Shown here piece after piece: positions 1-64,000 of a stretch of 64,000 bases of DNA. Positions within the stretch are counted from its first letter, which is position 1; each line of letters opens with the position of its first letter. The position numbers and the translations under genes were made by a program. Source of the stretch: Desertivirga xinjiangensis (GTDB lineage Bacteria; Bacteroidota; Bacteroidia; Sphingobacteriales; Sphingobacteriaceae); the NCBI RefSeq assembly GCF_024436435.1, contig NZ_JAFMZP010000003.1, positions 62,001 to 126,000 of the forward strand. The letters are read 5' to 3'. The notes under the pieces were generated by a model. That model was not told where the DNA came from. It saw only the letters and a program-made list of their open reading frames with translations, and made no database searches.

Positions 1-512
1 GCGAGGTCTTTTTCAATGGTCAAAGCCTTGGCAAGAAGGTGATGAAAATAAAAGTGATCAGTCTTGACGGAGCCCGCCCAGGCCTTGGACAATACCTTTT
101 GCGCTGGATGTTCAGAATTATTGATTTCACAGTAACAATGAATATGGGTGGTCTGCTTTGCGTTGCCGCTACAGACAAAAAACAAAGGATAGGCGATCTT
201 GTGGCCGGTACTACTATTGTAAGAACCAAATCGAAAACTGGCTTACACCATGTAGCATTTATGCCTCCGCCGCCAGATCACCAGCTGGTGTTTCCTGAAG
301 CAAGCAAGTTGTCGGACAGCGATGTTAGTCTTATTTACGAAGTGTTAAATAATTTCAACAAAAGTAAAAATCATCCGTTGCTTCAATCGACGGCATCCCG
401 GATCAGAGAGCATCTCGGACTGGCTAATGTCAACCTGGAAAGTGATGAACAGTTTTTACAGGTCATAGTAAAAGACTACAACTTTTTGCAGATCTATGGT
501 GAAGAGGTCTGA
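1..512 (+). CDS. RDD family membrane protein, C-terminal part (5' end outside window)
   Basis: The frame is open from base 3 with no start codon needed, so the gene begins upstream of the window. The first residues visible (EVFFNGQSLGKKVMKIKVIS) are the typical RDD-family segment that follows the second membrane helix. A hydrophobic stretch around FRIIDFTVTMNMGGLLCVAA and the motif DKKQRIGDLVAGTTIVR are also characteristic. The last 100 residues are a soluble cytoplasmic tail. The RDD motif itself would lie in the missing N-terminal part. Substrate is unknown; some RDD proteins are ion antiporters, but nothing here shows that. It converges with lipB, seven bases apart. Confidence 0.8.
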   Translation, partial: EVFFNGQSLGKKVMKIKVISLDGARPGLGQYLLRWMFRIIDFTVTMNMGGLLCVAATDKKQRIGDLVAGTTIVRTKSKTGLHHVAFMPPPPDHQLVFPEASKLSDSDVSLIYEVLNNFNKSKNHPLLQSTASRIREHLGLANVNLESDEQFLQVIVKDYNFLQIYGEEV

Positions 513-519
513 TCTTCGG

Positions 520-1221
520 TTAATCTAGCAGCTCCATTTGGAACAGATCTGCGATCTTTGTTTTTAAAACCTCTTTCACTTCTTCGATATCTGGCTTATA
601 GCCAAGTTCTCTTTCCATCGAGGTAACATCTTTATCATCTATACCGCAAGGAACGATGTTTTTGAAGTAATCCAGATCGGCATTTACGTTAAATGCGAAG
701 CCATGCATGGTAACCCAACGACTGCAGCGGACACCCATTGCGCAGATCTTACGAGCCCGTTCGTTATCGGCATCGAGCCACACACCGGTAAATCCGGCGT
801 ACCTGCCGGCTGTTATTCCATAATGCGCCAGGGTGAGAATAACCGCTTCTTCAAGGGTGCGCAAATACAAGTGAATGTCAGTAAAGAAATTATCGAGGTC
901 AAGAATGGGATAACCCACTATCTGTCCGGGGCCATGATAAGTAATATCGCCGCCCCTGTTTATTTTATAATAGCTTGCAGCCTTGTCTTTCAGGCCTTGT
1001 TCATCCAACAATAAATTTTCGGGCTTGCCGCTTTTTCCAAGCGTATAGACGTGGGGATGTTGTACAAAAATCAGATAGTTACTGGTTGGATCTTCAGCTG
1101 CCTTGGTACGGTTTAATGTTTTCTGATCTACAACTTTTGTGAATGTTTCTTCCTGCTTATCCCAGGCTTCCTGATAGTCCATCAAGCCCCAGTCCTGAAA
1201 CTGCACTTTTTTATTCTTCAT
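520..1221 (-). CDS. lipB: Octanoyl-[acyl-carrier-protein]:protein N-octanoyltransferase LipB
   Basis: LipB moves the octanoyl group from acyl carrier protein to lipoyl domains, the first step of endogenous lipoic acid synthesis, in the cytoplasm. The 233-residue protein has the family signature RGGDITYHGPGQ at 89-100, followed by GYPILDL. The catalytic lysine and cysteine are visible as K158 (KICAMGVR) and C192 (NIVPCGI). Length is normal for the family. The ATG start lies 23 bases after the stop of the phosphopantetheinyl transferase gene, so the two are probably cotranscribed. LipA is not in the window. Confidence 0.96.
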   Translation of the reverse strand: MKNKKVQFQDWGLMDYQEAWDKQEETFTKVVDQKTLNRTKAAEDPTSNYLIFVQHPHVYTLGKSGKPENLLLDEQGLKDKAASYYKINRGGDITYHGPGQIVGYPILDLDNFFTDIHLYLRTLEEAVILTLAHYGITAGRYAGFTGVWLDADNERARKICAMGVRCSRWVTMHGFAFNVNADLDYFKNIVPCGIDDKDVTSMERELGYKPDIEEVKEVLKTKIADLFQMELLD

Positions 1222-1244
1222 GTATTGGTAATTGTACGTTCTCT

Positions 1245-1916
1245 TTATATATTCTGAGGAGGCTCAGTATTTTGTTTGATACCTGTAACATACCCTATCA
1301 TGTAATCTTTAAATCGCTCGTAGTAAACATCGTATTCAGAATACTCATCATCTACTTCAAGGGAAGCAGGAAAGTTTCCATCTTCCTTGAAGGGAAATTC
1401 TTTAAGCCTTATATGGTCTTTGAATGAGACGTTGCGCTTTCCCTGTAGTTTATAGATAGCTTCCTTGGCACACCAGCATATGTATAAATGCTCTATTCGA
1501 TGCTTCGGATCGATAAAAGCCAGCTCCCGGGGAATCAAAAATTTCGAAGCTACTCTTTCGATCTTATTTTTGACCAGTTCAATATCAATACCCACAGGTT
1601 TGTTCTCGCTGATAATTACAGCTGCATAGTCGAACGAGTGACTTAAGGAAATATGGTGCGGAAAATTTACCAGATACGGTTTGCCATGTTCATCCACCTG
1701 GCAGTCGATATACTTATCTGTATTAAGCATTTTGCGAAGCAATACACGCGTACTTAGCCAGTGCAGGTTTCTTTTACCATTATTCAAAGTCTCCAGTCGA
1801 GCCTTCTCTTCATCGTTCAGTATGAGTTGTGAATACAGCTCTTCGGCACTTTCTTCGATCTTCCATATTCCGAAAGCCGAGGTACTATCCAGATGTTTAT
1901 AGTAGGCCAGAGCCAT
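1245..1916 (-). CDS. 4'-phosphopantetheinyl transferase superfamily protein
   Basis: Sfp-type enzyme that transfers the phosphopantetheine arm of coenzyme A to a serine of a carrier protein. The two conserved motifs are present: GIDIE at 109-113 (metal-binding acidic residues) and WCAKEAIYK at 148-156. An N-terminal subdomain with LSTRVLLRKML and HISLSHS (88-94) is also typical of the two-domain Sfp architecture, at 223 residues. The partner carrier protein is not identifiable here; no polyketide or peptide synthetase lies nearby, so it may serve the fatty-acid carrier protein. It precedes lipB in a two-gene unit. Confidence 0.9.
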   Translation of the reverse strand: MALAYYKHLDSTSAFGIWKIEESAEELYSQLILNDEEKARLETLNNGKRNLHWLSTRVLLRKMLNTDKYIDCQVDEHGKPYLVNFPHHISLSHSFDYAAVIISENKPVGIDIELVKNKIERVASKFLIPRELAFIDPKHRIEHLYICWCAKEAIYKLQGKRNVSFKDHIRLKEFPFKEDGNFPASLEVDDEYSEYDVYYERFKDYMIGYVTGIKQNTEPPQNI

Positions 1917-2028
1917 GTCTTTTAGATTTCATTTGAGTACTTATTCTTAGCGGCTTATCGATGTAAAGCCAGCTAAATTGTTTATAACAGATAACCCCTG
2001 TGCCTCCATCCTGTTTAACAGAACAGTG

Positions 2029-2036
2029 CAAAATTA
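2029..2036 (-). promoter_or_regulatory. Candidate Bacteroidota -7 element for the PPTase-lipB unit
   Basis: On the minus strand this reads TAATTTTG, matching the TAnnTTTG -7 consensus of Bacteroidota primary sigma factors. It lies about 112 bases upstream of the phosphopantetheinyl transferase start, in the divergent spacer with dcd. No clear -33 TTG at the usual spacing was found. Confidence 0.4.
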
Positions 2037-2187
2037 TCGTAAATTATTCAAATTATAGAAACAAGTACTATTAAACTCCACTCTGAGCTAAATGCCTGCA
2101 AATGAAAGAAAAGGTATCCGGCAGCCACACTTAATTCTAAATTTTGAAATTTTATCTTAGTTTTATGCCCAAACCCTTTAATGGATT

Positions 2188-2724
2188 ATGATTCTTACAG
2201 ACAAACGCATTTTAGAAGAAATTGATAAAGGAACCATTATCATTGAGCCCTTCAACAGAGAGTGCTTAGGCACCAACTCTTATGATGTCCATCTGGGTAA
2301 ATATCTTGCCACTTATAAAAACAGGGTACTTGACGCAAAGCAGCATAACGAAATTGAGCATTTCGAAATTCCAAAAGCAGGGTTTATCCTCCAGCCACAT
2401 ACCCTTTATCTGGGCGTAACAGTGGAATATACGGAAACTCATGCGCATGTCCCCTTCCTCGAAGGAAAATCGAGCACTGGTCGCCTGGGTATAGACATTC
2501 ACGCTACAGCGGGAAAGGGTGACGTAGGGTTTTGCAATACCTGGACACTGGAAATTTCGGTGGCACAGCCTGTGAGAGTATATGCAGGGATGCCTATTGG
2601 TCAGCTGATTTATTTTAATATTGCGGGAGAGGTGGAAACTTTTTACAATAGTAAAGGAAACGCGAAATATAACAATAAGACCACTCGTCCTGTGGAGAGC
2701 ATGATGTGGAAAAACACTTTTTAA
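2188..2724 (+). CDS. dcd: dCTP deaminase
   Basis: Deaminates dCTP to dUTP, feeding dTMP synthesis. The 178-residue protein has the Dcd signature EGKSSTGRLGIDIHATAG at 92-109 and the catalytic glutamate in TLEIS (E122). The C-terminal segment MPIGQLIYF is the usual trimer and nucleotide contact region. Whether it is the monofunctional deaminase or also hydrolyses dUTP cannot be judged from sequence alone. The ATG start gives the canonical N-terminus MILTDKRI. The gene stands alone and is followed by a strong terminator. Confidence 0.95.
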   Translation: MILTDKRILEEIDKGTIIIEPFNRECLGTNSYDVHLGKYLATYKNRVLDAKQHNEIEHFEIPKAGFILQPHTLYLGVTVEYTETHAHVPFLEGKSSTGRLGIDIHATAGKGDVGFCNTWTLEISVAQPVRVYAGMPIGQLIYFNIAGEVETFYNSKGNAKYNNKTTRPVESMMWKNTF

Positions 2725-2748
2725 ATATAAATGTTGTATATTTAATAG

Positions 2749-2776
2749 CGAGCCTCAATTGTTTAATTGAGGCTCG
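2749..2776 (+). terminator. Intrinsic terminator after dcd
   Basis: Perfect 12-bp stem (CGAGCCTCAATT with AATTGAGGCTCG) around a GTTT loop, followed by TTTATTTAT. It ends ten bases before the start of the next plus-strand gene, so that gene needs its own promoter within or past the hairpin, or some read-through. Confidence 0.85.
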
Positions 2777-2785
2777 TTTATTTAT

Positions 2786-5506
2786 ATGTCTATGAGTCGC
2801 CATGGTCTGTTTTTAATATTGCTGCTTCTGCCTTGCATTTTAGGGCTTACCCTTATGAACAGGGAGGATGAGCCTCTTAAGGATCTTTTAGCAAAACTTG
2901 AAAAATATAAAGCAGCCAATTTACAGGAAAAGGTTCACATACATACTGATAAGCCATATTATAGCATAGGCGATAGTATATGGTTTAAAGCCTATATTGT
3001 TAATGCAAGTGAAAACAAGCTATCTGCCTTCAGCAAGATCCTGTATGTGGATCTAATCAACGAAAGGGATTCCATCAAAAAATCGTTACGACTGCCTGTA
3101 GTTTCTGGCCTGGCCTGGGGCGACTTCGTCCTCTCTGATTCCCTAACCGAAGGCAACTACAGGATACGTGCTTACACCACCTGGATGAGAAATTTCGGAG
3201 AAGAGTTTTTTTTCGACAAGACTATCCAGATAGGCAATTCTCTCACAAACCAGATAGTTAGTGATGTTTCTTATAGTTTTTCGAAAACGGGCATTAGACA
3301 GAATGTAGCAGCCAGCATCACCTATCAGGATATTAACGGAAAACCGCTTGCTAACAAAGAAGTAAATTATTCCGTGCAACTGGACTTTAGAAATATAGCC
3401 AGCGGGAAAGCGGTTACTGATGCAAAAGGACATGTGGAGCTGAAGTTTAGCAATGCTCAACCTTTTGTGCTGAAGTCCGGAAGGATCAACACCACTATTA
3501 AACTGGATGAAAAAAGTTCAGTTAAGAAAGCCTTTCCCCTGAAGACGACTTCTGCCGAGGTGAATGTTCAATTTTTCCCTGAAAGTGGGCAACTGGTAAA
3601 CGGACTTACCTCCAAAGTTGGTTTTAAGGCATTAGGTGCTGATGGTCTTAGCCGGGAGGTTTCCGGGTATATAAGTGACCGCAATAAGGTTAAGGTAGCC
3701 GAATTTGTATCCGAGCATGCTGGAATGGGCTCATTCATAATCACACCAGAGAAAGGAAACTCATATAAGGCATTTGTAAAATTTAAAGATGGGTCTGAAA
3801 AACAGGTGGATTTGCCTGGTGCTTTTAATGATGGCTACATTTTATCCGTTTCAGAACCTGATAAGAATAACATCGTCATAAAGATCGCGGCAAGTTCGTC
3901 ACTTGGCGAAAAAGGAGAATTGACTGTTATAGGACAGACAAACGGGGAAGTACAGTATATCTCAAGGGCACCGGTGTCTAATACGGTCTTTGTTGCAAAA
4001 CTTCCTAAAAAGCGTTTTCCAACTGGAATACTGCAACTGACCTTGTTTTCTCCAAGGTATCAACCTGTGGCAGAACGTCTCGTTTTTATAGAAAATCAGT
4101 CCTTAACCCTCGACGTTAAAGCCAATAAACCTGTTTATGGTAAACGTGAGAAAGTGCAGCTTAACCTCGGTACAAAGGATACTACTTCAAAAATAACACA
4201 GGGAAACTTTTCGCTCGCAGTAATTAATGAAAGCCTGGTCCCTTTTGACGACAACAAAGAAACTACTATTCTCTCGAACTTGCTTTTGAGTTCGGACATG
4301 AAGGGTTACATCGAAAATCCCAACTACTACTTCACAGCAGAAAACAAGGATAGGTCAAAACACCTAGACAATTTATTGTTAACACAAGGCTGGCGCAGGT
4401 TTACATGGAAAAATATTATTTCAGGCTCTTATCCTAACACTGCTTTCAGTCCGGAACAAACTATTAGCATCAGCGGCAGGGTAACTACAACAAACGGCAA
4501 TGCGGTAGCAGGAGGAAAAGTGATTTTATTGCCCTCCAGGGGAAATGCAGCGATTATGGATACTGCCACCGATGCAGAAGGTAAGTTTAAATTTGAGGGA
4601 CTGAGCTTTAATGACAGCACAGCATTTGTATTACAGGCAAGAAATGCAAAGGATAAAAAGAATGTTTACATTGAAATAGACCGATTGCCTGAGCAACTGG
4701 TAACAAAAAACAAAAATGCACCTTCTCTTGAAATAAATGTGAATCAAAACATGCTTTCGTACCTTAAGTTACGGAACGAGAATTTTGAAACCATGAGAAA
4801 AAATGGTCAGTTACGCAAAACCATCATGCTGGCTGAGGTTAAGGTTGCTGATAAAAAGCCCGTTTTAAGCAATTCCAGCAATCTGAACGGTGCTGGAAAT
4901 GCTGATGCTATCATTAAAGCTGACAGGCTGCAGTATTGCCAGAATCTGGCGCAGTGTTTACAGGGGGTGGTTGCCGGCGTTATTGTTCAGAATGGAATAG
5001 CTTATGCGACCCGTAGTATGTTCAGCTCATTCTCAGGACCGGTACCTATGCAGCTGGTGGTGGATGGAATGTATCTGGAGCCTGACTATCTTAGCATGAT
5101 TCCACCACAGGATGTAGAAAGTATAGAGGTGCTGAAAAGCATAGGCAACACTGCCATCTATGGTATCCGCGGCGGTGGCGGAGTACTGATAATCAACACG
5201 AAGCGTGGGGAGCGCAATTTGTCATACAGAAGCTTATCTCCGGGAATTGCTACTTACAAACCCCAGGGATTGTTTACTGCAAGAGAATTTTATTCGCCGG
5301 CATACGCCGACCCGAAGGACGACACCCGCTTCCCTGATTTGAGAAATACAATTTACTGGACTCCGAATATTCTGACAGACGACAAAGGAAATGCCTCTGT
5401 TAGCTTTTTTACCGCAGATGAAGCTGGAACCTACAAGGTTACTATTGAAGGCCTCGCGTTGAATGGCTCATTAGTTAGAAAAACTTTCCGCTTTAAAGTG
5501 CAATAA
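2786..5506 (+). CDS. MG2-domain / carboxypeptidase-like / TonB-receptor plug surface protein
   Basis: 906-residue exported protein of unknown role. Residues 1-24 form a signal peptide. Residues about 45-150 resemble an alpha-2-macroglobulin MG2 domain (HIHTDKPYYSIGDSIWFKAY). A carboxypeptidase-regulatory-like repeat lies at about 560-620. A TonB-receptor plug follows at about 715-810 (CLQGVVAGVIVQNG, VDGMYL, DVESIEVLKS, IYGIRGGGGVLIINT). The C-terminus (about 860-906) is another macroglobulin-like strand set (DDKGNASVSFFTADEAGTYKVTIEG). No 22-strand barrel follows the plug, so it is not a complete receptor. Such hybrids recur in Bacteroidota, usually annotated only as plug-domain proteins. 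An alternative ATG lies two codons downstream. Confidence 0.75.
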   Translation: MSMSRHGLFLILLLLPCILGLTLMNREDEPLKDLLAKLEKYKAANLQEKVHIHTDKPYYSIGDSIWFKAYIVNASENKLSAFSKILYVDLINERDSIKKSLRLPVVSGLAWGDFVLSDSLTEGNYRIRAYTTWMRNFGEEFFFDKTIQIGNSLTNQIVSDVSYSFSKTGIRQNVAASITYQDINGKPLANKEVNYSVQLDFRNIASGKAVTDAKGHVELKFSNAQPFVLKSGRINTTIKLDEKSSVKKAFPLKTTSAEVNVQFFPESGQLVNGLTSKVGFKALGADGLSREVSGYISDRNKVKVAEFVSEHAGMGSFIITPEKGNSYKAFVKFKDGSEKQVDLPGAFNDGYILSVSEPDKNNIVIKIAASSSLGEKGELTVIGQTNGEVQYISRAPVSNTVFVAKLPKKRFPTGILQLTLFSPRYQPVAERLVFIENQSLTLDVKANKPVYGKREKVQLNLGTKDTTSKITQGNFSLAVINESLVPFDDNKETTILSNLLLSSDMKGYIENPNYYFTAENKDRSKHLDNLLLTQGWRRFTWKNIISGSYPNTAFSPEQTISISGRVTTTNGNAVAGGKVILLPSRGNAAIMDTATDAEGKFKFEGLSFNDSTAFVLQARNAKDKKNVYIEIDRLPEQLVTKNKNAPSLEINVNQNMLSYLKLRNENFETMRKNGQLRKTIMLAEVKVADKKPVLSNSSNLNGAGNADAIIKADRLQYCQNLAQCLQGVVAGVIVQNGIAYATRSMFSSFSGPVPMQLVVDGMYLEPDYLSMIPPQDVESIEVLKSIGNTAIYGIRGGGGVLIINTKRGERNLSYRSLSPGIATYKPQGLFTAREFYSPAYADPKDDTRFPDLRNTIYWTPNILTDDKGNASVSFFTADEAGTYKVTIEGLALNGSLVRKTFRFKVQ

Positions 5507-5561
5507 TTCAACAATAAACAGCAATTATCGAGGGCTGAAATCTCATGGTAAAAATTTTGTG

Positions 5562-5569
5562 TAAATTTG
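5562..5569 (+). promoter_or_regulatory. Candidate -7 element for clpS
   Basis: TAAATTTG matches TAnnTTTG and sits only six bases before the clpS ATG at 5576. If it is used, the transcript would have almost no leader. No clear -33 element is visible. Confidence 0.4.
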
Positions 5570-5575
5570 CACCCT

Positions 5576-5872
5576 ATGAATATTCGTTTTGCTGATACTG
5601 ATACACAGGTTGAAACTTTTACTCTTGACGAGGTATTGGCTGGTTTAAAAACCAGTCACAGGCTTATTTTGTGGAATGATGAAGTGAACACTTTCGATCA
5701 CGTTATATACTGTCTGTCAAAATACCTTGATTATTCAGAACACCAGGCAGAGAAAATAGCCTGGACGGTACACACCAAAGGTAAGTGTGAGGTACTTGAA
5801 GGGTCTTTTACAGAGCTGGAAGTTTACCGTAAGATTCTACAGCAGGAGGGGCTTACCGTTAGCATTGACTAA
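5576..5872 (+). CDS. clpS: ATP-dependent Clp protease adaptor ClpS
   Basis: ClpS binds proteins with N-degron residues and hands them to ClpAP or ClpCP. The 98-residue product has the family hallmark LWNDEVNTFDHVIYCL near residue 31, the loop and helix that bind the N-terminal residue, and the VHTKGKCEV segment that contacts the protease ATPase. I chose the ATG at 5576; an in-frame TTG three codons upstream is possible but unlikely because it overlaps the probable transcription start. Single gene between two surface-protein genes. Confidence 0.92.
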   Translation: MNIRFADTDTQVETFTLDEVLAGLKTSHRLILWNDEVNTFDHVIYCLSKYLDYSEHQAEKIAWTVHTKGKCEVLEGSFTELEVYRKILQQEGLTVSID

Positions 5873-5955
5873 TGTAACGAAGTAATTACCTCAAACCCAT
5901 ACCAGCATTTCTTTGTAGCACGTTCTTTGCTTATTTTACCGCACACACATTTAAA

Positions 5956-8424
5956 ATGAAATTTTTCAAATTCACGAGCATTCTCATTATTTGCTGTTTC
6001 CTGAAAACCCAAGCTCAACCTGCAGGTTCAGGAAGTGTTAGCGGGAAAGTAATTGACAATGCAACGAGTAAACCTATAGACTTTGCTTCGGTAGTTTTGA
6101 TAGATGCCACAGGCAAAAGTATTAAATCGGCTCAGACTGACATGCAAGGTAATTTTACCTTAAGCCCGGTTCCCTTTGGCTCCTATTCCCTTAAGATAAG
6201 CTTCGTAGGATATCAGATCTTTTCCAGAAAAGACATCACCCTTTCTTCAACTGTTGCAAAGCAGCATCTTGGTTCTATAAAACTAGCTGCATCTAAGGCA
6301 ACTGTTCTGAAAGAAGTGGTGGTGCAGGGTCAGCGTAATCAGATCCAATTGGGGATAGACAAAAAGGTGTTTAATGTGGAACAAAGCCTGGTAAGCGAAG
6401 GTGGATCTGCAACAGACCTGCTGGCTAATGTACCAACAGTGGCGGTTGATATAGACGGAAATGTGAGCCTTAGAGGCTCGGGAAGCGTGAGGGTTTTGAT
6501 CGATGGTAAGCCTTCAGCTATTGGAGGAGGTGATATAGCAACGGTACTTCAGTCTCTTCCGGCCAGCTCTATTGAAAACATAGAACTGATCACTAACCCT
6601 TCGGCTAAATATGACCCGGAAGGTCAGACTGGTATAATAAATATCGTACTAAAGAAGAATAAAAAAATAGGTTTGAATGGAGCTGTGGCTTTGTCCGGAG
6701 GCACTCAGGATAACTACAATGCTAGCACTAACTTAAGCTACAGAGATGGGAAAATTAATCTTTATGGAAATTACAGCTACAGGGAGGGCAAACGCCTGGG
6801 TGGCGGTTTTAACAATACCACATTCAGCAATACGAATAGTATAGTTAATAACATATCTGATGGCCGCAGGTCGAACACCGGCAATACAGCTAAAGTTGGG
6901 ATAGACTATTATTTCAATCAAAAGACTACCTTGGGATTATCTGGTAATATCAACCTGAGGAACAGCGATCGTGATGAAGACATCAACTACCTCTACCAAA
7001 ACTATAATGCCAGCCTGGATGGGTCCAGCTTCAGAACTTCAAGAGAAACAGATGAGGATACCGGCTACGATCTGAGCCTGGATTTTAGCAGGAAATTCAA
7101 AAAGCAGGGTGAAGAACTAATGGCAAATGTTAGCATGGGAGAAAGTAAGGAAGATGAGTTTCAAAATCTTAATCAAGATTTCTACACGTTTGCCGGCGCC
7201 AAAAAAGACACTCTTGACATAAGAGAGAACGACGGCAACGAACTTAGCCGTAACTATAATCTTCAGCTGGATTATACTCTGCCGTTCAGCAAGACACAAA
7301 AACTGGAAGCAGGCTACCGCAGCACCATCAGAACAGAAGATGCCTCGCAGTTTTCCAGGCGGTACGACGCATTCGCAGGAAGTATAGTAACCGATTACAG
7401 CCAGACCAATGATTTTAACCTTGAAGACATTGTACATGCTGTTTATGGGAGTTATCAAAACCAGATCACACCAGGTTTCGGATTTCAATTGGGTTTAAGA
7501 GCTGAACAGGCCTATCTTAATACAGAGTATATCGGCCTTGATCCTATTAATCCTACCAACGATAAAGCAAAGTTGGATTACTTCCGTATTTATCCGAGTG
7601 TGTTCCTGACTCAGAAGCTTAGCGGAGAGCAACAACTTCAAATGAGTTATACGAGGAGGGTTAACAGGCCCAGGGGATGGCAGGTAAATCCATTCCGGGA
7701 TCTTTCAGATCCTAATAACATCCGTACCGGAAACCCTGGTCTGAGACCGGAGGATATACACTCTTTTGAATTTAGTTATTTAAAATATTTCACTGGCTTA
7801 ACACTAACCTCTTCCCTGTATTTCAGACAGGTAAATGATGTTGTTGAGGGAGTTCAAACTGTTATTGATAATACTACGACCCTGACTCAGTTTATAAATC
7901 TGACAAAAAACAGGGCGGCTGGCTTCGAAGTGATAGGCCGGGCTGACGTTTCGAAAGCCCTCAACCTGACCGGAAATGTGAATGTATTCTATAACAAATT
8001 CTCTGGCAGCGAGGAATATAACATCGGCTCGAACAGCGGTTATAACTGGACTTCAAACCTGACTGCTGGCCTTAAATTACCCTACAACCTTTCTGCACAA
8101 TTAAATGGTAACTATATGGCACCCCGCGTAACAGCACAGGGCAAAAGTAAGGCCATGTGGGGCACTGATGCAGCGTTAAAATTGGACGTTTTGAAGAAAA
8201 AAGGAAGTATTTCCTTTAACATGCGTGATGTATTTAACTCCAGGAAATGGGGTTCATATACTTCAACGAATGTCTTCTACAGGGAGTCACAGAGACGTAT
8301 GCAGGGCAGGATGAGCACGCTTACCTTTAGCTATCGTTTCGGCAACTCTGATCTGCCGCAACGTACTAAGAAAAGAGACACTGGCGGTGATGATGGAGGA
8401 CAGACGCCGGAAGAAGGCTTTTAA
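5956..8424 (+). CDS. TonB-dependent outer membrane receptor (outer membrane beta-barrel family)
   Basis: 822-residue outer membrane protein with a signal peptide (1-20, cleaved after TQA), a carboxypeptidase-like domain at about 25-110 (GSVSGKVIDNATSKPIDFASV), a plug at about 125-225 (DLLANVPTVAVDIDGNVSLRG, VLIDGKPS, IENIELITNPSAKYDPEG), and a barrel to the end (repeated GYRSTIRTE and LGLRAEQ strands, NPGLRPEDIHSFE). The NPSAKYDPEGQTGIINIVLKK plug end is typical of the group with an outer-membrane-barrel C-terminal domain rather than the SusC group. There is no SusD partner. The ligand is unknown. It converges with the PorP/SprF-like gene, six bases apart. Confidence 0.9.
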   Translation: MKFFKFTSILIICCFLKTQAQPAGSGSVSGKVIDNATSKPIDFASVVLIDATGKSIKSAQTDMQGNFTLSPVPFGSYSLKISFVGYQIFSRKDITLSSTVAKQHLGSIKLAASKATVLKEVVVQGQRNQIQLGIDKKVFNVEQSLVSEGGSATDLLANVPTVAVDIDGNVSLRGSGSVRVLIDGKPSAIGGGDIATVLQSLPASSIENIELITNPSAKYDPEGQTGIINIVLKKNKKIGLNGAVALSGGTQDNYNASTNLSYRDGKINLYGNYSYREGKRLGGGFNNTTFSNTNSIVNNISDGRRSNTGNTAKVGIDYYFNQKTTLGLSGNINLRNSDRDEDINYLYQNYNASLDGSSFRTSRETDEDTGYDLSLDFSRKFKKQGEELMANVSMGESKEDEFQNLNQDFYTFAGAKKDTLDIRENDGNELSRNYNLQLDYTLPFSKTQKLEAGYRSTIRTEDASQFSRRYDAFAGSIVTDYSQTNDFNLEDIVHAVYGSYQNQITPGFGFQLGLRAEQAYLNTEYIGLDPINPTNDKAKLDYFRIYPSVFLTQKLSGEQQLQMSYTRRVNRPRGWQVNPFRDLSDPNNIRTGNPGLRPEDIHSFEFSYLKYFTGLTLTSSLYFRQVNDVVEGVQTVIDNTTTLTQFINLTKNRAAGFEVIGRADVSKALNLTGNVNVFYNKFSGSEEYNIGSNSGYNWTSNLTAGLKLPYNLSAQLNGNYMAPRVTAQGKSKAMWGTDAALKLDVLKKKGSISFNMRDVFNSRKWGSYTSTNVFYRESQRRMQGRMSTLTFSYRFGNSDLPQRTKKRDTGGDDGGQTPEEGF

Positions 8425-8437
8425 GATTCCTTAAAAG
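8418..8437. terminator. AT-rich palindrome spanning two convergent stop codons
   Basis: CTTTTAAG and CTTAAAAG pair perfectly around ATTC. The stop codons of the receptor gene (8422-8424) and of the convergent PorP/SprF gene (8431-8433) are both inside the stem. There is no long T tract, so termination on its own is uncertain. Confidence 0.35.
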
Positions 8438-9327
8438 TAGCACCTGGGCCCATCCCATTTTGCAAAACGGAAACTTAGCATGATCTCATGGGAGCCTTTT
8501 TGTACGTGCGAGAGCTGACTGGTGGTAAGATCATAAGCGTATCCAACCTGCAATTTCGGCGAGATCTGCAGCTCGGCGATAAAATTCATGGAGTCGAAAG
8601 ATCGCCATGAGCTTCCCAGCCATAGCGTTTCTGCAATCAGAAAATTCGCATTCACATCTATTTGCATTGGAGAACCGTTTACATATTTCACCATGGCATT
8701 GGGTTTGAATTTAAGGTTCTCTCCGAAATCAACAAGGTATCCGCCCTGAGCGATCCAATGGGTACGAAAAGCAGTCCGGGTACGTTTGTTTCCACGGAAC
8801 TCCATGAACGAAGGAGCAGAAAGCCCGGCGTAGAACTTATTGGAGAACAACATGAGTCCAAGGCCTACACTGCTCCTGATATCATTCTCATTTGCAAAAA
8901 CAGGATCGATCATAAACGCCTCATCTGATATCTCACTATAGTTTGCCTGGTACTTACTGATACCTCCGTTGATACCGAGCGATAAAAAAGTTTCTTCGGC
9001 AATCTCAACCTTCTGAGCAAATGATAGGAAGGCTGCATTATCAATAATAACTTCCGCAATCTGATCGCGCATCAAAATTGCTCCGAAAGAAGAGTTCGAC
9101 TCGTTTATAGGAGAATGTAATGAGAATATCTGTGTATTCGGAGCCCCTTTGAACCCAACCCATTGATGGCGGGATACCGCAGTCATATTCAAGGCATTAT
9201 CTATAGATGAATATGCTGGATTGGCTACAAGTCCGCTAAACATATATTGAGACAAAATGGCTTTTTGCTGGCCCGAACAAAACAGAGGCAGCAGCCACAC
9301 CAAAACTAATAAACGTCTTATGCTCAT
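8431..9327 (-). CDS. PorP/SprF family type IX secretion membrane protein
   Basis: Outer-membrane protein of the PorP/SprF family, whose members attach secreted adhesins or the type IX ring to the membrane. The N-terminus is diagnostic: signal peptide ending near CSGQQ, then LSQYMFSGLVANPAYS and SRHQWVGFKGAPNTQ. The remainder is a predicted beta-barrel of alternating strands, ending in MLSFRF. I start at the ATG at 9327 (MSIRRLL); a TTG two codons upstream is less likely. No SprB-like adhesin, porK, porL, porM or porN adjoins it, so it is probably an accessory paralogue rather than core PorP. Confidence 0.85.
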   Translation of the reverse strand: MSIRRLLVLVWLLPLFCSGQQKAILSQYMFSGLVANPAYSSIDNALNMTAVSRHQWVGFKGAPNTQIFSLHSPINESNSSFGAILMRDQIAEVIIDNAAFLSFAQKVEIAEETFLSLGINGGISKYQANYSEISDEAFMIDPVFANENDIRSSVGLGLMLFSNKFYAGLSAPSFMEFRGNKRTRTAFRTHWIAQGGYLVDFGENLKFKPNAMVKYVNGSPMQIDVNANFLIAETLWLGSSWRSFDSMNFIAELQISPKLQVGYAYDLTTSQLSHVQKGSHEIMLSFRFAKWDGPRCYF

Positions 9328-9521
9328 GACCAAGGATAGATCTAAAACGCTCCTATACGGAAACTGTGAAATTAAGTTACGCTGTTACAAGCAATGATGT
9401 TTCATAGACACAAATCAATTTTCAAATCTGAAAAAGTTTAATTTTATTTGTATACACCATTTAGGATATCTACGCGGGCTGAAGTTCTAATATCTTAATA
9501 TACAGCCTTGGAATAAGAAAC

Positions 9522-10355
9522 ATGCAAAGAATAGATTCTCACCAGCACTTTTGGCGTTTCGACCCCATCAGGGATAGCTGGATCAATGACGAAATGAGCG
9601 TTATACAACGCGATTTTTTACCGGAAGACTTATCTCCTGTTTTAAAGGAGAATAAATTTGATGGCTGTGTGGCGGTGCAGGCCGACCAATCAGAAGAACA
9701 GAACGCCTTTCTTCTTGAACTTGCTGCTGAGAACTCCTTCATTAAAGGTATTGTCGGCTGGATCGACCTCCGCTCTGAAAATATTGTAGAGAGCCTTCAA
9801 TTTTACAAAGGCTATGAAATGATCAAAGGGTTCAGACATGTACTGCAAGGTGAAGCCGACCGGGCTCTGATGCTTAACAGCGAATTTAAACGGGGGATCA
9901 AGGCTTTGGGTAATGAGGGATATACCTATGACATTCTTATTTTTCCGGATCAGCTGATCTATGTCCCGGAATTTGTTTCTTCTTTCCCGGATCAGAAATT
10001 TGTTATAGACCATATCGCGAAACCTCCTATCAAGGGTCAAAAAATAGAGGACTGGGCAAGAGACATTCGAACTCTGGCGCAGTATGAGCATGTATTCTGC
10101 AAAGTATCAGGCATGGTAACTGAAGCCGACTGGAAAAACTGGAGGAAAGAAGATTTCAACCCTTATCTGGATGTAATTTTCGAAACGTTTGGATCTGAAA
10201 GGTTGATGTACGGTTCTGACTGGCCGGTATGTCTGGTTGCTGCTGAATATAAGAATATGCTTAGCATTGTGAGTGATTACACCTCTGCTCTATCTGAAAA
10301 TGAACAAAACTTATTCTGGGGTGGAAATGCTTCCAGATTTTATGGACTTGATTAA
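9522..10355 (+). CDS. Amidohydrolase family protein, fuconolactonase-like
   Basis: 277-residue metal-dependent hydrolase of the amidohydrolase-2 family. The metal-binding HxH is H7-Q-H9 (DSHQHFW). The distal histidine lies in FVIDHIAKP and the catalytic aspartate in YGSDWPVC. This spacing is the one found in L-fucono-1,5-lactonase and related sugar lactonases. No signal peptide is seen, so it acts in the cytoplasm. The dehydrogenase 25 bases downstream would make a lactone from an aldose, which fits lactone hydrolysis as the next step. The precise sugar cannot be told from sequence. Confidence 0.85.
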   Translation: MQRIDSHQHFWRFDPIRDSWINDEMSVIQRDFLPEDLSPVLKENKFDGCVAVQADQSEEQNAFLLELAAENSFIKGIVGWIDLRSENIVESLQFYKGYEMIKGFRHVLQGEADRALMLNSEFKRGIKALGNEGYTYDILIFPDQLIYVPEFVSSFPDQKFVIDHIAKPPIKGQKIEDWARDIRTLAQYEHVFCKVSGMVTEADWKNWRKEDFNPYLDVIFETFGSERLMYGSDWPVCLVAAEYKNMLSIVSDYTSALSENEQNLFWGGNASRFYGLD

Positions 10356-10380
10356 TCTCATCTAATATATTTATAACAAC

Positions 10381-11400
10381 ATGAAAACATTAGTTTGTAC
10401 TACGCCGGGGCAATTTGAATACCAGGAGGGTGATAGTCCGGTGGCTACAAAAAATCATTCTATTCTCAAAATTAAGCGCATTGGTATTTGCGGCACAGAC
10501 CTGCACGCATTTGAAGGCACCCAGCCGTTTTTTGAATATCCCAGGATCTTAGGACATGAGCTTGCAGCCGAGTTTGTTGAGGGCGACAATGCCGAGGGAT
10601 TCAGTAAGGGCGAAGCTGTGACCTTTATCCCATATTTTAACTGTGGGGAGTGCATTGCCTGCCGGTCGGGAAAGGAAAATTGCTGTACAAGTATCAAAGT
10701 TTGCGGAGTGCATGTAAACGGTGGTATGGCTGAATACTTATCTGTTCCATCCTATTCGCTGATTCATGGCGAAGGATTAAGCTTTGATGAACTGGCTTTG
10801 GTAGAGCCTTTGGCTATAGGTGCTCATGGAGTGCGGAGAGCTGATGTTAAACCGGATGAATTTGTTTTAGTGATAGGCGCAGGTCCCATCGGTCTTGGAA
10901 TTATGGAATTTGCCAGAATTGCAGGCGGCAAGGTAATAGCAATGGACATCAACGATCAGCGATTGTCTTTCTGCAGCGATAAATTGGGTGTAGCACATAC
11001 CATAAATGCCATGAATGACGATGTCATTGAACGCTTAAAAGAAATTACAGGCGGCGATTTCCCAACTGTAGTTATTGATGCTACCGGAAGCTTAAGAGCT
11101 ATAAACAATGGATTTCAATATATGGCACATGGAGCCCGTTATGTCTTAGTCGGCCTGCAAAAAGGGGAGCTTAACTTCAGTCACCCGGAGTTCCACAAAA
11201 GAGAAGGAACACTAATGAGCAGCAGAAACGCTACCCGTGCAGATTTTGAACATGTAATTGCGTCTATGAAAAAGGGCATGGTTAACCCTGCGACCTATAT
11301 TACTCATCGGGTAACCTTCGAACAGGTGAAGGATGATTTTAAGGGATGGTTAGATCCTGCAAATGGCGTAATAAAGGCGATGGTTGAACTTAACGACTAG
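10381..11400 (+). CDS. Zinc-binding alcohol dehydrogenase family protein
   Basis: 339-residue medium-chain dehydrogenase. The catalytic zinc ligands are C37 (GICGTD) and H59-E60 (GHE). Structural zinc cysteines are C88, C91, C94 and C102. The Rossmann motif VIGAGPIGLGI lies at about 163-173. It would oxidise a sugar or polyol hydroxyl with NAD(P). Position directly after the lactonase-like gene suggests both act on one substrate, with L-fucose or a related deoxy or uronic sugar as the leading guess. The substrate is inference only. Confidence 0.88.
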   Translation: MKTLVCTTPGQFEYQEGDSPVATKNHSILKIKRIGICGTDLHAFEGTQPFFEYPRILGHELAAEFVEGDNAEGFSKGEAVTFIPYFNCGECIACRSGKENCCTSIKVCGVHVNGGMAEYLSVPSYSLIHGEGLSFDELALVEPLAIGAHGVRRADVKPDEFVLVIGAGPIGLGIMEFARIAGGKVIAMDINDQRLSFCSDKLGVAHTINAMNDDVIERLKEITGGDFPTVVIDATGSLRAINNGFQYMAHGARYVLVGLQKGELNFSHPEFHKREGTLMSSRNATRADFEHVIASMKKGMVNPATYITHRVTFEQVKDDFKGWLDPANGVIKAMVELND

Positions 11401-11484
11401 GGTAAGTTATACGTAATAAGTTGTATTTATAAGTCTTTTTAAAAACCATTTTATCTCTAAATTACAATAGCAAAAAAGCGATTT

Positions 11485-12738
11485 ATGAAAAGCGTGGCGT
11501 ACAGCACCCTTAAAATTGCACTTGGAGCACTGATGATTGTCTGTGCTTCCTTAGCTGCCGAAGCACAGACATTAAAGGTACCCGCTGGCTTTAAAACAAG
11601 TATCGTTGCAGATAACCTTGGCAAAGCGCGTCATATTGCGCTTACCAAAAAAGGCGATCTTTATGTAAAACTTGCCAGGCCTGTAAATGGGAAAGGTATT
11701 TTGTTTTTAAAAGACAAAGATGGTGACGGGAAGTATGATGAAACAAGTGGATTTGGCTCATATGGCGGTACAGGTATTTATTTAAAAGACAATTACCTTT
11801 ATGCGTCCTCAGACGAGGAAGTATTCCGGTATGAGCTTGATGAAAACCAAGCTGTTGTTAAACCTGAAAGTCCTGAAAAAATAGTAAAGGGTTTAATTGC
11901 GAGGAACCAGCATGAAACAAAATCAATAGTGCTGGATAATTCGGCAAATATCTATGTGACGATCGGCGCTTACTCTAACTCCTGCCAGGTTCAGGATCGC
12001 CGTCAAGGTTCTCCTGGGCGTCCAGGCTGTCCTATCCTAGATTCAGCAGGCGGTGTATGGCAGTTTAAATCGGACCGGCTGAATCAAAGTTACGGCGAAG
12101 GCATAAGGTATGCTACAGGCTTGCGTAATGTTGTTGGCCTTGATTGGAATAGTCAGGACAAATCGTTATATGTTATGCAGCACGGCAGAGATCAGCTAAG
12201 CATGTTCCCTGACCTGTTTAGCAGCGAACAGTCTGCAGAACTACCATCAGAATGTATGTTCAAAATAATCAAAAATGATGACGCTGGCTGGCCGTATATC
12301 TACTATGATCACATACAGAAGAAAAACATCCTCGCGCCCGAATATGGTGGCGATGGCAAAAAAGAAGGCGATACCAAGTATATAAAACCGGTGGTAGGTT
12401 TCCCTGCCCATCTCGCACCAAACGGCTTATTATTTTATACTGGCGAGCAATTCCCTGCGAAATATAAAAATGGTGCTTTCATTGCGTTCCATGGTTCCTG
12501 GAACAGGTCTCCCCAAGCCCAGGAAGGTTACTATGTAGCCTTTGTCCCCTTCAAGAACGGAGCACCCTCAGGTGATTGGGAAATCTTTGCGGAAGGATTT
12601 GCTGGTGTGGAGGTGGTGAACTCGCCGAGACAGGCGCAGCATCGTCCCTGCGGATTGGCTCAGGGACCGGATGGCTCACTTTTTGTATCTGACGATGTAA
12701 AAGGCACTATCTATAAAATATCCTACACTAAAAACTAA
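11485..12738 (+). CDS. Sorbosone / PQQ-type sugar dehydrogenase family protein
   Basis: 417-residue exported beta-propeller protein. A signal peptide ends at about residue 28 (SLAAEAQ). The body has six-bladed propeller features: LKVPAGFKTSIVADNLGKAR, IYVTIGAYSNSC, YATGLRNVVGLDW and the C-terminal HRPCGLAQGPDGSLFVSDD. These match the soluble aldose and sorbosone dehydrogenase family; some members bind PQQ, others have unknown cofactors. No PQQ synthesis genes are visible. The cytochrome c gene four bases downstream would be a natural electron acceptor in the periplasm. Confidence 0.85.
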   Translation: MKSVAYSTLKIALGALMIVCASLAAEAQTLKVPAGFKTSIVADNLGKARHIALTKKGDLYVKLARPVNGKGILFLKDKDGDGKYDETSGFGSYGGTGIYLKDNYLYASSDEEVFRYELDENQAVVKPESPEKIVKGLIARNQHETKSIVLDNSANIYVTIGAYSNSCQVQDRRQGSPGRPGCPILDSAGGVWQFKSDRLNQSYGEGIRYATGLRNVVGLDWNSQDKSLYVMQHGRDQLSMFPDLFSSEQSAELPSECMFKIIKNDDAGWPYIYYDHIQKKNILAPEYGGDGKKEGDTKYIKPVVGFPAHLAPNGLLFYTGEQFPAKYKNGAFIAFHGSWNRSPQAQEGYYVAFVPFKNGAPSGDWEIFAEGFAGVEVVNSPRQAQHRPCGLAQGPDGSLFVSDDVKGTIYKISYTKN

Positions 12739-12742
12739 AAAT

Positions 12743-13186
12743 TTGAACAAGCTGAAAATCGTTGTATTACTTACCGCAACTTCTGTTGGTGCTATGGCGC
12801 AAACTAAAAAGCCAGCACCAAAATTGAAAGCTAATACAGTAAGTGCTTCCGCCCTTAGATCATCGCTTGAAAGAGGGAAAGAGATGTATGCGACTTACTG
12901 CGTAACGTGCCACCAAACAGACGGCGGCGGGGTCCCTAATTTAAACGCACCGCTCATCAAGTCATCCAATGTTGTTGGAGACAAAAAGAAACTGATCAAC
13001 ATTCTGCTTAAAGGAATGCAGGGTATTGATATTGATGGCGAAAGCTATTCAAATGTAATGCCCTCAGCCAGCTATTTAACCGATCAGCAAATAGCCGATG
13101 TGCTGACTTATATAAGGAACAATTTCGAAAACAAGGCGAGTGCGGTTACTGCAGCAGAAGTGAACCTGATTAGAAAATCAAAATGA
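12743..13186 (+). CDS. Periplasmic c-type cytochrome
   Basis: 147-residue monohaem cytochrome c. A signal peptide covers residues 1-20 (ending GAMAQ). The haem site is CVTCH at 53-57 and the probable distal ligand is M106 (NVMPSAS). The start is TTG: no ATG or GTG precedes the signal peptide, and the first ATG would cut the peptide away, so TTG at 12743 is well supported. It lies four bases after the sugar dehydrogenase stop and its own stop overlaps the next ATG (ATGA), indicating one transcript and probably coupled translation. Role inferred: electron transfer from the dehydrogenase to a terminal oxidase. Confidence 0.9.
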   Translation: MNKLKIVVLLTATSVGAMAQTKKPAPKLKANTVSASALRSSLERGKEMYATYCVTCHQTDGGGVPNLNAPLIKSSNVVGDKKKLINILLKGMQGIDIDGESYSNVMPSASYLTDQQIADVLTYIRNNFENKASAVTAAEVNLIRKSK

Positions 13187-14166
13187 AATACAGGAAATTT
13201 AAAGATATAGAAGTATCAGAAGTAGGTCTGGGGACCTGGCAACTGGGAAGTGCCGATTGGGGAAATATCAACGATGAAGAGGCATTTTCTATTTTAAATG
13301 CATTTGTTGATGCCGGAGGAACTTTCATCGACACCGCCGACGTATATGGAATGGGAATTAGCGAGAGCATAATTGGCCGGTTCCTGAAAACCACCAATAA
13401 AACACTGTACGTTGCAAGTAAGTTAGGCCGAAGAGGCGATGAAGGAAATGGATGGCCGCAAAACTTCAGCTATGACTCAATGAAAAAACATGTAGAGTCG
13501 TCATTGCAAAATCTAGGAACACCTTCATTATTTTTAGAGCAACTTCACTGTATCCCGACCGAAGAGCTCCGGTCGGGCAAGGTGTTTGACCATCTGCGAC
13601 AGCTTCAGGATCAGAAACTTATACAACATTGGGGAGTAAGCGTTGAGACAGCCGAAGAGGCCCTGATCTGCCTTGAACAAGATGGTCTGGCTTCGCTACA
13701 GATCATATTTAACCTTTTCCGGCAGCATTATTCGGAAGAGTTCTTCGAAAAAGCAAGGAAAAAAAATGTAGCTTTAATTGCACGGGTTCCCCTGGCGAGC
13801 GGATTGCTTTCTGGCAAATATACCGAGCGGACGGTATTTGATGCAAACGATCACCGTAACTACAATGCCAACGGAGACGCATTTAATGTAGGTGAAACAT
13901 TTTCGGGTATCGAATTTGGTAAAGCAGTAAGGCTGGCCGCCGACATTGCAGGGAGGTTTCCTGACGACCGGACATCGCAATGGGCTATCAGGTGGATCTT
14001 AGATCACCCTGAAATCACAACAGTGATACCAGGAGCAACAAAAGTTGGCCAGGTTGTAAGCAATATTTCGGCTTCTGCATTGCCTTCACTACCTGCCTCT
14101 GTGCATAAAGAATTTAAAGAACTTTATAATTCTGATATTTTTCCAAATATCAGAGGAAAATTTTAG
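13183..14166 (+). CDS. Aldo/keto reductase
   Basis: 327-residue NADPH-type oxidoreductase with a TIM barrel. The catalytic tetrad is complete: D50, Y55 (DTADVYG), K80 (VASKLG) and H122 (EQLHC). The cofactor-binding tail (TTVIPGATKVGQV) is present. No signal peptide. It overlaps the cytochrome c stop by four bases, so it belongs to the same sugar-oxidation operon, and may reduce or oxidise the same aldose in the cytoplasm. Substrate cannot be predicted. Confidence 0.9.
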   Translation: MKYRKFKDIEVSEVGLGTWQLGSADWGNINDEEAFSILNAFVDAGGTFIDTADVYGMGISESIIGRFLKTTNKTLYVASKLGRRGDEGNGWPQNFSYDSMKKHVESSLQNLGTPSLFLEQLHCIPTEELRSGKVFDHLRQLQDQKLIQHWGVSVETAEEALICLEQDGLASLQIIFNLFRQHYSEEFFEKARKKNVALIARVPLASGLLSGKYTERTVFDANDHRNYNANGDAFNVGETFSGIEFGKAVRLAADIAGRFPDDRTSQWAIRWILDHPEITTVIPGATKVGQVVSNISASALPSLPASVHKEFKELYNSDIFPNIRGKF

Positions 14167-14170
14167 CATT

Positions 14171-14211
14171 CTGAAGAACCGGAATCAGTCATTTGTTTTC
14201 CGGTTCTTCAG
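14171..14211. terminator. Long hairpin at the convergent end of two operons
   Basis: A 14-bp stem (CTGAAGAACCGGAA with TTCCGGTTCTTCAG) around a 13-base loop. One arm and the loop lie inside the last codons of the convergent glycosyltransferase gene. No strong T tract follows on either strand, so it may terminate weakly or protect mRNA ends. Confidence 0.55.
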
Positions 14212-14940
14212 ATAGTAAAACGCAAGCCGGCCGGCAATAACCATGTGATTAATCAAATTTGGCACTAAGCCGTAATATTCTGAGAATATACGAAAACGTT
14301 CCATCAGGCTTTCGCGATGCTTCTTTTTTGACATCCCTCCTACAAGATATTTCGCCACATAGATGCGGGTATTTACTATTCTTTTAGCATTCCTGATTGC
14401 ATGAAGCACCCAGTCTATGTCGGAGCTTAGGCAGTAAGCACTGTTAAAGGGCCTGGAAAGGGACCGCTTGACATAGATTGCCTGATGACTTACACTCATG
14501 CCGTATTTAAAACTTTTCAAAGTAAGCTTCTCGGGGGCTTTGTGCCGGCGCTGGCCTAAACTGTTCCAGTTTTCGTCGAACATCTCTGTTTCTCCATAGT
14601 AAATATCTGCATCCAGCTCTGTGTCGAAAACCTTTTGGACGGTATCTAGCGCATAGATTTCATCACCGGAGTTCATAAATAAGACATAGTCGCCGCTAGC
14701 TTTGCTAAGTCCCTTATTCATGGCATCATATATTCCAGCATCTTTCTCTGAAATGAGCACCGATATTTTTGTCTGGTGCCTCCGGATGATTTCCAGGGTC
14801 CCATCGGTAGAGCCGCCATCAATAATTATATACTCAATGTTAGAATATGATTGATTTACGACAGACAGTATTGTCCGCTCGATATCGCGGACGTTGTTGT
14901 AAACAATTGTGATAACGCTAAGGGTTGGATTGGAGGTCAT
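14185..14940 (-). CDS. Family 2 glycosyltransferase
   Basis: 251-residue GT-A fold enzyme. The start LSVITIVYNN, the nucleotide-sugar motif IIDGGSTDGT, and the DxD-like region VLFMNSGDEIY are typical of WcaA/WcaE-type GT2 enzymes for polysaccharide repeat units. Later motifs SHQAIYVKRSL and LSSDIDWVLHAI fit the acceptor domain. It begins four bases inside the end of the upstream GT4 gene, so translation is probably coupled. Donor and acceptor sugars unknown. Confidence 0.9.
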   Translation of the reverse strand: MTSNPTLSVITIVYNNVRDIERTILSVVNQSYSNIEYIIIDGGSTDGTLEIIRRHQTKISVLISEKDAGIYDAMNKGLSKASGDYVLFMNSGDEIYALDTVQKVFDTELDADIYYGETEMFDENWNSLGQRRHKAPEKLTLKSFKYGMSVSHQAIYVKRSLSRPFNSAYCLSSDIDWVLHAIRNAKRIVNTRIYVAKYLVGGMSKKKHRESLMERFRIFSEYYGLVPNLINHMVIAGRLAFYYLKNRKTND

Positions 14941-16190
14941 AGCTGCTGATAAATATCAAGATGTCGTTGGGCAATGACATTGAGGCTAAAATTTTGGACA
15001 GCCCAATCTCTTGCTGACTTAGATAGATCGCCGTTCTCGTTCTGTTGAATAATCCACTCGATACCTTGCGCCAAAGCCTTTGTATCGTACAATTCCGCAA
15101 GGAAGCCATTTCTTTTATGAAGGACAACATCCGTAACACCGGAAGTTCTGAAAGCGGCTACCGGCGTACCGCATGCCAGACTTTCAAGAGCGGTATAACC
15201 CATGCTTTCCTCCAAAGAGGTAAACAAGAAGACATCGGCCAAACTGTAAAGCCTCACAAGAACACTATCATCTTTTATTTTTCCCACAAACCTATAATTA
15301 ATGGGAATATCGAATTTAATATCAGACCCATCACTTCCATAAAACAGCAAGAGATATTTTGTTTGGTCGGTAGATGGCCTGCCAGCTAAATGCCTGAGTG
15401 TGTCAAGCAGCTCCGGGAAACCTTTATGCCTATCGGATTTTGAAGGCATATAGCCCGCCAGAATAACTACAGTCCCTGGATCAATACCAAATTCGTTACG
15501 ACAGGATGTTTTATCTGTGGGTCTGAAAACATCCGTTTCCAAAGCGTTCGAAACTACATGAACATTCTTGCCCTTTGCAAGTGAAGCTTCTCTTGTACGG
15601 TCGCCCATCCAGGTGCTTGGTGCAATGAAATCAAATTTCACCCCGGTATATGCATCATATTTTGCAAGCCATGTACGATGAGACAGATCATTTCTACCCG
15701 GTCTCTTCAATACGGGGCAATTGCCACACTCGTTTTTGAAGTGCATGCAGTCATATCGAACATGACAGCCTCCGGTTATAGGATTGCTGTCATGCAAAGT
15801 CCATACGATCTTCTTGCCTAAAGAAGAAAGTTGTCTTATTTGATCTGGCGCAAGAAACCCATGATTTATCCAATGAATGTGTATTATATCCGCATCCCGA
15901 AGAATTTTTAGATAATTTGGAGAAAGTCCAAAGCGCTGTAAAGAGAAGGGGATTGCGTTACTTTTTAGAAAGGGTTTAATCAGGAACCGTTCCGCAAGGA
16001 TGTTGATCAGTGCATGAAGGCGGCGGGGAACAGAGCTGGATATAGCTTCCACATTGGAATTCTGATCAAACTGATAAAGGCATACGATATCAGAATCAGC
16101 TCCCAAATTCCGCAAGCCTTTATTTAAGCGCAGGACAGCCCTGCCTGCTCCACCGTTACCATCGTATGTGTTTAAATGAACAATCTTCAC
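14937..16190 (-). CDS. Family 4 glycosyltransferase
   Basis: GT-B fold enzyme of about 417 residues. The N-terminal motif VHLNTYDGNGGAGRAVLRL and the C-terminal nucleotide-sugar region (VFLFTSLEESMGYTALESLACGTPVAAF) are typical of GT4, with the EX7E-type glutamates in that region. A cysteine cluster around residue 150 (C-HVRYDCMHFKNECGNC) recurs in this subfamily. The start is uncertain: GTG at 16190 gives the usual MKIVHLN-like N-terminus; a TTG at 16199 is possible. There is no ATG. It is the middle gene of a glycosyltransferase operon. Confidence 0.88.
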   Translation of the reverse strand: MKIVHLNTYDGNGGAGRAVLRLNKGLRNLGADSDIVCLYQFDQNSNVEAISSSVPRRLHALINILAERFLIKPFLKSNAIPFSLQRFGLSPNYLKILRDADIIHIHWINHGFLAPDQIRQLSSLGKKIVWTLHDSNPITGGCHVRYDCMHFKNECGNCPVLKRPGRNDLSHRTWLAKYDAYTGVKFDFIAPSTWMGDRTREASLAKGKNVHVVSNALETDVFRPTDKTSCRNEFGIDPGTVVILAGYMPSKSDRHKGFPELLDTLRHLAGRPSTDQTKYLLLFYGSDGSDIKFDIPINYRFVGKIKDDSVLVRLYSLADVFLFTSLEESMGYTALESLACGTPVAAFRTSGVTDVVLHKRNGFLAELYDTKALAQGIEWIIQQNENGDLSKSARDWAVQNFSLNVIAQRHLDIYQQL

Positions 16191-16207
16191 AGCCAGCAAA
16201 AATACAA

Positions 16208-17119
16208 TTATCTGGCTTTCATTTTGGTGAGTATGTGATTAAAGTAGCGAAGACCACGTTTTAGTAAACTTCCTTTCCGGTGCTTTAGGAAATCTTTCAC
16301 AACTGCGAAGGCTTCTTTATTTTCTTCAATAATATCCGGAAAATCTGTAATGCGGTTTGGATTTATCGGGCTTCTGTAGATCTCGCCGACAGCCGAATGC
16401 ACCCCTGATCCATCATGGCCTATGTTATCAATTAAAGAAATCTTTGGATTTAATGAAAGTCCATTGTTCAAAAAGACAGAAGCATACCAGCGAATAGCCC
16501 AGGAATTATTTTTCCCATCTCTGAAATGCTCCATGTGCTTCCAAAAGTTCATAGCGCCTTCTACTTCAAACTCATATTTTGACTGCCGGTCGAACTTGCT
16601 CATTAACACATTAATGTCCGGTTCAAAGTGTTTCCATGCCCGGTCCCAGGTTGCCCAAGCCTGGCTGCTTGATATGCGCAGAAAGAACGATTCTGGCAAA
16701 TTATTCTCCTTTAGCGCATACATAAAGGCCGTAATGTGCATCACTTTGTCTTCCTCTTCATATTTTTTCAAGCCATCATTAAAATATTGAAGGGTGTGAG
16801 GGGAGGTAATTACGTCATCTTCCAGAACAATTACTTTACCATATTCTCGGCAAAGCCTGGTTACACCGTCTATTACGGAGTTGGCGAGGCCATAGTTGTG
16901 TTCACGTTCGATAACTTCAACTGGTTTAGCCCAATCTAAGTTATTAATAAGCTCGCGCACTGCTTTCACATTTTCTTCCTGTCCGGGTTTGGCACCATCA
17001 GAAAATATAAACAACCGTGACTCATCAGCCAGGAGATTCTTTTGAAGGAAATTTAGTGTTCTCCTTGCATGATCAGGACGGTTATACACAAATAAGGCAA
17101 TAGGGGCAAAATTCTGCAT
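16208..17119 (-). CDS. Glycosyltransferase, GNT-I/GT2-like
   Basis: 303-residue GT-A enzyme without signal peptide. N-terminal PIALFVYNRPDHARRTL, then LFIFSDGAKPG, and the DxD-type metal site VIVLEDDVITSP. The pattern resembles the eukaryote-like N-acetylglucosaminyltransferase I family found in bacterial polysaccharide loci. The segment SSQAWATWDRAWKHF is conserved in this group. Followed closely by the GT4 gene on the same strand. Confidence 0.85.
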   Translation of the reverse strand: MQNFAPIALFVYNRPDHARRTLNFLQKNLLADESRLFIFSDGAKPGQEENVKAVRELINNLDWAKPVEVIEREHNYGLANSVIDGVTRLCREYGKVIVLEDDVITSPHTLQYFNDGLKKYEEEDKVMHITAFMYALKENNLPESFFLRISSSQAWATWDRAWKHFEPDINVLMSKFDRQSKYEFEVEGAMNFWKHMEHFRDGKNNSWAIRWYASVFLNNGLSLNPKISLIDNIGHDGSGVHSAVGEIYRSPINPNRITDFPDIIEENKEAFAVVKDFLKHRKGSLLKRGLRYFNHILTKMKAR

Positions 17120-17186
17120 CTTCGATGTAATATCTAATGTCAGGACAAATCTAGTTAAATGTTAGTGAGGTTAGGTTTTATATAAT

Positions 17187-18218
17187 CTAAATTGTAGAAC
17201 TGTCATTAACCTGACATGTCTGGGTGTCTTTATTCCCAAGATTTCCGGACAGTCCATCATTCACAGCTTTTAAAAAGCATCTATATTCTTTTTCCTTTGA
17301 AGTGATAACGCTTATAGCCCATTGCATAGCAAGACACAGGTACATATTAACTTGGAATAACGCGGGACTTCTGATTGCAACCTTATTGAAAAAAACACTG
17401 TTTCTTACTTGATAATAGGTCCTGAAACTCCACAAATCCAAAAAGACAGAACGCCAGATCCGCGACTTGTAAGTCACCCCATAGGACCGGTCAATGTCGA
17501 TGATCTGGCTTGATGGAATAAGCCAGATCTTTCCACCGTTCTGAGTTATCCTAAACGTATACTCAGAGTCATCTGCATATAAAAAGAAGCGTTCATCCGG
17601 ATATCCTATCCGCCGAAGCAGGTTTCTGTGGAGGAACATACCGCCATAAGGCGCATAGGGCAGCGTAACTTTCTTTGTGGGTAATCCTTCTTTTTTAAAC
17701 CGGTCTTTGAATTTGAGATACTGGTTATAAGGGATTCTAAATAAACTAAAGCCTAAAAAGCTGTCAGGTACAAGATAATATCGGTAAGGATCTTCGCCGC
17801 TTGCTATACTGACATGCTGCTTTCTATCTTGTCTGAGGCAGAACAAGGCTTTGCTGTCGTCATTTTCTAAAGTGTCAGTCCATGAAGCAATAAGATGATC
17901 CAGCGCTTGTGTATCGGGAAGGTTATCATCGTCAAGCAGCCAAACAAGATCAGCAGTTGTATACTGCTCAAAGTGCTTTAATCCCGCTTTATATCCGCCC
18001 GCCGACCCTGTATTCTTTCCCTGCACCAGAACCTTAATCCTTTGATCATCAAGCGACAGGCAGTTCCGACTGACATCATAGACAGAGGCATTATCGACAA
18101 TGAGAACATCAGATATTTCCGCAAAGCTCAGAACCCTTAAAACAACCTGTTTTAAAAATTCCCATCTGTCTCCATAGGTGACTATCAACGCGCAAATATT
18201 ATATGTTATCTTTGCCAT
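17187..18218 (-). CDS. Family 2 glycosyltransferase (rhamnosyl/galactofuranosyl-transferase-like)
   Basis: 343-residue GT2 enzyme. Motifs are ICALIVTYGDRWEFL, VLIVDNAS, GKNTGSAGGYKAGL and the metal site VWLLDDDNLPD. This combination, with AGG after N-x-G, is typical of GlfT and RfbF-type transferases. The C-terminal segment (residues about 270-320) has one hydrophobic helix. First gene of the minus-strand glycosyltransferase run, 67 bases before the next one, and divergent from the flippase gene. Confidence 0.88.
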   Translation of the reverse strand: MAKITYNICALIVTYGDRWEFLKQVVLRVLSFAEISDVLIVDNASVYDVSRNCLSLDDQRIKVLVQGKNTGSAGGYKAGLKHFEQYTTADLVWLLDDDNLPDTQALDHLIASWTDTLENDDSKALFCLRQDRKQHVSIASGEDPYRYYLVPDSFLGFSLFRIPYNQYLKFKDRFKKEGLPTKKVTLPYAPYGGMFLHRNLLRRIGYPDERFFLYADDSEYTFRITQNGGKIWLIPSSQIIDIDRSYGVTYKSRIWRSVFLDLWSFRTYYQVRNSVFFNKVAIRSPALFQVNMYLCLAMQWAISVITSKEKEYRCFLKAVNDGLSGNLGNKDTQTCQVNDSSTI

Positions 18219-18323
18219 CTTATCTTCGCAAGATACAATGGACAGAAGAATTTTACAATATAGTGGGGGTCGTTTCGGCTCAATCCTTCAAAAAAGCTTA
18301 AAGGCCTAAATCAGCTTTTGTAA

Positions 18324-19829
18324 ATGGGAATTATCAAACAACAAACAGTAAAGGGTTCTTTTTATTCTTACCTTGGTGTATTTATAGGTTTTTTGACGTC
18401 CTTTCTGATCATGCCTCATGTTCTTAGTCCCGAACAAATAGGGCTGACAGGCATTCTGGCGTCCTTTTCTGTGATGACCGCTCAATTCTCCATATTGGGG
18501 TTTAATGCCACTGCCCGGATCTTTCCATTCTTCAGGCATGATTCCAGAAATCATAATGGCTATCTGTTTTTAGCTTGTATGATCTCTGTGATAGGCTTTT
18601 TCCTATTCTGCGTAATTGCCGTCCTTTTGAAAGACGAGGTCGTTAATCAAAATGGCACAGATAGTTACCTGTTCGAGAATTATTACTGGTATCTGCTACC
18701 GCTTACATTTTTCACCCTTTTTTTCAACGTTTTTGACCTTTACTCAAGAATGTTGTACGATACAATTACAGGGAGGGTACTGAATGAATTCACTAAACGA
18801 GTGCTCGTATTGATAACGCTCCTTCTGTTGGTTTTCAGTTTCGTTGACTTCAGTCAGTTTATGTGGCTTTGGCTGCTCGCTAATATTATTCCAACTCTAA
18901 TGATAGCACACCGGCTATACAAAAACAGGCTACTCATTATTAGGCCCCAATTTGGTTTTTTAAATAAATCTATCAGAACTCAGCTCATCCGTCTTTCCGT
19001 TTTTGGCATCCTCACGGGATCAGCACCGTATCTTATCCAAAATATTGATAAATACATGGTTACAGAATCACACGGTCTAAGTTCTACGGGCATTTATCAG
19101 ATCGCATTCAATTTTGCGACGATTATTACTTTACCGGCCCGATCGCTTTATAGCATTGCCTTTACAGTCATCTCTGAAGCCTGGAAGCATAATGACCTAA
19201 AAAGCATCTTATCGATCTATCGTAAAAGCTGCATTACTCAGACGATCACCTCCTTATATCTGTTTATACTTATTTGGGCAAACATCGATAACATCTACGA
19301 GGTTCTGCCGCCTGAGTATGCCCAGGGAGAATATGTGATCTTTTTTATTGGACTTGCTAATTTGATCGATTCGGCGACCGGCGTAAACGGGGTTATACTG
19401 GCAACTTCGAGATACTACATGTGGGATTCTTTCTTTACATTAGCATTGGCGGGAATTACTATAGGAGCAAATCTCATATTCATTCCCTTATATGGAATAA
19501 CCGGGGCTGCAATTGCTTGTGCGGTTACTTATGCGATTTTCAATCTTTCAAGATACCTCTTCATTTTAGTGATCTTCAAGCTACAGCCCTTTACAATGAA
19601 GACGTTATGGGTACTTATCAGTGGGGCTGTCACCTGGTACCTGGTTTACCTTATTCCCAAATTTTCCAATTTTATTGCAGACGGCTTACTACGAGCTTCA
19701 CTTATATCGGTTCTTTTCGGAGGGACAATTTATTTATTCCGCTTTTCAGAGGATATCAATTCATTGATCGATGGTTCTATAGCCCGAATCGGTATAAAGA
19801 GAAGAAGCGTCGATTCCCCTGAGGAATAA
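18324..19829 (+). CDS. Oligosaccharide flippase family protein (Wzx-like)
   Basis: 501-residue polytopic inner-membrane protein with about 12-14 hydrophobic segments. The N-terminus GSFYSYLGVFIGFLTSFLIMPHVLSPEQIGL is the standard polysaccharide-synthase/flippase opening. It would move undecaprenyl-linked repeat units across the membrane. It is alone on the plus strand among minus-strand glycosyltransferases and converges with the FkbM gene three bases away. No Wzy polymerase is recognisable in the window. Confidence 0.88.
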   Translation: MGIIKQQTVKGSFYSYLGVFIGFLTSFLIMPHVLSPEQIGLTGILASFSVMTAQFSILGFNATARIFPFFRHDSRNHNGYLFLACMISVIGFFLFCVIAVLLKDEVVNQNGTDSYLFENYYWYLLPLTFFTLFFNVFDLYSRMLYDTITGRVLNEFTKRVLVLITLLLLVFSFVDFSQFMWLWLLANIIPTLMIAHRLYKNRLLIIRPQFGFLNKSIRTQLIRLSVFGILTGSAPYLIQNIDKYMVTESHGLSSTGIYQIAFNFATIITLPARSLYSIAFTVISEAWKHNDLKSILSIYRKSCITQTITSLYLFILIWANIDNIYEVLPPEYAQGEYVIFFIGLANLIDSATGVNGVILATSRYYMWDSFFTLALAGITIGANLIFIPLYGITGAAIACAVTYAIFNLSRYLFILVIFKLQPFTMKTLWVLISGAVTWYLVYLIPKFSNFIADGLLRASLISVLFGGTIYLFRFSEDINSLIDGSIARIGIKRRSVDSPEE

Positions 19830-19832
19830 ATT

Positions 19833-20732
19833 TCAGAGTTCCTGACCAGTATGGACGGCACGAATCAACCCTTTTCTAAAAAAGGGAGGTTTGAGTAACT
19901 CCGACCTGGAGTTAAAATACATTACTCCGGGGGTTGTACTGATATGATAACTTAATCGTGAAAGATAGCTACTGAACTTATTGAAATCATCTTGCTTGTG
20001 ATATGTACACAAAGCAATTTTAGGATGTACGGTCCGCATAGTATTTTCCATGCCTTGCAACACTTGTTCTTCTGCGCCCTCTACATCGACCTTAACAAAG
20101 TCAATTTTGCACTGTTCTTCGGCCGCAAAAACGTCGATGCTTACTCTTTCTTCATCATCTACATCAGATACAAACTTACAGATAACCTTTACTTTGTTTT
20201 TCCATGGTTCAAAGGTGGCTTCTAACGCTTCCAGCCACTCCGGATCGCGCTCAAACAGAAATGCTTTCTGCACCTTATCGATGTTGTTCAGTGTAAATAT
20301 TCCTTCGGCTGCACCTACGTCGATCACGAAATCTCCCTGGCTGACATTGAACACACTATCGGTATAACTGTGGGGCGACATAGGGTCTTGCTCCATAAGA
20401 AGGCCATTATAAAGCATTTTGATAGTAGTCACATTGTAAGATCTTTTAAAATACAATCGTTTTCCATCATGATTTACCCAGTAAAGACCATTCGAGGCAT
20501 CCCGGGAAACTATAATCGTATCATACCTATATTTATCAACAAAACGGCCAAAGAAAGTTTTCAAAGGATGAGATTTGAGGTATTCAACCGCTTCTGCCAT
20601 TTCTGGATCAGCTGATTGATTATCCCTATAGTAATTCAGGATCATGGTCCTCACTTGCCTGGCATTTGCCTTCGCCTTGTATACCCTCAGGGTGCTCTCA
20701 ATCTTATATCTAAGCTTTTTAATAATGTTCAT
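19833..20732 (-). CDS. FkbM family methyltransferase
   Basis: 299-residue SAM-dependent methyltransferase. The SAM-binding motif I is FVIDVGAAEGIFTLNNI, the acidic strand 2 is AFLFERDPEWLEAL, and the FkbM-typical IDFVKVDVEGAEEQVLQGM follows. Residues 1-120 form a basic, family-variable N-terminal region. In glycan loci such enzymes usually O-methylate sugars, and the neighbouring flippase and glycosyltransferases support that here. No signal peptide. Confidence 0.88.
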   Translation of the reverse strand: MNIIKKLRYKIESTLRVYKAKANARQVRTMILNYYRDNQSADPEMAEAVEYLKSHPLKTFFGRFVDKYRYDTIIVSRDASNGLYWVNHDGKRLYFKRSYNVTTIKMLYNGLLMEQDPMSPHSYTDSVFNVSQGDFVIDVGAAEGIFTLNNIDKVQKAFLFERDPEWLEALEATFEPWKNKVKVICKFVSDVDDEERVSIDVFAAEEQCKIDFVKVDVEGAEEQVLQGMENTMRTVHPKIALCTYHKQDDFNKFSSYLSRLSYHISTTPGVMYFNSRSELLKPPFFRKGLIRAVHTGQEL

Positions 20733-20845
20733 TTGTGAATCTGTACCGATTTAGGGACTTCGATACTCAATGGCAAGTTAAATAAAAGCAGCATTAGTTT
20801 AAATTACGCGGTTTGGTTTCGGTAAGAATTGGAGTATGAATAAAA

Positions 20846-20877
20846 AAGTCCTCATTTCGAATATCAAATGAGGACTT
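20846..20877 (-). terminator. Intrinsic terminator after typA
   Basis: A 12-bp perfect stem (AAGTCCTCATTT with AAATGAGGACTT) with an eight-base loop. On the minus strand it is followed by TTTTTA, giving a classic terminator 39 bases after the typA stop. Confidence 0.88.
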
Positions 20878-20915
20878 CAGTTCTAAACTGTATAAGAAAG
20901 GCTTACCAAGCTTGC

Positions 20916-22721
20916 CTACACAAACTTTTTAGCATTAATTTTACGCTCATTCTCGTTAAGATAGATCTTACGAATACGCATACTCTGTGGAGTTACTTCT
21001 ATGTACTCATCCGCCTGGATATACTCCATCGATTCTTCTAAGGAGAATTTTATAGCCGGCGCAATACGTGTATTGTCGTCTGTTCCGGATGCGCGCATGT
21101 TAGTCAAAGCTTTTCCTTTTACGATGTTAACTACTAAATCGTTGTCACGGATATGCTCACCAACAATTTGACCTTCATAAATATCGACACCTGGGTCTAC
21201 GAAGAAACGGCCACGGTCCTGCAGTTTATCTATTGAATATGCAGTTGTCTGACCTTTTTCCATAGATACAAGTACTCCATTTAAACGACCGGGGATAACG
21301 CCCTTCCATGGCTCGTAGGCTTTGAAACGATGGGCCATGATAGCCTCTCCAGCGGTGGCTGTTAATACATTATTACGTAAGCCTATAATACCTCTGGCAG
21401 GAATGTCAAACTCAAGATGCTGAAGATCGCCTTTAGGCTCCATGATCAACAACTCACCTTTACGTTGCGTTACTAGCTCAATTACTTTACCGGCAACCTC
21501 TCCAGGAACATCAACTATTAAAGTCTCTATAGGCTCGCATTTTACACCGTCAATTTCCTTGACGATTACCTGAGGCTGGCCAACTTGCAGCTCATACCCT
21601 TCGCGGCGCATCGTTTCGATTAACACTGACAAGTGAAGGATACCTCTGCCATATACTAAATATGCATCAGGAGATTCGGTTTCTACAACCTTTAAAGCAA
21701 GGTTTTTCTCCATCTCCTTATATAAACGCTCCCGTAAACGCTGAGATGTAACGAACTTACCTTCTTTACCGAAGAACGGCGAGTTATTGATGGTAAACAA
21801 CATGTTCATTGTTGGCTCATCAATCTTAATTACTTCTAATTGTTCAGGATTTTCAAAGTCGGCGATAGTATCACCAATCTCAAAACCATCGATACCTACA
21901 ACAGCGCAAATATCTCCAGATTTCACCTCCGACACTTTAACCTTTCCTAATCCTTCAAACGTATAAAGTTCTTTGATCCGTGATTTTTGGATCTTACCAT
22001 CACGCTTAACCAAAGAAACCGGCTGGTTCTCTTTGATAACTCCTCTGGCAACCCGTCCGATAGCAATACGCCCAACAAATGAAGAATAATCGAGTGACGT
22101 GATCTGCAATTGTAAAGTACCTTCGGCAATTGGAGCCGGTGGAATATTTTCAAGGATCGCGTCCATCAACGGGAAAATATTGTCGGTCGGTACTTTATAA
22201 TCTGTACTCATCCAACCCTGTTTAGATGAACCATAAATTACAGGAAAATCCAACTGATCTTCAGTAGCGTCAAGATTGAAGAATAATTCAAAGATCTGCT
22301 CATAAACCTCTTCAGGACGGCAATTTTCTTTGTCAACTTTGTTAACGACAACAATTGGCTTCAAACCCAATGCAAGTGCCTTTTGTGTCACAAAACGTGT
22401 TTGAGGCATAGCACCCTCAAAAGCATCGCAAAGTAAAATTACACCGTCAGCCATCTTCAATACCCGCTCCACTTCACCTCCGAAATCGGCGTGGCCCGGA
22501 GTGTCAATAATATTGATCTTTACATCCTTGTATTGAACGGATACGTTTTTTGAAACAATAGTGATTCCGCGTTCGCGTTCCAAATCATTATTATCCAGGA
22601 TCAGGTCGCCTGTTTCCTGATTATCTCTAAAAATAGCGCAACTGTGTAAAATTTTATCAACCAAAGTAGTTTTGCCATGGTCAACGTGTGCAATAATTGC
22701 AATGTTTCTAATATTCTGCAT
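20916..22721 (-). CDS. typA: Ribosome-associated translational GTPase TypA/BipA
   Basis: 601-residue translation-factor GTPase involved in 50S subunit assembly and stress adaptation. The GTPase motifs are [15 protein letters not shown] (G1) at 10-24, the G2 threonine region [19 protein letters not shown] (G3) and NKVDKEN (G4). The EF-G-like domains II, III and V follow, then the TypA-specific C-terminal domain ([29 protein letters not shown]). Length is normal. Single gene with its own promoter element and terminator. Confidence 0.97.
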
Positions 22722-22745
22722 GAAGAATGCCTCTCAAATTTTTTG

Positions 22746-22753
22746 CAAAGGTA
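22746..22753 (-). promoter_or_regulatory. Candidate -7 element for typA
   Basis: Reads TACCTTTG on the minus strand, 24 bases upstream of the typA ATG, matching TAnnTTTG. Confidence 0.45.
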
Positions 22754-22826
22754 CAGTTTTAAATTGTTATTTCAGCGCTTTTGCAAAGCTTGAAATTAAA
22801 TGACAATCAGGCGTTAACATAATATT

Positions 22827-22834
22827 TACCTTTG
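22827..22834 (+). promoter_or_regulatory. Candidate -7 element for the small Cys-rich protein gene
   Basis: TACCTTTG, identical to the element of divergent typA, four bases before the ATG at 22839. A transcript from here would be essentially leaderless. Confidence 0.45.
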
Positions 22835-22838
22835 CTTT

Positions 22839-23006
22839 ATGGATTTACAGGAAGTAATGGTTGGGGGCTTGTTTCTGATTGCGGTGTTCTTTAATTGCCG
22901 CATGCTTTACAGAAACTTTAATCAGAAGAAAAGCTGTGCAAGCGGATGTAATAAATGCGGCGTTGATTTCTCACAAATCACCATACCAGAAAAAGAAAAC
23001 TCCTAA
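22839..23006 (+). CDS. Small Cys-rich membrane protein (FeoB-associated type)
   Basis: 55-residue protein with one membrane helix at about 8-20 (VGGLFLIAVFFNC) followed by a basic stretch and a cysteine cluster CASGCNKCG at 33-41. This layout resembles the FeoB-associated Cys-rich membrane proteins. No feoA or feoB is nearby, so an iron-transport role is only suggested by resemblance. The ATG directly follows a promoter-like element, codon use is ordinary, and the stop is five bases before the convergent ispF stop. Function otherwise unknown. Confidence 0.7.
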   Translation: MDLQEVMVGGLFLIAVFFNCRMLYRNFNQKKSCASGCNKCGVDFSQITIPEKENS

Positions 23007-23011
23007 AGATT

Positions 23012-23491
23012 TTAATTTTTCTGAATCAAACATACAGCGTAGGCAACTACACCTTCTTCCCGTCCAATAAAGCCCATTTGTTCATTAGTAGTTGCTTTAA
23101 TTGATATATCCTCTACCGAAATTCCGATGGCATGAGCGATCTTCTCTTTCATTTCCGGAACGTAAGGATTTATTTTTGGCTCTTCCAGGCAAATCATCGC
23201 GTCTATATTTCCAACTGTCCAGCCCTTTTCGGTAATCAAACGAACACATTCTTTTAGCAGAACTAAGCTGCTGATACCTTTCCAGCGATCGTCTTTGTTA
23301 GAAAAATGAAATCCTATATCTCTGAGGTTAGCAGCACCCAACAAGGCGTCGCATATAGCATGCAGGATAACATCTGCATCTGAGTGCCCGAATGCACCTG
23401 AATGATGTTCTAGCTCCACTCCGCCTAGTACAAAAGGATGTCCTTCACGTAGCTGATGAACATCGAACCCAAAACCTACTTTTATCTTCAT
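23012..23491 (-). CDS. ispF: 2-C-methyl-D-erythritol 2,4-cyclodiphosphate synthase
   Basis: Cytoplasmic enzyme of the MEP isoprenoid pathway that cyclises the CDP-methylerythritol phosphate intermediate. The 159-residue protein has the metal ligands D10 and H12 (GFDVHQL), the signature GHSDADVILHAICDALLGAA, and the C-terminal ATTNEQMGFIGREEG. Its start overlaps the porV stop by four bases, so it is translated from the porV transcript. Confidence 0.96.
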   Translation of the reverse strand: MKIKVGFGFDVHQLREGHPFVLGGVELEHHSGAFGHSDADVILHAICDALLGAANLRDIGFHFSNKDDRWKGISSLVLLKECVRLITEKGWTVGNIDAMICLEEPKINPYVPEMKEKIAHAIGISVEDISIKATTNEQMGFIGREEGVVAYAVCLIQKN

Positions 23492-24699
23492 TTTTGAATA
23501 AAATTAAAGAGCAAAGTAAATCGCAGGGTATTGGCCAAAGGGCTTTTCTCCTGATTTGCCAGAATGTAGGCAAAATCCAGATTTAGTACATTATACTTTA
23601 AACCCGCGCCTAAAGTAAGATAATTCCGGTTGCCCTTTTCTGGATGCTCATAAATATATCCTGCTCTGAGTGCGAATTGCTTATTGTAGCGATACTCCAG
23701 TCCGGTAGAATAGCTCAGCTCCTGCATTTCTTCTTTAAAACCTCCCGGAGCGTCATTAAATGAGCCAAAGATAGCTGCTGGCACAGACAGATTTGAAGGA
23801 TCTCTGCCTGATACGATGGTCGTGTTTCCGTCTTCTGTAACAGTGACAGGAGGAGAGGGTATTAATAGTTTATTTATATCAAGAATGACTGTTAATTCGC
23901 TCAAAGCGTCAGGAAAGAATGTTGCCGCACCTCCGATTCTCAAGTTGGTTGGAAGAAAAACTTTATTATCGTCGCCCTCTACGTAACTCATTTTATTCCC
24001 TATGTTAGAAATGTTTAAACCAGCTGCGAGGCGGGCATCGTTTCCGAGCAGGATTGTTTCCTTTTTAAAAAAGGCAGATACATCAGCAGCCAAAGCAGTC
24101 CCGGCCTTTGTCTGTGCACCCGTACCACTTACCAGATTAGTCCCCAGATTAGATCTGATGAACCTTAAAGCAGTTCCAAGCGAAAAATTCTCTCCAAACT
24201 GCCTGGCAAATGTTGCGTCAATAGCAAACTCATTAGGGCTGTAGATCGTTGCTTGCTCTTCTCCGGTTTGTCTGAACTCGATATCACCCAGGGAAAAATA
24301 TCTTAAAGAACCACCAATTACATTTCTGTCATCTAAACGGTAAAATCCAGTTAGATATGCGAGATTTATGTCTGGAACCAAACGTTGAAGCCAGGGGCTG
24401 TACGATAACGAAAGGCCGGCCGGGCCGTCAATGAAGGCTAATTTTGACGGATTCCAGTGAATTGAGTTGGCATCTGGTGAAACTGCCACGCCAGCTTCGC
24501 CCATCCCGCCGGATCTTGAATCAGGCGCAATCAAAAGAAAGGGAACACCTGCTTGTATCAGTCTCGAACCAGTCCTCCCATCAGTTGTCGTTTCCGGATC
24601 TCCACCAACACCCTCTCCTTGTGCTGATGCTTTGTAACAGAGTAAAGCAAACGCAACAAGCAAAACAAATCCTACCTTGGTTCTGTAATTAGTAATCAT
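23488..24699 (-). CDS. porV: Type IX secretion outer membrane protein PorV (LptO)
   Basis: 403-residue beta-barrel of the FadL-like type. A signal peptide ends near SAQG. The PorV signature GVPFLLIAPDSRSGGMGEAGVAVSPDANSIHWNPSKLAF follows, then paired strands to the terminal LRFTLLFNF. PorV carries cargo from the SprA translocon to the PorU sortase at the outer membrane. PorU, which usually adjoins porV, is not in the window. The gene is divergent from gldJ and overlaps ispF downstream. Confidence 0.92.
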   Translation of the reverse strand: MITNYRTKVGFVLLVAFALLCYKASAQGEGVGGDPETTTDGRTGSRLIQAGVPFLLIAPDSRSGGMGEAGVAVSPDANSIHWNPSKLAFIDGPAGLSLSYSPWLQRLVPDINLAYLTGFYRLDDRNVIGGSLRYFSLGDIEFRQTGEEQATIYSPNEFAIDATFARQFGENFSLGTALRFIRSNLGTNLVSGTGAQTKAGTALAADVSAFFKKETILLGNDARLAAGLNISNIGNKMSYVEGDDNKVFLPTNLRIGGAATFFPDALSELTVILDINKLLIPSPPVTVTEDGNTTIVSGRDPSNLSVPAAIFGSFNDAPGGFKEEMQELSYSTGLEYRYNKQFALRAGYIYEHPEKGNRNYLTLGAGLKYNVLNLDFAYILANQEKSPLANTLRFTLLFNFIQK

Positions 24700-24930
24700 G
24701 CTTTAAATGTATTAAAAAAAATTATTTACACGAATTAATTAGGTGAGGTATTGCAAATGTTGACTAGTGAAACGTATACTTCAGCTGTTGTAAATAACTT
24801 TTGAAATAAAAACCGTAACTATCTAAAAAATAATACCGTAATAAGGGAATTGAAATCGGACATCTACTTAATCTATTTTTATATGTCTGCGATTTATCTA
24901 ATTTTAGCAATTAATGCTCATACTTAAATA

Positions 24931-26508
24931 ATGAAAAGAATATCTATACTTTTTACAACAGGGTTGCTTGCGCTGGGGATTTTTGGAACTGCATGTAAAA
25001 GCAAAAGTAGTGGAACTTCTTCAAAAACAGGCGCTGCTTACAATGACAAATATTATGGCTTTCAGGTGGCTAGTAAAGTTAAACCGGGTCCTGGTCCCGG
25101 ATTAATCGCAATTGAAGGCGGTACTTTTGTAATGGGAGGAAGCCTTGACCAGGACCTCGCTTATGAATACGACAATTTAAGGCGAAGAGTGACTGTCGCA
25201 TCTTTTTATATGGACGAGACCGAGGTTTCGAATGTCGATTGGCTGGAATACCTTTATTGGATCACTGTTAATTTCCCGGAGGATAGAGAGTATTACTATA
25301 ATGCGTTGCCTGACACATTAGTTTGGCGCAGGCCTCTATCTTATAACGAACCTTTTGTGAATAATTATTTAAGGCATCCGGCCTACCAGGACTATCCGGT
25401 TGTTGGTGTTAGCTGGGAACAGGCCAACGCTTATTCAGAATGGAGAACAGATAAGGTAAATGAGGAAATATTGAGAAACAGAGGAATCCTTGTAGACTAT
25501 AAGACTTTAGCCGGAAAAGGTGGTGCAACCGTTTCAAAACCTGCGGAGCCTTTCAATACAGACATTTATCTTAATGGTCAGTATAGAGGTGAAGGAATTG
25601 ATGGCAAGAAAATGTTAAAAGATCTAAGTCCCGGTGCACAAGCTGCTAATGGACAAAAAGCGCCTGTAAGACCAGTGCGCATGGAAGACGGAATACTTAA
25701 ACAACCTTACCGTTTGCCAACGGAAGCAGAATGGGAATATGCTGCTTTATCTCTTGCCGGAAACACTGAATACGAAAATATTGAAGATGGTAAGATCTAC
25801 CCCTGGAACGGTTTAGGTGTTCGCTCAGCTAAACAAAAAACCCGGGGCATGATAATGGCGAACTTTAAACGTGGCGAAGGGGATAATATGGGTACCGGTG
25901 GTTACCTAAATGACAAAGCAGACATTACTGCTCCGGTTACAAGTTATTTACCAAATGATTTCGGCTTATATAACATGGCTGGTAATGTCAATGAATGGGT
26001 CGCAGATACCTACCGCAAGCTATCTTTTGAAGATGTTGAAGATTTCAATCCTTTTCGTGGAAATCAGTTTGTAAACAAGCGGCTTGAAGATCCAAAAACA
26101 GGAGCCTACGCTAAGGACAAGTATGGTAGGGCAATAAAAGACCCGGCTCCGTCCAGAAAGAAGCAAACATGGGCTGAACTTAACGGAACGGTTGACAGTT
26201 CTAAAGCAGCCTTAGGTGGTAAAGCCTATGATCCTGATTTCCGCAGTGAAAAAGACACAGTTAGCGCTGCGTTATACGGTGTAACTACCCTGGTAAACGA
26301 TCAATCGAAGGTGTACAAAGGAGGATCATGGAACGACAGGGCTTACTGGTTAAATCCGGCTACAAGAAGATTTATGCAGCAGGATGAAACGAGCGCCGAG
26401 GTTGGCTTCAGATGCGCGATGACAATGGTTGGATCCGCGGAAATTAATCCAAAAGGCAAACCAAAATTCAGTGCGCCACCATCAAGAGCCGCTAAAAAAG
26501 CAAGATAA
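24931..26508 (+). CDS. gldJ: Gliding motility / type IX secretion lipoprotein GldJ-like
   Basis: 525-residue lipoprotein with a lipobox ending at C22 (GTAC). The body is a formylglycine-generating-enzyme-like domain: LIAIEGGTFVMGG, RRVTVASFYMDETEVSN, YPVVGVSWEQANAYSEWRTD, LPTEAEWEYAAL, GNVNEWVADTY and GFRCAMTM. The long insert LPDTLVWRRPLSYNEPFVNNYLRHPAY is characteristic of GldJ rather than GldK. GldJ stabilises the other type IX components and forms part of the gliding track apparatus. Divergent placement next to porV supports the call. The choice of GldJ over GldK rests on motif memory. Confidence 0.85.
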   Translation: MKRISILFTTGLLALGIFGTACKSKSSGTSSKTGAAYNDKYYGFQVASKVKPGPGPGLIAIEGGTFVMGGSLDQDLAYEYDNLRRRVTVASFYMDETEVSNVDWLEYLYWITVNFPEDREYYYNALPDTLVWRRPLSYNEPFVNNYLRHPAYQDYPVVGVSWEQANAYSEWRTDKVNEEILRNRGILVDYKTLAGKGGATVSKPAEPFNTDIYLNGQYRGEGIDGKKMLKDLSPGAQAANGQKAPVRPVRMEDGILKQPYRLPTEAEWEYAALSLAGNTEYENIEDGKIYPWNGLGVRSAKQKTRGMIMANFKRGEGDNMGTGGYLNDKADITAPVTSYLPNDFGLYNMAGNVNEWVADTYRKLSFEDVEDFNPFRGNQFVNKRLEDPKTGAYAKDKYGRAIKDPAPSRKKQTWAELNGTVDSSKAALGGKAYDPDFRSEKDTVSAALYGVTTLVNDQSKVYKGGSWNDRAYWLNPATRRFMQQDETSAEVGFRCAMTMVGSAEINPKGKPKFSAPPSRAAKKAR

Positions 26509-26526
26509 AAATTTGATACTACCAAA

Positions 26527-26555
26527 CGAGCCCCTTTATATGATGAAGGGGCTCG
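26527..26555. terminator. Bidirectional intrinsic terminator
   Basis: A 10-bp stem CGAGCCCCTT with AAGGGGCTCG and a nine-base loop, followed by six Ts on the plus strand (gldJ side); the minus side ends in TTTGG. It separates gldJ from the convergent DUF4159 gene. Confidence 0.85.
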
Positions 26556-26559
26556 TTTT

Positions 26560-27213
26560 TTATCTGGTTAAGGCATACTGTACAAGATTAGCTCCCATAC
26601 GGAGTGCCTTTTGCCTGGTATCCTCACTGTCTCCAGCATAAGTGCCTGCATCTTCCCAACCATTGCCCAAATCGCATTCAAACGTGTAATAGCATACCAT
26701 TCGGCCTTTGTATATTAGCGCAAACCCTTGCGGGCGTTTCGCATCATGCTCGTGAATTTTTGGAAGGCCCTGGGGAAACTTAAACTTAATTGAATAAAGG
26801 GGATGGTTAACAGGCAACTCAACGAACTCGAGTTCCGGAAACACCGTTTTCATCTGGGGCCGTATATATTTGTCGAGTCCATAATTGTCGTCGATGTGAA
26901 GAAAACCACCTGCCATGAGGTATTTCCTCAAATTGAGAGCCTCCTGTTCAGAGAATTGCACGTTACCATGGCCAGTCATATATACAAAGGGGTAATTAAA
27001 TATGTCGGCACTTCCAGCTTCTACAGTAGCCTCTTCAGTATCGAAGTTGGTCGCCAGATGCTTGTTGCAAAATTCAATCAGATTAGGCAACGCAGTTCGG
27101 TTTGCGTACCAGTCTCCCCCTCCATTATACTTCAACTTTGCCATCTTATAAGTGGCAGCACTAAATCCTGAAAAAAGCCAGATAGAACACAGCAGGAATA
27201 ATATACGATTCAT
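26560..27213 (-). CDS. DUF4159 domain-containing exported protein
   Basis: 217-residue protein with a signal peptide (1-19). The rest is a DUF4159 domain: KLKYNGGGDWYANRTALPNL, FVYMTGHGNVQFSEQE, LRKYLMAGGFLHIDDNYGLD, PELEFVELPVNHPLY and the final GANLVQYALTR. The fold resembles class I glutamine amidotransferase-like domains without known catalytic residues. Function is unknown. It starts four bases inside the end of rsmE and is the last gene of a five-gene operon. Confidence 0.88.
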   Translation of the reverse strand: MNRILFLLCSIWLFSGFSAATYKMAKLKYNGGGDWYANRTALPNLIEFCNKHLATNFDTEEATVEAGSADIFNYPFVYMTGHGNVQFSEQEALNLRKYLMAGGFLHIDDNYGLDKYIRPQMKTVFPELEFVELPVNHPLYSIKFKFPQGLPKIHEHDAKRPQGFALIYKGRMVCYYTFECDLGNGWEDAGTYAGDSEDTRQKALRMGANLVQYALTR

Positions 27214-27908
27214 CTGTTCAAAAAGTTGATTTCAAAACAAGCTTCAAGGGCGGCAGTCTCAGTCCTAAGCCGGCTGTTTCCCAATGTCACGGGCAGAAAT
27301 CCTGCATTAATTGCAGAGCGTATTTCAGCTGGAGAAAAGTCTCCTTCGGGACCAATCATTACCGTGTAATTTCCTTTCGGCTCAACACTATCCTTTAACG
27401 CTGTTTTTTCCTCATCAATACAATGTGCGATATATTTTTGACCCTCTGCCTTTTTAATGAATTCGTCAAATTTTAAAGTGGGATTAAGGATTGGATGATA
27501 GGCTTTCAGCGACTGCTTTACAGCTGAAGTAATGATTTTAATGAGTCGTTCTGGTTTCACTTCTCTTCGCTCTGACCGGTCGCAAATGATAGGTGTGATT
27601 TCATCAACTCCAATTTCTGTAGCCTTCTCAAGAAACCACTCAAGCCGTTCGATATTTTTTGTTGGAGCAACTGCGACATGAAGATAGTGATCTCTCTTAC
27701 CGTATTCCAGTTGCTCTTCGATAATGTTGAGCACACAGTGTTTGGGATGAGGCATTTCTATCACAGCCTTAAAAAAGCCTCCCTTTCCATCAATAAGATA
27801 AACAACGTCATCCTTACCAAGGCGTAAAACTTTTATACAATGCTTACTTTCCTCCTCACTAAGAACGTAAGTTTTACCAATTATATCGGGAGTGTAAAAT
27901 AAGTGCAT
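27210..27908 (-). CDS. rsmE: 16S rRNA (uracil(1498)-N(3))-methyltransferase
   Basis: RsmE methylates U1498 of 16S rRNA in the decoding centre. The 232-residue protein has an N-terminal PUA-like domain (ESKHCIKVLRLGKDD) and the C-terminal SPOUT knot with MIGPEGDFSPAEI and LGNSRLRTETAALEA, which bind SAM. The motif EKATEIGVDEITPIICDRSER is also conserved. Nine bases after the CorC-family gene. Confidence 0.95.
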   Translation of the reverse strand: MHLFYTPDIIGKTYVLSEEESKHCIKVLRLGKDDVVYLIDGKGGFFKAVIEMPHPKHCVLNIIEEQLEYGKRDHYLHVAVAPTKNIERLEWFLEKATEIGVDEITPIICDRSERREVKPERLIKIITSAVKQSLKAYHPILNPTLKFDEFIKKAEGQKYIAHCIDEEKTALKDSVEPKGNYTVMIGPEGDFSPAEIRSAINAGFLPVTLGNSRLRTETAALEACFEINFLNR

Positions 27909-27917
27909 AACAGCAGT

Positions 27918-29243
27918 TTAACGAAGGTCTACCGCATCTTCAGGATTTATTTCGAGGTCTAGCTTCACAGACTCGATATTTTGTTCTGTCTTTTTAAGGA
28001 CTGTTATTGTATAGCCATAGAAGTCTTTCCGTTCGCCAACTTCGGGAATCTTTCCAAAAATATCACTCACCAAACCACCAACGGTATCGTAGTCTTCATC
28101 CTCGGGCAGATCATGAGGCAGATATTCATTTACATCGTAGATAGTTGCAGCGGCGTTCACAATAAATTCATGTTCTGACACCTGTTCTACAATTGGTTTT
28201 TCTTCATCAAACTCATCCTGAATTTCACCAACAAGTTCTTCCACAATATCTTCGAGGGTAACCATACCAGCGGTTCCGCCAAACTCCTCAAGTACAATGG
28301 CAATCTGTATACGTCTTAGCTGAAACTCACTTAAAAGGTCGTTGATCTTTTTAGACTCCGGAATAAAATACGGCTTTCGTATCAGATCTTTCAGGATCAG
28401 TTCCTTTTTATTAGCAATAATAGGCAATATGTCTTTAGCATGAATAATCCCTACAATTTTATCTATGGTTTCATCGTAAACCGGAATTCTCGAATATCCT
28501 TCCTTAATAATTATATCCACCAATTCATCGGATGGAGTCTCAAGTTCAATACCTGAGATCTTGGTTCTTGGAACCATAATATTTTTAACAACGCGCTCAT
28601 TAAAATCAAATACATTTTTAATGAGTTCGTGTTCATTTACATCAAGTGCACCGCTTTCTTTACCCTGCTCCAAAAGATATTGTAATTCTTCAGAGGTATG
28701 GGCAGCCTCATGGCCGCTGATAGAGTGAATACCTACCAGTCGCAATAACATGTTGGCGAAGCCATTCAAAAGAAGGATAAACGGCCTGAAAACAAGATAA
28801 AAGAAGTGCAATGGCAAGGAAACACCCATTGTGATGCCTATTGGCTTTTGAATTGCCAGGGATTTAGGCGCTAACTCACCAAAAACGATATGCATAATGG
28901 TGATAATTGTAAAAGCAATTACTGGACTGGCAGTAACTGTAAAGGATTCTATAAATTTAGGGTTGGCGTTGAATGCATACAGCACATTGCTAATAATGTG
29001 CTCCATAACCTCTTCACCTACCCAACCAAGTCCCAGAGAAGCCAATGTTATTCCTAGTTGCGTAGCTGCAAGATAGCCATCCAAATGTTGTAAAATATGC
29101 TTTGCCGTTTTCGCAACCCTGTTTCCTGACTTTGCTGTTACCTCTATCTGAGATGCACGAACCTTTACAATAGCAAACTCTGCGGCTACGAAAAATCCGT
29201 TCAGAAACACCAGGAAAAATGTAAGGAATATCTGGAAACCCAT
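27918..29243 (-). CDS. Hemolysin family protein (CNNM domain, CBS pair, CorC/HlyC domain)
   Basis: 441-residue inner-membrane protein. The DUF21/CNNM domain with three to four helices covers about 1-190 (GFFVAAEFAIVKVRASQIE). Two CBS domains cover about 200-330 (MVPRTKISGIE, GYSRIPVYDETIDKIVGIIHAKDIL). A C-terminal CorC/HlyC domain (about 350-430) ends the protein. Members are linked to magnesium and divalent-ion efflux; in Bacteroidota one paralogue is called GldE, and I cannot tell whether this is that one. Seven bases after ppa. Confidence 0.9.
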   Translation of the reverse strand: MGFQIFLTFFLVFLNGFFVAAEFAIVKVRASQIEVTAKSGNRVAKTAKHILQHLDGYLAATQLGITLASLGLGWVGEEVMEHIISNVLYAFNANPKFIESFTVTASPVIAFTIITIMHIVFGELAPKSLAIQKPIGITMGVSLPLHFFYLVFRPFILLLNGFANMLLRLVGIHSISGHEAAHTSEELQYLLEQGKESGALDVNEHELIKNVFDFNERVVKNIMVPRTKISGIELETPSDELVDIIIKEGYSRIPVYDETIDKIVGIIHAKDILPIIANKKELILKDLIRKPYFIPESKKINDLLSEFQLRRIQIAIVLEEFGGTAGMVTLEDIVEELVGEIQDEFDEEKPIVEQVSEHEFIVNAAATIYDVNEYLPHDLPEDEDYDTVGGLVSDIFGKIPEVGERKDFYGYTITVLKKTEQNIESVKLDLEINPEDAVDLR

Positions 29244-29250
29244 TATTTAA

Positions 29251-29796
29251 TTAAACATTAGTAAGAAAAGTACTATTATACAATTCGATACTCTCCTGTA
29301 TAACTTTATAGGCATATTCTTTGCCGTGTAACTGTTCAATAGTAACGTTTTTGTGTTCAAGCGCTTTGTAATCCTGAAAGAATCTTACTATCTCCTTTGT
29401 GGTATGAGGAGGCAAGTTTTCAAGATCCTCAATATAATTGACAGACATATCGTTTTTTGCTACCGCAATGATCTTGTCGTCCTGTTCTCCATTATCAACC
29501 ATATGCATAACTCCAATAACTTTAGCTTCGATCATAGACATCGGGAATACATCCACCGAGCAAAGCACTAAGATATCAAGCGGATCTTTATCATCGCAAT
29601 AAGTCTGGGGTATAAAGCCGTAATTAGCCGGGTACATCACGGAAGAAAATAAAATCCTGTCTAAGCGAAGTAAACCAAAGTCTTTATCCACTTCGTACTT
29701 AGCCTTTGAGCCCTTTGGAATCTCAATAATTGCATTTACTACAGCTGGCAAATCGCTGCCAGGGGAAACCTTATGCCATACATGGTCTTTGTTCAT
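29251..29796 (-). CDS. ppa: Inorganic pyrophosphatase
   Basis: 181-residue soluble family I pyrophosphatase. The signature DDKDPLDILVLC carries the metal-binding aspartates, with IPKGSKAKYEVDKDFGLLRLDR and FSSVMYPANYGFIPQT preceding it. It hydrolyses PPi and drives biosynthetic reactions. Between the DedA and CorC-family genes in one operon. Confidence 0.96.
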   Translation of the reverse strand: MNKDHVWHKVSPGSDLPAVVNAIIEIPKGSKAKYEVDKDFGLLRLDRILFSSVMYPANYGFIPQTYCDDKDPLDILVLCSVDVFPMSMIEAKVIGVMHMVDNGEQDDKIIAVAKNDMSVNYIEDLENLPPHTTKEIVRFFQDYKALEHKNVTIEQLHGKEYAYKVIQESIELYNSTFLTNV

Positions 29797-29814
29797 AGTT
29801 ATAATTTATATTAT

Positions 29815-30456
29815 CTAGTTAGAGCGTCTTTCAGGTTTCCTGTTTTTGAAGTAAGTCCACACAAGAGGGATAGCAGTAATAACCACAAATCCAACTATAA
29901 TGTACATCAGATACTTATTCACCTGATCCGCAAATTTTATTCCCAGGAAATATCCTAAAAGGGTGAGAGAGGTGATCCATAAGAGAGCACCCACAACATT
30001 ATAGAGGGCAAACTTTTTAAAATCGACACCTATGACTCCAGCTACGATAGGAGCAAAAGTACGCACAATTGGAATAAATCTGCCCATAATAAGTGCAAAG
30101 GCGCCCTGCTTATTATAATATTCTTCTGCGGAAACGAGATATTGCCTTTTAAAAAATAGAGAATCTTTTTTAAGATATAGATGAGATCCGGTACGCCTCC
30201 CAAACCAATAGCCAACAAAATTGCCGAGGATAGCGGCAAAAATAAGTCCGGTCATCAACATACTTAAAGAGGTATCCAACTTATCTGTGGCAACGAACAT
30301 GCCTGCCAGGAAAAGCAGGTAATCACCCGGTAAAAAAAACCCAAAGAAAAGGCCTGTTTCGGCAAAAACCACGAAAAGGAGAACATAAAAACCTCCTTCT
30401 CTAAGTAACCTTTCCGGATCTATTAACTGATGGAGCGAATCCCAGAGTTCGTACAT
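29815..30456 (-). CDS. DedA family membrane protein
   Basis: 213-residue inner-membrane protein of the DedA/SNARE-associated family. Conserved features are ETGLFFGFFLPGDYLLFLAGM with the acidic re-entrant region, GRFIPIVRTFAPIVAGV, and several membrane helices. Family members flip lipid carriers such as undecaprenyl phosphate or phosphatidylethanolamine; the substrate here is unknown. First gene of the DedA-ppa-CorC-rsmE-DUF4159 run, 51 bases after nuoN. Confidence 0.9.
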   Translation of the reverse strand: MYELWDSLHQLIDPERLLREGGFYVLLFVVFAETGLFFGFFLPGDYLLFLAGMFVATDKLDTSLSMLMTGLIFAAILGNFVGYWFGRRTGSHLYLKKDSLFFKRQYLVSAEEYYNKQGAFALIMGRFIPIVRTFAPIVAGVIGVDFKKFALYNVVGALLWITSLTLLGYFLGIKFADQVNKYLMYIIVGFVVITAIPLVWTYFKNRKPERRSN

Positions 30457-30507
30457 AATCGAATATCCGTAAATCTACGAATATTAATAACATTTTGTTT
30501 TAAATTA

Positions 30508-31887
30508 TCAGATCAGGCGGGAAATCAATTCCGGGTAAACTCCTAACAGAATAGTTGCAGCAGCTGATAAACCCAACACTAACCGATAATAAGGTGAAAC
30601 AATCAATTCATGCCTGTCGGCCTCTTTAAAATACATCGCCACTATCACTCTAAAATAATAGAAGATACCAATAGCAGCATTAAGGACGGCAAAAAGAACC
30701 AGGTATGTGTGATAAGTCGACAAAGCACTGGTGAACATCATGAACTTACCTATAAAGCCGGCTGTCAGAGGTATACCTGCCAGCGAAAGCATGGCAACAG
30801 TGAGTGTAAGTGCGAGGAAAGGATTTTTTCTGGCCAAACCATTGAAGCTATCAAAACTGTCTGTTCCAACCTGGCGTTGCAATAGTATCAACGCAGCAAA
30901 AGCCATAATTGAAGCTATTGAATATGCAGCGGCATAAACGAATATCGAAGTATCCGAACTACCGTTGAGAGAAATTACAGCAAAGAGCATGTATCCTACG
31001 TGAGATATACTGGAATATGCCAACATTCGCTTGAAATGTTGTTGATACACTGCGGTAATATTTCCTATTAATAAGGACAAGGCGGCAAGTGTAACTAGAA
31101 CCGGCGACCAAAATTCTGACAGTGGAGAAAAACAGAAAAGAAAAAGTCTCAGAAAAGCCGCAAACCCAGCCGTCTTTACCACAGTGCTCATATAAGCCGT
31201 AATTAAGGACGGCGAGCCTTCGTATACATCAGGAGCCCAAAAATGAAAAGGAGCAGCGCCCACTTTGAAACATAAACCTACAATAAGCAATAGTATACCC
31301 CCGTAAAACAAAGGTGATACTTCTTGCGGAGCAGATAAAATATAATTTCTAATCTCCAATAAGTCAAACGATCCTGAGGCACCGTATAATAAGGCTATGC
31401 CAAACAACAAAAAGCCCGTCGAAAAAGCACCCATCAAAAAGTATTTCAAAGCAGCCTCATTTGAAGCAAAATCCCGTTTCTTGATTCCTGCAAGAATATA
31501 CAAGCTTACCGACATAATCTCTATACCGATAAACAACATTGTAAGGTTATGGTAGGAAACCATTACGATTATCCCTGCTAGCGAGAACAAAATAACAGTG
31601 TAATATTCAGCTATATTGCTACTTATCCTTTCAAAGTAGTCTTTTGAAAGAAGAAATATGAGTAATGTTGACAGAATAGTGATACCAGAAAAAGCCGCAG
31701 CAAAATTGTCGAATAACATCATGCCATTATATATAGGCTGAGCGTAGCTTCCCCATTCATAGAAAGAAAGACTTAATGCGCCCAGAAGGCCTAATATAGA
31801 TACAGGTAGTAAAGCTTTTTTAGCTTTGAACAACCCCAGGTATAAAACAAGGATCGCTAAAAGAGATATGGTGATTAATACGCTCAT
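30508..31887 (-). CDS. nuoN: NADH-quinone oxidoreductase subunit N
   Basis: 459-residue antiporter-like membrane subunit of complex I with about 14 helices. Conserved motifs include IGIEIMSVSLYILAGIKKRD, the central lysine region ALKYFLMGAFSTGFLLFG, FKVGAAPFHFWAPDVYEGSP and the LAYSSISHVGYM loop helix. Last gene of the nuo operon, 14 bases after nuoM. Confidence 0.96.
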   Translation of the reverse strand: MSVLITISLLAILVLYLGLFKAKKALLPVSILGLLGALSLSFYEWGSYAQPIYNGMMLFDNFAAAFSGITILSTLLIFLLSKDYFERISSNIAEYYTVILFSLAGIIVMVSYHNLTMLFIGIEIMSVSLYILAGIKKRDFASNEAALKYFLMGAFSTGFLLFGIALLYGASGSFDLLEIRNYILSAPQEVSPLFYGGILLLIVGLCFKVGAAPFHFWAPDVYEGSPSLITAYMSTVVKTAGFAAFLRLFLFCFSPLSEFWSPVLVTLAALSLLIGNITAVYQQHFKRMLAYSSISHVGYMLFAVISLNGSSDTSIFVYAAAYSIASIMAFAALILLQRQVGTDSFDSFNGLARKNPFLALTLTVAMLSLAGIPLTAGFIGKFMMFTSALSTYHTYLVLFAVLNAAIGIFYYFRVIVAMYFKEADRHELIVSPYYRLVLGLSAAATILLGVYPELISRLI

Positions 31888-31901
31888 TTTTTATAGTACT
31901 T

Positions 31902-33380
31902 TTAATAGTTTGTCGGACTCCCGCCCGCAATTTTGCCGTTTACAAAATCTATTAATTCACGGGTGGAGGTTTCTGAAATTGCGAGTAAAGGTTTGGGATA
32001 CACACCAATAAATAGTATGAGTGCGCAAACTACAAATAGAACTACTTTTTCAGTTCCGGCAATGTCGGCAAAAGTGAGGGTGTTATCGGCAGACGGGCCA
32101 AACATAATGCGTTGATACATCCTCAACATATAAACAGCTCCCAGTATTATCGTGAGGCCCGCTATTGCAGACGCCCATATGTTGTAATTATACAGCCCCA
32201 TCAAGAGCAGGAACTCACCAATAAACCCATTGGTCAGCGGCAATGCTACCGTGCCAAGTAATATAATTAAGAATGTTATCGAAAACTTTGGGGCCATTTT
32301 GGCAATCCCACCCATCTTGTCCATATCTCTGGTTCCCAGTCGGCGGATTATGATATCAAGGACAAAAAAGAGTCCGAAAACGTTCAGTCCGTGATTTAAC
32401 ATTTGGATCATAGCGCCCTGTAAACCTTGTAGATTCCAAACGAAAATCCCAGCCGCGATCAAGCCTACGTGAGCGATGGAAGAATAGGCTACTAATCGCT
32501 TGATGTCTTTCTGTGTAAAAGCAATCAGAGAGGCATATACAATCCCAATAACGGCCAAAGTTAAAGCTGTTTGTCCCCATTGCGCAAAACCAAGAGGAGC
32601 AACCGGAATCAGCCATCTTATGGCGCCATAAGTTCCCATTTTTAACATAATGCCGGATAGCAACATGGTTCCGGCAGTTGGAGATTCAGTATAAGTATCT
32701 GGCTGCCAGGTATGAAAAGGAAATATTGGCATCTTGATGGCGAAGGCCATAAAAAACGCAAGGAAGACCCAACTTTGTTCTGATGTGCTTAATGATAGTT
32801 GGTAGAAACCAAGGAGATCAAAGGTCTTATCCGGCGTTTGCTGAGCCATGTAGATAATACCTAAAAGCATGATCAAGCTTCCGGCAAATGTGTATATGAA
32901 GAACTTGATATTGACCTTAATTCTGTTAGAACCACCCCATATTGCACAGATAAAATAAATCGGTATTAACGCGATCTCCCAGCCAACATAAAAAAGGAAA
33001 GCGTCAAGAGCAGTAAATACCAACAGCAGGCCGCTTTGCATAAAAAGGATTAACCCATAAAATGCACCGGGACTTTTGTAATTGTGACTGAAGCTGGCAA
33101 GAATTATCAGGGGAACTAATGCATTTGTTAATAATACTAGCAGCATGCTAATGCCATCTATGCCTGCATTAAACCGGGAACCTAAAGAAAGCAACCAGGG
33201 AAAATCTACAGTAAACTGAGTACCAGCTGCCGGGTCAAACCCGTCCAATAAATATCCGGTAAAGCCTAATGAAAGTAAAGACCATATGAAAGCTGCTGTT
33301 TTTGCCTGTTGATGTTTACCAAACAAGGATACAATGATAGCACCGGCTAATGGTAAAAATATAAGCAGTAAAATTTCCAT
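31902..33380 (-). CDS. nuoM: NADH-quinone oxidoreductase subunit M
   Basis: 492-residue proton-pumping membrane subunit. Key segments are FYVGWEIALIPIYFICAIWGG with the conserved glutamate, KMPIFPFHTWQPDTYTESPTAGTMLLSGIMLKMG, and RLVAYSSIAHVGLIAAG. Length is normal for NuoM. Twenty bases after nuoL. Confidence 0.97.
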   Translation of the reverse strand: MEILLLIFLPLAGAIIVSLFGKHQQAKTAAFIWSLLSLGFTGYLLDGFDPAAGTQFTVDFPWLLSLGSRFNAGIDGISMLLVLLTNALVPLIILASFSHNYKSPGAFYGLILFMQSGLLLVFTALDAFLFYVGWEIALIPIYFICAIWGGSNRIKVNIKFFIYTFAGSLIMLLGIIYMAQQTPDKTFDLLGFYQLSLSTSEQSWVFLAFFMAFAIKMPIFPFHTWQPDTYTESPTAGTMLLSGIMLKMGTYGAIRWLIPVAPLGFAQWGQTALTLAVIGIVYASLIAFTQKDIKRLVAYSSIAHVGLIAAGIFVWNLQGLQGAMIQMLNHGLNVFGLFFVLDIIIRRLGTRDMDKMGGIAKMAPKFSITFLIILLGTVALPLTNGFIGEFLLLMGLYNYNIWASAIAGLTIILGAVYMLRMYQRIMFGPSADNTLTFADIAGTEKVVLFVVCALILFIGVYPKPLLAISETSTRELIDFVNGKIAGGSPTNY

Positions 33381-33400
33381 CTATAATGTTCTAACCCTTG

Positions 33401-35308
33401 TTATATGTTATAAAATCCATAAACTAATAAGGCAACTATCCCGGCGATCATAATGAAGATATAAAAGCCGATATTACCTGTTTGAAGCAACCTCAATCCT
33501 TTACCTGCCTCTGCGGTTGCGCGTCCGAGTCCATTGACAAAACCGTCAATGAAGGTTTTATCTACAATGCGATAAAAAAAACCAGAAAGAATATTCAGCG
33601 GCTTGGTAATGAGCGCATCATAAATCTCGTCAATGTAAAATTTATTGTAGGAAACGTTGGCGAACGCTGTCCTTTCTGCAGTATCAGGAACCGGAACATG
33701 ATTGTTCCTGGCATATCTCAAATAAGCGATAAAGGATGCAACAACAGCAGCAATTACCGAGACCGTCATCAATATATATTCTGTACTATGATCTAAATGA
33801 CTTGCTCCGGTTCTTTGCTCTGACGCCGAAAATACCGGCTCGAGAAATCCGGCCAACCAATGGTTACCATGTAAGGCCTCCGGGACCCCGATGAATCCGC
33901 CTATTATGGAAAGTACTGCCAGTACTATCAAGGGGAAAGTCATGGACGCCGGGGACTCATGTAAATGGGCTTGCTGCTCAGTCGTTCCTCTAAATTTACC
34001 AAAAAAAGTAAGGAACAACATCCGGAACATGTAAAAAGCAGTGAACATGGCTCCTATTACCCCGATTAGCCAAAGCAATTTACTATGTTCATATGCGTGG
34101 GCCAATATTTCATCCTTGGAAAAGAACCCTGAGAATGGCGGCAAGCCAGAGATAGCAATGGTACCCATTAGCATCGTATAAAAGGTAACAGGAAGCTTGC
34201 TCTTAAGGCCTCCCATTGAGCGCATATCCTGCTCGTTACTTACCGCGTGTATTACAGAACCAGCACCAAGGAATAACAATGCTTTAAAGAAGGCATGGGT
34301 TATTACATGGAAGAAAGCTCCGGTATAAGCGCCTACGCCCAAACCAAGAAACATGTATCCTAATTGAGAAACGGTCGAGTAGGCCAGGACTTTCTTTATG
34401 TCGGTTTGTGTAATAGCTATTAATGCAGCAAGGATAGCAGTCGCCAGGCCGACTACTGCAATAATATCTAATGTAAATGGCGCTAATGTAAATAGAATAT
34501 TAGAACGCGCTATCATATAAATACCAGCAGTAACCATAGTTGCTGCGTGAATTAAAGCCGAAACAGGTGTTGGACCGGCCATGGCATCTGGCAGCCACGT
34601 GAATAAAGGAATCTGGGCCGACTTACCGGTTGCCCCCACAAAAAGCAAAATCGTAATTAATGTTATAACATCGCTACCAGCCGTCAAACTAGCCGCCTGT
34701 GGAAATACCTTAGCAAATTCCACACTGTTAAAAGTATTGAAAATTAGAAAGATAGCAATCAGAAATCCGAGATCTCCAATCCGGTTCATAACAAAAGCCT
34801 TTTTGGCAGCACTTGCATAAGCTGGGTTACTGAACCAGAAGCCGATCAAAAGGTATGAACAAAGTCCAACACCCTCCCAACCGATAAACATAACTACGTA
34901 ATTGGATCCTAAGACCAGCAAAAGCATGAAAAACACGAACAAGTTCAAATACGAAAAGAATTTCGCAAAACCCGTATCATGGTGCATGTAACCAATAGAA
35001 TAGACATGAATTAAAAAACCTATTCCGGTAACGATCAAAAGCATGAGTGAACTTAATGGATCTACCTGGAAAGAAAACGGAATACTGAGATTTCCAACCT
35101 GTATCCAGTCAAAAAGCTGAATAGTAAATGATTTTGTTACACTGCCATTAAGCTCAAAGAAGATCCCCAGGCTTACTGCAAATGAAAGAAATACTGTTAA
35201 GCTACCGATGAAACCTACTGCCCCTTTAGGTAAAAAACTCCTTCCGAGACCATTGATCAGAAAACCAATCAAAGGAAACAAAGGAATTAACCAGACTAAA
35301 TTTATCAT
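33401..35308 (-). CDS. nuoL: NADH-quinone oxidoreductase subunit L
   Basis: 635-residue largest antiporter-like subunit. Conserved parts are FIGWEGVGLCSYLLIGFW, KSAQIPLFTWLPDAMAGPTPVSALIHAATMVTAG, and KKVLAYSTVSQLGYMFLG. The C-terminal region around KFYIDEIYDALITKP and the last helices belong to the lateral helix and anchor. It carries the long arm that ties the membrane domain together. Confidence 0.97.
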   Translation of the reverse strand: MINLVWLIPLFPLIGFLINGLGRSFLPKGAVGFIGSLTVFLSFAVSLGIFFELNGSVTKSFTIQLFDWIQVGNLSIPFSFQVDPLSSLMLLIVTGIGFLIHVYSIGYMHHDTGFAKFFSYLNLFVFFMLLLVLGSNYVVMFIGWEGVGLCSYLLIGFWFSNPAYASAAKKAFVMNRIGDLGFLIAIFLIFNTFNSVEFAKVFPQAASLTAGSDVITLITILLFVGATGKSAQIPLFTWLPDAMAGPTPVSALIHAATMVTAGIYMIARSNILFTLAPFTLDIIAVVGLATAILAALIAITQTDIKKVLAYSTVSQLGYMFLGLGVGAYTGAFFHVITHAFFKALLFLGAGSVIHAVSNEQDMRSMGGLKSKLPVTFYTMLMGTIAISGLPPFSGFFSKDEILAHAYEHSKLLWLIGVIGAMFTAFYMFRMLFLTFFGKFRGTTEQQAHLHESPASMTFPLIVLAVLSIIGGFIGVPEALHGNHWLAGFLEPVFSASEQRTGASHLDHSTEYILMTVSVIAAVVASFIAYLRYARNNHVPVPDTAERTAFANVSYNKFYIDEIYDALITKPLNILSGFFYRIVDKTFIDGFVNGLGRATAEAGKGLRLLQTGNIGFYIFIMIAGIVALLVYGFYNI

Positions 35309-35357
35309 GAATGTTGTGTTCGTTTATTTTTAAAAGCTATTTTTCCTGTCAATCAGC

Positions 35358-35687
35358 TCACCACTTCAACCGGTTCAATACGTTGATGTCTGTAGAATTG
35401 GTATTGCGATATATCATTACAATAATTGCAAGTCCTATTGCAACTTCCGCAGCAGCCAGGGCCATTACGAAAAACACAAAAACCTGCCCTGCGGCATCAC
35501 CCCTATGGGCGGAAAAAGCTGTAAACAACAGATTCACAGCGTTGAGCATGAGTTCTATTGACATGAAAATGATAATTGCATTTCTCCTTATCAATACGCC
35601 CATAACTCCAATAGAGAAAATGATAGCACTTAATAAGATGTAGTGATTAAGTGGTACTCCCTGAATTGATTGTGTAACTGCTTCCAT
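35358..35687 (-). CDS. nuoK: NADH-quinone oxidoreductase subunit K
   Basis: 109-residue three-helix membrane subunit. The conserved glutamates lie in [17 protein letters not shown] and [18 protein letters not shown]. The ATG overlaps the nuoJ stop by one base (TAATG), so translation is probably coupled. Confidence 0.96.
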
Positions 35688-36184
35688 TATATTTTTTTGG
35701 GGTCTTTCTTGGCTAAAAGTACTGAACCCACCATAGCTGAGAATAATAAAATTGACGATACTTCAAACGGCAAAAGGAATTCATTGAACAGGACCTTCCC
35801 TAAATTCTTGACAAGTCCTATTCCCGGATCTTTTAAAATAAGAGGTTCAGATACATTTAATGATTTTACGGCACCTACAAGAGTAAGAAGTAAACATAAT
35901 CCAGAAACCACTCCCGCAATCTTAAGTAAGCTGGACTTCATTGGCTCTGTATCCTTATTGAGATTTAAAAGCATCAATACGAAGAGGAATAGCACCATAA
36001 TCGCCCCCATATACACTATAAAGTTCACTATAGCCAAAAATTGCGCATTTAGCAGAATATAGTGAACTGAAAAGGTGAAGAAAGTGACAATAAGGAATAG
36101 AACGCTGTAAACCGGATTTTTGGAGAAAATCACAAGTAGTGAAAAAAAGATTGATAAAAAAGCTACAAAATAGAATAGATTCAT
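35687..36184 (-). CDS. nuoJ: NADH-quinone oxidoreductase subunit J
   Basis: 165-residue membrane subunit with five helices. The family motif [37 protein letters not shown] is present; this helix carries the pi-bulge implicated in coupling. Overlaps nuoK by one base. Confidence 0.95.
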
Positions 36185-36235
36185 TAATTCTACGGTTTTT
36201 ACTTTAAGTCCTTGAAGAAATCAAAGGTATAATTT

Positions 36236-36733
36236 TTAAGATTTTAACGGAGCCTCAACGAGTTTATCTTTCCCGTAGATAAAGTCCTTTCTAAGATAAT
36301 CGGCTGCAACAATGGGCCCATCCAGATATATTGCCTCCTTAGGGCATGCTTCTTCACACAAACCACAAAAAATACATCTTAGCATATTGATTTCGTAAAC
36401 TGCAGCGTACTTTTCTTCGCGATACAAGTTTTCTTCACCTTTCTGACGTTCTGCAGCTGTCATGGTTATTGCTTCCGCCGGACAGGCTAAAGCACACAGA
36501 CCGCAGGCGGTACATCGCTCACGACCATTCTCATCTCTTTTAAGAGAGTGTAATCCGCGCCAATTTTCTGAAACCGGCCTCGTTTGTTCGGGATAAAAGA
36601 TCGTTTCTTTCTTCACAAACATATGGCGAAATGTAATGGCAAGACCTTTAAAAATTGAGGGCAAATAAATACGCTCCCAAAAATTCATCGGCTTTTGCTC
36701 TAATACCTTTTTTCTGTTACTTAATGATTCCAT
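36236..36733 (-). CDS. nuoI: NADH-quinone oxidoreductase subunit I
   Basis: 165-residue ferredoxin-like subunit with two [4Fe-4S] sites (clusters N6a and N6b): CTACGLCALACP and CIFCGLCEEACP. The N-terminal amphipathic part (FWERIYLPSIFKGLAITFRHMF) fits membrane attachment. It conducts electrons towards NuoB. Confidence 0.96.
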   Translation of the reverse strand: MESLSNRKKVLEQKPMNFWERIYLPSIFKGLAITFRHMFVKKETIFYPEQTRPVSENWRGLHSLKRDENGRERCTACGLCALACPAEAITMTAAERQKGEENLYREEKYAAVYEINMLRCIFCGLCEEACPKEAIYLDGPIVAADYLRKDFIYGKDKLVEAPLKS

Positions 36734-36764
36734 TTATCCTCCTTCCCCTTCAGGGAAATCATGA

Positions 36765-37823
36765 TTAAAGTAAATTGTCTTTGATTGTTATCCAAATACC
36801 TGTTAGAATAATATTCGCAATTGCCAGCGGAATGAGGACCTTCCATCCTAAATTCATCAGCTGATCGTAGCGGAAACGTGGAATTGTCCAGCGGATCCAC
36901 ATAAAAAAGAAGATGAAGAAGAAGATCTTCGCGAAAAGAACCGCAATTCCAACAATTGGTGCCCAGGTAGGTCCGAGGAGCTCAAATACATAGTCCATGC
37001 CTGGATAATTGTAACCTCCCCAATATAAAGTTGCCATAACAGCAGAGGATACAAACATATTTACATATTCTGCAAAAAGAAATGCACCGAGCTTAAAGCC
37101 TGAATATTCCGTGTGGTAACCAGCTACCAGCTCATTTTCACTTTCGGGAAGATCAAAAGGAGTACGGTTACATTCTGCAAAAGAGCATACAATAAATAAC
37201 AGGAATCCCAGAGGTTGAGTAAATACGTTCCAGGTAAACCAGCCATTGTTCCAGAAACCATGTTGTTGCTCAACGATATCTTTCAACGAAAGTGTACCAG
37301 ATACCATGAGCAAGGCTATCAAAGAAAGTCCCATAGCAATCTCATAACTGATATTTTGCGATGCCGCCCGTATAGCTCCCATGAGAGAGAACTTGTTATT
37401 TGACGCCCATCCTCCAATCATTATCCCATATACACCCAAAGAAACCACACCAAAGATGTAAAGAATTCCAACATTTATATCAGTAACCTGGAGCTCTACA
37501 ACTCTATCACCAAACTGCATACTTTGGCCCCATGGAATAACGGCACTGCCGATACATGCAGTTAACAAAGCCAAAGAAGGACCCATTATAAACAGGAATG
37601 GATTGGACTCTGCAGGAATTATCTCCTCTTTGAAGAACATTTTGCCGCCATCGGCGAGAGGCTGAAACATCCCGCCTGGTCCTGCGCGATGGGGACCTAC
37701 TCGTCCCTGTAGAAACGCGGCGATCTTCCTTTCAGCTAGTGTTGAGTAAGCAGCCACTCCTAACGAAACAGCAAAGATTACTACCACAAGTATAAACTTT
37801 TCTATAATAAGGGCTAGTTCCAT
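36765..37823 (-). CDS. nuoH: NADH-quinone oxidoreductase subunit H
   Basis: 352-residue membrane subunit that forms the quinone chamber. Motifs are AERKIAAFLQGRVGPHRAGPGGMFQPLADGGKMFFKEE, CSFAECNRTPFDLPESENELVAGYHTEYSG and the C-terminal WIRWTIPRFRYDQLM. It starts at the base immediately after the nuoG stop. Confidence 0.97.
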   Translation of the reverse strand: MELALIIEKFILVVVIFAVSLGVAAYSTLAERKIAAFLQGRVGPHRAGPGGMFQPLADGGKMFFKEEIIPAESNPFLFIMGPSLALLTACIGSAVIPWGQSMQFGDRVVELQVTDINVGILYIFGVVSLGVYGIMIGGWASNNKFSLMGAIRAASQNISYEIAMGLSLIALLMVSGTLSLKDIVEQQHGFWNNGWFTWNVFTQPLGFLLFIVCSFAECNRTPFDLPESENELVAGYHTEYSGFKLGAFLFAEYVNMFVSSAVMATLYWGGYNYPGMDYVFELLGPTWAPIVGIAVLFAKIFFFIFFFMWIRWTIPRFRYDQLMNLGWKVLIPLAIANIILTGIWITIKDNLL

Positions 37824-38828
37824 TTACAGTTTTGTTGACCTTTCAAATTGTTCTTTATTAGCCTCAAGCAGAGCTGGATTTTTCCTTATCACTGGAGGAG
37901 GTCCTAATTGTTCATAATGGTTAGCTGATATAACCGAATGGTTGGCGATTTTTCGAGGCCCCTCAATCACCCATTCGTTTGTTTTCTTTTTATCGAAACG
38001 GCAGGTATTGCAGATAAACTCTTCAACTTCACCATATTCGTCTTTCCGGGCTGTTACACGAATAACATCTTCACCCTTGTACCAAAGCGTTACTTTTCCG
38101 GAGCATGTAGGGCAATCACGATGGGCATCCACAGGCTTTGTAAACCACACACGGTTTTTGAAGCGAAATGTCTTATCAGTGAGAGCTCCCACAGGGCAAA
38201 CATCTATGATGTTGCCAGAAAAATCATTTTCAATTGCTTTTTCTATATAAGTCGAAATCTCGGCAGCATCACCTCTGCCCAAAATGCCGTGTACCCTGTT
38301 ATTTGTAATCTGATCGGCTGTAAATACACAACGATAACATAAAATACAGCGGGTCATATGTAACTGTATCTTATCTCCAATATCTATTCTATCGAAGGTA
38401 CGGCGCTCAAACTCATATCTTGTCGCCTCTGAACCGTGTTCATAAGCCAAATCCTGCAAGTGGCATTCACCTGCCTGATCACAGACCGGACAATCAAGAG
38501 GATGGTTTATGAGTAACATTTCAACCACACCTTTCCTGGCCTCAACGACCTCAGGAGAGGTGATATTCTGAACCTCCATACCATCCATAACAGTGGTTCT
38601 GCATGAAGCGACCAGTTTGGGCATAGGACGAGGGTCTTTCTCGGAGCCTTTACTTACCTTAACCAGACAGGTGCGACATTTTCCTCCGCTTCCCTGCAAT
38701 TTTGAATAATAACACATTGCAGGCGGGACAATGTCACCACCGATCTGACGTGCTGCATTAAGTATACTTGTTCCTGCATCAACATCTATGCTGATACCAT
38801 CTATCGTAACTTTAACTTTATCTGACAT
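37824..38828 (-). CDS. nuoG: NADH-quinone oxidoreductase subunit G, short form (2Fe-2S/4Fe-4S protein)
   Basis: 334-residue iron-sulfur subunit. The N-terminal 2Fe-2S domain carries cysteines in CYYSKLQGSGGKCRTC. Then come the His-Cys motif HPLDCPVCDQAGEC and the 4Fe-4S group CILCYRCV...VCPVGAL. A last cysteine set, CPTC and CNTC, begins the molybdopterin-type domain, which then stops: the large Mo-bis-MGD-like domain of canonical NuoG (another 400-600 residues) is absent. The C-terminus is intact with no frameshift sign and directly abuts nuoH, so the short form is genuine. Confidence 0.92.
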   Translation of the reverse strand: MSDKVKVTIDGISIDVDAGTSILNAARQIGGDIVPPAMCYYSKLQGSGGKCRTCLVKVSKGSEKDPRPMPKLVASCRTTVMDGMEVQNITSPEVVEARKGVVEMLLINHPLDCPVCDQAGECHLQDLAYEHGSEATRYEFERRTFDRIDIGDKIQLHMTRCILCYRCVFTADQITNNRVHGILGRGDAAEISTYIEKAIENDFSGNIIDVCPVGALTDKTFRFKNRVWFTKPVDAHRDCPTCSGKVTLWYKGEDVIRVTARKDEYGEVEEFICNTCRFDKKKTNEWVIEGPRKIANHSVISANHYEQLGPPPVIRKNPALLEANKEQFERSTKL

Positions 38829-38845
38829 GTTAAAGATTTCCTCTC

Positions 38846-40216
38846 TTAATTAACTGGATGTAAATCCTCCGGCTTAGGCAAGGGGTCGGCATAATTGGCC
38901 AGTCCGTAATTTCTTTCCATAGCTTCTTTAGGATGAGTTACATGCCATTCGAATTCGTCCCGGAAATGACGAATTGCACTTGCAACAGGCCATGCAGCAG
39001 CATCGCCCAGAGGACAAATCGTATTTCCTTCTATTTTTTTCGAAACATCAACCAGCAGGTCAATATCGCTTAACTTTCCGTGCCCGTATTCGAGACGATG
39101 AAGTACTTTCTCCATCCATCCTGTTCCCTCTCGGCAAGGCGAACATTGTCCACAGCTCTCATGATGATAAAACCGTGAAAAGTTCCAGGTATTTCTTACA
39201 ATGCACTGGTCCTCATCGTACGCTACGAATCCTCCGGAACCTAACATAGTCCCTGATGCAAAACCTCCGTCTGCCAGTGACTCATAGGTCATTAGCCTGT
39301 TATCACCATTGATGGTCTTTAGAATTAAATTCGCAGGTAATATTGGTACTGATGATCCGCCGGCTACCACCGCCTTTAATCTCTTTCCATTGGCTATGCC
39401 GCCACAGTACTGGTCTGAATAAATAAATTCTTCAACCGGAATACCTAGCTCAATCTCATAAACACCTGGCCGGTTTAAATTACCAGATGCGGAGATTAAT
39501 TTAGTTCCGGTACTTCTTCCAATTCCAATTTTCGCATACTCATCTGCACCATCATTTATAATCGGAACAGTAGCAGCAATTGATTCGACGTTATTTACAA
39601 CGGTTGGACAATTGTATAATCCGGAGATCGCCGGGAAAGGTGGCTTTATCCTCGGATTTCCGCGTTTGCCTTCAAGCGACTCAATCAAAGCAGTTTCTTC
39701 ACCGCATATATAGGCACCGCCCCCGGGCTGAACATATAGTTCAAGATCAAATCCAGAACCCAATATATTTTTGCCCAAAAAGCCAGCATTTTTCGCTTCA
39801 GCGATCGCCTTTTCCAGAATACGTATCTGCGGCATCATCTCACCGCGCAAATAAATATAAGACGTATTTGCTCCCAGAGCGAAGCTGGAAACAATCATTC
39901 CTTCAATCAACAAGTGCGGAATGTGCGTCATTAAATACCTGTCTTTGAAAGTACCCGGTTCCGACTCGTCACCGTTGCAGACTAAATATCGTGGCACACC
40001 GTCTGGTTTAGCAAGAAAGCTCCATTTCATACCAGTAGGAAAACCAGCACCACCACGGCCCCTTAGTCCAGACTTCTTCACTTCCTCGACAACTTCGTCC
40101 GGAGTTAAAGTTTTCAATGCCTTTTCAACGGCACGATATCCTCCCTTCTGACGATATACTTCAAAGGAATTGATTCCAGGAACGTTTATATGTTCTAATA
40201 ATAGTTTGCGTCCCAT
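38846..40216 (-). CDS. nuoF: NADH-quinone oxidoreductase subunit F
   Basis: 456-residue NADH dehydrogenase subunit that binds FMN, NADH and cluster N3. Motifs are GLRGRGGAGFPTGMKW (NADH/FMN), YICGEETALIESLEGKRGNPR, and the cluster ligands ESCGQCSPCREGTGWM plus CPLGDAAAWP. Five bases after nuoE. Confidence 0.97.
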   Translation of the reverse strand: MGRKLLLEHINVPGINSFEVYRQKGGYRAVEKALKTLTPDEVVEEVKKSGLRGRGGAGFPTGMKWSFLAKPDGVPRYLVCNGDESEPGTFKDRYLMTHIPHLLIEGMIVSSFALGANTSYIYLRGEMMPQIRILEKAIAEAKNAGFLGKNILGSGFDLELYVQPGGGAYICGEETALIESLEGKRGNPRIKPPFPAISGLYNCPTVVNNVESIAATVPIINDGADEYAKIGIGRSTGTKLISASGNLNRPGVYEIELGIPVEEFIYSDQYCGGIANGKRLKAVVAGGSSVPILPANLILKTINGDNRLMTYESLADGGFASGTMLGSGGFVAYDEDQCIVRNTWNFSRFYHHESCGQCSPCREGTGWMEKVLHRLEYGHGKLSDIDLLVDVSKKIEGNTICPLGDAAAWPVASAIRHFRDEFEWHVTHPKEAMERNYGLANYADPLPKPEDLHPVN

Positions 40217-40221
40217 TTTAA

Positions 40222-40758
40222 TTAGTTGATTTGAGGTTTGTCGACTGTTTTCAACCGTAAGCTGTCTATTAATTCATCTATTTTAGCTTCAGTTAAATTT
40301 TCATAATAGGTGTAATCAGGTCCGATCTGAAGCACCGGAGCCATACCACATGCGGCAAGACATTCCACTCCTCTCCAGCTAAACAATCCGTCTTCAGTCA
40401 CTTCACCTTCTTTAACCTGAAGTTTATTCTCTATATATTTCATGATCCGCTCAGCACCTACAATACTGCAAGGACCTGTCCTGCACACTTCCAGAACATA
40501 TTTACCCTGAGGTTTCAGAAAGAACATTGTGTAGAACGTCGCTACCTCATATACTTCAATCGGCTTCAGCTCCAGATAGTCAGCCACTTTATCCATTGCG
40601 ATCGAACTCACCCAACCATATTGTGCCTGTACCAAGTGAAGAATCGGCAATAAAGCAGATTTCTGCCTTCCTTCAGGATAACGTGAAACAATCTCAGCGA
40701 ACTTTGAAAGAAGTTCTGGACTGAAAATAACATCTTCTGTATCAGATATTTTAAGCAT
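40222..40758 (-). CDS. nuoE: NADH-quinone oxidoreductase subunit E
   Basis: 178-residue thioredoxin-fold subunit with the N1a [2Fe-2S] cluster. Ligands are in VCRTGPCSI and ECLAACGMAP. It begins eight bases before the nuoD stop, so the genes overlap. Confidence 0.96.
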   Translation of the reverse strand: MLKISDTEDVIFSPELLSKFAEIVSRYPEGRQKSALLPILHLVQAQYGWVSSIAMDKVADYLELKPIEVYEVATFYTMFFLKPQGKYVLEVCRTGPCSIVGAERIMKYIENKLQVKEGEVTEDGLFSWRGVECLAACGMAPVLQIGPDYTYYENLTEAKIDELIDSLRLKTVDKPQIN

Positions 40759-41974
40759 CTAATTCTCCTGCAATTACGTTTAAACTACTCATATTCACGA
40801 TAGCATCAGATAACAGCATACCGCGGCTCATAGGAGCATACATTTGATAATTTATAAAACTAGGCCTGCGAAAATGTAGACGATATGGGGTTCGTCCGCC
40901 GTCATTTATTAAGTAAAAACCCAGCTCTCCATTTCCACCTTCAACACAATGATAGACCTCTGTTTTTGGTGTATCAACTTCACCCATCACTATTTTAAAG
41001 TGATAAATAAGAGCCTCCATGTTATTGTACACCTCTTCCTTCGGAGGCAGATAAAAGTCGGGAACGTTTGCATGAAAAACACCTTTAGGCTCTTTATCGA
41101 TTTTAGCAAGAGCTTGCTCGATGATTCGAAGGCTTTGCCACATTTCCTCGTTTCTGAGAATATACCTGTCGTATACATCGCCCGTAGTTCCAACAGGAAC
41201 ATCAAAATCGAAATCTTCATAGGAGCTGTATGGTTCGTTCGCCCTCACATCATAGTCAACACCAGTAGCTCTCAGTATCGGTCCTGTCCAGCTATAGTTC
41301 ATCGCCACTTCAGGAGTCACAGGGGCAACTCCAACGGTACGGTCCATAAAAATGCGATTACGGTTAAATAACTGCTCAAACTCTTTCAAAACAGGACCAA
41401 AGTTTTTAACGAACTTTTTAATCTTAGCAAACGCCAGGTCGTTAAAGTCGCGCTCGAAACCACCTATACGACCGATATTTGTGGTTAATCGTGCCCCACA
41501 AATCTCTTCATATATCTCATAAATATGCTCCCGCTGCTCCATGAGATAGAGAAATCCTGTATAAGCACCTGTATCTACACCTAAAATTCCATTGCAAATG
41601 AGATGATCTGAGATACGTGCAAGCTCCATAACAATTACACGCATGTAATCAACGCGCTTCGGAGTTTGTATATCGAGCATTTTTTCCACCGTCATATGCC
41701 ATCCCATGTTGTTGATGGGCGAAGAACAGTAGTTCATGCGATCTGTAAGCGGCGTAATCTGGTAAAACGGCCGATGTTCAGCAATTTTTTCAAATGCACG
41801 GTGAATATAACCAATAGTAGAAACACCACTCACTATTCTTTCACCATCCATCTCCAGAACATTCTGAAACACACCATGGGTTGCAGGGTGCGTGGGTCCA
41901 AGATTTAACGTTAAGGTCTCCTTACGGTTACTCTGGCTGTCTACAATAGCAGGTTGATTCATCTTATCTTCCAA
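40751..41974 (-). CDS. nuoD: NADH-quinone oxidoreductase subunit D
   Basis: 407-residue 49-kDa subunit that shapes the quinone site with NuoB. Motifs are GPTHPATHGVF, GYIHRAFEKIAEHRP, DRMNYCSSPINNMG and the C-terminal DPSFxxxQ-like region RPSFINYQMYAPMSRGMLLSDAIV. It is separate from NuoC, not fused. The start is either ATG at 41974 (overlapping nuoC by 11 bases) or ATG at 41962, four codons later. Confidence 0.96.
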   Translation of the reverse strand: MEDKMNQPAIVDSQSNRKETLTLNLGPTHPATHGVFQNVLEMDGERIVSGVSTIGYIHRAFEKIAEHRPFYQITPLTDRMNYCSSPINNMGWHMTVEKMLDIQTPKRVDYMRVIVMELARISDHLICNGILGVDTGAYTGFLYLMEQREHIYEIYEEICGARLTTNIGRIGGFERDFNDLAFAKIKKFVKNFGPVLKEFEQLFNRNRIFMDRTVGVAPVTPEVAMNYSWTGPILRATGVDYDVRANEPYSSYEDFDFDVPVGTTGDVYDRYILRNEEMWQSLRIIEQALAKIDKEPKGVFHANVPDFYLPPKEEVYNNMEALIYHFKIVMGEVDTPKTEVYHCVEGGNGELGFYLINDGGRTPYRLHFRRPSFINYQMYAPMSRGMLLSDAIVNMSSLNVIAGELDA

Positions 41975-42467
41975 AGTAAAAATCTTTTTTATCTACACGG
42001 TTAGGATCCTCAAGAGGAAATTCCTTCCTCATTGGAAATGCCGTCATATCGTCAACATTTAAAATACGGACTAAGTTAGGATGGCCTTGAAACTGCACAC
42101 CGAAAAAGTCATAGGTTTCACGCTCCATCCAGTTAGCACCTTCCCATAATTGCGTTGCAGACGGTATAACAGGATTAACTCCGTCCAGAGCAACTTTAAT
42201 CCTAACCCTGACATTGTTCACAAAGCTATGAAGGTGATAAACTACAACTATAGGAAGATCTGCCTCGGGATAATGTACCGCTGTAATATCGGTGAGAAAA
42301 TTAAATCTTAGTTCGGAATCTTCTTTCAGAAAACTGAGAACGTCGAAAATTTCCTCTTTTGTTGTTTCAAAGGTAAGCAAGCCGTAAGGCTCTGTTGGTA
42401 GCGCGATATTTTCCGCAAAGCGGGAATTCAACTTTTGAAGAACAGCCTGATTACTTATTTTACCCAT
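41964..42467 (-). CDS. nuoC: NADH-quinone oxidoreductase subunit C
   Basis: 167-residue 30-kDa subunit. The signature ERETYDFFGVQFQGHPNLVRIL and the terminal FPLRK-like MRKEFPLEDPNRVDKKDF are present. Its ATG overlaps the nuoB stop by one base. Confidence 0.96.
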   Translation of the reverse strand: MGKISNQAVLQKLNSRFAENIALPTEPYGLLTFETTKEEIFDVLSFLKEDSELRFNFLTDITAVHYPEADLPIVVVYHLHSFVNNVRVRIKVALDGVNPVIPSATQLWEGANWMERETYDFFGVQFQGHPNLVRILNVDDMTAFPMRKEFPLEDPNRVDKKDFYFGR

Positions 42468-43009
42468 TACTGGATCCCGTATTTACTTAATAATTCTTTA
42501 TACTCAGGAGAATTGCGACGACGCATCGGCTCATTCCGAACCAGGTCCTGAAGTTTCATAACCCCATCTAAGAAAGCCTCAGGGCGGGGAGGGCAGCCAG
42601 GGACATAAACGTCGACAGGGATAATCTCATCAATTCCTTGCAAAACGGAATAAGTATCAAATATTCCTCCACTTGTAGCACAAGCGCCAACTGCAATAAC
42701 CCACCTCGGCTCTGCCATCTGTATGTAAACCTGACGTAGAACCGGCCCCATCTTTTTGGCAATTGTACCCATCACCAGTAACATATCTGCCTGGCGTGGG
42801 GAAAACGACGGCCGCTCAGATCCAAACCGGGCAATATCATAATGGGCTCCCATGGTGGCCATAAACTCTATCCCGCAACAAGAGGTTGCGAAAGGCAACG
42901 GCCACAGTGAATTAGCACGGGCAAGTCCAACAACTTTATCGAATGACGTCGCAAAGAATCCAGAACCTTCAATTCCTGGAGGAGCTTCTGCTAATTTTAT
43001 ATCACTCAT
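42467..43009 (-). CDS. nuoB: NADH-quinone oxidoreductase subunit B
   Basis: 180-residue subunit carrying the terminal cluster N2. The four cysteines are in [24 protein letters not shown] and [14 protein letters not shown]. The upstream region before the ATG holds a strong hairpin (see 43029-43060). Confidence 0.97.
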
Positions 43010-43028
43010 GTATTTATCTCCAAATAAA

Positions 43029-43060
43029 GTAGCTCATTCCAACACGTTGGAATGAGCTAC
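43029..43060 (-). terminator. Perfect intra-operon hairpin between nuoA and nuoB
   Basis: A perfect 14-bp stem (GTAGCTCATTCCAA with TTGGAATGAGCTAC) and a four-base loop lie in the 111-base gap between nuoA and nuoB. On the minus strand TTTATTTGG follows, resembling a weak terminator. It could attenuate read-through or be a processing or stability element. Confidence 0.6.
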
Positions 43061-43120
43061 AAATTTACTAATAAGTCTTGTTTATTCTGTGCTTCCAGCA
43101 ATTATTTAGAACCGATCTAA

Positions 43121-43501
43121 TTACTCCCAATCCAGCGCTTTCTTTTTTATGATATAGATAAAACCAAGCAGCAAAGTCCCCATAAAAACTAGCATTTCTA
43201 TCAATCCGTCAAATCCTTCAAGGCTCATCTCGCGGAAATTAACAGCCCAGGGATACATGAAGATCACTTCAATATCAAACAGCACGAAGAGGATAGCAAC
43301 GAGGAAGTACTTAATTGAAAAGGGCTGACGAGCATTACCCACAACTTCAATTCCCGACTCAAAAGGAGATAGCTTTTCTTTACTCTTTCGTTTAGGCCCT
43401 ATAATGTGGGTCAATACCATAGTGAGCACTACAAATCCTAAAGCGACAAGCATTTGGAATACGATTGGGAGGTAGTTAATTGCTGATGTTTGTGTTTCCA
43501 T
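43121..43501 (-). CDS. nuoA: NADH-quinone oxidoreductase subunit A
   Basis: 126-residue three-helix membrane subunit. The motif SPFESGIEVVGNARQPFSIKYFLVAILFVLFDIEVIFMYPWAV contains the loop cysteine position as glycine-isoleucine here, and the helix with conserved acidic residues. First gene of the 14-gene nuo operon, with a -7 element ten bases upstream of its ATG. Confidence 0.95.
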   Translation of the reverse strand: METQTSAINYLPIVFQMLVALGFVVLTMVLTHIIGPKRKSKEKLSPFESGIEVVGNARQPFSIKYFLVAILFVLFDIEVIFMYPWAVNFREMSLEGFDGLIEMLVFMGTLLLGFIYIIKKKALDWE

Positions 43502-43510
43502 TTATGAATG

Positions 43511-43518
43511 CAAATATA
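43511..43518 (-). promoter_or_regulatory. Candidate -7 element for the nuo operon
   Basis: Reads TATATTTG on the minus strand, nine bases upstream of the nuoA ATG and just after the terminator of the preceding TPR gene. Matches TAnnTTTG. Confidence 0.45.
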
Positions 43519-43521
43519 TAT

Positions 43522-43545
43522 AAAGAGCCGGATTACCGGCTCTTT
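43522..43545 (-). terminator. Intrinsic terminator after the TPR gene
   Basis: A perfect 10-bp stem AAAGAGCCGG with CCGGCTCTTT and a four-base loop, five bases after the TPR-protein stop. It separates the exbB-tonB operon from nuoA; the downstream T-rich tract is ATATATATTTG. Confidence 0.75.
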
Positions 43546-43550
43546 GAAAT

Positions 43551-45218
43551 TTACTTACTACCATTCAGCGATTTAATAACCTCGCTCGCATACGTGTTTG
43601 CCGGGTCTAAAGCAAGCGTTTTATTAAAGTACTCCTTTGCTTTCGCCGGATCTGAGGTCAAATAAAACGCACCAATATTATTATAAGCCTCAGTTAACTG
43701 ATCCTTATTTTTTGGATCAGTAAGATTTTCAGGTTTCTCTGCTAAAGTAGCTATAAACTTCTCGTAGTGAGGTATGCTTAATCCCTTAGGACTTTTCTGG
43801 TCATCTAGCAACCGGTTAGTACGTGCCCTATATATGTAAGCAAGCGCATAAGTCGGAGCTTTTGTGTTTACATAGCTAAATGCTGAATCTGCTTTCACAA
43901 GTAGCTCAGATGAGGGATTTTCCTTATTCTGAGTTTTTGCCGCATAGTCAAAATAATAAGAGTAACCAACATAAAAATGGTCGCTAAGAGTAGCTTTTGG
44001 CCCTAATATTGCCAATTCGTACAATTTAGCGGCTTCAGCATACTTTTTCGCTTTGAAAGCTTCTGCAGCAAGTGGAGTGATTTCCTCTGCCAAAGTAGAA
44101 TCCATACTTATTCCTTTTTCCAGACTTGCATAAGCGGTAGAATCACCTAACTTATATTGGGCTTTACCCAAATAGAAATGATCCAGTGCTATTACGCGGC
44201 GTGGCTCAACCTTTGATAAAAAGTCTTTTAGCGCCTGCGCACTAGCTTCATAGTTTCCATTTTCGTATGCAGAAATCCCTAGATAACGATAAATCCTTGG
44301 ATTAGCCTTATCCTGTTGAATCATTGCCTGAGCTTCCTGCTCTAAAGCTTTATAATCACTAGCATATACAAGGAAATCGGCATAACGCATTCTTGAGTCA
44401 ACAGATTTATCAGTCAGGTCAAGGTATTTTTTGTAGTGCGCAATAGCAGCCTGTAGTTTCGCCGGCTTTTCAGCTGCGGGAACATTAAAGCTCCACTGCA
44501 AATTCGTCTCTGCCAACTCACGATAAGCAGGACCATAATTAGGATTAATAGCGATAATACTATTAAATTCATCCGTAGACTCTTTAAAGGCCTTAGAGTT
44601 TTTATTTAATACCCCAAGCTCAAGCTTCGAACGCAAAAGATTCTTATCAAGGTCAAATGCACTGCGATAAGCACTATATGCCTCGCCATTCTTTTTCAAA
44701 CCTCTATAAGCATCACCAAGCGCTAGAAATACCTCCGCATCCTTCTCATCCATCGTTTTCGCCTTCTCCAGATGAGCTAGAGCTGTTTCAAACTCCGGCT
44801 TTGGAGCGCTTATATAAGCTTTCGCTACATAAATATATGGATCGTTATCTTTCCTTGAAGCGAGAGATATTGCTTTATCGAAATTTGTTTTTGCAGAAGA
44901 AGCGTTATCTGAATCTAAATCAACTGCACCTAATCCTACATAATTTAAAGCAAAGTCTTTATCAGCAGCTACACCTTTTGAGAAAAAAGCTTTAGCTGAA
45001 TCAGCATAATCGGTTTTTAAATAAACGTTTCCTAAAAAAAAGTAATTTTCTGCCTCTGCAGGTTTCGACGCTATCAAAGACTTTAAAATGGTCTTCGCTT
45101 GCTGATATTTTTCTGCATCAATTGCTTTCTTAGCTTCGTCAAGGTTTTGCGCGTAAACAGAGGAGCTTACAACACTCAGAACCAAGCTAGCTTTTATGGC
45201 TTTTTTTATCAATTCCAT
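43551..45218 (-). CDS. Tetratricopeptide repeat protein, exported
   Basis: 555-residue protein with a signal peptide (1-23, cleaved after VYA). The rest is helical TPR repeats, for instance AENYFFLGNVYLKTDYADSAKAFF, PYIYVAKAYISAPKPEFETALAHL, AEVFLALGDAYRGLKKNGEAYSAYRSAFDLD and the C-terminal AYNNIGAFYLTSDPAKAKEYFNKTLALDPAN. No catalytic residues. It is the last gene of the exbB-exbD-tonB operon, 13 bases after the PstS-like lipoprotein. In Bacteroidota this gene order is common, which suggests a role in energising outer-membrane transport, but the function is not established. Confidence 0.88.
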   Translation of the reverse strand: MELIKKAIKASLVLSVVSSSVYAQNLDEAKKAIDAEKYQQAKTILKSLIASKPAEAENYFFLGNVYLKTDYADSAKAFFSKGVAADKDFALNYVGLGAVDLDSDNASSAKTNFDKAISLASRKDNDPYIYVAKAYISAPKPEFETALAHLEKAKTMDEKDAEVFLALGDAYRGLKKNGEAYSAYRSAFDLDKNLLRSKLELGVLNKNSKAFKESTDEFNSIIAINPNYGPAYRELAETNLQWSFNVPAAEKPAKLQAAIAHYKKYLDLTDKSVDSRMRYADFLVYASDYKALEQEAQAMIQQDKANPRIYRYLGISAYENGNYEASAQALKDFLSKVEPRRVIALDHFYLGKAQYKLGDSTAYASLEKGISMDSTLAEEITPLAAEAFKAKKYAEAAKLYELAILGPKATLSDHFYVGYSYYFDYAAKTQNKENPSSELLVKADSAFSYVNTKAPTYALAYIYRARTNRLLDDQKSPKGLSIPHYEKFIATLAEKPENLTDPKNKDQLTEAYNNIGAFYLTSDPAKAKEYFNKTLALDPANTYASEVIKSLNGSK

Positions 45219-45231
45219 AGTTCAATTTTTA

Positions 45232-46128
45232 TTATCGTATTATTATTTCTCTTGAAGGTAAACTATCAGGTAAAAGACCCGATTTCAGAACAATCCTTTG
45301 CCCCCTCTCACTAGCAAGGAAGGAGGCAAAACCCGTGCCTAAACCTTTGGTTCCCTGACAATTAATTATATACACACCCCGACTTAACGGGTATAAATCC
45401 AAAGCCAGATTATTTTGCGACGGCTTATAAAACTTGTCACTTCCTGACTTGCCGGGCAGGTTTTTTACACCCAATATCCTGATCTCCTTTTCCAGAGGCT
45501 CAATTTCCTTACCCGGAAACTTAATCCAATTAACACCTATAACACCAATAGACCCAATATTATTGTGTACATATTTAATTACTTCTGTATTTGATCTCAG
45601 TGCATATACACCTTTAGCAGGTAGCTGAGCCACTCCTGACAGCTCCTTTAGATATCTCACTGTACTTGAATTGGCATTATCAAATACAAGGCTTTTATTG
45701 GAATTCCCTCCTTTTAAAATATCTATTATTTCCTGAACTGTAATAGTAGAATCCAGGGAAGACTTATTAGAGATAAGAGCAACTGCATCAACCGCAAACC
45801 GATTGGTTCTAACAATCCTGTTTTTCTTTTTAAAAGATGCAAGCTCGGATGGCAACAGCTCACGTGACATTATGGCAATACGCACACTGTCATTTAGGAA
45901 GCTGTTCAGCAATTCCCGTTCAGGTTTATAAGTAAAATGAATGTTTGCCTCAGGGTAGCTACTTGTAAAAACATCCCATTGGTCTTGAACAATAGGAGCA
46001 AAGCTCTCGTCAACAACAATCTGTGTGACGCCAGATGTAGGTGTGCTAACTTTTTTGCTGTTCTCACTTCCGCAGCTTGCCAGAAACACGACAGCTACAA
46101 CCATAATTGCTATTGCACTACGCATCAT
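45232..46128 (-). CDS. PstS-like substrate-binding lipoprotein
   Basis: Lipoprotein of about 298 residues, with a lipobox LASC. Its body resembles the phosphate-type substrate-binding family (VDESFAPIVQDQWDVFTSSYPEANI, AVDAVALISNKSS, ITVQEIIDILKGG, IGSIGVIGVNW, YPLSRGVYIIN). There is no pstCAB transporter nearby; the gene sits between TonB and TPR genes instead. The binding function is therefore doubtful and it may sense or scaffold rather than feed an ABC transporter. I chose the tandem ATG at 46128, one base after the preceding stop; an upstream in-frame start exists at 46155. Confidence 0.82.
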   Translation of the reverse strand: MMRSAIAIMVVAVVFLASCGSENSKKVSTPTSGVTQIVVDESFAPIVQDQWDVFTSSYPEANIHFTYKPERELLNSFLNDSVRIAIMSRELLPSELASFKKKNRIVRTNRFAVDAVALISNKSSLDSTITVQEIIDILKGGNSNKSLVFDNANSSTVRYLKELSGVAQLPAKGVYALRSNTEVIKYVHNNIGSIGVIGVNWIKFPGKEIEPLEKEIRILGVKNLPGKSGSDKFYKPSQNNLALDLYPLSRGVYIINCQGTKGLGTGFASFLASERGQRIVLKSGLLPDSLPSREIIIR

Positions 46129-46129
46129 A

Positions 46130-46351
46130 TCAATTCCTGTTTGAGGTATACTCACCGTATCCTCTTAGTAAAGCGTATAAAATCAGAACTGCACCAAAAA
46201 TCATTCGATAAGTGTGCTCCACATGAAATGGGATAAAATCCGTAAAAAGGATCAATAAGCCTAAAACGAAAAAAAAGGCTATTCTAACAAAGCCGAAAAT
46301 GAACAGAAATCGCTTTGCGGGCGATTTCTGCTGATTTTGCCGATATGACAT
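46130..46351 (-). CDS. Small two-helix membrane protein
   Basis: 73-residue protein of unknown function. After a short basic N-terminus (QQKSPAKR) it has a hydrophobic segment at about 16-38 and a second at about 48-62 (MIFGAVLILYALLR). It is three bases after tonB and one base before the PstS-like lipoprotein, with the same strand and ordinary codon use, so it is a real operon member. No enzyme motif is seen. Confidence 0.75.
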   Translation of the reverse strand: MSYRQNQQKSPAKRFLFIFGFVRIAFFFVLGLLILFTDFIPFHVEHTYRMIFGAVLILYALLRGYGEYTSNRN

Positions 46352-46354
46352 CTC

Positions 46355-47194
46355 TTACTGTGCTTCGAGGTTCAACAATATCGGGATTGTATAATTAACA
46401 CGAACCGGTCGGCCGTTCTGGATACCCGGATTCCATTTTTTTGACTTCTTAAGAACACGAATTGCTTCTTCACCCGTTCCCATACCTAAATCACGAAGTA
46501 CTTTAATATCCGTCAAACTTCCGTCCTTTTCAACAACGAAGCTCAATATTACCCTTCCGGATACACCTTGTTCTTTTGCAGCTGCCGGGTAGTTATAAGT
46601 TTTACCTACGTAATCATAGAACTTTTGAATACCACCTGGGAATTCAGGTTGCACTTCGATAGTAGCGAAGTCATGCACGCTATTATCTTCCACTACTGCA
46701 GCCTGAGTTGGAGGAGCTTCACCAACAGGCTCGTCAATACGGATTTGCGCGTTTGGATCGCCTTCAATAGTTTTCTGGCCAGGATCTTTTACCGCAAGTT
46801 CTTCCTGGCTAGGTGGCTCTTCCTCACGCACCTGCTCTGCAGGAACTACCACCGGTGGCGGGAACCGTACCTGGTCTACCCTGGGTTTGGGCGGCTCAGC
46901 TGCAGGGGGAGGAGGAGGGGCTTGCTCATCAACCGGTGGCGGAGGTGTTAAAACCACTTCCGTTACATCGACTTTATCCTCTTCAACCATTTCTACATTC
47001 CCTGTCAAACTCTGAATGTATTTAACAATCAGCGGAGAACAAACTAGTAACGCAAAAACAATAGCTCCTATGAATAAAGCCCGGGTAGTCGTTCTGTTGT
47101 TATCCTTCCGGAGCACAAAAGCTCCGTAAGACTGGTTTCGTCCGGTAAAAACCACTTCCAGCCATACCGGATCAAAAATATCTAATTTTGCCAT
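46355..47194 (-). CDS. tonB: Energy transducer TonB
   Basis: 279-residue periplasm-spanning protein. One membrane helix lies at about 36-57 (FIGAIVFALLVCSPLIVKYI). A proline-rich stretch follows at about 85-140 (PPPPVDEQAPPPPPAAEPP). The TonB C-terminal domain covers about 190-279 (PAAAKEQGVSGRVILSFVVEKDG, ALRVLKK-like sequence, NYTIPILLNL). It passes the proton-motive force from ExbB-ExbD to outer-membrane receptors such as those at 5956 and 62157. Twenty-five bases after the second exbD. Confidence 0.95.
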   Translation of the reverse strand: MAKLDIFDPVWLEVVFTGRNQSYGAFVLRKDNNRTTTRALFIGAIVFALLVCSPLIVKYIQSLTGNVEMVEEDKVDVTEVVLTPPPPVDEQAPPPPPAAEPPKPRVDQVRFPPPVVVPAEQVREEEPPSQEELAVKDPGQKTIEGDPNAQIRIDEPVGEAPPTQAAVVEDNSVHDFATIEVQPEFPGGIQKFYDYVGKTYNYPAAAKEQGVSGRVILSFVVEKDGSLTDIKVLRDLGMGTGEEAIRVLKKSKKWNPGIQNGRPVRVNYTIPILLNLEAQ

Positions 47195-47219
47195 TTTCTT
47201 TTATTTAAAGAGTTTACAA

Positions 47220-47771
47220 TCAATAAACTCCGTCGCGTTTTAAAAGGTCAAGCTCTGGTTCAGTAATATCAACGATAGCATAAGTACCACCGTTAACACC
47301 GACATTGGTGATTTTCATCTCATCCAAAATATCAACCAAATTTTTGTACGTAGACTTATCACTTGCCTTTATCAGCACGATCAGGCCTTTTCCCGTTGCA
47401 GCTTTTACATCTTTGATCTTTTCCAAAATGGCCTTTCTGATACCATTTTTTCCATAGTTATCTACTGTTGGGTTCTTAGGTTCTTCGATCGACCCCATGT
47501 ACCATTCGAGTCTGTTCTTGTCTCCCAACAACACGGTCATTGTACGGGTATCTGCAACTTCGAATTTATCATCGTTCTTTTCATCTTTATCCGGCATTGC
47601 AAGGTCCATCGCTTGAGGCTTTGCAAGGGTCGTGGTCAACATAAAGAAGGTGATCAGAAGAAACATCAAGTCTACCATCGGTGTCATATCAACACGGGCA
47701 TTCTGCTTTTTACTTCTAACCTTCCCGCCTTTTTTCTTGCCACCCCCGCCGGAGCTGTCTAATTCTGCCAT
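47220..47771 (-). CDS. exbD: Biopolymer transporter ExbD (second copy)
   Basis: 183-residue protein with a Gly/Lys-rich cytoplasmic head, one membrane helix (MVDLMFLLITFFMLTTTLA) containing the key aspartate D34, and a periplasmic domain. The longer loop DKDEKNDDKFEVADTRTMTVLL differs from the first ExbD, so the two are not a recent duplication. With ExbB it forms the proton channel that drives TonB. Confidence 0.93.
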   Translation of the reverse strand: MAELDSSGGGGKKKGGKVRSKKQNARVDMTPMVDLMFLLITFFMLTTTLAKPQAMDLAMPDKDEKNDDKFEVADTRTMTVLLGDKNRLEWYMGSIEEPKNPTVDNYGKNGIRKAILEKIKDVKAATGKGLIVLIKASDKSTYKNLVDILDEMKITNVGVNGGTYAIVDITEPELDLLKRDGVY

Positions 47772-47793
47772 ATAAATTTATATTTTCAAAGTA

Positions 47794-48414
47794 TTACTCA
47801 TCGCTTCCTTCGAGAGAAGTGATCATACTAAATTTATTTACTTCCTGCGATTGAAGAATGTCAATTACTTTCTTAACAACCGGATATTGTTCTTCTGAAT
47901 CTCCCTTAATAGAAATTCGAAGCTCCTTATCATTTATCTCCTTGGTAGCAACCCGTGCATTATAGATCCACTCGCGCAACTCAGATGCATTCGCACCCAC
48001 AGAGTCGGTAGGTATTCCCGGTTGTGCAGCTTTATTGCGCGCCTTGTTATCCATGTTGATCAGTTGCTTTAAGTTACCAATTGGCACCCCGAAAGATTCC
48101 ATAAGCGAAAAGCGAATTTTTTCTTCTTCGGTGAAAGGAACCTTATAACGCTCAGACATCCTTTCCAGCATTCTGATACGGATTGGCTGACCGGCAACGC
48201 CAAAGAAAACTTTTCCCTCTCCGATGGTAAGCGTTGCAATATCTGTGGTTGGCAATTTAATTTTTACAGTCGACGAGGGAGTATCTACCGGCAGAGGCTC
48301 GGGCTGACGTGCAGTTGCTGTTAATATGAAGAATGTTAACAACAAAGAGGCTACGTCGCACATTGCCGTCATGTCGATAACTGTACTCTTTCTTGGAACT
48401 TTTACTTTAGGCAT
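47794..48414 (-). CDS. exbD: Biopolymer transporter ExbD (first copy)
   Basis: 206-residue ExbD with the membrane helix MTAMCDVASLLLTFFILTATA and key aspartate D20. The periplasmic part includes an extra acidic and polar region of about 50 residues (ISERYKVPFTEEEK-like) absent from the neighbour, and ends in the conserved IKGDSEEQYPVVKKVIDILQ. 97 bases after exbB, with a hairpin between. Confidence 0.93.
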   Translation of the reverse strand: MPKVKVPRKSTVIDMTAMCDVASLLLTFFILTATARQPEPLPVDTPSSTVKIKLPTTDIATLTIGEGKVFFGVAGQPIRIRMLERMSERYKVPFTEEEKIRFSLMESFGVPIGNLKQLINMDNKARNKAAQPGIPTDSVGANASELREWIYNARVATKEINDKELRISIKGDSEEQYPVVKKVIDILQSQEVNKFSMITSLEGSDE

Positions 48415-48460
48415 CGTTTAATATAATAATGATTCCTTGGTTATTTAATTAGATGAAAAA

Positions 48461-48488
48461 GTTCAGGAGTTTCCATAAACTCCTGAAC
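48461..48488 (-). terminator. Terminator-like hairpin between exbB and exbD
   Basis: A perfect 12-bp stem GTTCAGGAGTTT with AAACTCCTGAAC and a four-base loop, 23 bases after the exbB stop, followed on the minus strand by TTTTTC. It would terminate part of the transcripts inside the operon, giving more exbB than exbD and tonB mRNA. Confidence 0.7.
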
Positions 48489-48511
48489 AAAAACTTTCAC
48501 TAAATTTTTTT

Positions 48512-49333
48512 TTAATTATTCTTATGTGTGCTTGCATAAGTTTGTACAATTGAGAATCCTGCCTCATCAATTGAATAAGTCAATTTATCAATTTTTGATG
48601 TAAAGATATTGTACATAATAATTGCTACTGTAGAGGTTGCAATACCTGTCGCAGTATTGATCAAGGCCTCAGAGATACCGTTTGCAAGAGCAGCCTGATC
48701 GGGTGCACCAGCAGTAGCCAAGGCCGCAAACGACTTGATCATACCGGTTACTGTACCTAATAGTCCTGTTAATGTACCTACGGAAACCAGAGTTGCAATG
48801 ATAGTTAAGTTTTGTTCTAACATTGGCATTTCAAGAGAGGTTGCCTCTTCAATGTCCTTTTGGATCGCTAAAGATGCCTGCTCTATATCAAGATTAGGAT
48901 CAGCTTCAACTTCTCTGTATTTCTTTAAGCCAGATTTAATTACATTCGCCACAGAGCCTTTTTGCTTGTCGCACTCTGCCATTGCGGCCTCAATATTTCC
49001 AGAAGCTAATAAACCCTGGATCTTTTTAACGAATACTTCTACATTTCCTGAACCAGCAGCTTTATTTATAACAAAGAAACGCTCAATTGAAAATACGAAC
49101 ACCATTAAAAACATTCCCATAAGCACAGGTACAATTACTCCCCCGCTGTAAATCATCGCAAAATAATTTCCTGGAAGCGGATGTCCTTCTTCATCAAAGT
49201 TTGAAGGATCACCCATTACAAACTTCCAAAGTAGTACCCCGATAACAATACAGATTACGATTGATAAACTTGCAAAAATACTTGAACCAGAGCCGTCTTT
49301 TTTCGCTGTTGTTGGTTTTGGTGCGGTTGCCAT
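48512..49333 (-). CDS. exbB: MotA/TolQ/ExbB proton channel family protein
   Basis: 273-residue inner-membrane protein with helices at about 19-40, 54-77, 165-195 and 215-240. The channel-family segments are LTIIATLVSVGTLTGLLGTVTGMIKSF and ALINTATGIATSTVAIIMYNIF. ExbB pentamers house ExbD dimers and use the proton gradient. First gene of the exbB-exbD-exbD-tonB operon. The leader is A-rich on the coding strand. Confidence 0.94.
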   Translation of the reverse strand: MATAPKPTTAKKDGSGSSIFASLSIVICIVIGVLLWKFVMGDPSNFDEEGHPLPGNYFAMIYSGGVIVPVLMGMFLMVFVFSIERFFVINKAAGSGNVEVFVKKIQGLLASGNIEAAMAECDKQKGSVANVIKSGLKKYREVEADPNLDIEQASLAIQKDIEEATSLEMPMLEQNLTIIATLVSVGTLTGLLGTVTGMIKSFAALATAGAPDQAALANGISEALINTATGIATSTVAIIMYNIFTSKIDKLTYSIDEAGFSIVQTYASTHKNN

Positions 49334-49631
49334 TTTTTTAGAATTTAGTTTTAGTTTTTAGTTTTTAAATGTATTAATTGATATTGTAGATAAATCATCT
49401 ATAAAATTATAAATTCAATTTTTAAAGACGATGGAACCTGTTTTGTTAATTTTACTTTTTTCCGTTCAGCAGCATCTCCGAGACAATAATAACGGTTATG
49501 TATTAAAAATCGCTTATGCTCTCACCATTTTTTTACAATGAAAACCATTTTTTTTTTCAATTGCAAGCTGCAAGGTAAAGACTTTTGAATAAATCTTCTG
49601 TATAAACCCATTCTAAACTTGAGAAAATAGC
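49334..49631. other. AT-rich spacer upstream of exbB
   Basis: No gene or RNA is recognisable in this 298-base stretch. It starts with an imperfect TTTTAG-type repeat (about 49344-49367), which on the minus strand makes an A-rich exbB leader of the sort Bacteroidota use in place of a Shine-Dalgarno sequence. Promoters for exbB probably lie here but no TAnnTTTG element is clear. Confidence 0.5.
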
Positions 49632-49973
49632 CTATCCACCTGCTTTCTTAACCTTATATTCACCTGTTCTTAACAATTCAATAACCTTGTCTCTGAAATC
49701 TCCCTGGATTATTATTTCTCCATCCTTAGCAGATCCGCCTGTCCCGCACTTCTGCTTCAAGAATTTACCGAGTGTTATTAAATCCGCCTCAGTTCCTATA
49801 AAACCTGTTACTAGGGTTACCGCCTTTCCTCCGCGTTGTTTCTTGTCTAACTGCACTCTGAGATCTTGTTGCTTAGGCGACAAAGTCTCTTGTTCATAAC
49901 TCCTTTCTTCCTGATATTCAAAATTAGGGTTGGTGGAATAAACCACTCCACTAAGGTTTTTGTTTTTAGACAT
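49632..49973 (-). CDS. SUI1/YciH family translation initiation factor
   Basis: 113-residue protein of the eIF1-like (SUI1) family. Residues about 45-110 hold the domain: RGGKAVTLVTGFIG, LGKFLKQKCGTGGSAKDGEIIIQGDFRDKVIELL. The N-terminal 40 residues are polar and probably disordered. In bacteria such proteins influence start-codon choice. Three bases after the lipid kinase gene. Confidence 0.92.
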   Translation of the reverse strand: MSKNKNLSGVVYSTNPNFEYQEERSYEQETLSPKQQDLRVQLDKKQRGGKAVTLVTGFIGTEADLITLGKFLKQKCGTGGSAKDGEIIIQGDFRDKVIELLRTGEYKVKKAGG

Positions 49974-49976
49974 AAG

Positions 49977-50849
49977 TTAATGTAAAATTTTTAGTGACAA
50001 AGGTTTTATTGTAATAGAAATACTGCCGGTAATTTCTTTGGGCTCGCCATCAATATGGATAACTCTTGGTTTATCTGTTTCTATACGTATATCTTTGCCT
50101 TTTATTATCTCAATGTACCTCGACCTATCAGAAGTTTTACTAAAAAGCCGGTACCCCATAATTGGAAAATGATATAAAGGAAATGGTTTCACGATGCAAA
50201 CATCTAGCAGACCATCCATCAACGATGCAGTAGGAGAAATGTGAGCGTTGTTACCAAACTGAGATGAATTTGCAACACTGATCATAAAAGCACTTGTTTC
50301 AATAAGCTTCCCGTCAATTTTTATACGATAAAATTGGGGCCTATATGAAAAAACCTCGTAAAGTGTCGTTTTAACATAGCCCTTGAACCCCCTTTTTACC
50401 AAATTCGAGAATTTATGGCTTATGTGAGCATCAAAACCAATACCGCCAATATTGAAAAACTTCCATCTATCAAGGCAGGCGGTATCAATTAAAACGGAAT
50501 CTAACTTATTCAGCGACTTGATAGCCTCTGCATTGTTGAGCGAGATCTTTAATGAGCGCGCCAATCCGTTACCCGACCCACAGGGGATAATTCCCATAAA
50601 AAAGGGAGTACTCTCCAGTGCTGAACCAACCTCATTGATAGTACCGTCTCCTCCCACTGCAACCACAATCTCTATATTATTCGCTACAGCATCTCTGGCA
50701 AGCTCAAAAGCATGGCCGGGATATTCTGTGAACTTGTATTTCGGCCTGAACAGATTTAGATCAAGGTGTCTTTCAGCTAAGGCTGGAAAACCCGTTTTTG
50801 CTTTTCCTCCTGAGATCGGATTTATGATAAATAAAATATTTTTTCTCAC
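49977..50849 (-). CDS. Diacylglycerol kinase family lipid kinase (YegS/BmrU type)
   Basis: 290-residue cytoplasmic kinase with the NAD-kinase-like fold. The ATP-binding GGDGTINEVGSAL is at about 66-78, followed by IIPCGSGNGLARSL at about 88-100. The C-terminal domain contains HISPTASLMDGLLDVCIVKPF and VIHIDGEP. It phosphorylates a lipid such as diacylglycerol; specificity is unknown. Divergent from metK. Confidence 0.92.
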   Translation of the reverse strand: MRKNILFIINPISGGKAKTGFPALAERHLDLNLFRPKYKFTEYPGHAFELARDAVANNIEIVVAVGGDGTINEVGSALESTPFFMGIIPCGSGNGLARSLKISLNNAEAIKSLNKLDSVLIDTACLDRWKFFNIGGIGFDAHISHKFSNLVKRGFKGYVKTTLYEVFSYRPQFYRIKIDGKLIETSAFMISVANSSQFGNNAHISPTASLMDGLLDVCIVKPFPLYHFPIMGYRLFSKTSDRSRYIEIIKGKDIRIETDKPRVIHIDGEPKEITGSISITIKPLSLKILH

Positions 50850-50900
50850 TTCTGTATTCAGCGAATTAAGGTTAAATTTTTCATAATATAAAAAATATTG

Positions 50901-50908
50901 TACTTTCG
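50901..50908 (+). promoter_or_regulatory. Possible -7 element for metK
   Basis: TACTTTCG, one mismatch from TAnnTTTG, about eleven bases before the riboswitch-like element. A transcript from here would include the whole switch. Confidence 0.3.
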
Positions 50909-50918
50909 TCTACGCGAA

Positions 50919-50987
50919 AAGTGGATCGATTTGCTATGTTTCTGCAAAGAAACAAGATTGCAACCACGTAAAAAAAAGTGCTAATCC
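50919..50987 (+). promoter_or_regulatory. Probable SAM-II riboswitch in the metK leader
   Basis: The metK leader contains the SAM-II core in order: P1 arm AGTGG (50920), GATTTGC (50928), ATTGCAA (50957), P1 closing arm CCAC (50964), A-rich linker, and GTGCTAATC (50978). TTGCA can pair with TGC-AA across a bulged U at 50982, as in the known pseudoknot whose bulged U contacts SAM. Two departures weaken the call: three bases (ATC) between P1 and GATTT, and an extra small hairpin (GTTTC/GAAAC, 50938-50953) in loop 1. Placement in front of the SAM synthetase gene fits SAM feedback. The 64 bases to the metK start would need an alternative control of translation or elongation. Confidence 0.6.
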
Positions 50988-51051
50988 GATACTTATTTTT
51001 ACTCTCCCTTGCAATCAGGAATCTGCCTGTATTAATTTAAAAAAATAAAAT

Positions 51052-52305
51052 ATGCCTTATTTATTCACTTCTGAATCTGTATCTGAAGGCCATCCGGATA
51101 AGGTTGCCGACCAAATTTCAGATGCTTTAATTGACAATTTCCTGGCGTGGGATGCGGACTCCAAGGTAGCATGCGAAACCCTTGTAACAACCGGGCAGGT
51201 TATGCTGGCTGGTGAAGTTAAGTCAAGTACTTACCTTGACGTACAAAAAATAACCAGAGAGGTGATACGAAAAATTGGTTATACCAAGTCTGAATACATG
51301 TTCGAAGCAAACTCTTGTGGAATTTTATCGGCAATTCATGAGCAATCCGCTGATATTAACCAGGGGGTTGACCGCAAAGAAAAACAAGAGCAGGGGGCAG
51401 GCGATCAGGGAATGATGTTTGGTTACGCAACAAGCGAAACTGCTAATTATATGCCATTAGCATTAGACCTGGCACATAAAATCCTTATTGAGCTTGCAGC
51501 TTTACGTCGCGAAAATAAAGAAATAACTTATTTGCGACCTGATGCTAAATCACAGGTTACTATTGAGTATAGCGACGACCACAAGCCTTCAAGGATCGAT
51601 GCTATTGTTGTTTCTACCCAACATGACGAATTTGACACCGAAAGTAATATGCAGAAAAAGATCAGTGATGATATCATCAATATACTGATCCCACGGGTCA
51701 AAGCACTGCTCACGCCAGAACTTCAGCAGTTGTTTAACAGCGAAATAACCTACCATATCAATCCTACAGGTAAGTTTGTTATAGGCGGACCTCACGGCGA
51801 CACTGGCTTAACTGGAAGAAAGATCATCGTCGATACTTATGGGGGCAAAGGAGCGCACGGAGGAGGCGCATTTTCAGGAAAAGACCCTTCAAAAGTTGAC
51901 CGGTCGGCAGCTTATGCCACCCGTCACATCGCAAAAAATTTAGTGGCGGCTGGTGTTTGTGATGAAGTCCTTGTTCAGGTTTCTTATGCAATTGGTGTGA
52001 AAGATCCAATGGGTATTTATGTAAACACCTATGGATCATCAAAAGTAGACATGAACGATGGTGAAATAGCTAAGAAAGTGGCTGCTGTTTTTGATATGAC
52101 ACCATACGCTATAGAAACTCGGCTAAAATTACGGAATCCAATATATTCTGAAACAGCTGCTTATGGTCACATGGGTAGAGATCCTCAAACGGTAACCAAA
52201 GTTTTTGAAGGCGCAGGTGGCGAGAAAAAAGAAGTACAGGTGGAACTCTTCACGTGGGAAAAACTTGATTACGTCGACAAAGTAAAGCAAGCATTCAACA
52301 TTTAA
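51052..52305 (+). CDS. metK: S-adenosylmethionine synthetase
   Basis: 417-residue enzyme making SAM from methionine and ATP. Signature motifs are [15 protein letters not shown] near the start, [12 protein letters not shown] and [21 protein letters not shown] with [12 protein letters not shown]. All ATP, metal and methionine-binding regions are present. The ATG at 51052 gives [15 protein letters not shown]. Expression is probably controlled by the leader element described above. Confidence 0.98.
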
Positions 52306-52312
52306 AATAAAG

Positions 52313-52335
52313 CCCCGCCATTCATCATGGCGGGG
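52313..52335. terminator. Bidirectional terminator between metK and uxaA
   Basis: A 9-bp stem CCCCGCCAT with ATGGCGGGG and a five-base loop, then TTTT on the plus strand; on the minus strand CTTTATTTT follows. It lies 7 bases after metK and 25 after the convergent uxaA stop. Confidence 0.85.
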
Positions 52336-52360
52336 TTTTATTTGCAGTGTCTTTTATACT

Positions 52361-53851
52361 TTATAAAGTAACACCAGTTTTAAAAATAGCGATTTCACGG
52401 AAACCATTTTTTTCGTGATGAGCTTTTTCGCCATTTGCAACTCTCACAATCTTGTCTACAAATTCCTCCAGAGCTTCATCAAAGGTTTTATCCTCAGCTA
52501 ACGGTCCGGCATTGTAATCAATCCAATGCGGCTTCTTAGTAGCCAGTTCATTATTAGTCGCTATTTTTAATGTTGGAATAAAACTTCCAAATGGTGTTCC
52601 CCGGCCAGTTGTGAACAATACAATATGACAGCCTGACGCACCAAGAGCCGTAGTTGCTACAAGATCGTTTCCAGGTGCACTCAAAAGATTTAACCCTTTT
52701 TGTTTTAAACGTTCGCCGTATTTCAACACATCAACTACATTCGCAATTCCACCCTTTTGAGTACAACCAAGTGATTTATCTTCTAGGGTAGTTATACCGC
52801 CCGCCTTATTACCTGGTGAAGGATTTTCGTAGATCGGCTGCTTAAGGTCGATGAAATACTGTTTAAAGTCGTTAATTAAGTGAACAGTCTTCTCAAAAAC
52901 CTCTTCATTAACGCAACGATCCATCAATATAGTTTCAGCACCAAACATTTCAGGCACCTCTGTTAAAATAGTTGTTCCTCCCTGACTGATAAGAAAATCA
53001 GAAAAATAACCTACTAACGGATTCGCTGTTATACCTGACAAGCCATCAGATCCACCACATTTTAAACCTACGCGGAGCTCAGAAAGAGGGATAGGTTCCC
53101 TTCTGTCTTTCCTAACCACCTCATAGATTTCTTTTAGTAAGGCTTTTGAATCCTCCACCTCGTCAGAAGTGCTCTGGCTGGAAAGAAACTTTATCCGGCT
53201 CCTATCGTAATCACCGAGAGATGCTTCGAACTCGTCGATCTTGTTATTTTCACAACCCAAGCCGAGAATTAAAACACCGCCTGCATTTGGGTGAAGCGCT
53301 ATGTCTCCAAGTATTTGGCGGGTATTTACGTGGTCATCTCCTAGCTGAGAACAACCATAGCTGTGCTTGAATACTTCAATTCCCTCAATATCCGTAGGAT
53401 TCTCTTCCGCTTTAAACTCACGGATGATCTGTTCTGCTATACCATTTACACAGCCAACAGTAGGGACTATCCAGATTTCATTCCGGATTCCCACTTCACC
53501 ATTCTTACGACGATAGCCGTTGAAAGTAATATTGCGGTTGGCATGAGGCAGTTCACCGTGCAACTGCGGATTATACGAATAATCATTTACATCACTTAAC
53601 TTGGTTCGAACATTGTGTACATGAACATGTTCGCCTACCTTAATGTCTGCGGTTGCATATCCAATCGGATAACCATATTTCAAAATATCACTACCTGATG
53701 TAATATCTGTAATAGCTATCTTATGCCCTCGCTCCACCTCGCTCAGCACAGTCACAGTTTTACCATCAACCTCTATCGTATCTCCAGCGCTGAAACCCTT
53801 CAGTGCGATCACCACGTTATCGCGTGAATGTATCTTAATAAACTCTTTCAT
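52361..53851 (-). CDS. uxaA: Altronate dehydratase
   Basis: 496-residue enzyme converting D-altronate to 2-keto-3-deoxygluconate with iron or manganese. Residues 1-95 form a SAF domain (VVIALKGFSAGDTIEV, VHVHNVRT), and the rest is the UxaA catalytic domain (GCVNGIAEQI, HSYGCSQLGDDH, GLGCENN, LKCGGSDGLSGITANPLVG, GFREIAIFK). Both parts are in one polypeptide. It is the last gene of the pectin and galacturonate operon. Confidence 0.95.
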   Translation of the reverse strand: MKEFIKIHSRDNVVIALKGFSAGDTIEVDGKTVTVLSEVERGHKIAITDITSGSDILKYGYPIGYATADIKVGEHVHVHNVRTKLSDVNDYSYNPQLHGELPHANRNITFNGYRRKNGEVGIRNEIWIVPTVGCVNGIAEQIIREFKAEENPTDIEGIEVFKHSYGCSQLGDDHVNTRQILGDIALHPNAGGVLILGLGCENNKIDEFEASLGDYDRSRIKFLSSQSTSDEVEDSKALLKEIYEVVRKDRREPIPLSELRVGLKCGGSDGLSGITANPLVGYFSDFLISQGGTTILTEVPEMFGAETILMDRCVNEEVFEKTVHLINDFKQYFIDLKQPIYENPSPGNKAGGITTLEDKSLGCTQKGGIANVVDVLKYGERLKQKGLNLLSAPGNDLVATTALGASGCHIVLFTTGRGTPFGSFIPTLKIATNNELATKKPHWIDYNAGPLAEDKTFDEALEEFVDKIVRVANGEKAHHEKNGFREIAIFKTGVTL

Positions 53852-53941
53852 GAATATCTATTTTTAATAAACAGAAAACCAACCCCTTATACGTATAAAG
53901 ATACTTAAAAGGATGTCATTCATCTGTCTTATTTTTCTTAT

Positions 53942-55387
53942 TTAAACGCTTGCAATTGCGTTCTGCATCCCGTTCTTCTCAATATTCGTTAAATGCCGGG
54001 TTACAGCAGCCGTCAATCCCTCCACTTCATTTAAATTCATTTTCCAATTCCTTTGGAAACCCAGCACTTCTACCACAACATCTTCAAATGACTCATCACT
54101 ACCATCATATTTAGCCCATGCCGACTTCAACAGCTCGATAAGTGGGGCGTCATCGTTAAGATTGATGGCCTCATCTCCTCTTTTACCTTTATAAAATGCA
54201 ATAGTTGCTGCTAAAGAAAAGGCAAGTTTTTGAGGAATCTGACCCGTTCTTTTTTTGTACTCAAGAATTGAAGGCAAAACACGTGTCTCAAACTTTGACC
54301 ATGAGTTTAACGAAATACTCATTAGCAAATGTTTGATATACGGATTTCTGAACCTATCGATCACGTCATTTGCGAACTGCTCGAGTTCTTCCTTCGATAG
54401 GTCAAGCGTCGGAATGATCTCATCAAAAATTGCCTCCTTAATAAATTTGCCAACAACAGGATGCTCAACCGATTCCCTCACGGTGTCTAAACCAAACAGG
54501 TAAGCAACCGGAACCAAAGTGGTATGTGCACCATTTAAGATCCTTACTTTCCGAGTACGGTATGGAGTCATGTCTGCTACGTATTTCACATCTAACCCGA
54601 TAGATGGAAAAGCCAGTTCCTGCTGCAAAGACTCAGGAGCTTCAATAACCCAAAGGTGAAAATGCTCTGCCTCTACCACTTGTTTATCTTCGTAACCAAG
54701 TTCTTCTGTAATTTCGGCGATACGCTCTCTCGGGTAGCCAGGTACAATCCTATCCACAAGAGTATTGCTGAATGTACAGGCAGAATTTATCCAGTTAACA
54801 AAGCCCTCCCCAAGATTCCAGTTAGTAGCTAATTGCAAAATGATCCTCTTTAGGTTATCTGCGTTTTTTTCGATCAATTCGCAGGGAATAATGTGAACTC
54901 CTTTAGAGGAATCACCGCTAAACGTTTTAAATCTGTGATTTAACCAAACCGCCAGTTTTGCCGGATAAGAATTTGGAGGTGTAGCGGTAAGTACATCGTT
55001 TTCATCGTATGCAATACCAGCCTCAGTTGTATTTGATATTACATAACGCATTTCCGGATTTTCGGCAGTCTTTAGATATTCATCAAAATGTGTATATGGA
55101 TTAATACCCCGGCTGATGATATCGATAGTTTCGTGCGTACTTTCTGCCTTTCCATTTTTCAGGCCACGAAGATAAAGCGTATATAATCCATCCTGCTCAT
55201 TAAGCATGTTCACCATACCGTTGGCAATGGGCTGAACCGCTACAACTGACCCGTTAAACTTTCCGCTTTTGTTCAGTTCATTAAAAAACCAGTCGACAAA
55301 CGCACGCAGGAAATTACCTTCACCAAATTGAAGAATTTTCTCAGGATATTCTCTGTAGCCTGAGTATGTGGTCTTATTTAATTGCAT
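53942..55387 (-). CDS. uxaB: Tagaturonate reductase
   Basis: 481-residue mannitol-dehydrogenase-type enzyme that reduces D-tagaturonate to D-altronate with NADH. Motifs are [19 protein letters not shown] (N-terminal Rossmann entrance), [28 protein letters not shown] and [17 protein letters not shown], where the conserved K and catalytic region lie. No signal peptide. Follows the sugar kinase by 24 bases. Confidence 0.94.
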
Positions 55388-55411
55388 ATCTAATAATTAT
55401 TAAGTCAAGTT

Positions 55412-56431
55412 TTACAGATCGTTATCTGCTCTAAGTTTTGTTACGGTAAATACATCCTGATCAGTAGCATCACCTTTTTCCTGTAATTTTCCGAAAGCAG
55501 CTGCGGTGGCGTAATTAACAATATCCTGTGGCTGATGCTTATTATAAAATCCATAAATGAGCCCTGCCATAAAACAATCACCACTTCCGGATCTGTCTAT
55601 CACACCTTTGGTTCGGAATTCGGATGAATTATATTGCTTACCCCCGGTAAACAAGCTCGTATAGTACAGAAGATTTTCGCTATCCTTATCAAATCGGAAG
55701 GTGTTTGCCACCGACTTACAACGCGGAAACATTTTCATTATTTCCAGAGATGTCGCTTCGGCATGCGCCAGGTAATCTTCTCTTTTCCCTTTTTGATGTA
55801 TTCCTTCGTCTATTGCCGTACCAAGCAGGCTATTTGCCGACCAGATATTTCCCATCACAAGATCACATTGTTCAACAAGAGCCGGCATAACTTCTATAGG
55901 TTGCTTGCCATATTTCCACAAACGCGACCGATAGTTCAGATCAATTGACGTAGTTATTCTCCGACGGCTTGCTTCTTCAAGCGCTTCAAGACAAACATCA
56001 GCTACATTTTCATTCAGAGCGGGACTTATTGCAGTGAGGTTTAACCAGGAAACATCACGCAGTACTTTGTCCCAATCGATCATTCCTCTTTTTAATTCTG
56101 AAAATGATGATCGCTCTCTGTCGTAAACAACACTGCTTTTTAAATCGGCCCCCCTGTCGAGGTAATATACCCCGACCCGGTTGCCGGAAAAGAGGATAGA
56201 GGAAGTGTAAATGCCTCTATACTCTAAATAATTCACAATGTATTCAGACATGAAGTTATCCGGCAGTACGGTGCAGTACTTAACAGGGACACTCCATCCA
56301 GCCAATGCAGTTGCCGTATTTGCTTCAGCCCCTCCCATGTACAACAGAAAAGGGTGTTTCTCAGCCTCTTCATTAGGTGCCGGAGAAATACGAACCATCA
56401 GCTCACCGAAGCATAATACCTTACTTATCAC
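55412..56431 (-). CDS. kdgK: PfkB family sugar kinase, probable 2-keto-3-deoxygluconate kinase
   Basis: 339-residue ribokinase-type enzyme. N-terminal GELMVRISP and the C-terminal catalytic signature GVIDRSGSGDCFMAGLIYGF with the base aspartate are present. The gene sits between uxaC and uxaB, where KDG kinase fits the pathway, converting 2-keto-3-deoxygluconate to KDPG. It starts four bases before the uxaC stop. The specific substrate is inferred from the neighbourhood. Confidence 0.88.
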   Translation of the reverse strand: MISKVLCFGELMVRISPAPNEEAEKHPFLLYMGGAEANTATALAGWSVPVKYCTVLPDNFMSEYIVNYLEYRGIYTSSILFSGNRVGVYYLDRGADLKSSVVYDRERSSFSELKRGMIDWDKVLRDVSWLNLTAISPALNENVADVCLEALEEASRRRITTSIDLNYRSRLWKYGKQPIEVMPALVEQCDLVMGNIWSANSLLGTAIDEGIHQKGKREDYLAHAEATSLEIMKMFPRCKSVANTFRFDKDSENLLYYTSLFTGGKQYNSSEFRTKGVIDRSGSGDCFMAGLIYGFYNKHQPQDIVNYATAAAFGKLQEKGDATDQDVFTVTKLRADNDL

Positions 56432-57828
56432 AAGCTGAAATAATTTTTTGCGTTATAATAACAAATGTCTTTAACTACTTTTCCAAGCCACTCCATATCT
56501 GCGGGGATCTCTCCGTTTTCCACATCATCACCAAACAAATTGCATAAGATCCTTCTGAAATACTCATGCCGCGGGAATGATAAGAAACTTCTGGAATCTG
56601 TAAGCATACCAACAAAGCGGCTTAACAGACCCATATTAGAAAGAGCGTTCATTTGTTTGATCATTCCGTCTTTTTGATCAAGGAACCACCAGCCAGACCC
56701 AAACTGAACTTTCCCAGCCACTGACCCATCATTGAAGTTACCAATCATTGTGGCCATCAACTCATTGTCTGCCGGGTTAAGATTATAAATAATCGTCTTT
56801 GCCAACTTATCTTCGGTATCCAGTTTGTTTAAAAACTTGGATAACTGCCTTCCTTGGCTAAAATCGCCTATCGAATCCCAGCCTGTATCAGGGCCTAACT
56901 GTGATAACATCCGGGCATTGTTGTTGCGTAATGCGCCCAAATGATATTGCTGAACCCAACCTTTCTCATGATCCCATACTGCAAAATGAATAAGCATTGC
57001 CGATTTAAATTTCAGGATCTCTTCCTGGCTGATCATCTGATTTGCCCGGATCTTAGAAAAGATCGTTTTAATCTCCGCATCTGTATAATCTTCCGCATAA
57101 ATTTGCTCCAAACCATGATCAGATATAGAGCATCCGTTAGCTGCAAAATAGTCATGACGGTTCTTTAGAGCCGAAAGATAGGTATCGAAATCAGAGATAT
57201 TCAAGTCTGTTACGGCTTCTAATTTCGTAATGTAAGCATTCAGAGCAGCTACATCGTCTGCTGCCATGGCTTTATCCGGACGAAAAGCCGGGCGAACCGT
57301 AATATCTCCTCCTTCATTTGCTATTTTCTGGTGCCATTCTAATGAATCAATTGGATCGTCAGTCGTACAAACCGCTTCTACTTTCCGGCTTCTCAACAAT
57401 CCGCGCACTGAAAAATCTTTGGTTTGAAGCTTTGCTGTACACTCTTCATAAATCCTTTTGGCAGACTTACTATCCAATACGTCATGAACATCAAAATAGC
57501 GCTGAAGCTCAAGATGAGTCCAGTGATATAAAGGATTTCTTAAAGTATAAGGCACGGTTTCAGCCCATTTTTCGAACTTCTCATAATCACTTTTGTCCCC
57601 GGTAATATAAGCCTCATCTATACCATTGGTACGCATTGCCCGCCATTTGTAATGGTCGCCATACAACCACACCTGTGTCAGGTTCTCGAAGTTTATATCA
57701 TTTGCAATTTGATCCGGGATCAAATGATTATGGTAGTCAATAATCGGCATATCCTTTGCAAACTCGTGGTAGAGCTGCTGTGCCGTCTTTGTTTTCAATA
57801 AGAAATTCTCGTCTAAAAACTGTTTCAT
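56428..57828 (-). CDS. uxaC: Glucuronate/galacturonate isomerase
   Basis: 466-residue amidohydrolase-fold isomerase that turns D-galacturonate into D-tagaturonate (or glucuronate into fructuronate). Motifs are MPIIDYHNHLIPDQIA with metal-binding histidines, NPLYHWTHLELQRYFDV, VCTTDDPIDSLEWH, and the C-terminal MLTDSRSFLSFPRHEYFRRILCNL. Length is standard. Paired with a tagaturonate reductase, the galacturonate route is the likely one. No mannonate genes are near. Confidence 0.96.
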   Translation of the reverse strand: MKQFLDENFLLKTKTAQQLYHEFAKDMPIIDYHNHLIPDQIANDINFENLTQVWLYGDHYKWRAMRTNGIDEAYITGDKSDYEKFEKWAETVPYTLRNPLYHWTHLELQRYFDVHDVLDSKSAKRIYEECTAKLQTKDFSVRGLLRSRKVEAVCTTDDPIDSLEWHQKIANEGGDITVRPAFRPDKAMAADDVAALNAYITKLEAVTDLNISDFDTYLSALKNRHDYFAANGCSISDHGLEQIYAEDYTDAEIKTIFSKIRANQMISQEEILKFKSAMLIHFAVWDHEKGWVQQYHLGALRNNNARMLSQLGPDTGWDSIGDFSQGRQLSKFLNKLDTEDKLAKTIIYNLNPADNELMATMIGNFNDGSVAGKVQFGSGWWFLDQKDGMIKQMNALSNMGLLSRFVGMLTDSRSFLSFPRHEYFRRILCNLFGDDVENGEIPADMEWLGKVVKDICYYNAKNYFSL

Positions 57829-57887
57829 CTTATTTTGATGGTATTATAATTATTTATTGTAATCGTGAATTGAGCCGGACTAAGTTA

Positions 57888-59804
57888 TTAATTTCCGGGC
57901 ACTTGCTGCACCAACCAATTAACCAGATCTGTAGCAGCCTTAAAGTTCTCATATTGTGCCGGAAGCTTCCTTCCGTCAACATACTCATTATAAAACCAGG
58001 GATCGCCAACGGCGAACACTGTTCCTTTTCCAACTTTAGCTGTTGCCATAACCACTTTCTTTCCTGAAGTGAAAGCTGGCTTCGCTGGTGAAGACAAACT
58101 CAAAGTACTGATTTCTTTAATGTAAACCTTCTTTGATGTTTTAAAGATCGGATGCTTCTTTGGTATCACAAAAGCTCCCGTTTCATATTCATTGTTCTTT
58201 ACCGCGTTGATCATGTCGTCATTAAAATGAATACCAAAGCGTTCAGAAATTATATTAAATTTCTTCAATTCTGCATTGGTGTAATCATTCGTAAAAAGAA
58301 CTAAAATGCCCCCATTGTTCACCCATTTGTACAATTCATCTGCATCTTTTTCAGAAGCAAAATTTGGTTTAGCCGTCTCCTTTTCAGTGTCGGGGTCTAC
58401 AACGATATAAATATCCGATTTTGCAAGATTTGCAGCCGTTGGTGCTGAGTCAAGTGTATTCAGGACAGCTCCCGTATTTTTGAAGATGCTCCCTAACAAA
58501 GAGAAGCCGCTATTAGCTTTATCATCCCAGGTATAATGATACCGGGTGGTTATTGCAGAAACATCTTTTTTGTATTCATTATTGAAATATTGATCAAGAG
58601 TAACCGTTTTTCCTTTACCGTTTTTTTGCAAAGCTGCAAGTTCCATTTCATTAGCTGCTGAAATGAACGAACCCACACCTTTTGGATCATTCGTAATAAC
58701 TTTTTCCCTTAAGTAGTACTCATAGCTGCCATCCCGGTATGGTTTGCCTCCAAGGCCCGAAACACTGACTGTCTTTGTAAGGTTTACTTTATCAGCATTT
58801 ACCACCTCAATAAATTCCTTCTGAATTCCAGAATATCCTTTTTTAGCGACAGACATAAACCTTTCCGGGAGATAACCAAGCCGCACACCTTTAGCCAATG
58901 TATAAACGAACATACTTGAGGCTGACGACTCTAAATAATTATTCTTTCCATCTGGCATATTTAAAATGTCAAACCATACGCCGGATTTAACATCCTGCAC
59001 TTTCTCAACTGATGCAGCAAAACGGTTTAGGATATTAAGTAAAGAATCTCTCTTAGAATGATTTTTGGGAAAATACTCCAAAGCATCTACCAGTCCCATT
59101 CCATACCAACCCATAGCGCGACCCCAGAAATGAGGCGATTGTCCTGTTACCTTATCTGCCCATTGCTGCTCCCTCGATTCATCGTATCCATGATATAATA
59201 ACCTTGTTTTGGGGTCCAGAGCATTACGTTCCATTAGAATGAACTGACGGGCGATATCATTAAAGGCATCGTGATCATTAGCCATAGCAGAATATTCGGC
59301 ATAAAAAGGCTGACCCATATAAAGGCCATCCAACCACATCTGATAAGGATAAATTTTTTTATGCCAGAATCCTCCTTCGTTTGTCCGTGGATGAGTACTT
59401 AACTGCCGACGTAATGATTTGGCAGCATTAAGGTATTTCTCCTGCCCGGTAACTTTGTAAAGCAAGAGCAATGAACGACCGTTCTTTATGTGATCAATAT
59501 TGTTGGAAGACTGCTCATATGTGCGTATAGTTCCATCCGGCTGAACGAAATGATCCATACTTTTCTTAATGTAATTAAAGTACTTCCCATCGCCGGTACG
59601 CTCCCAAATATTGGCAAATCCTTCAAGCAAAACCCCTTGATCATATGTCCACCTGAATGGCCTACCTGTCCATAGAGAATCGCTCCATATATCCATCACC
59701 GTGGCAGCCATTCTTTCAGACAATGGCTTGCTTTGTCCATGTGACTTTTTTGCCTGAAAAAAGAACAAAATAACTAATACAGTAATTACAGAACTTCTTT
59801 TCAT
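57888..59804 (-). CDS. GH105-type unsaturated rhamnogalacturonyl hydrolase with C-terminal ThuA/DUF4350-like domain
   Basis: 638-residue exported protein. After a signal peptide (1-23), residues about 28-360 are an (alpha/alpha)6 barrel of the GH88/GH105 superfamily. The catalytic aspartate is in MWLDGLYMGQPFYAEY, and PHFWGRAMGWYGMGLVDAL and YLESSASSMFVYTLAKG follow. These cleave the unsaturated uronic end of pectin oligomers. Residues about 400-638 form a second GATase-like domain (DIYIVVDPDTEKE, WVNNGGILVLFTNDY, GKGTVFAVGDPWFYNEY) similar to DUF4350. Its start overlaps the GH28 stop by one base. Confidence 0.9.
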   Translation of the reverse strand: MKRSSVITVLVILFFFQAKKSHGQSKPLSERMAATVMDIWSDSLWTGRPFRWTYDQGVLLEGFANIWERTGDGKYFNYIKKSMDHFVQPDGTIRTYEQSSNNIDHIKNGRSLLLLYKVTGQEKYLNAAKSLRRQLSTHPRTNEGGFWHKKIYPYQMWLDGLYMGQPFYAEYSAMANDHDAFNDIARQFILMERNALDPKTRLLYHGYDESREQQWADKVTGQSPHFWGRAMGWYGMGLVDALEYFPKNHSKRDSLLNILNRFAASVEKVQDVKSGVWFDILNMPDGKNNYLESSASSMFVYTLAKGVRLGYLPERFMSVAKKGYSGIQKEFIEVVNADKVNLTKTVSVSGLGGKPYRDGSYEYYLREKVITNDPKGVGSFISAANEMELAALQKNGKGKTVTLDQYFNNEYKKDVSAITTRYHYTWDDKANSGFSLLGSIFKNTGAVLNTLDSAPTAANLAKSDIYIVVDPDTEKETAKPNFASEKDADELYKWVNNGGILVLFTNDYTNAELKKFNIISERFGIHFNDDMINAVKNNEYETGAFVIPKKHPIFKTSKKVYIKEISTLSLSSPAKPAFTSGKKVVMATAKVGKGTVFAVGDPWFYNEYVDGRKLPAQYENFKAATDLVNWLVQQVPGN

Positions 59805-61498
59805 TATTTGGTTTTGTTAGCTTTTATTTTTAACGCTTTCTTACTTGCCTGCTGATTTAACTCAGAAACCACTTTGGCATCTGATGTATTAGTATTAGCT
59901 ACCTGGATATTGGCTGATTTTTGACCGTTGACGTTAAACAAAACTTCAGCACCTGGCTTATAAGATAGCTGATCAAAGCTGATGTCTGTACTGTTTGATA
60001 TATTAACCATAGGCTTGCTGTGGGAAGTCACCACTTTGACGTTTTTAAGGTAAATATCCTTCGCCTCTTCGATTTTAATTCCTTCCTTAGACTGAATAGT
60101 TATATCCTCTAGAAATAAATTATTAATATTCATTTCAGGCAATCCCCTGACGAATATGGCTTTATCTGCGCCATCGGCAACCACATTGTTGATATAGAAG
60201 TTTTTAAATTGAGGAGTTTCTTCAGTTACAGGCAGCAATACTACTTTGGGAGCATCGCGTTTTTCACCAGTCAAAGGAACAGGGTCTACAGCAGCATAAT
60301 ACATGTCGAACAGAATTGCTTCTCCTGGAATATCCTTCATATTGATATTTTTGATAAAGATATTCTCAACAACTCCCCCTCTTCCCCGGGTCGTTTTGAA
60401 ACGCAGGCCGATATCCGTTCCAATAAAAGTACAGTCGGATACATATATATTTTTTGCTCCGCCGGACATCTCGCTACCAATAACAAATCCACCGTGGGCA
60501 TGGTAAACGACACAGTTGCGGATCATCACATTTTCTGTTGGCTTGCCGCGCTTTCTTCCTTGTTCGTCTCTACCCGATTTAATACAGATTCCGTCATCAC
60601 CAACGTCGAAAACACTGTTCTCTATTAATACATTTTTACATGATTCAACATCAATACCATCGCCGTTCTGAGCGTACCATGGATTTTTTACCTGCAAATC
60701 TCTCACAGTAAGATCTTCACACATTAGTGGATGAAGGTTCCAGGCCGGTGAATTCTGGAATGTAACCCCTTCCAGCAATACCTTTTTGCAATTGGTAAGA
60801 ACCAACAAGTTAGGTCGAAGAAAATCCTTTATCTCCTCATAATCTTTTAAGCTCTTTCCTGCGCTAATTACACCCGCACCTTTAACCTTAGATCCTCTAA
60901 GAGAGCTTTCGCTTGGATACCATATTTTTTTGTCCTCACTTAATGTTCCTCCTGATGCAAGCAGTTTGTTCCACTGACTATCGGTAAGTTTTTCCTTTTT
61001 AACCATTCTCCAGGCATCTCCATTTCCGTCGATAATTCCCTTACCTGTTATAGCTATATTTTCGAGGTTGGTACCTGAAACCGGCGACTGATTGCGAACA
61101 GCAGCTAAACCTTCCCAATTAGTCTCAATTAATCTATACTGGGTCAGATCATCGGTAAAAGACACAAACGCATCTGCTGCAAGATGGAGATTAACATTAC
61201 TTTTAAGCTCAATCGGACCAGTGAGCCAGAATCCCCTGGGAATAAGAACAACTCCACCACCGTTTTTGCTGACCTGATCAATCGTCCTGTTAATACTTTC
61301 AGTGTTGAGGGTTAAACCATCGTTAAGCGCTCCATTTTTTGTAATACTTACGGTATCGCTTTTGAATTTGGGCACCACTACCTGTGGGAGGGTCGAGGGC
61401 CATGCCTGATAATTTGCTTTCTGCGCAGAAGTGTCCTTTGCTAAAATCTGCGTTAGCGCCAAACCCAGGAATGCAAGTACTTTAAATGTGTGTGTCAT
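59804..61498 (-). CDS. GH28 family polygalacturonase
   Basis: 564-residue exported right-handed beta-helix protein; signal peptide about 1-26. The family 28 catalytic motifs occur in order: NGDGIDVES (NTDG-type), VGDDGICIKSG (the paired aspartates), AHGGFVIGSE (GHG-type histidine) and LRFKTTRGRGG (RIK-type). It hydrolyses galacturonan or related pectin. It is the first gene of an operon that ends in uxaA. The extended C-terminus (about 500-564) is basic and lysine-rich. Confidence 0.94.
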   Translation of the reverse strand: MTHTFKVLAFLGLALTQILAKDTSAQKANYQAWPSTLPQVVVPKFKSDTVSITKNGALNDGLTLNTESINRTIDQVSKNGGGVVLIPRGFWLTGPIELKSNVNLHLAADAFVSFTDDLTQYRLIETNWEGLAAVRNQSPVSGTNLENIAITGKGIIDGNGDAWRMVKKEKLTDSQWNKLLASGGTLSEDKKIWYPSESSLRGSKVKGAGVISAGKSLKDYEEIKDFLRPNLLVLTNCKKVLLEGVTFQNSPAWNLHPLMCEDLTVRDLQVKNPWYAQNGDGIDVESCKNVLIENSVFDVGDDGICIKSGRDEQGRKRGKPTENVMIRNCVVYHAHGGFVIGSEMSGGAKNIYVSDCTFIGTDIGLRFKTTRGRGGVVENIFIKNINMKDIPGEAILFDMYYAAVDPVPLTGEKRDAPKVVLLPVTEETPQFKNFYINNVVADGADKAIFVRGLPEMNINNLFLEDITIQSKEGIKIEEAKDIYLKNVKVVTSHSKPMVNISNSTDISFDQLSYKPGAEVLFNVNGQKSANIQVANTNTSDAKVVSELNQQASKKALKIKANKTK

Positions 61499-61890
61499 TT
61501 ATTTGATTTATAATTTCTGTGTATGGAACCTTTACAATATAAACACTAAGCCGTTTCATTTTAGGCTATAACTCTTTTGTTACAATAGACCTATTAAAAG
61601 AGTGAAAGATTAGTCTTCAACAATTTTAGCGAGTTTTAAGAAGAATAAGAATGTTTTGAGCCATTATATTTATGCAATCGTTTCCGGGAACGTTATCAGG
61701 AGAATAAAATCCGGTAAGGAGGTTCCCTTTCGTTATAGCGAGTACATGACGCCTCCAACAGGATAGCGATTGGAACCAGAACCAATTGAATATCATCTTA
61801 ATAAGATAGTATCAGTTATAAAACGCCTGAACTGGGACACCTTGATCCGGCCCTTATTTTGATGCCTGCTGCTTTTTATCTGAATTTTCA
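61499..61890. other. Divergent regulatory spacer between the pectin operon and the TPP-controlled receptor
   Basis: No convincing gene in these 392 bases: all frames have early stops. It should hold the GH28 operon promoter and contains the palindrome at 61679-61692. Bases about 61700-61860 are less AT-rich than the rest but encode nothing recognisable. Confidence 0.5.
61679..61692. promoter_or_regulatory. Candidate operator palindrome (LacI-type) upstream of the pectin operon
   Basis: CGTTTCCGGGAACG is an imperfect 14-base palindrome with one mismatched pair, flanked by TGCAAT on the left. The central C-G core and A/T-rich flanks resemble LacI-family operators. It lies 181 bases upstream of the GH28 start. 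No regulator gene is in the window. Confidence 0.35.
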
Positions 61891-61898
61891 TACCTTTG
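61891..61898 (+). promoter_or_regulatory. Candidate -7 element for the TPP riboswitch transcript
   Basis: TACCTTTG, the same octamer as at typA and 22827, ending four bases before the riboswitch begins. Confidence 0.5.
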
Positions 61899-61902
61899 CC
61901 CG

Positions 61903-62062
61903 CTCATAGGGGTGCCTTGTTGTTTACTAGTCTGAATCAGACAGTACGACATAAAAACAGGCTGAGAATATACCCATCGACACAATGAGGCAGATCAGAG
62001 ACGACCCCTGCCTTCATCGGTGATCGGGAACCTGATCCGGGTAATGCCGGCGTAGGGATAGG
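61903..62062 (+). promoter_or_regulatory. TPP (thiamin pyrophosphate) riboswitch with extended internal stem
   Basis: The THI-box landmarks are in order: GGGGTGCC (61909), GGCTGAGA (61960-61967, pyrimidine sensor), ACCC (61972), GAACCTGATC (62028), TAATGCC (62042) and AGGGA (62054). Between GGTGCC and GGCTGAGA is an extended P3 region with hairpin GTCTG-AAT-CAGAC. Between ACCC and GAACCTGATC there are 52 bases, far more than the few in compact versions, containing a hairpin ATGA-GGCAG with CTGCCTTCAT. It is directly upstream of a TonB-dependent receptor gene, so thiamin pyrophosphate should repress that receptor. Confidence 0.93.
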
Positions 62063-62069
62063 TAGCTAG

Positions 62070-62094
62070 TTTGCGTAGTCCCCTTTTACGCAAA
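62070..62094 (+). promoter_or_regulatory. Possible riboswitch expression-platform hairpin
   Basis: TTTGCGTA and TACGCAAA form an 8-bp stem with a nine-base loop, eight bases after the aptamer. Only a short T-rich run (ATTTGAATTTT) follows, so weak termination or a switching role are both possible. Confidence 0.4.
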
Positions 62095-62156
62095 ATTTGA
62101 ATTTTAGGATGAAGGCATCAAAGGATAGCTTCATTACCGTTTAAAACAATTATTAA

Positions 62157-64000
62157 ATGAAAAAGATTTACATGCTTGCCTTAATGGCAATGCTGATTCC
62201 ATTTCTGGCTTCGGCTCAACTCTCTATTACTGGTAAAGTCATTGATCAGGCAACAAACCAACCACTAGCCGGTGCAAGTGTAAGCAACGGATCTATATCT
62301 GTACAAACAGATGTTTCAGGGAAATTTGCAATTAATGACCTTCAGGAAGGCAGGTATACGTTAAGAGTGAGCTTCGTGGGATTCAACTCATGGACAACTA
62401 CTTTTAACCTCAACCGTGACAGAGATTTCGCCATTTCTTTGGATCGAATCTCCATTTCAGCGGAGGAGGTTATCGTGAGGGCTACCAGGGCCTCCGTGAG
62501 TACACCTACCACTTTCAAAAACCTCAGCAAGGCAGATCTTGAAAAGAACAACTTAGGACAAGACCTCCCATACCTTCTTAACCAAACACCTTCTGTTGTA
62601 GTCAGCTCAGATGCCGGAAGTGGAATTGGTTATACAGGAATCCGGATAAGGGGGAGCGACCCAACAAGAATAAATGTGACCATAAACGGGATTCCTTACA
62701 ATGACCCTGAAAGTCAGGGAACATTCTGGGTAAACCTCCCTGACTTCGCCTCTTCAGTCGATAACATTCAAATACAACGAGGGGTTGGCACGTCGACAAA
62801 TGGCGCCGGTGCTTTTGGCGGGAGCTTAAATATTCAGACAACCACAAGGAATGATACGGCATATGCCGAACTAAATAACTCTATAGGATCGTTTGCCACA
62901 CGAAAACACACCTTAAATTTTGGTACAGGCCTGATTTCAGGGAAATACACTCTGGATGGGCGGTTATCAAACATTGCTTCAGATGGATACATTGACAGAG
63001 GAACGTCAGACCTTAAATCTTTTTTTATCAGCGGGGCGTATTATGGTAAGAACAACCTTCTGAGAGCAAACGTATTTTCAGGCGACGAAAAGACGTTCCA
63101 GGTATGGAATGGTGTGCCCGAGGCAAAATTGAAAGGCGATAACGATGCACTTTTGACTCACTATTATAACAATATTGATTACCTGTATTACACCACCGAA
63201 GACTCTGTAAATCTCTGGGATTCTGACAAAAGAAAATACAGCCAGTTTACTTATGAGAACCAAACGGATAATTACAAACAAACACATTATCAATTACTAT
63301 ATAACCAAACAATAAACCCGGAGCTTAGCTTAAATTCAGCACTGCATTATACCAGAGGCCGGGGATATTTTGAAGAGTTTAAAAATAAAGAAACATTCGA
63401 GGGATATGGGTTAAACCCTTTGGATTATGGAGCTACTGCAGGCCAGGAAACCGACCTGATAAGAAGAAGATGGCTAGACAACGATTTTTATGGAGTTACG
63501 TGGTCGCTGAACTATATCCCTGTATCGGACTTTAATGTAACCTTTGGGGGTGCATATAATGAATACGATGGAGATCACTTTGGCGATGTAATTGCTGCGC
63601 CCCAGTTAGGGCTTCGTTCCATAAAAAACAAGTATTATGACGGCAACGGATTTAAAAAAGATCTCAACTTTTACCTTAGGACTGAGTTTGTGGCCGGAAA
63701 GACGCGCTTTTATTCGGACTTTCAATACCGTTATCTTGACTATTCGATCACAGGAACCGATAAAAACCTTGTAAATCATAATTTGAATAACTTTCACGAA
63801 TTCTTCAATCCGAAAGTGGGTGTAAGTTATCAGCCTGGCAAAAGCTCAAGCATTTACGCCTCGCTTGCAGTCGCAAACAAAGAGCCTAACCGGGACGATT
63901 ACATTAATGCCATTGCGGGTGAACAACCTAAGTCCGAAAATCTGAAAAATGTCGAAGCTGGATATCGCTTCAATAGTTCGAAAGTCCGGGCAGGACTAAA
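62157..64000 (+). CDS. TonB-dependent receptor, probable thiamin-compound importer (3' end outside window)
   Basis: Open to the end of the window, 614 codons visible. A signal peptide covers 1-20 (ending FLASAQ). A carboxypeptidase-like domain covers about 21-105 (SITGKVIDQATNQPLAGASV). The plug is at about 105-232 (QDLPYLLNQTPSVVVSSDAG, IRIRGSDPTRINVTINGIPYNDPESQG, IQIQRGVGTSTNGAGAFGGSLNIQT). The barrel follows with strands such as LNFGTGLISGKYTLDGRLS. The TPP riboswitch 94 bases upstream implies a thiamin-related ligand, as known for Bacteroidota receptors under THI-box control. The start ATG at 62157 gives MKKIYML. Confidence 0.92.
   Translation, partial: MKKIYMLALMAMLIPFLASAQLSITGKVIDQATNQPLAGASVSNGSISVQTDVSGKFAINDLQEGRYTLRVSFVGFNSWTTTFNLNRDRDFAISLDRISISAEEVIVRATRASVSTPTTFKNLSKADLEKNNLGQDLPYLLNQTPSVVVSSDAGSGIGYTGIRIRGSDPTRINVTINGIPYNDPESQGTFWVNLPDFASSVDNIQIQRGVGTSTNGAGAFGGSLNIQTTTRNDTAYAELNNSIGSFATRKHTLNFGTGLISGKYTLDGRLSNIASDGYIDRGTSDLKSFFISGAYYGKNNLLRANVFSGDEKTFQVWNGVPEAKLKGDNDALLTHYYNNIDYLYYTTEDSVNLWDSDKRKYSQFTYENQTDNYKQTHYQLLYNQTINPELSLNSALHYTRGRGYFEEFKNKETFEGYGLNPLDYGATAGQETDLIRRRWLDNDFYGVTWSLNYIPVSDFNVTFGGAYNEYDGDHFGDVIAAPQLGLRSIKNKYYDGNGFKKDLNFYLRTEFVAGKTRFYSDFQYRYLDYSITGTDKNLVNHNLNNFHEFFNPKVGVSYQPGKSSSIYASLAVANKEPNRDDYINAIAGEQPKSENLKNVEAGYRFNSSKVRAGL

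Follow-up and report, generated by a model that had tools for sequence, protein, structure and literature searches.

The leader of metK in the 64,000-nt stretch of DNA analyzed here (the window) raises two questions: whether it carries a riboswitch for S-adenosylmethionine (SAM), as an initial annotation had proposed, and how such an element could control the gene. How such riboswitches act in Bacteroidota is not obvious, since Shine-Dalgarno sequences are little used in this phylum and the leaders described below yielded no terminator. The parts of the locus are as follows.

50901-50908, + strand: Bacteroidota-type promoter box TACTTTCG, with one mismatch to TAnnTTTG.
50915-50994, + strand: SAM-II long-loop aptamer (RF01726, 43.6 bits, E = 1.7e-7; clade model R1, 68.8 bits).
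50921-50924, + strand: P1 5' strand GUGG (GTGG in DNA), which pairs with 50964-50967.
50928-50933, + strand: L1 GAUUUG (GATTTG in DNA); GATTT was present in 44 of 44 aligned insert-bearing relatives.
50937-50954, + strand: inserted loop hairpin TGTTTCT-GCAA-AGAAACA, with the 7-bp stem UGUUUCU/AGAAACA and the loop GCAA (z = -5.48 against shuffles, p = 0.005).
50956-50963, + strand: GATTGCAA (RNA GAUUGCAA), which by its letters holds the P2 5' strand UUGCA (50958-50962) and, in the fold of 50953-51020, also forms the 5' strand of a competing hairpin.
50964-50967, + strand: P1 3' strand CCAC, from the letters and the P1 parse.
50968-50979, + strand: A-rich L3 GTAAAAAAAAGT (RNA GUAAAAAAAAGU), from the letters; in the fold, also the inner strand of the competing hairpin.
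50979-50984, + strand: UGCUAA, the P2 3' strand of the pseudoknot, with the bulged U at 50982; GCTAA was present in 44 of 44 aligned insert-bearing relatives.
50985-51051, + strand: 67-nt leader from the aptamer to the start codon, with more C than G and no intrinsic terminator or Shine-Dalgarno sequence found.
50996-51002, + strand: anti-aptamer strand 1 (UUUUUAC), which in the minimum-energy folds pairs with the beginning of L3 (50968-50974).
51009-51016, + strand: anti-aptamer strand 2 (UUGCAAUC), which in the minimum-energy folds pairs without mismatch with GAUUGCAA at 50956-50963.
51052-52305, + strand: metK, S-adenosylmethionine synthetase, 417 aa, an open reading frame with MetK homologues.

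All elements of the ordered SAM-II core that the initial annotation had listed were present in the letters, namely P1, L1, the loop hairpin, the two P2 strands and the A-rich loop. As had also been claimed, the letters let TTGCA and TGCTAA pair if one U is bulged out. By homology with the SAM-II crystal structure, L1 presumably lies in the groove of P2 and helps to bind SAM. The open reading frame at 51052-52305 is one that we take, from its sequence, to be metK, the gene for SAM synthetase.

The family of the element was determined by comparing the 211 bases at 50850-51060 with 4,227 Rfam families at lowered thresholds. The top match was RF01726, with a score of 43.6 bits against a gathering cut-off of 44 (E = 1.7e-7), and the eight remaining rows had E values of at least 0.73. 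The alignment covered all 60 model positions, with a loop stretch of 22 bases facing 3 in the model. At curated thresholds, no Rfam family matched anywhere in the 64-kb window. In the whole genome, the metK-leader element was the sole RF01726 match reported at E ≤ 0.001.

To the Rfam search we added a clade model, R1. It was made from 44 insert-bearing aptamers of the family's other genera, out of 60 such aptamers listed, with the window's own genus excluded. R1 placed the element at 50916-50992 with 68.8 bits (E = 1.6e-13, on a rough calibration), and the second-best match in the 64-kb window reached only E = 1.5. The covariance-score check thus gave a divided answer, 0.4 bits short of the cut-off with RF01726 and a clear match with R1, and the score of the clade model suggests that the inserted loop accounts for the shortfall. 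The two relatives from the same genus scored 44.1 and 46.2 bits against RF01726, both above the cut-off. The element at 50919-50987 is a real site, beyond chance. With metK lying downstream in 123 of 123 loci (described below), the proposal of a SAM-II riboswitch in front of this gene was borne out, and the evidence supports its assignment to the RF01726 long-loop form, as an element that would bind SAM.

The family named initially was RF00521 (SAM_alpha), and this part of the proposal did not hold. RF00521 gave no row in the low-threshold scan of 50850-51060. It also had no match in the whole genome at E ≤ 0.001, a search of unproven sensitivity because the control genomes gave no match either. 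The window element shares with RF00521, the alpha-proteobacterial metA/metX type, the same H-type pseudoknot plan, and the GAUUU/UUGC/GCUAA core is common to both. The reported members of RF00521, so far as their descriptions were available, use terminators or an embedded Shine-Dalgarno sequence, however, and neither was found here. The likeness to RF01726 extends to the core letters, P1, the bulged-U pseudoknot, the phylum and the metK context. The window differs from that model in the 18-nt hairpin inserted between L1 and P2, and the model ends before the anti-aptamer strands. SAM-V has a pseudoknot and a binding site described as closely similar to those of SAM-II, but it acts translationally, with the Shine-Dalgarno sequence in P2a (available text of PMC6061858), and no SAM-V row appeared in the low-threshold scan.

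An extended-loop SAM-II in this lineage had been put forward as a useful find. The motif is not new to the phylum: a 2005 paper describes it for the Bacteroides group (PMC1273637), one of 2007 does so for Bacteroidetes (PMC2258182), and a table published in 2010 has the entry "SAM-II long loops, Bacteroidetes, marine, RF01726" (Weinberg et al., PMC2864571), according to the available parts of these papers. No Bacteroides SAM-II data were found in the accessible text of PMC12121620 or PMC9026213, and no description of the expression platform of a Bacteroidota SAM-II was found in the accessible text of the open-licence PMC papers searched. The useful part of the locus is this expression platform, for which the competing strands supply a definite hypothesis that can be put to the test.

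We evaluated how common the element is among relatives. RF01726 matches were found in 189 of 201 family genomes sampled (152 above the cut-off), in all three genomes of the genus (2 above) and in 45 of 296 genomes sampled across the phylum (40 above). The aptamer is a known class in its expected place, ordinary for the lineage. For comparison we assembled 123 loci: the window, the 30 best-scoring family matches, the 2 genus relatives, 30 of the best phylum matches and 60 hand-picked loci with long matches, spread over genera, among the family matches listed. This is a non-random sample, all of it preselected by the RF01726 search, and the element was located in each locus by a pattern requiring GCTAA, the pseudoknot core letters and CC.C. 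In all 123 loci a MetK homologue was present with the element upstream on the same strand. The distance from GCTAA to the metK start ranged from 55 to 170 nt, with a median of 77 nt, and was 67 nt in the window.

P1 was paired in all 122 parsed loci, as GUGG/CCAC in 95 and as GAGG/CCUC in 27, with a parser that demanded G[T/A/C]GG as the 5' strand, the 3' strand having to fit the CC.C of the location pattern; one insert-bearing locus (L112) was left out of the P1 and loop counts. The exchange of U-A for A-U is a two-sided change between lineages that, since it follows the lineage split, may have been a single event. Within the 44 aligned insert-bearing relatives, the four pairs did not vary. 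The pseudoknot core UUGC/GCUAA with its bulged U is present in the window; its letters are invariant and were demanded by the location pattern, and its covariation is therefore uninformative.

More was learned from the pairs flanking the core. One pair joins position -3, counted back from TTGCA, with position +4, counted on from GCTAA, and is equivalent to the SAM-II helix called P2a (available text of PMC6061858). It was formed in 89 of 123 loci versus 48.4 expected from the columns (UA in 46, GC in 34, AU in 5 and GU in 4). Its neighbor at -2/+3 was GC in 102 of 123 loci and, being nearly invariant, showed no excess. There was a slight excess at -4/+5 (58 versus 45.4 expected among the 123 loci) and none at -5/+6 (43 versus 45.0). 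In the window P2a is weak, with the letters A and G at -3/+4 unpaired. Compensatory change, which had been named as a check, was thus seen between lineages in P1 and as covariation in P2a, but not in P1 of the insert-bearing set.

Inserts of at least 12 nt were found in 63 of 122 parsed loci; they folded with p ≤ 0.05 in 31 and with p ≤ 0.5 in 62 of the 63, the conserved ATTTG being left inside the folded insert in some loci. Their sequences were mostly unrelated from genus to genus, and even the three members of the window's genus had three different insert stems, one of which (in L032) was not significant (p = 0.23). The loop hairpin is a lineage elaboration. In another family, f4 (L043, L046, L047, L049, L051, L052, L053, L055 and L056), extra bases, often forming a hairpin, were seen in L3 between P1 and GCUAA. 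As inserts elsewhere lie before P2, one and the same core has received inserts at two places.

The 12 family genomes without an RF01726 match comprised nine with an intact metK, whose products were near full-length relatives of the window's MetK (69-82% identity), one with a metK fragment and two with no MetK match. The clade model found no match in the nine aptamer-less metK loci (L144-L152). There the metK leader was much shorter, with the start about 20-70 nt after a TAnnTTTG-like box. In L147 the promoter and a GTGGAC remnant were kept, an arrangement resembling a deletion of the core. Such relatives without the element offer natural comparisons for the function of the switch.

TAnnTTTG is the consensus of the Bacteroidota promoter box. 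Within the 40 nt preceding P1, 109 of the 123 loci had an exact copy, at a distance of 9-18 nt in 108 of them (raw counts). The window and its two genus relatives were among the 14 loci without an exact copy. The box of the window, TACTTTCG, ends 12 nt before P1, which was the commonest spacing among the loci. Judged from the position and spacing of the box, the metK transcript probably begins at the aptamer, just before P1. On the other side of the box, about 50 bases away, is the start of a divergent gene at 49977-50849 (- strand), which we take to be diacylglycerol-kinase-like.

The leader downstream of the aptamer can pair with the aptamer. Two helices can form in the window, one fully complementary between GAUUGCAA (50956-50963) and UUGCAAUC (51009-51016), the other between GUAAAAA (50968-50974) and UUUUUAC (50996-51002). 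The resulting hairpin at 50953-51020 had a folding energy of -16.1 kcal/mol (z = -4.46), with none of 200 shuffles as stable, and the minimum-energy fold of the full leader contained the same helices (z = -2.83, 1 of 200 shuffles as stable). In a duplex test, none of 200 shuffled leaders of the window matched the pairing with the P2 strand, and the pairing of L3 with the leader had a shuffle p of 0.03. The competing hairpin occupies the P2 5' strand and L3 and is thus incompatible with the SAM-bound pseudoknot; the folding programs used are blind to pseudoknots, and the energies given are those of pseudoknot-free folds.

The same complementarity was in excess among the relatives. The top 5-letter word downstream of the aptamer was CAATC, found in 41 of 123 leaders versus 11.8 expected, and the top words of their lengths were GCAATC (19 of 123 versus 2.1) and TGCAATC (12 versus 0.4). 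TTTTTAC (27 of 123 versus 7.8) and CTTTAG (15 versus 4.1) were lower in the ranking. These words are reverse complements of the core sequences GATTGCA, GTAAAAA and CTAAAG. Words that do not complement the core were enriched as well, for example CTTCT (41 of 123 versus 16.9) and CTCTCC (12 of 123 versus 1.2).

When the core was folded with its leader and with shuffled leaders, the mean z was -1.53 over the 123 loci and -1.78 over genus means, with p ≤ 0.05 in 41 of 123. For the leader alone, the mean z against shuffles was about 0 and 11 of 27 genera were negative; the signal thus lies between the leader and the core. A test of leader-core duplexes only gave a genus mean z of -1.04 and p ≤ 0.05 in 36 of 123 loci, and in a first duplex test this level was reached by 33 of 123 loci for the P2 strand with the leader and by 18 of 123 for L3 with the leader. 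The signal was missing in L032, from the same genus as the window (p = 0.53), and in genera g15 and g44 (z about 0). Consensus folding of 14 genera with RNAalifold returned a core-leader hairpin in g1, g11, g20, g27 and g29 and another form in g13, and none in the remaining 8. A downstream strand that could compete with the aptamer looks conserved.

SAM-II elements usually act as OFF switches for SAM and methionine genes (available text of PMC1273637), and by this usual logic we take the competing hairpin to be the ON state. Our main reading, to which we assign a probability of about 0.75, is that a SAM-II long-loop switch at the 5' end of metK represses the gene at high SAM, with the downstream strands as the ON partner. 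Transcription of metK would start just upstream of P1. In the presence of SAM, P1 and the P2 pseudoknot would close around the ligand. In its absence, UUUUUAC would invade L3 and UUGCAAUC would invade the 5' strand of P2, so that the long hairpin would form and the pseudoknot would be excluded. With SAM bound, both strands would be kept out, the C-rich leader would stay single-stranded, and the exposed leader could load Rho and turn metK off. Sequence and computation establish what the aptamer is, its position in front of metK, the pairings open to it and the statistical excess of complementarity among relatives; the binding of SAM, the OFF direction and the output step are what we infer.

Among the possible outputs, loading of Rho on the exposed C-rich leader is ranked first as a first guess, since the C > G profile suits Rho and no intrinsic terminator or occluded Shine-Dalgarno sequence was found. 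C exceeded G downstream of the aptamer in all 123 leaders, and still did so in 112 of them when only the last 67 nt were counted; the same was true of 49% of 139 control genes in about 460 kb of the window's genome (one genome, metK excluded). The C excess of the window's own leader was set aside as evidence when taken alone, since 14% of 140 control genes, a set that may include metK, reached it.

It is possible, and we think doubtful, that the output is instead translational: the U-rich strand, released when SAM binds, would pair with the A-rich tract before the AUG and hide the start, which would be free without SAM while L3 holds the strand. Folded without the aptamer, the leader of the window pairs UUAUUUUU (50993-51000) with AAAAAUAA (51041-51048) just before the AUG. 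The start site was also slightly more accessible when the core captured the leader, with a mean of 0.563 as opposed to 0.535 (paired t test over 123 loci that are not independent, p = 0.0015). This pairing is A-U only, however, and its fold did not stand out from shuffles (z = -0.83, 39 of 200 as stable). The change had the expected direction in just 73 of 123 leaders, and the window changed in the opposite one (0.61 versus 0.65). With so small a difference and such a fold, sequestration of the start codon was rejected as weak for a general output.

We consider it unlikely that the downstream complementarity is incidental, arising where an A-rich loop meets a U-rich leader and from shared ancestry, and that the aptamer works alone. 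As a check for lineage-specific co-evolution, leaders were exchanged between genera, with no significant effect overall (Wilcoxon p = 0.30); g13 alone gave a strong effect (median swap p = 0.018), g29 hinted at one (0.082), and several genera lacked the pairing. CAATC words were also found near the start in two aptamer-less leaders (L147 and L152, the latter even with TTGCAATC), which implies that an anti-aptamer strand can occur without an aptamer. Against this reading, composition was controlled for by shuffles that preserved dinucleotides, and the mean z was negative in 25 of 27 genera, the genera being related and not independent trials. The enrichment of core-complement words also argues against it, as does g13, where the leader partner sits around L3 and the P2 3' strand. 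There a double change from T-A to G-C retained the competing pair in 9 of 10 loci (5 + 4, with 1 mismatch; 8 loci counted by script and L089 read by eye).

A classical SAM-II arrangement of the alpha-proteobacterial kind, in which the SAM-bound pseudoknot blocks a Shine-Dalgarno sequence or controls an intrinsic terminator, is very improbable here. Both modes have been reported or predicted for SAM-II elsewhere (available parts of PMC9373788, PMC10907184 and PMC6061858), but in the window GCUAA ends 67 nt before the AUG, and a Shine-Dalgarno-like word was found in the last 20 nt of only 2 of 123 leaders. No intrinsic terminator was found at 50800-51200, nor in any of the 123 leaders by a scan that counted hairpins with loops of 3-8 nt and a minimum of 3 GC pairs, and this output was rejected. 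The most remote of the readings is one in which the ligand is SAH, or SAM and SAH equally: the homology of the element is to SAM-II, and in each of the 123 loci the gene encodes the enzyme that makes SAM.

The main reading, competition between the downstream strands and the SAM-bound aptamer, might tentatively be extended beyond the window. Bacteroidota metK SAM-II switches could perhaps share an expression platform consisting of a downstream strand complementary to the core, without a terminator or a Shine-Dalgarno sequence, and probably with Rho acting on the C-rich leader. In such a platform the strand may conceivably be aimed at the P2 5' strand, at L3 or at the P2 3' strand, depending on the lineage, a suggestion that we regard as speculative. 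In two loci of genus g16 (L070 and L074), about 20 nt downstream of L3 and the P2 3' strand lies a stretch of 12 bases complementary to them, fully so in L070, with a few U residues after it. This arrangement resembles a long-loop terminator and falls outside the 3-8 nt loop limit of the terminator scan.
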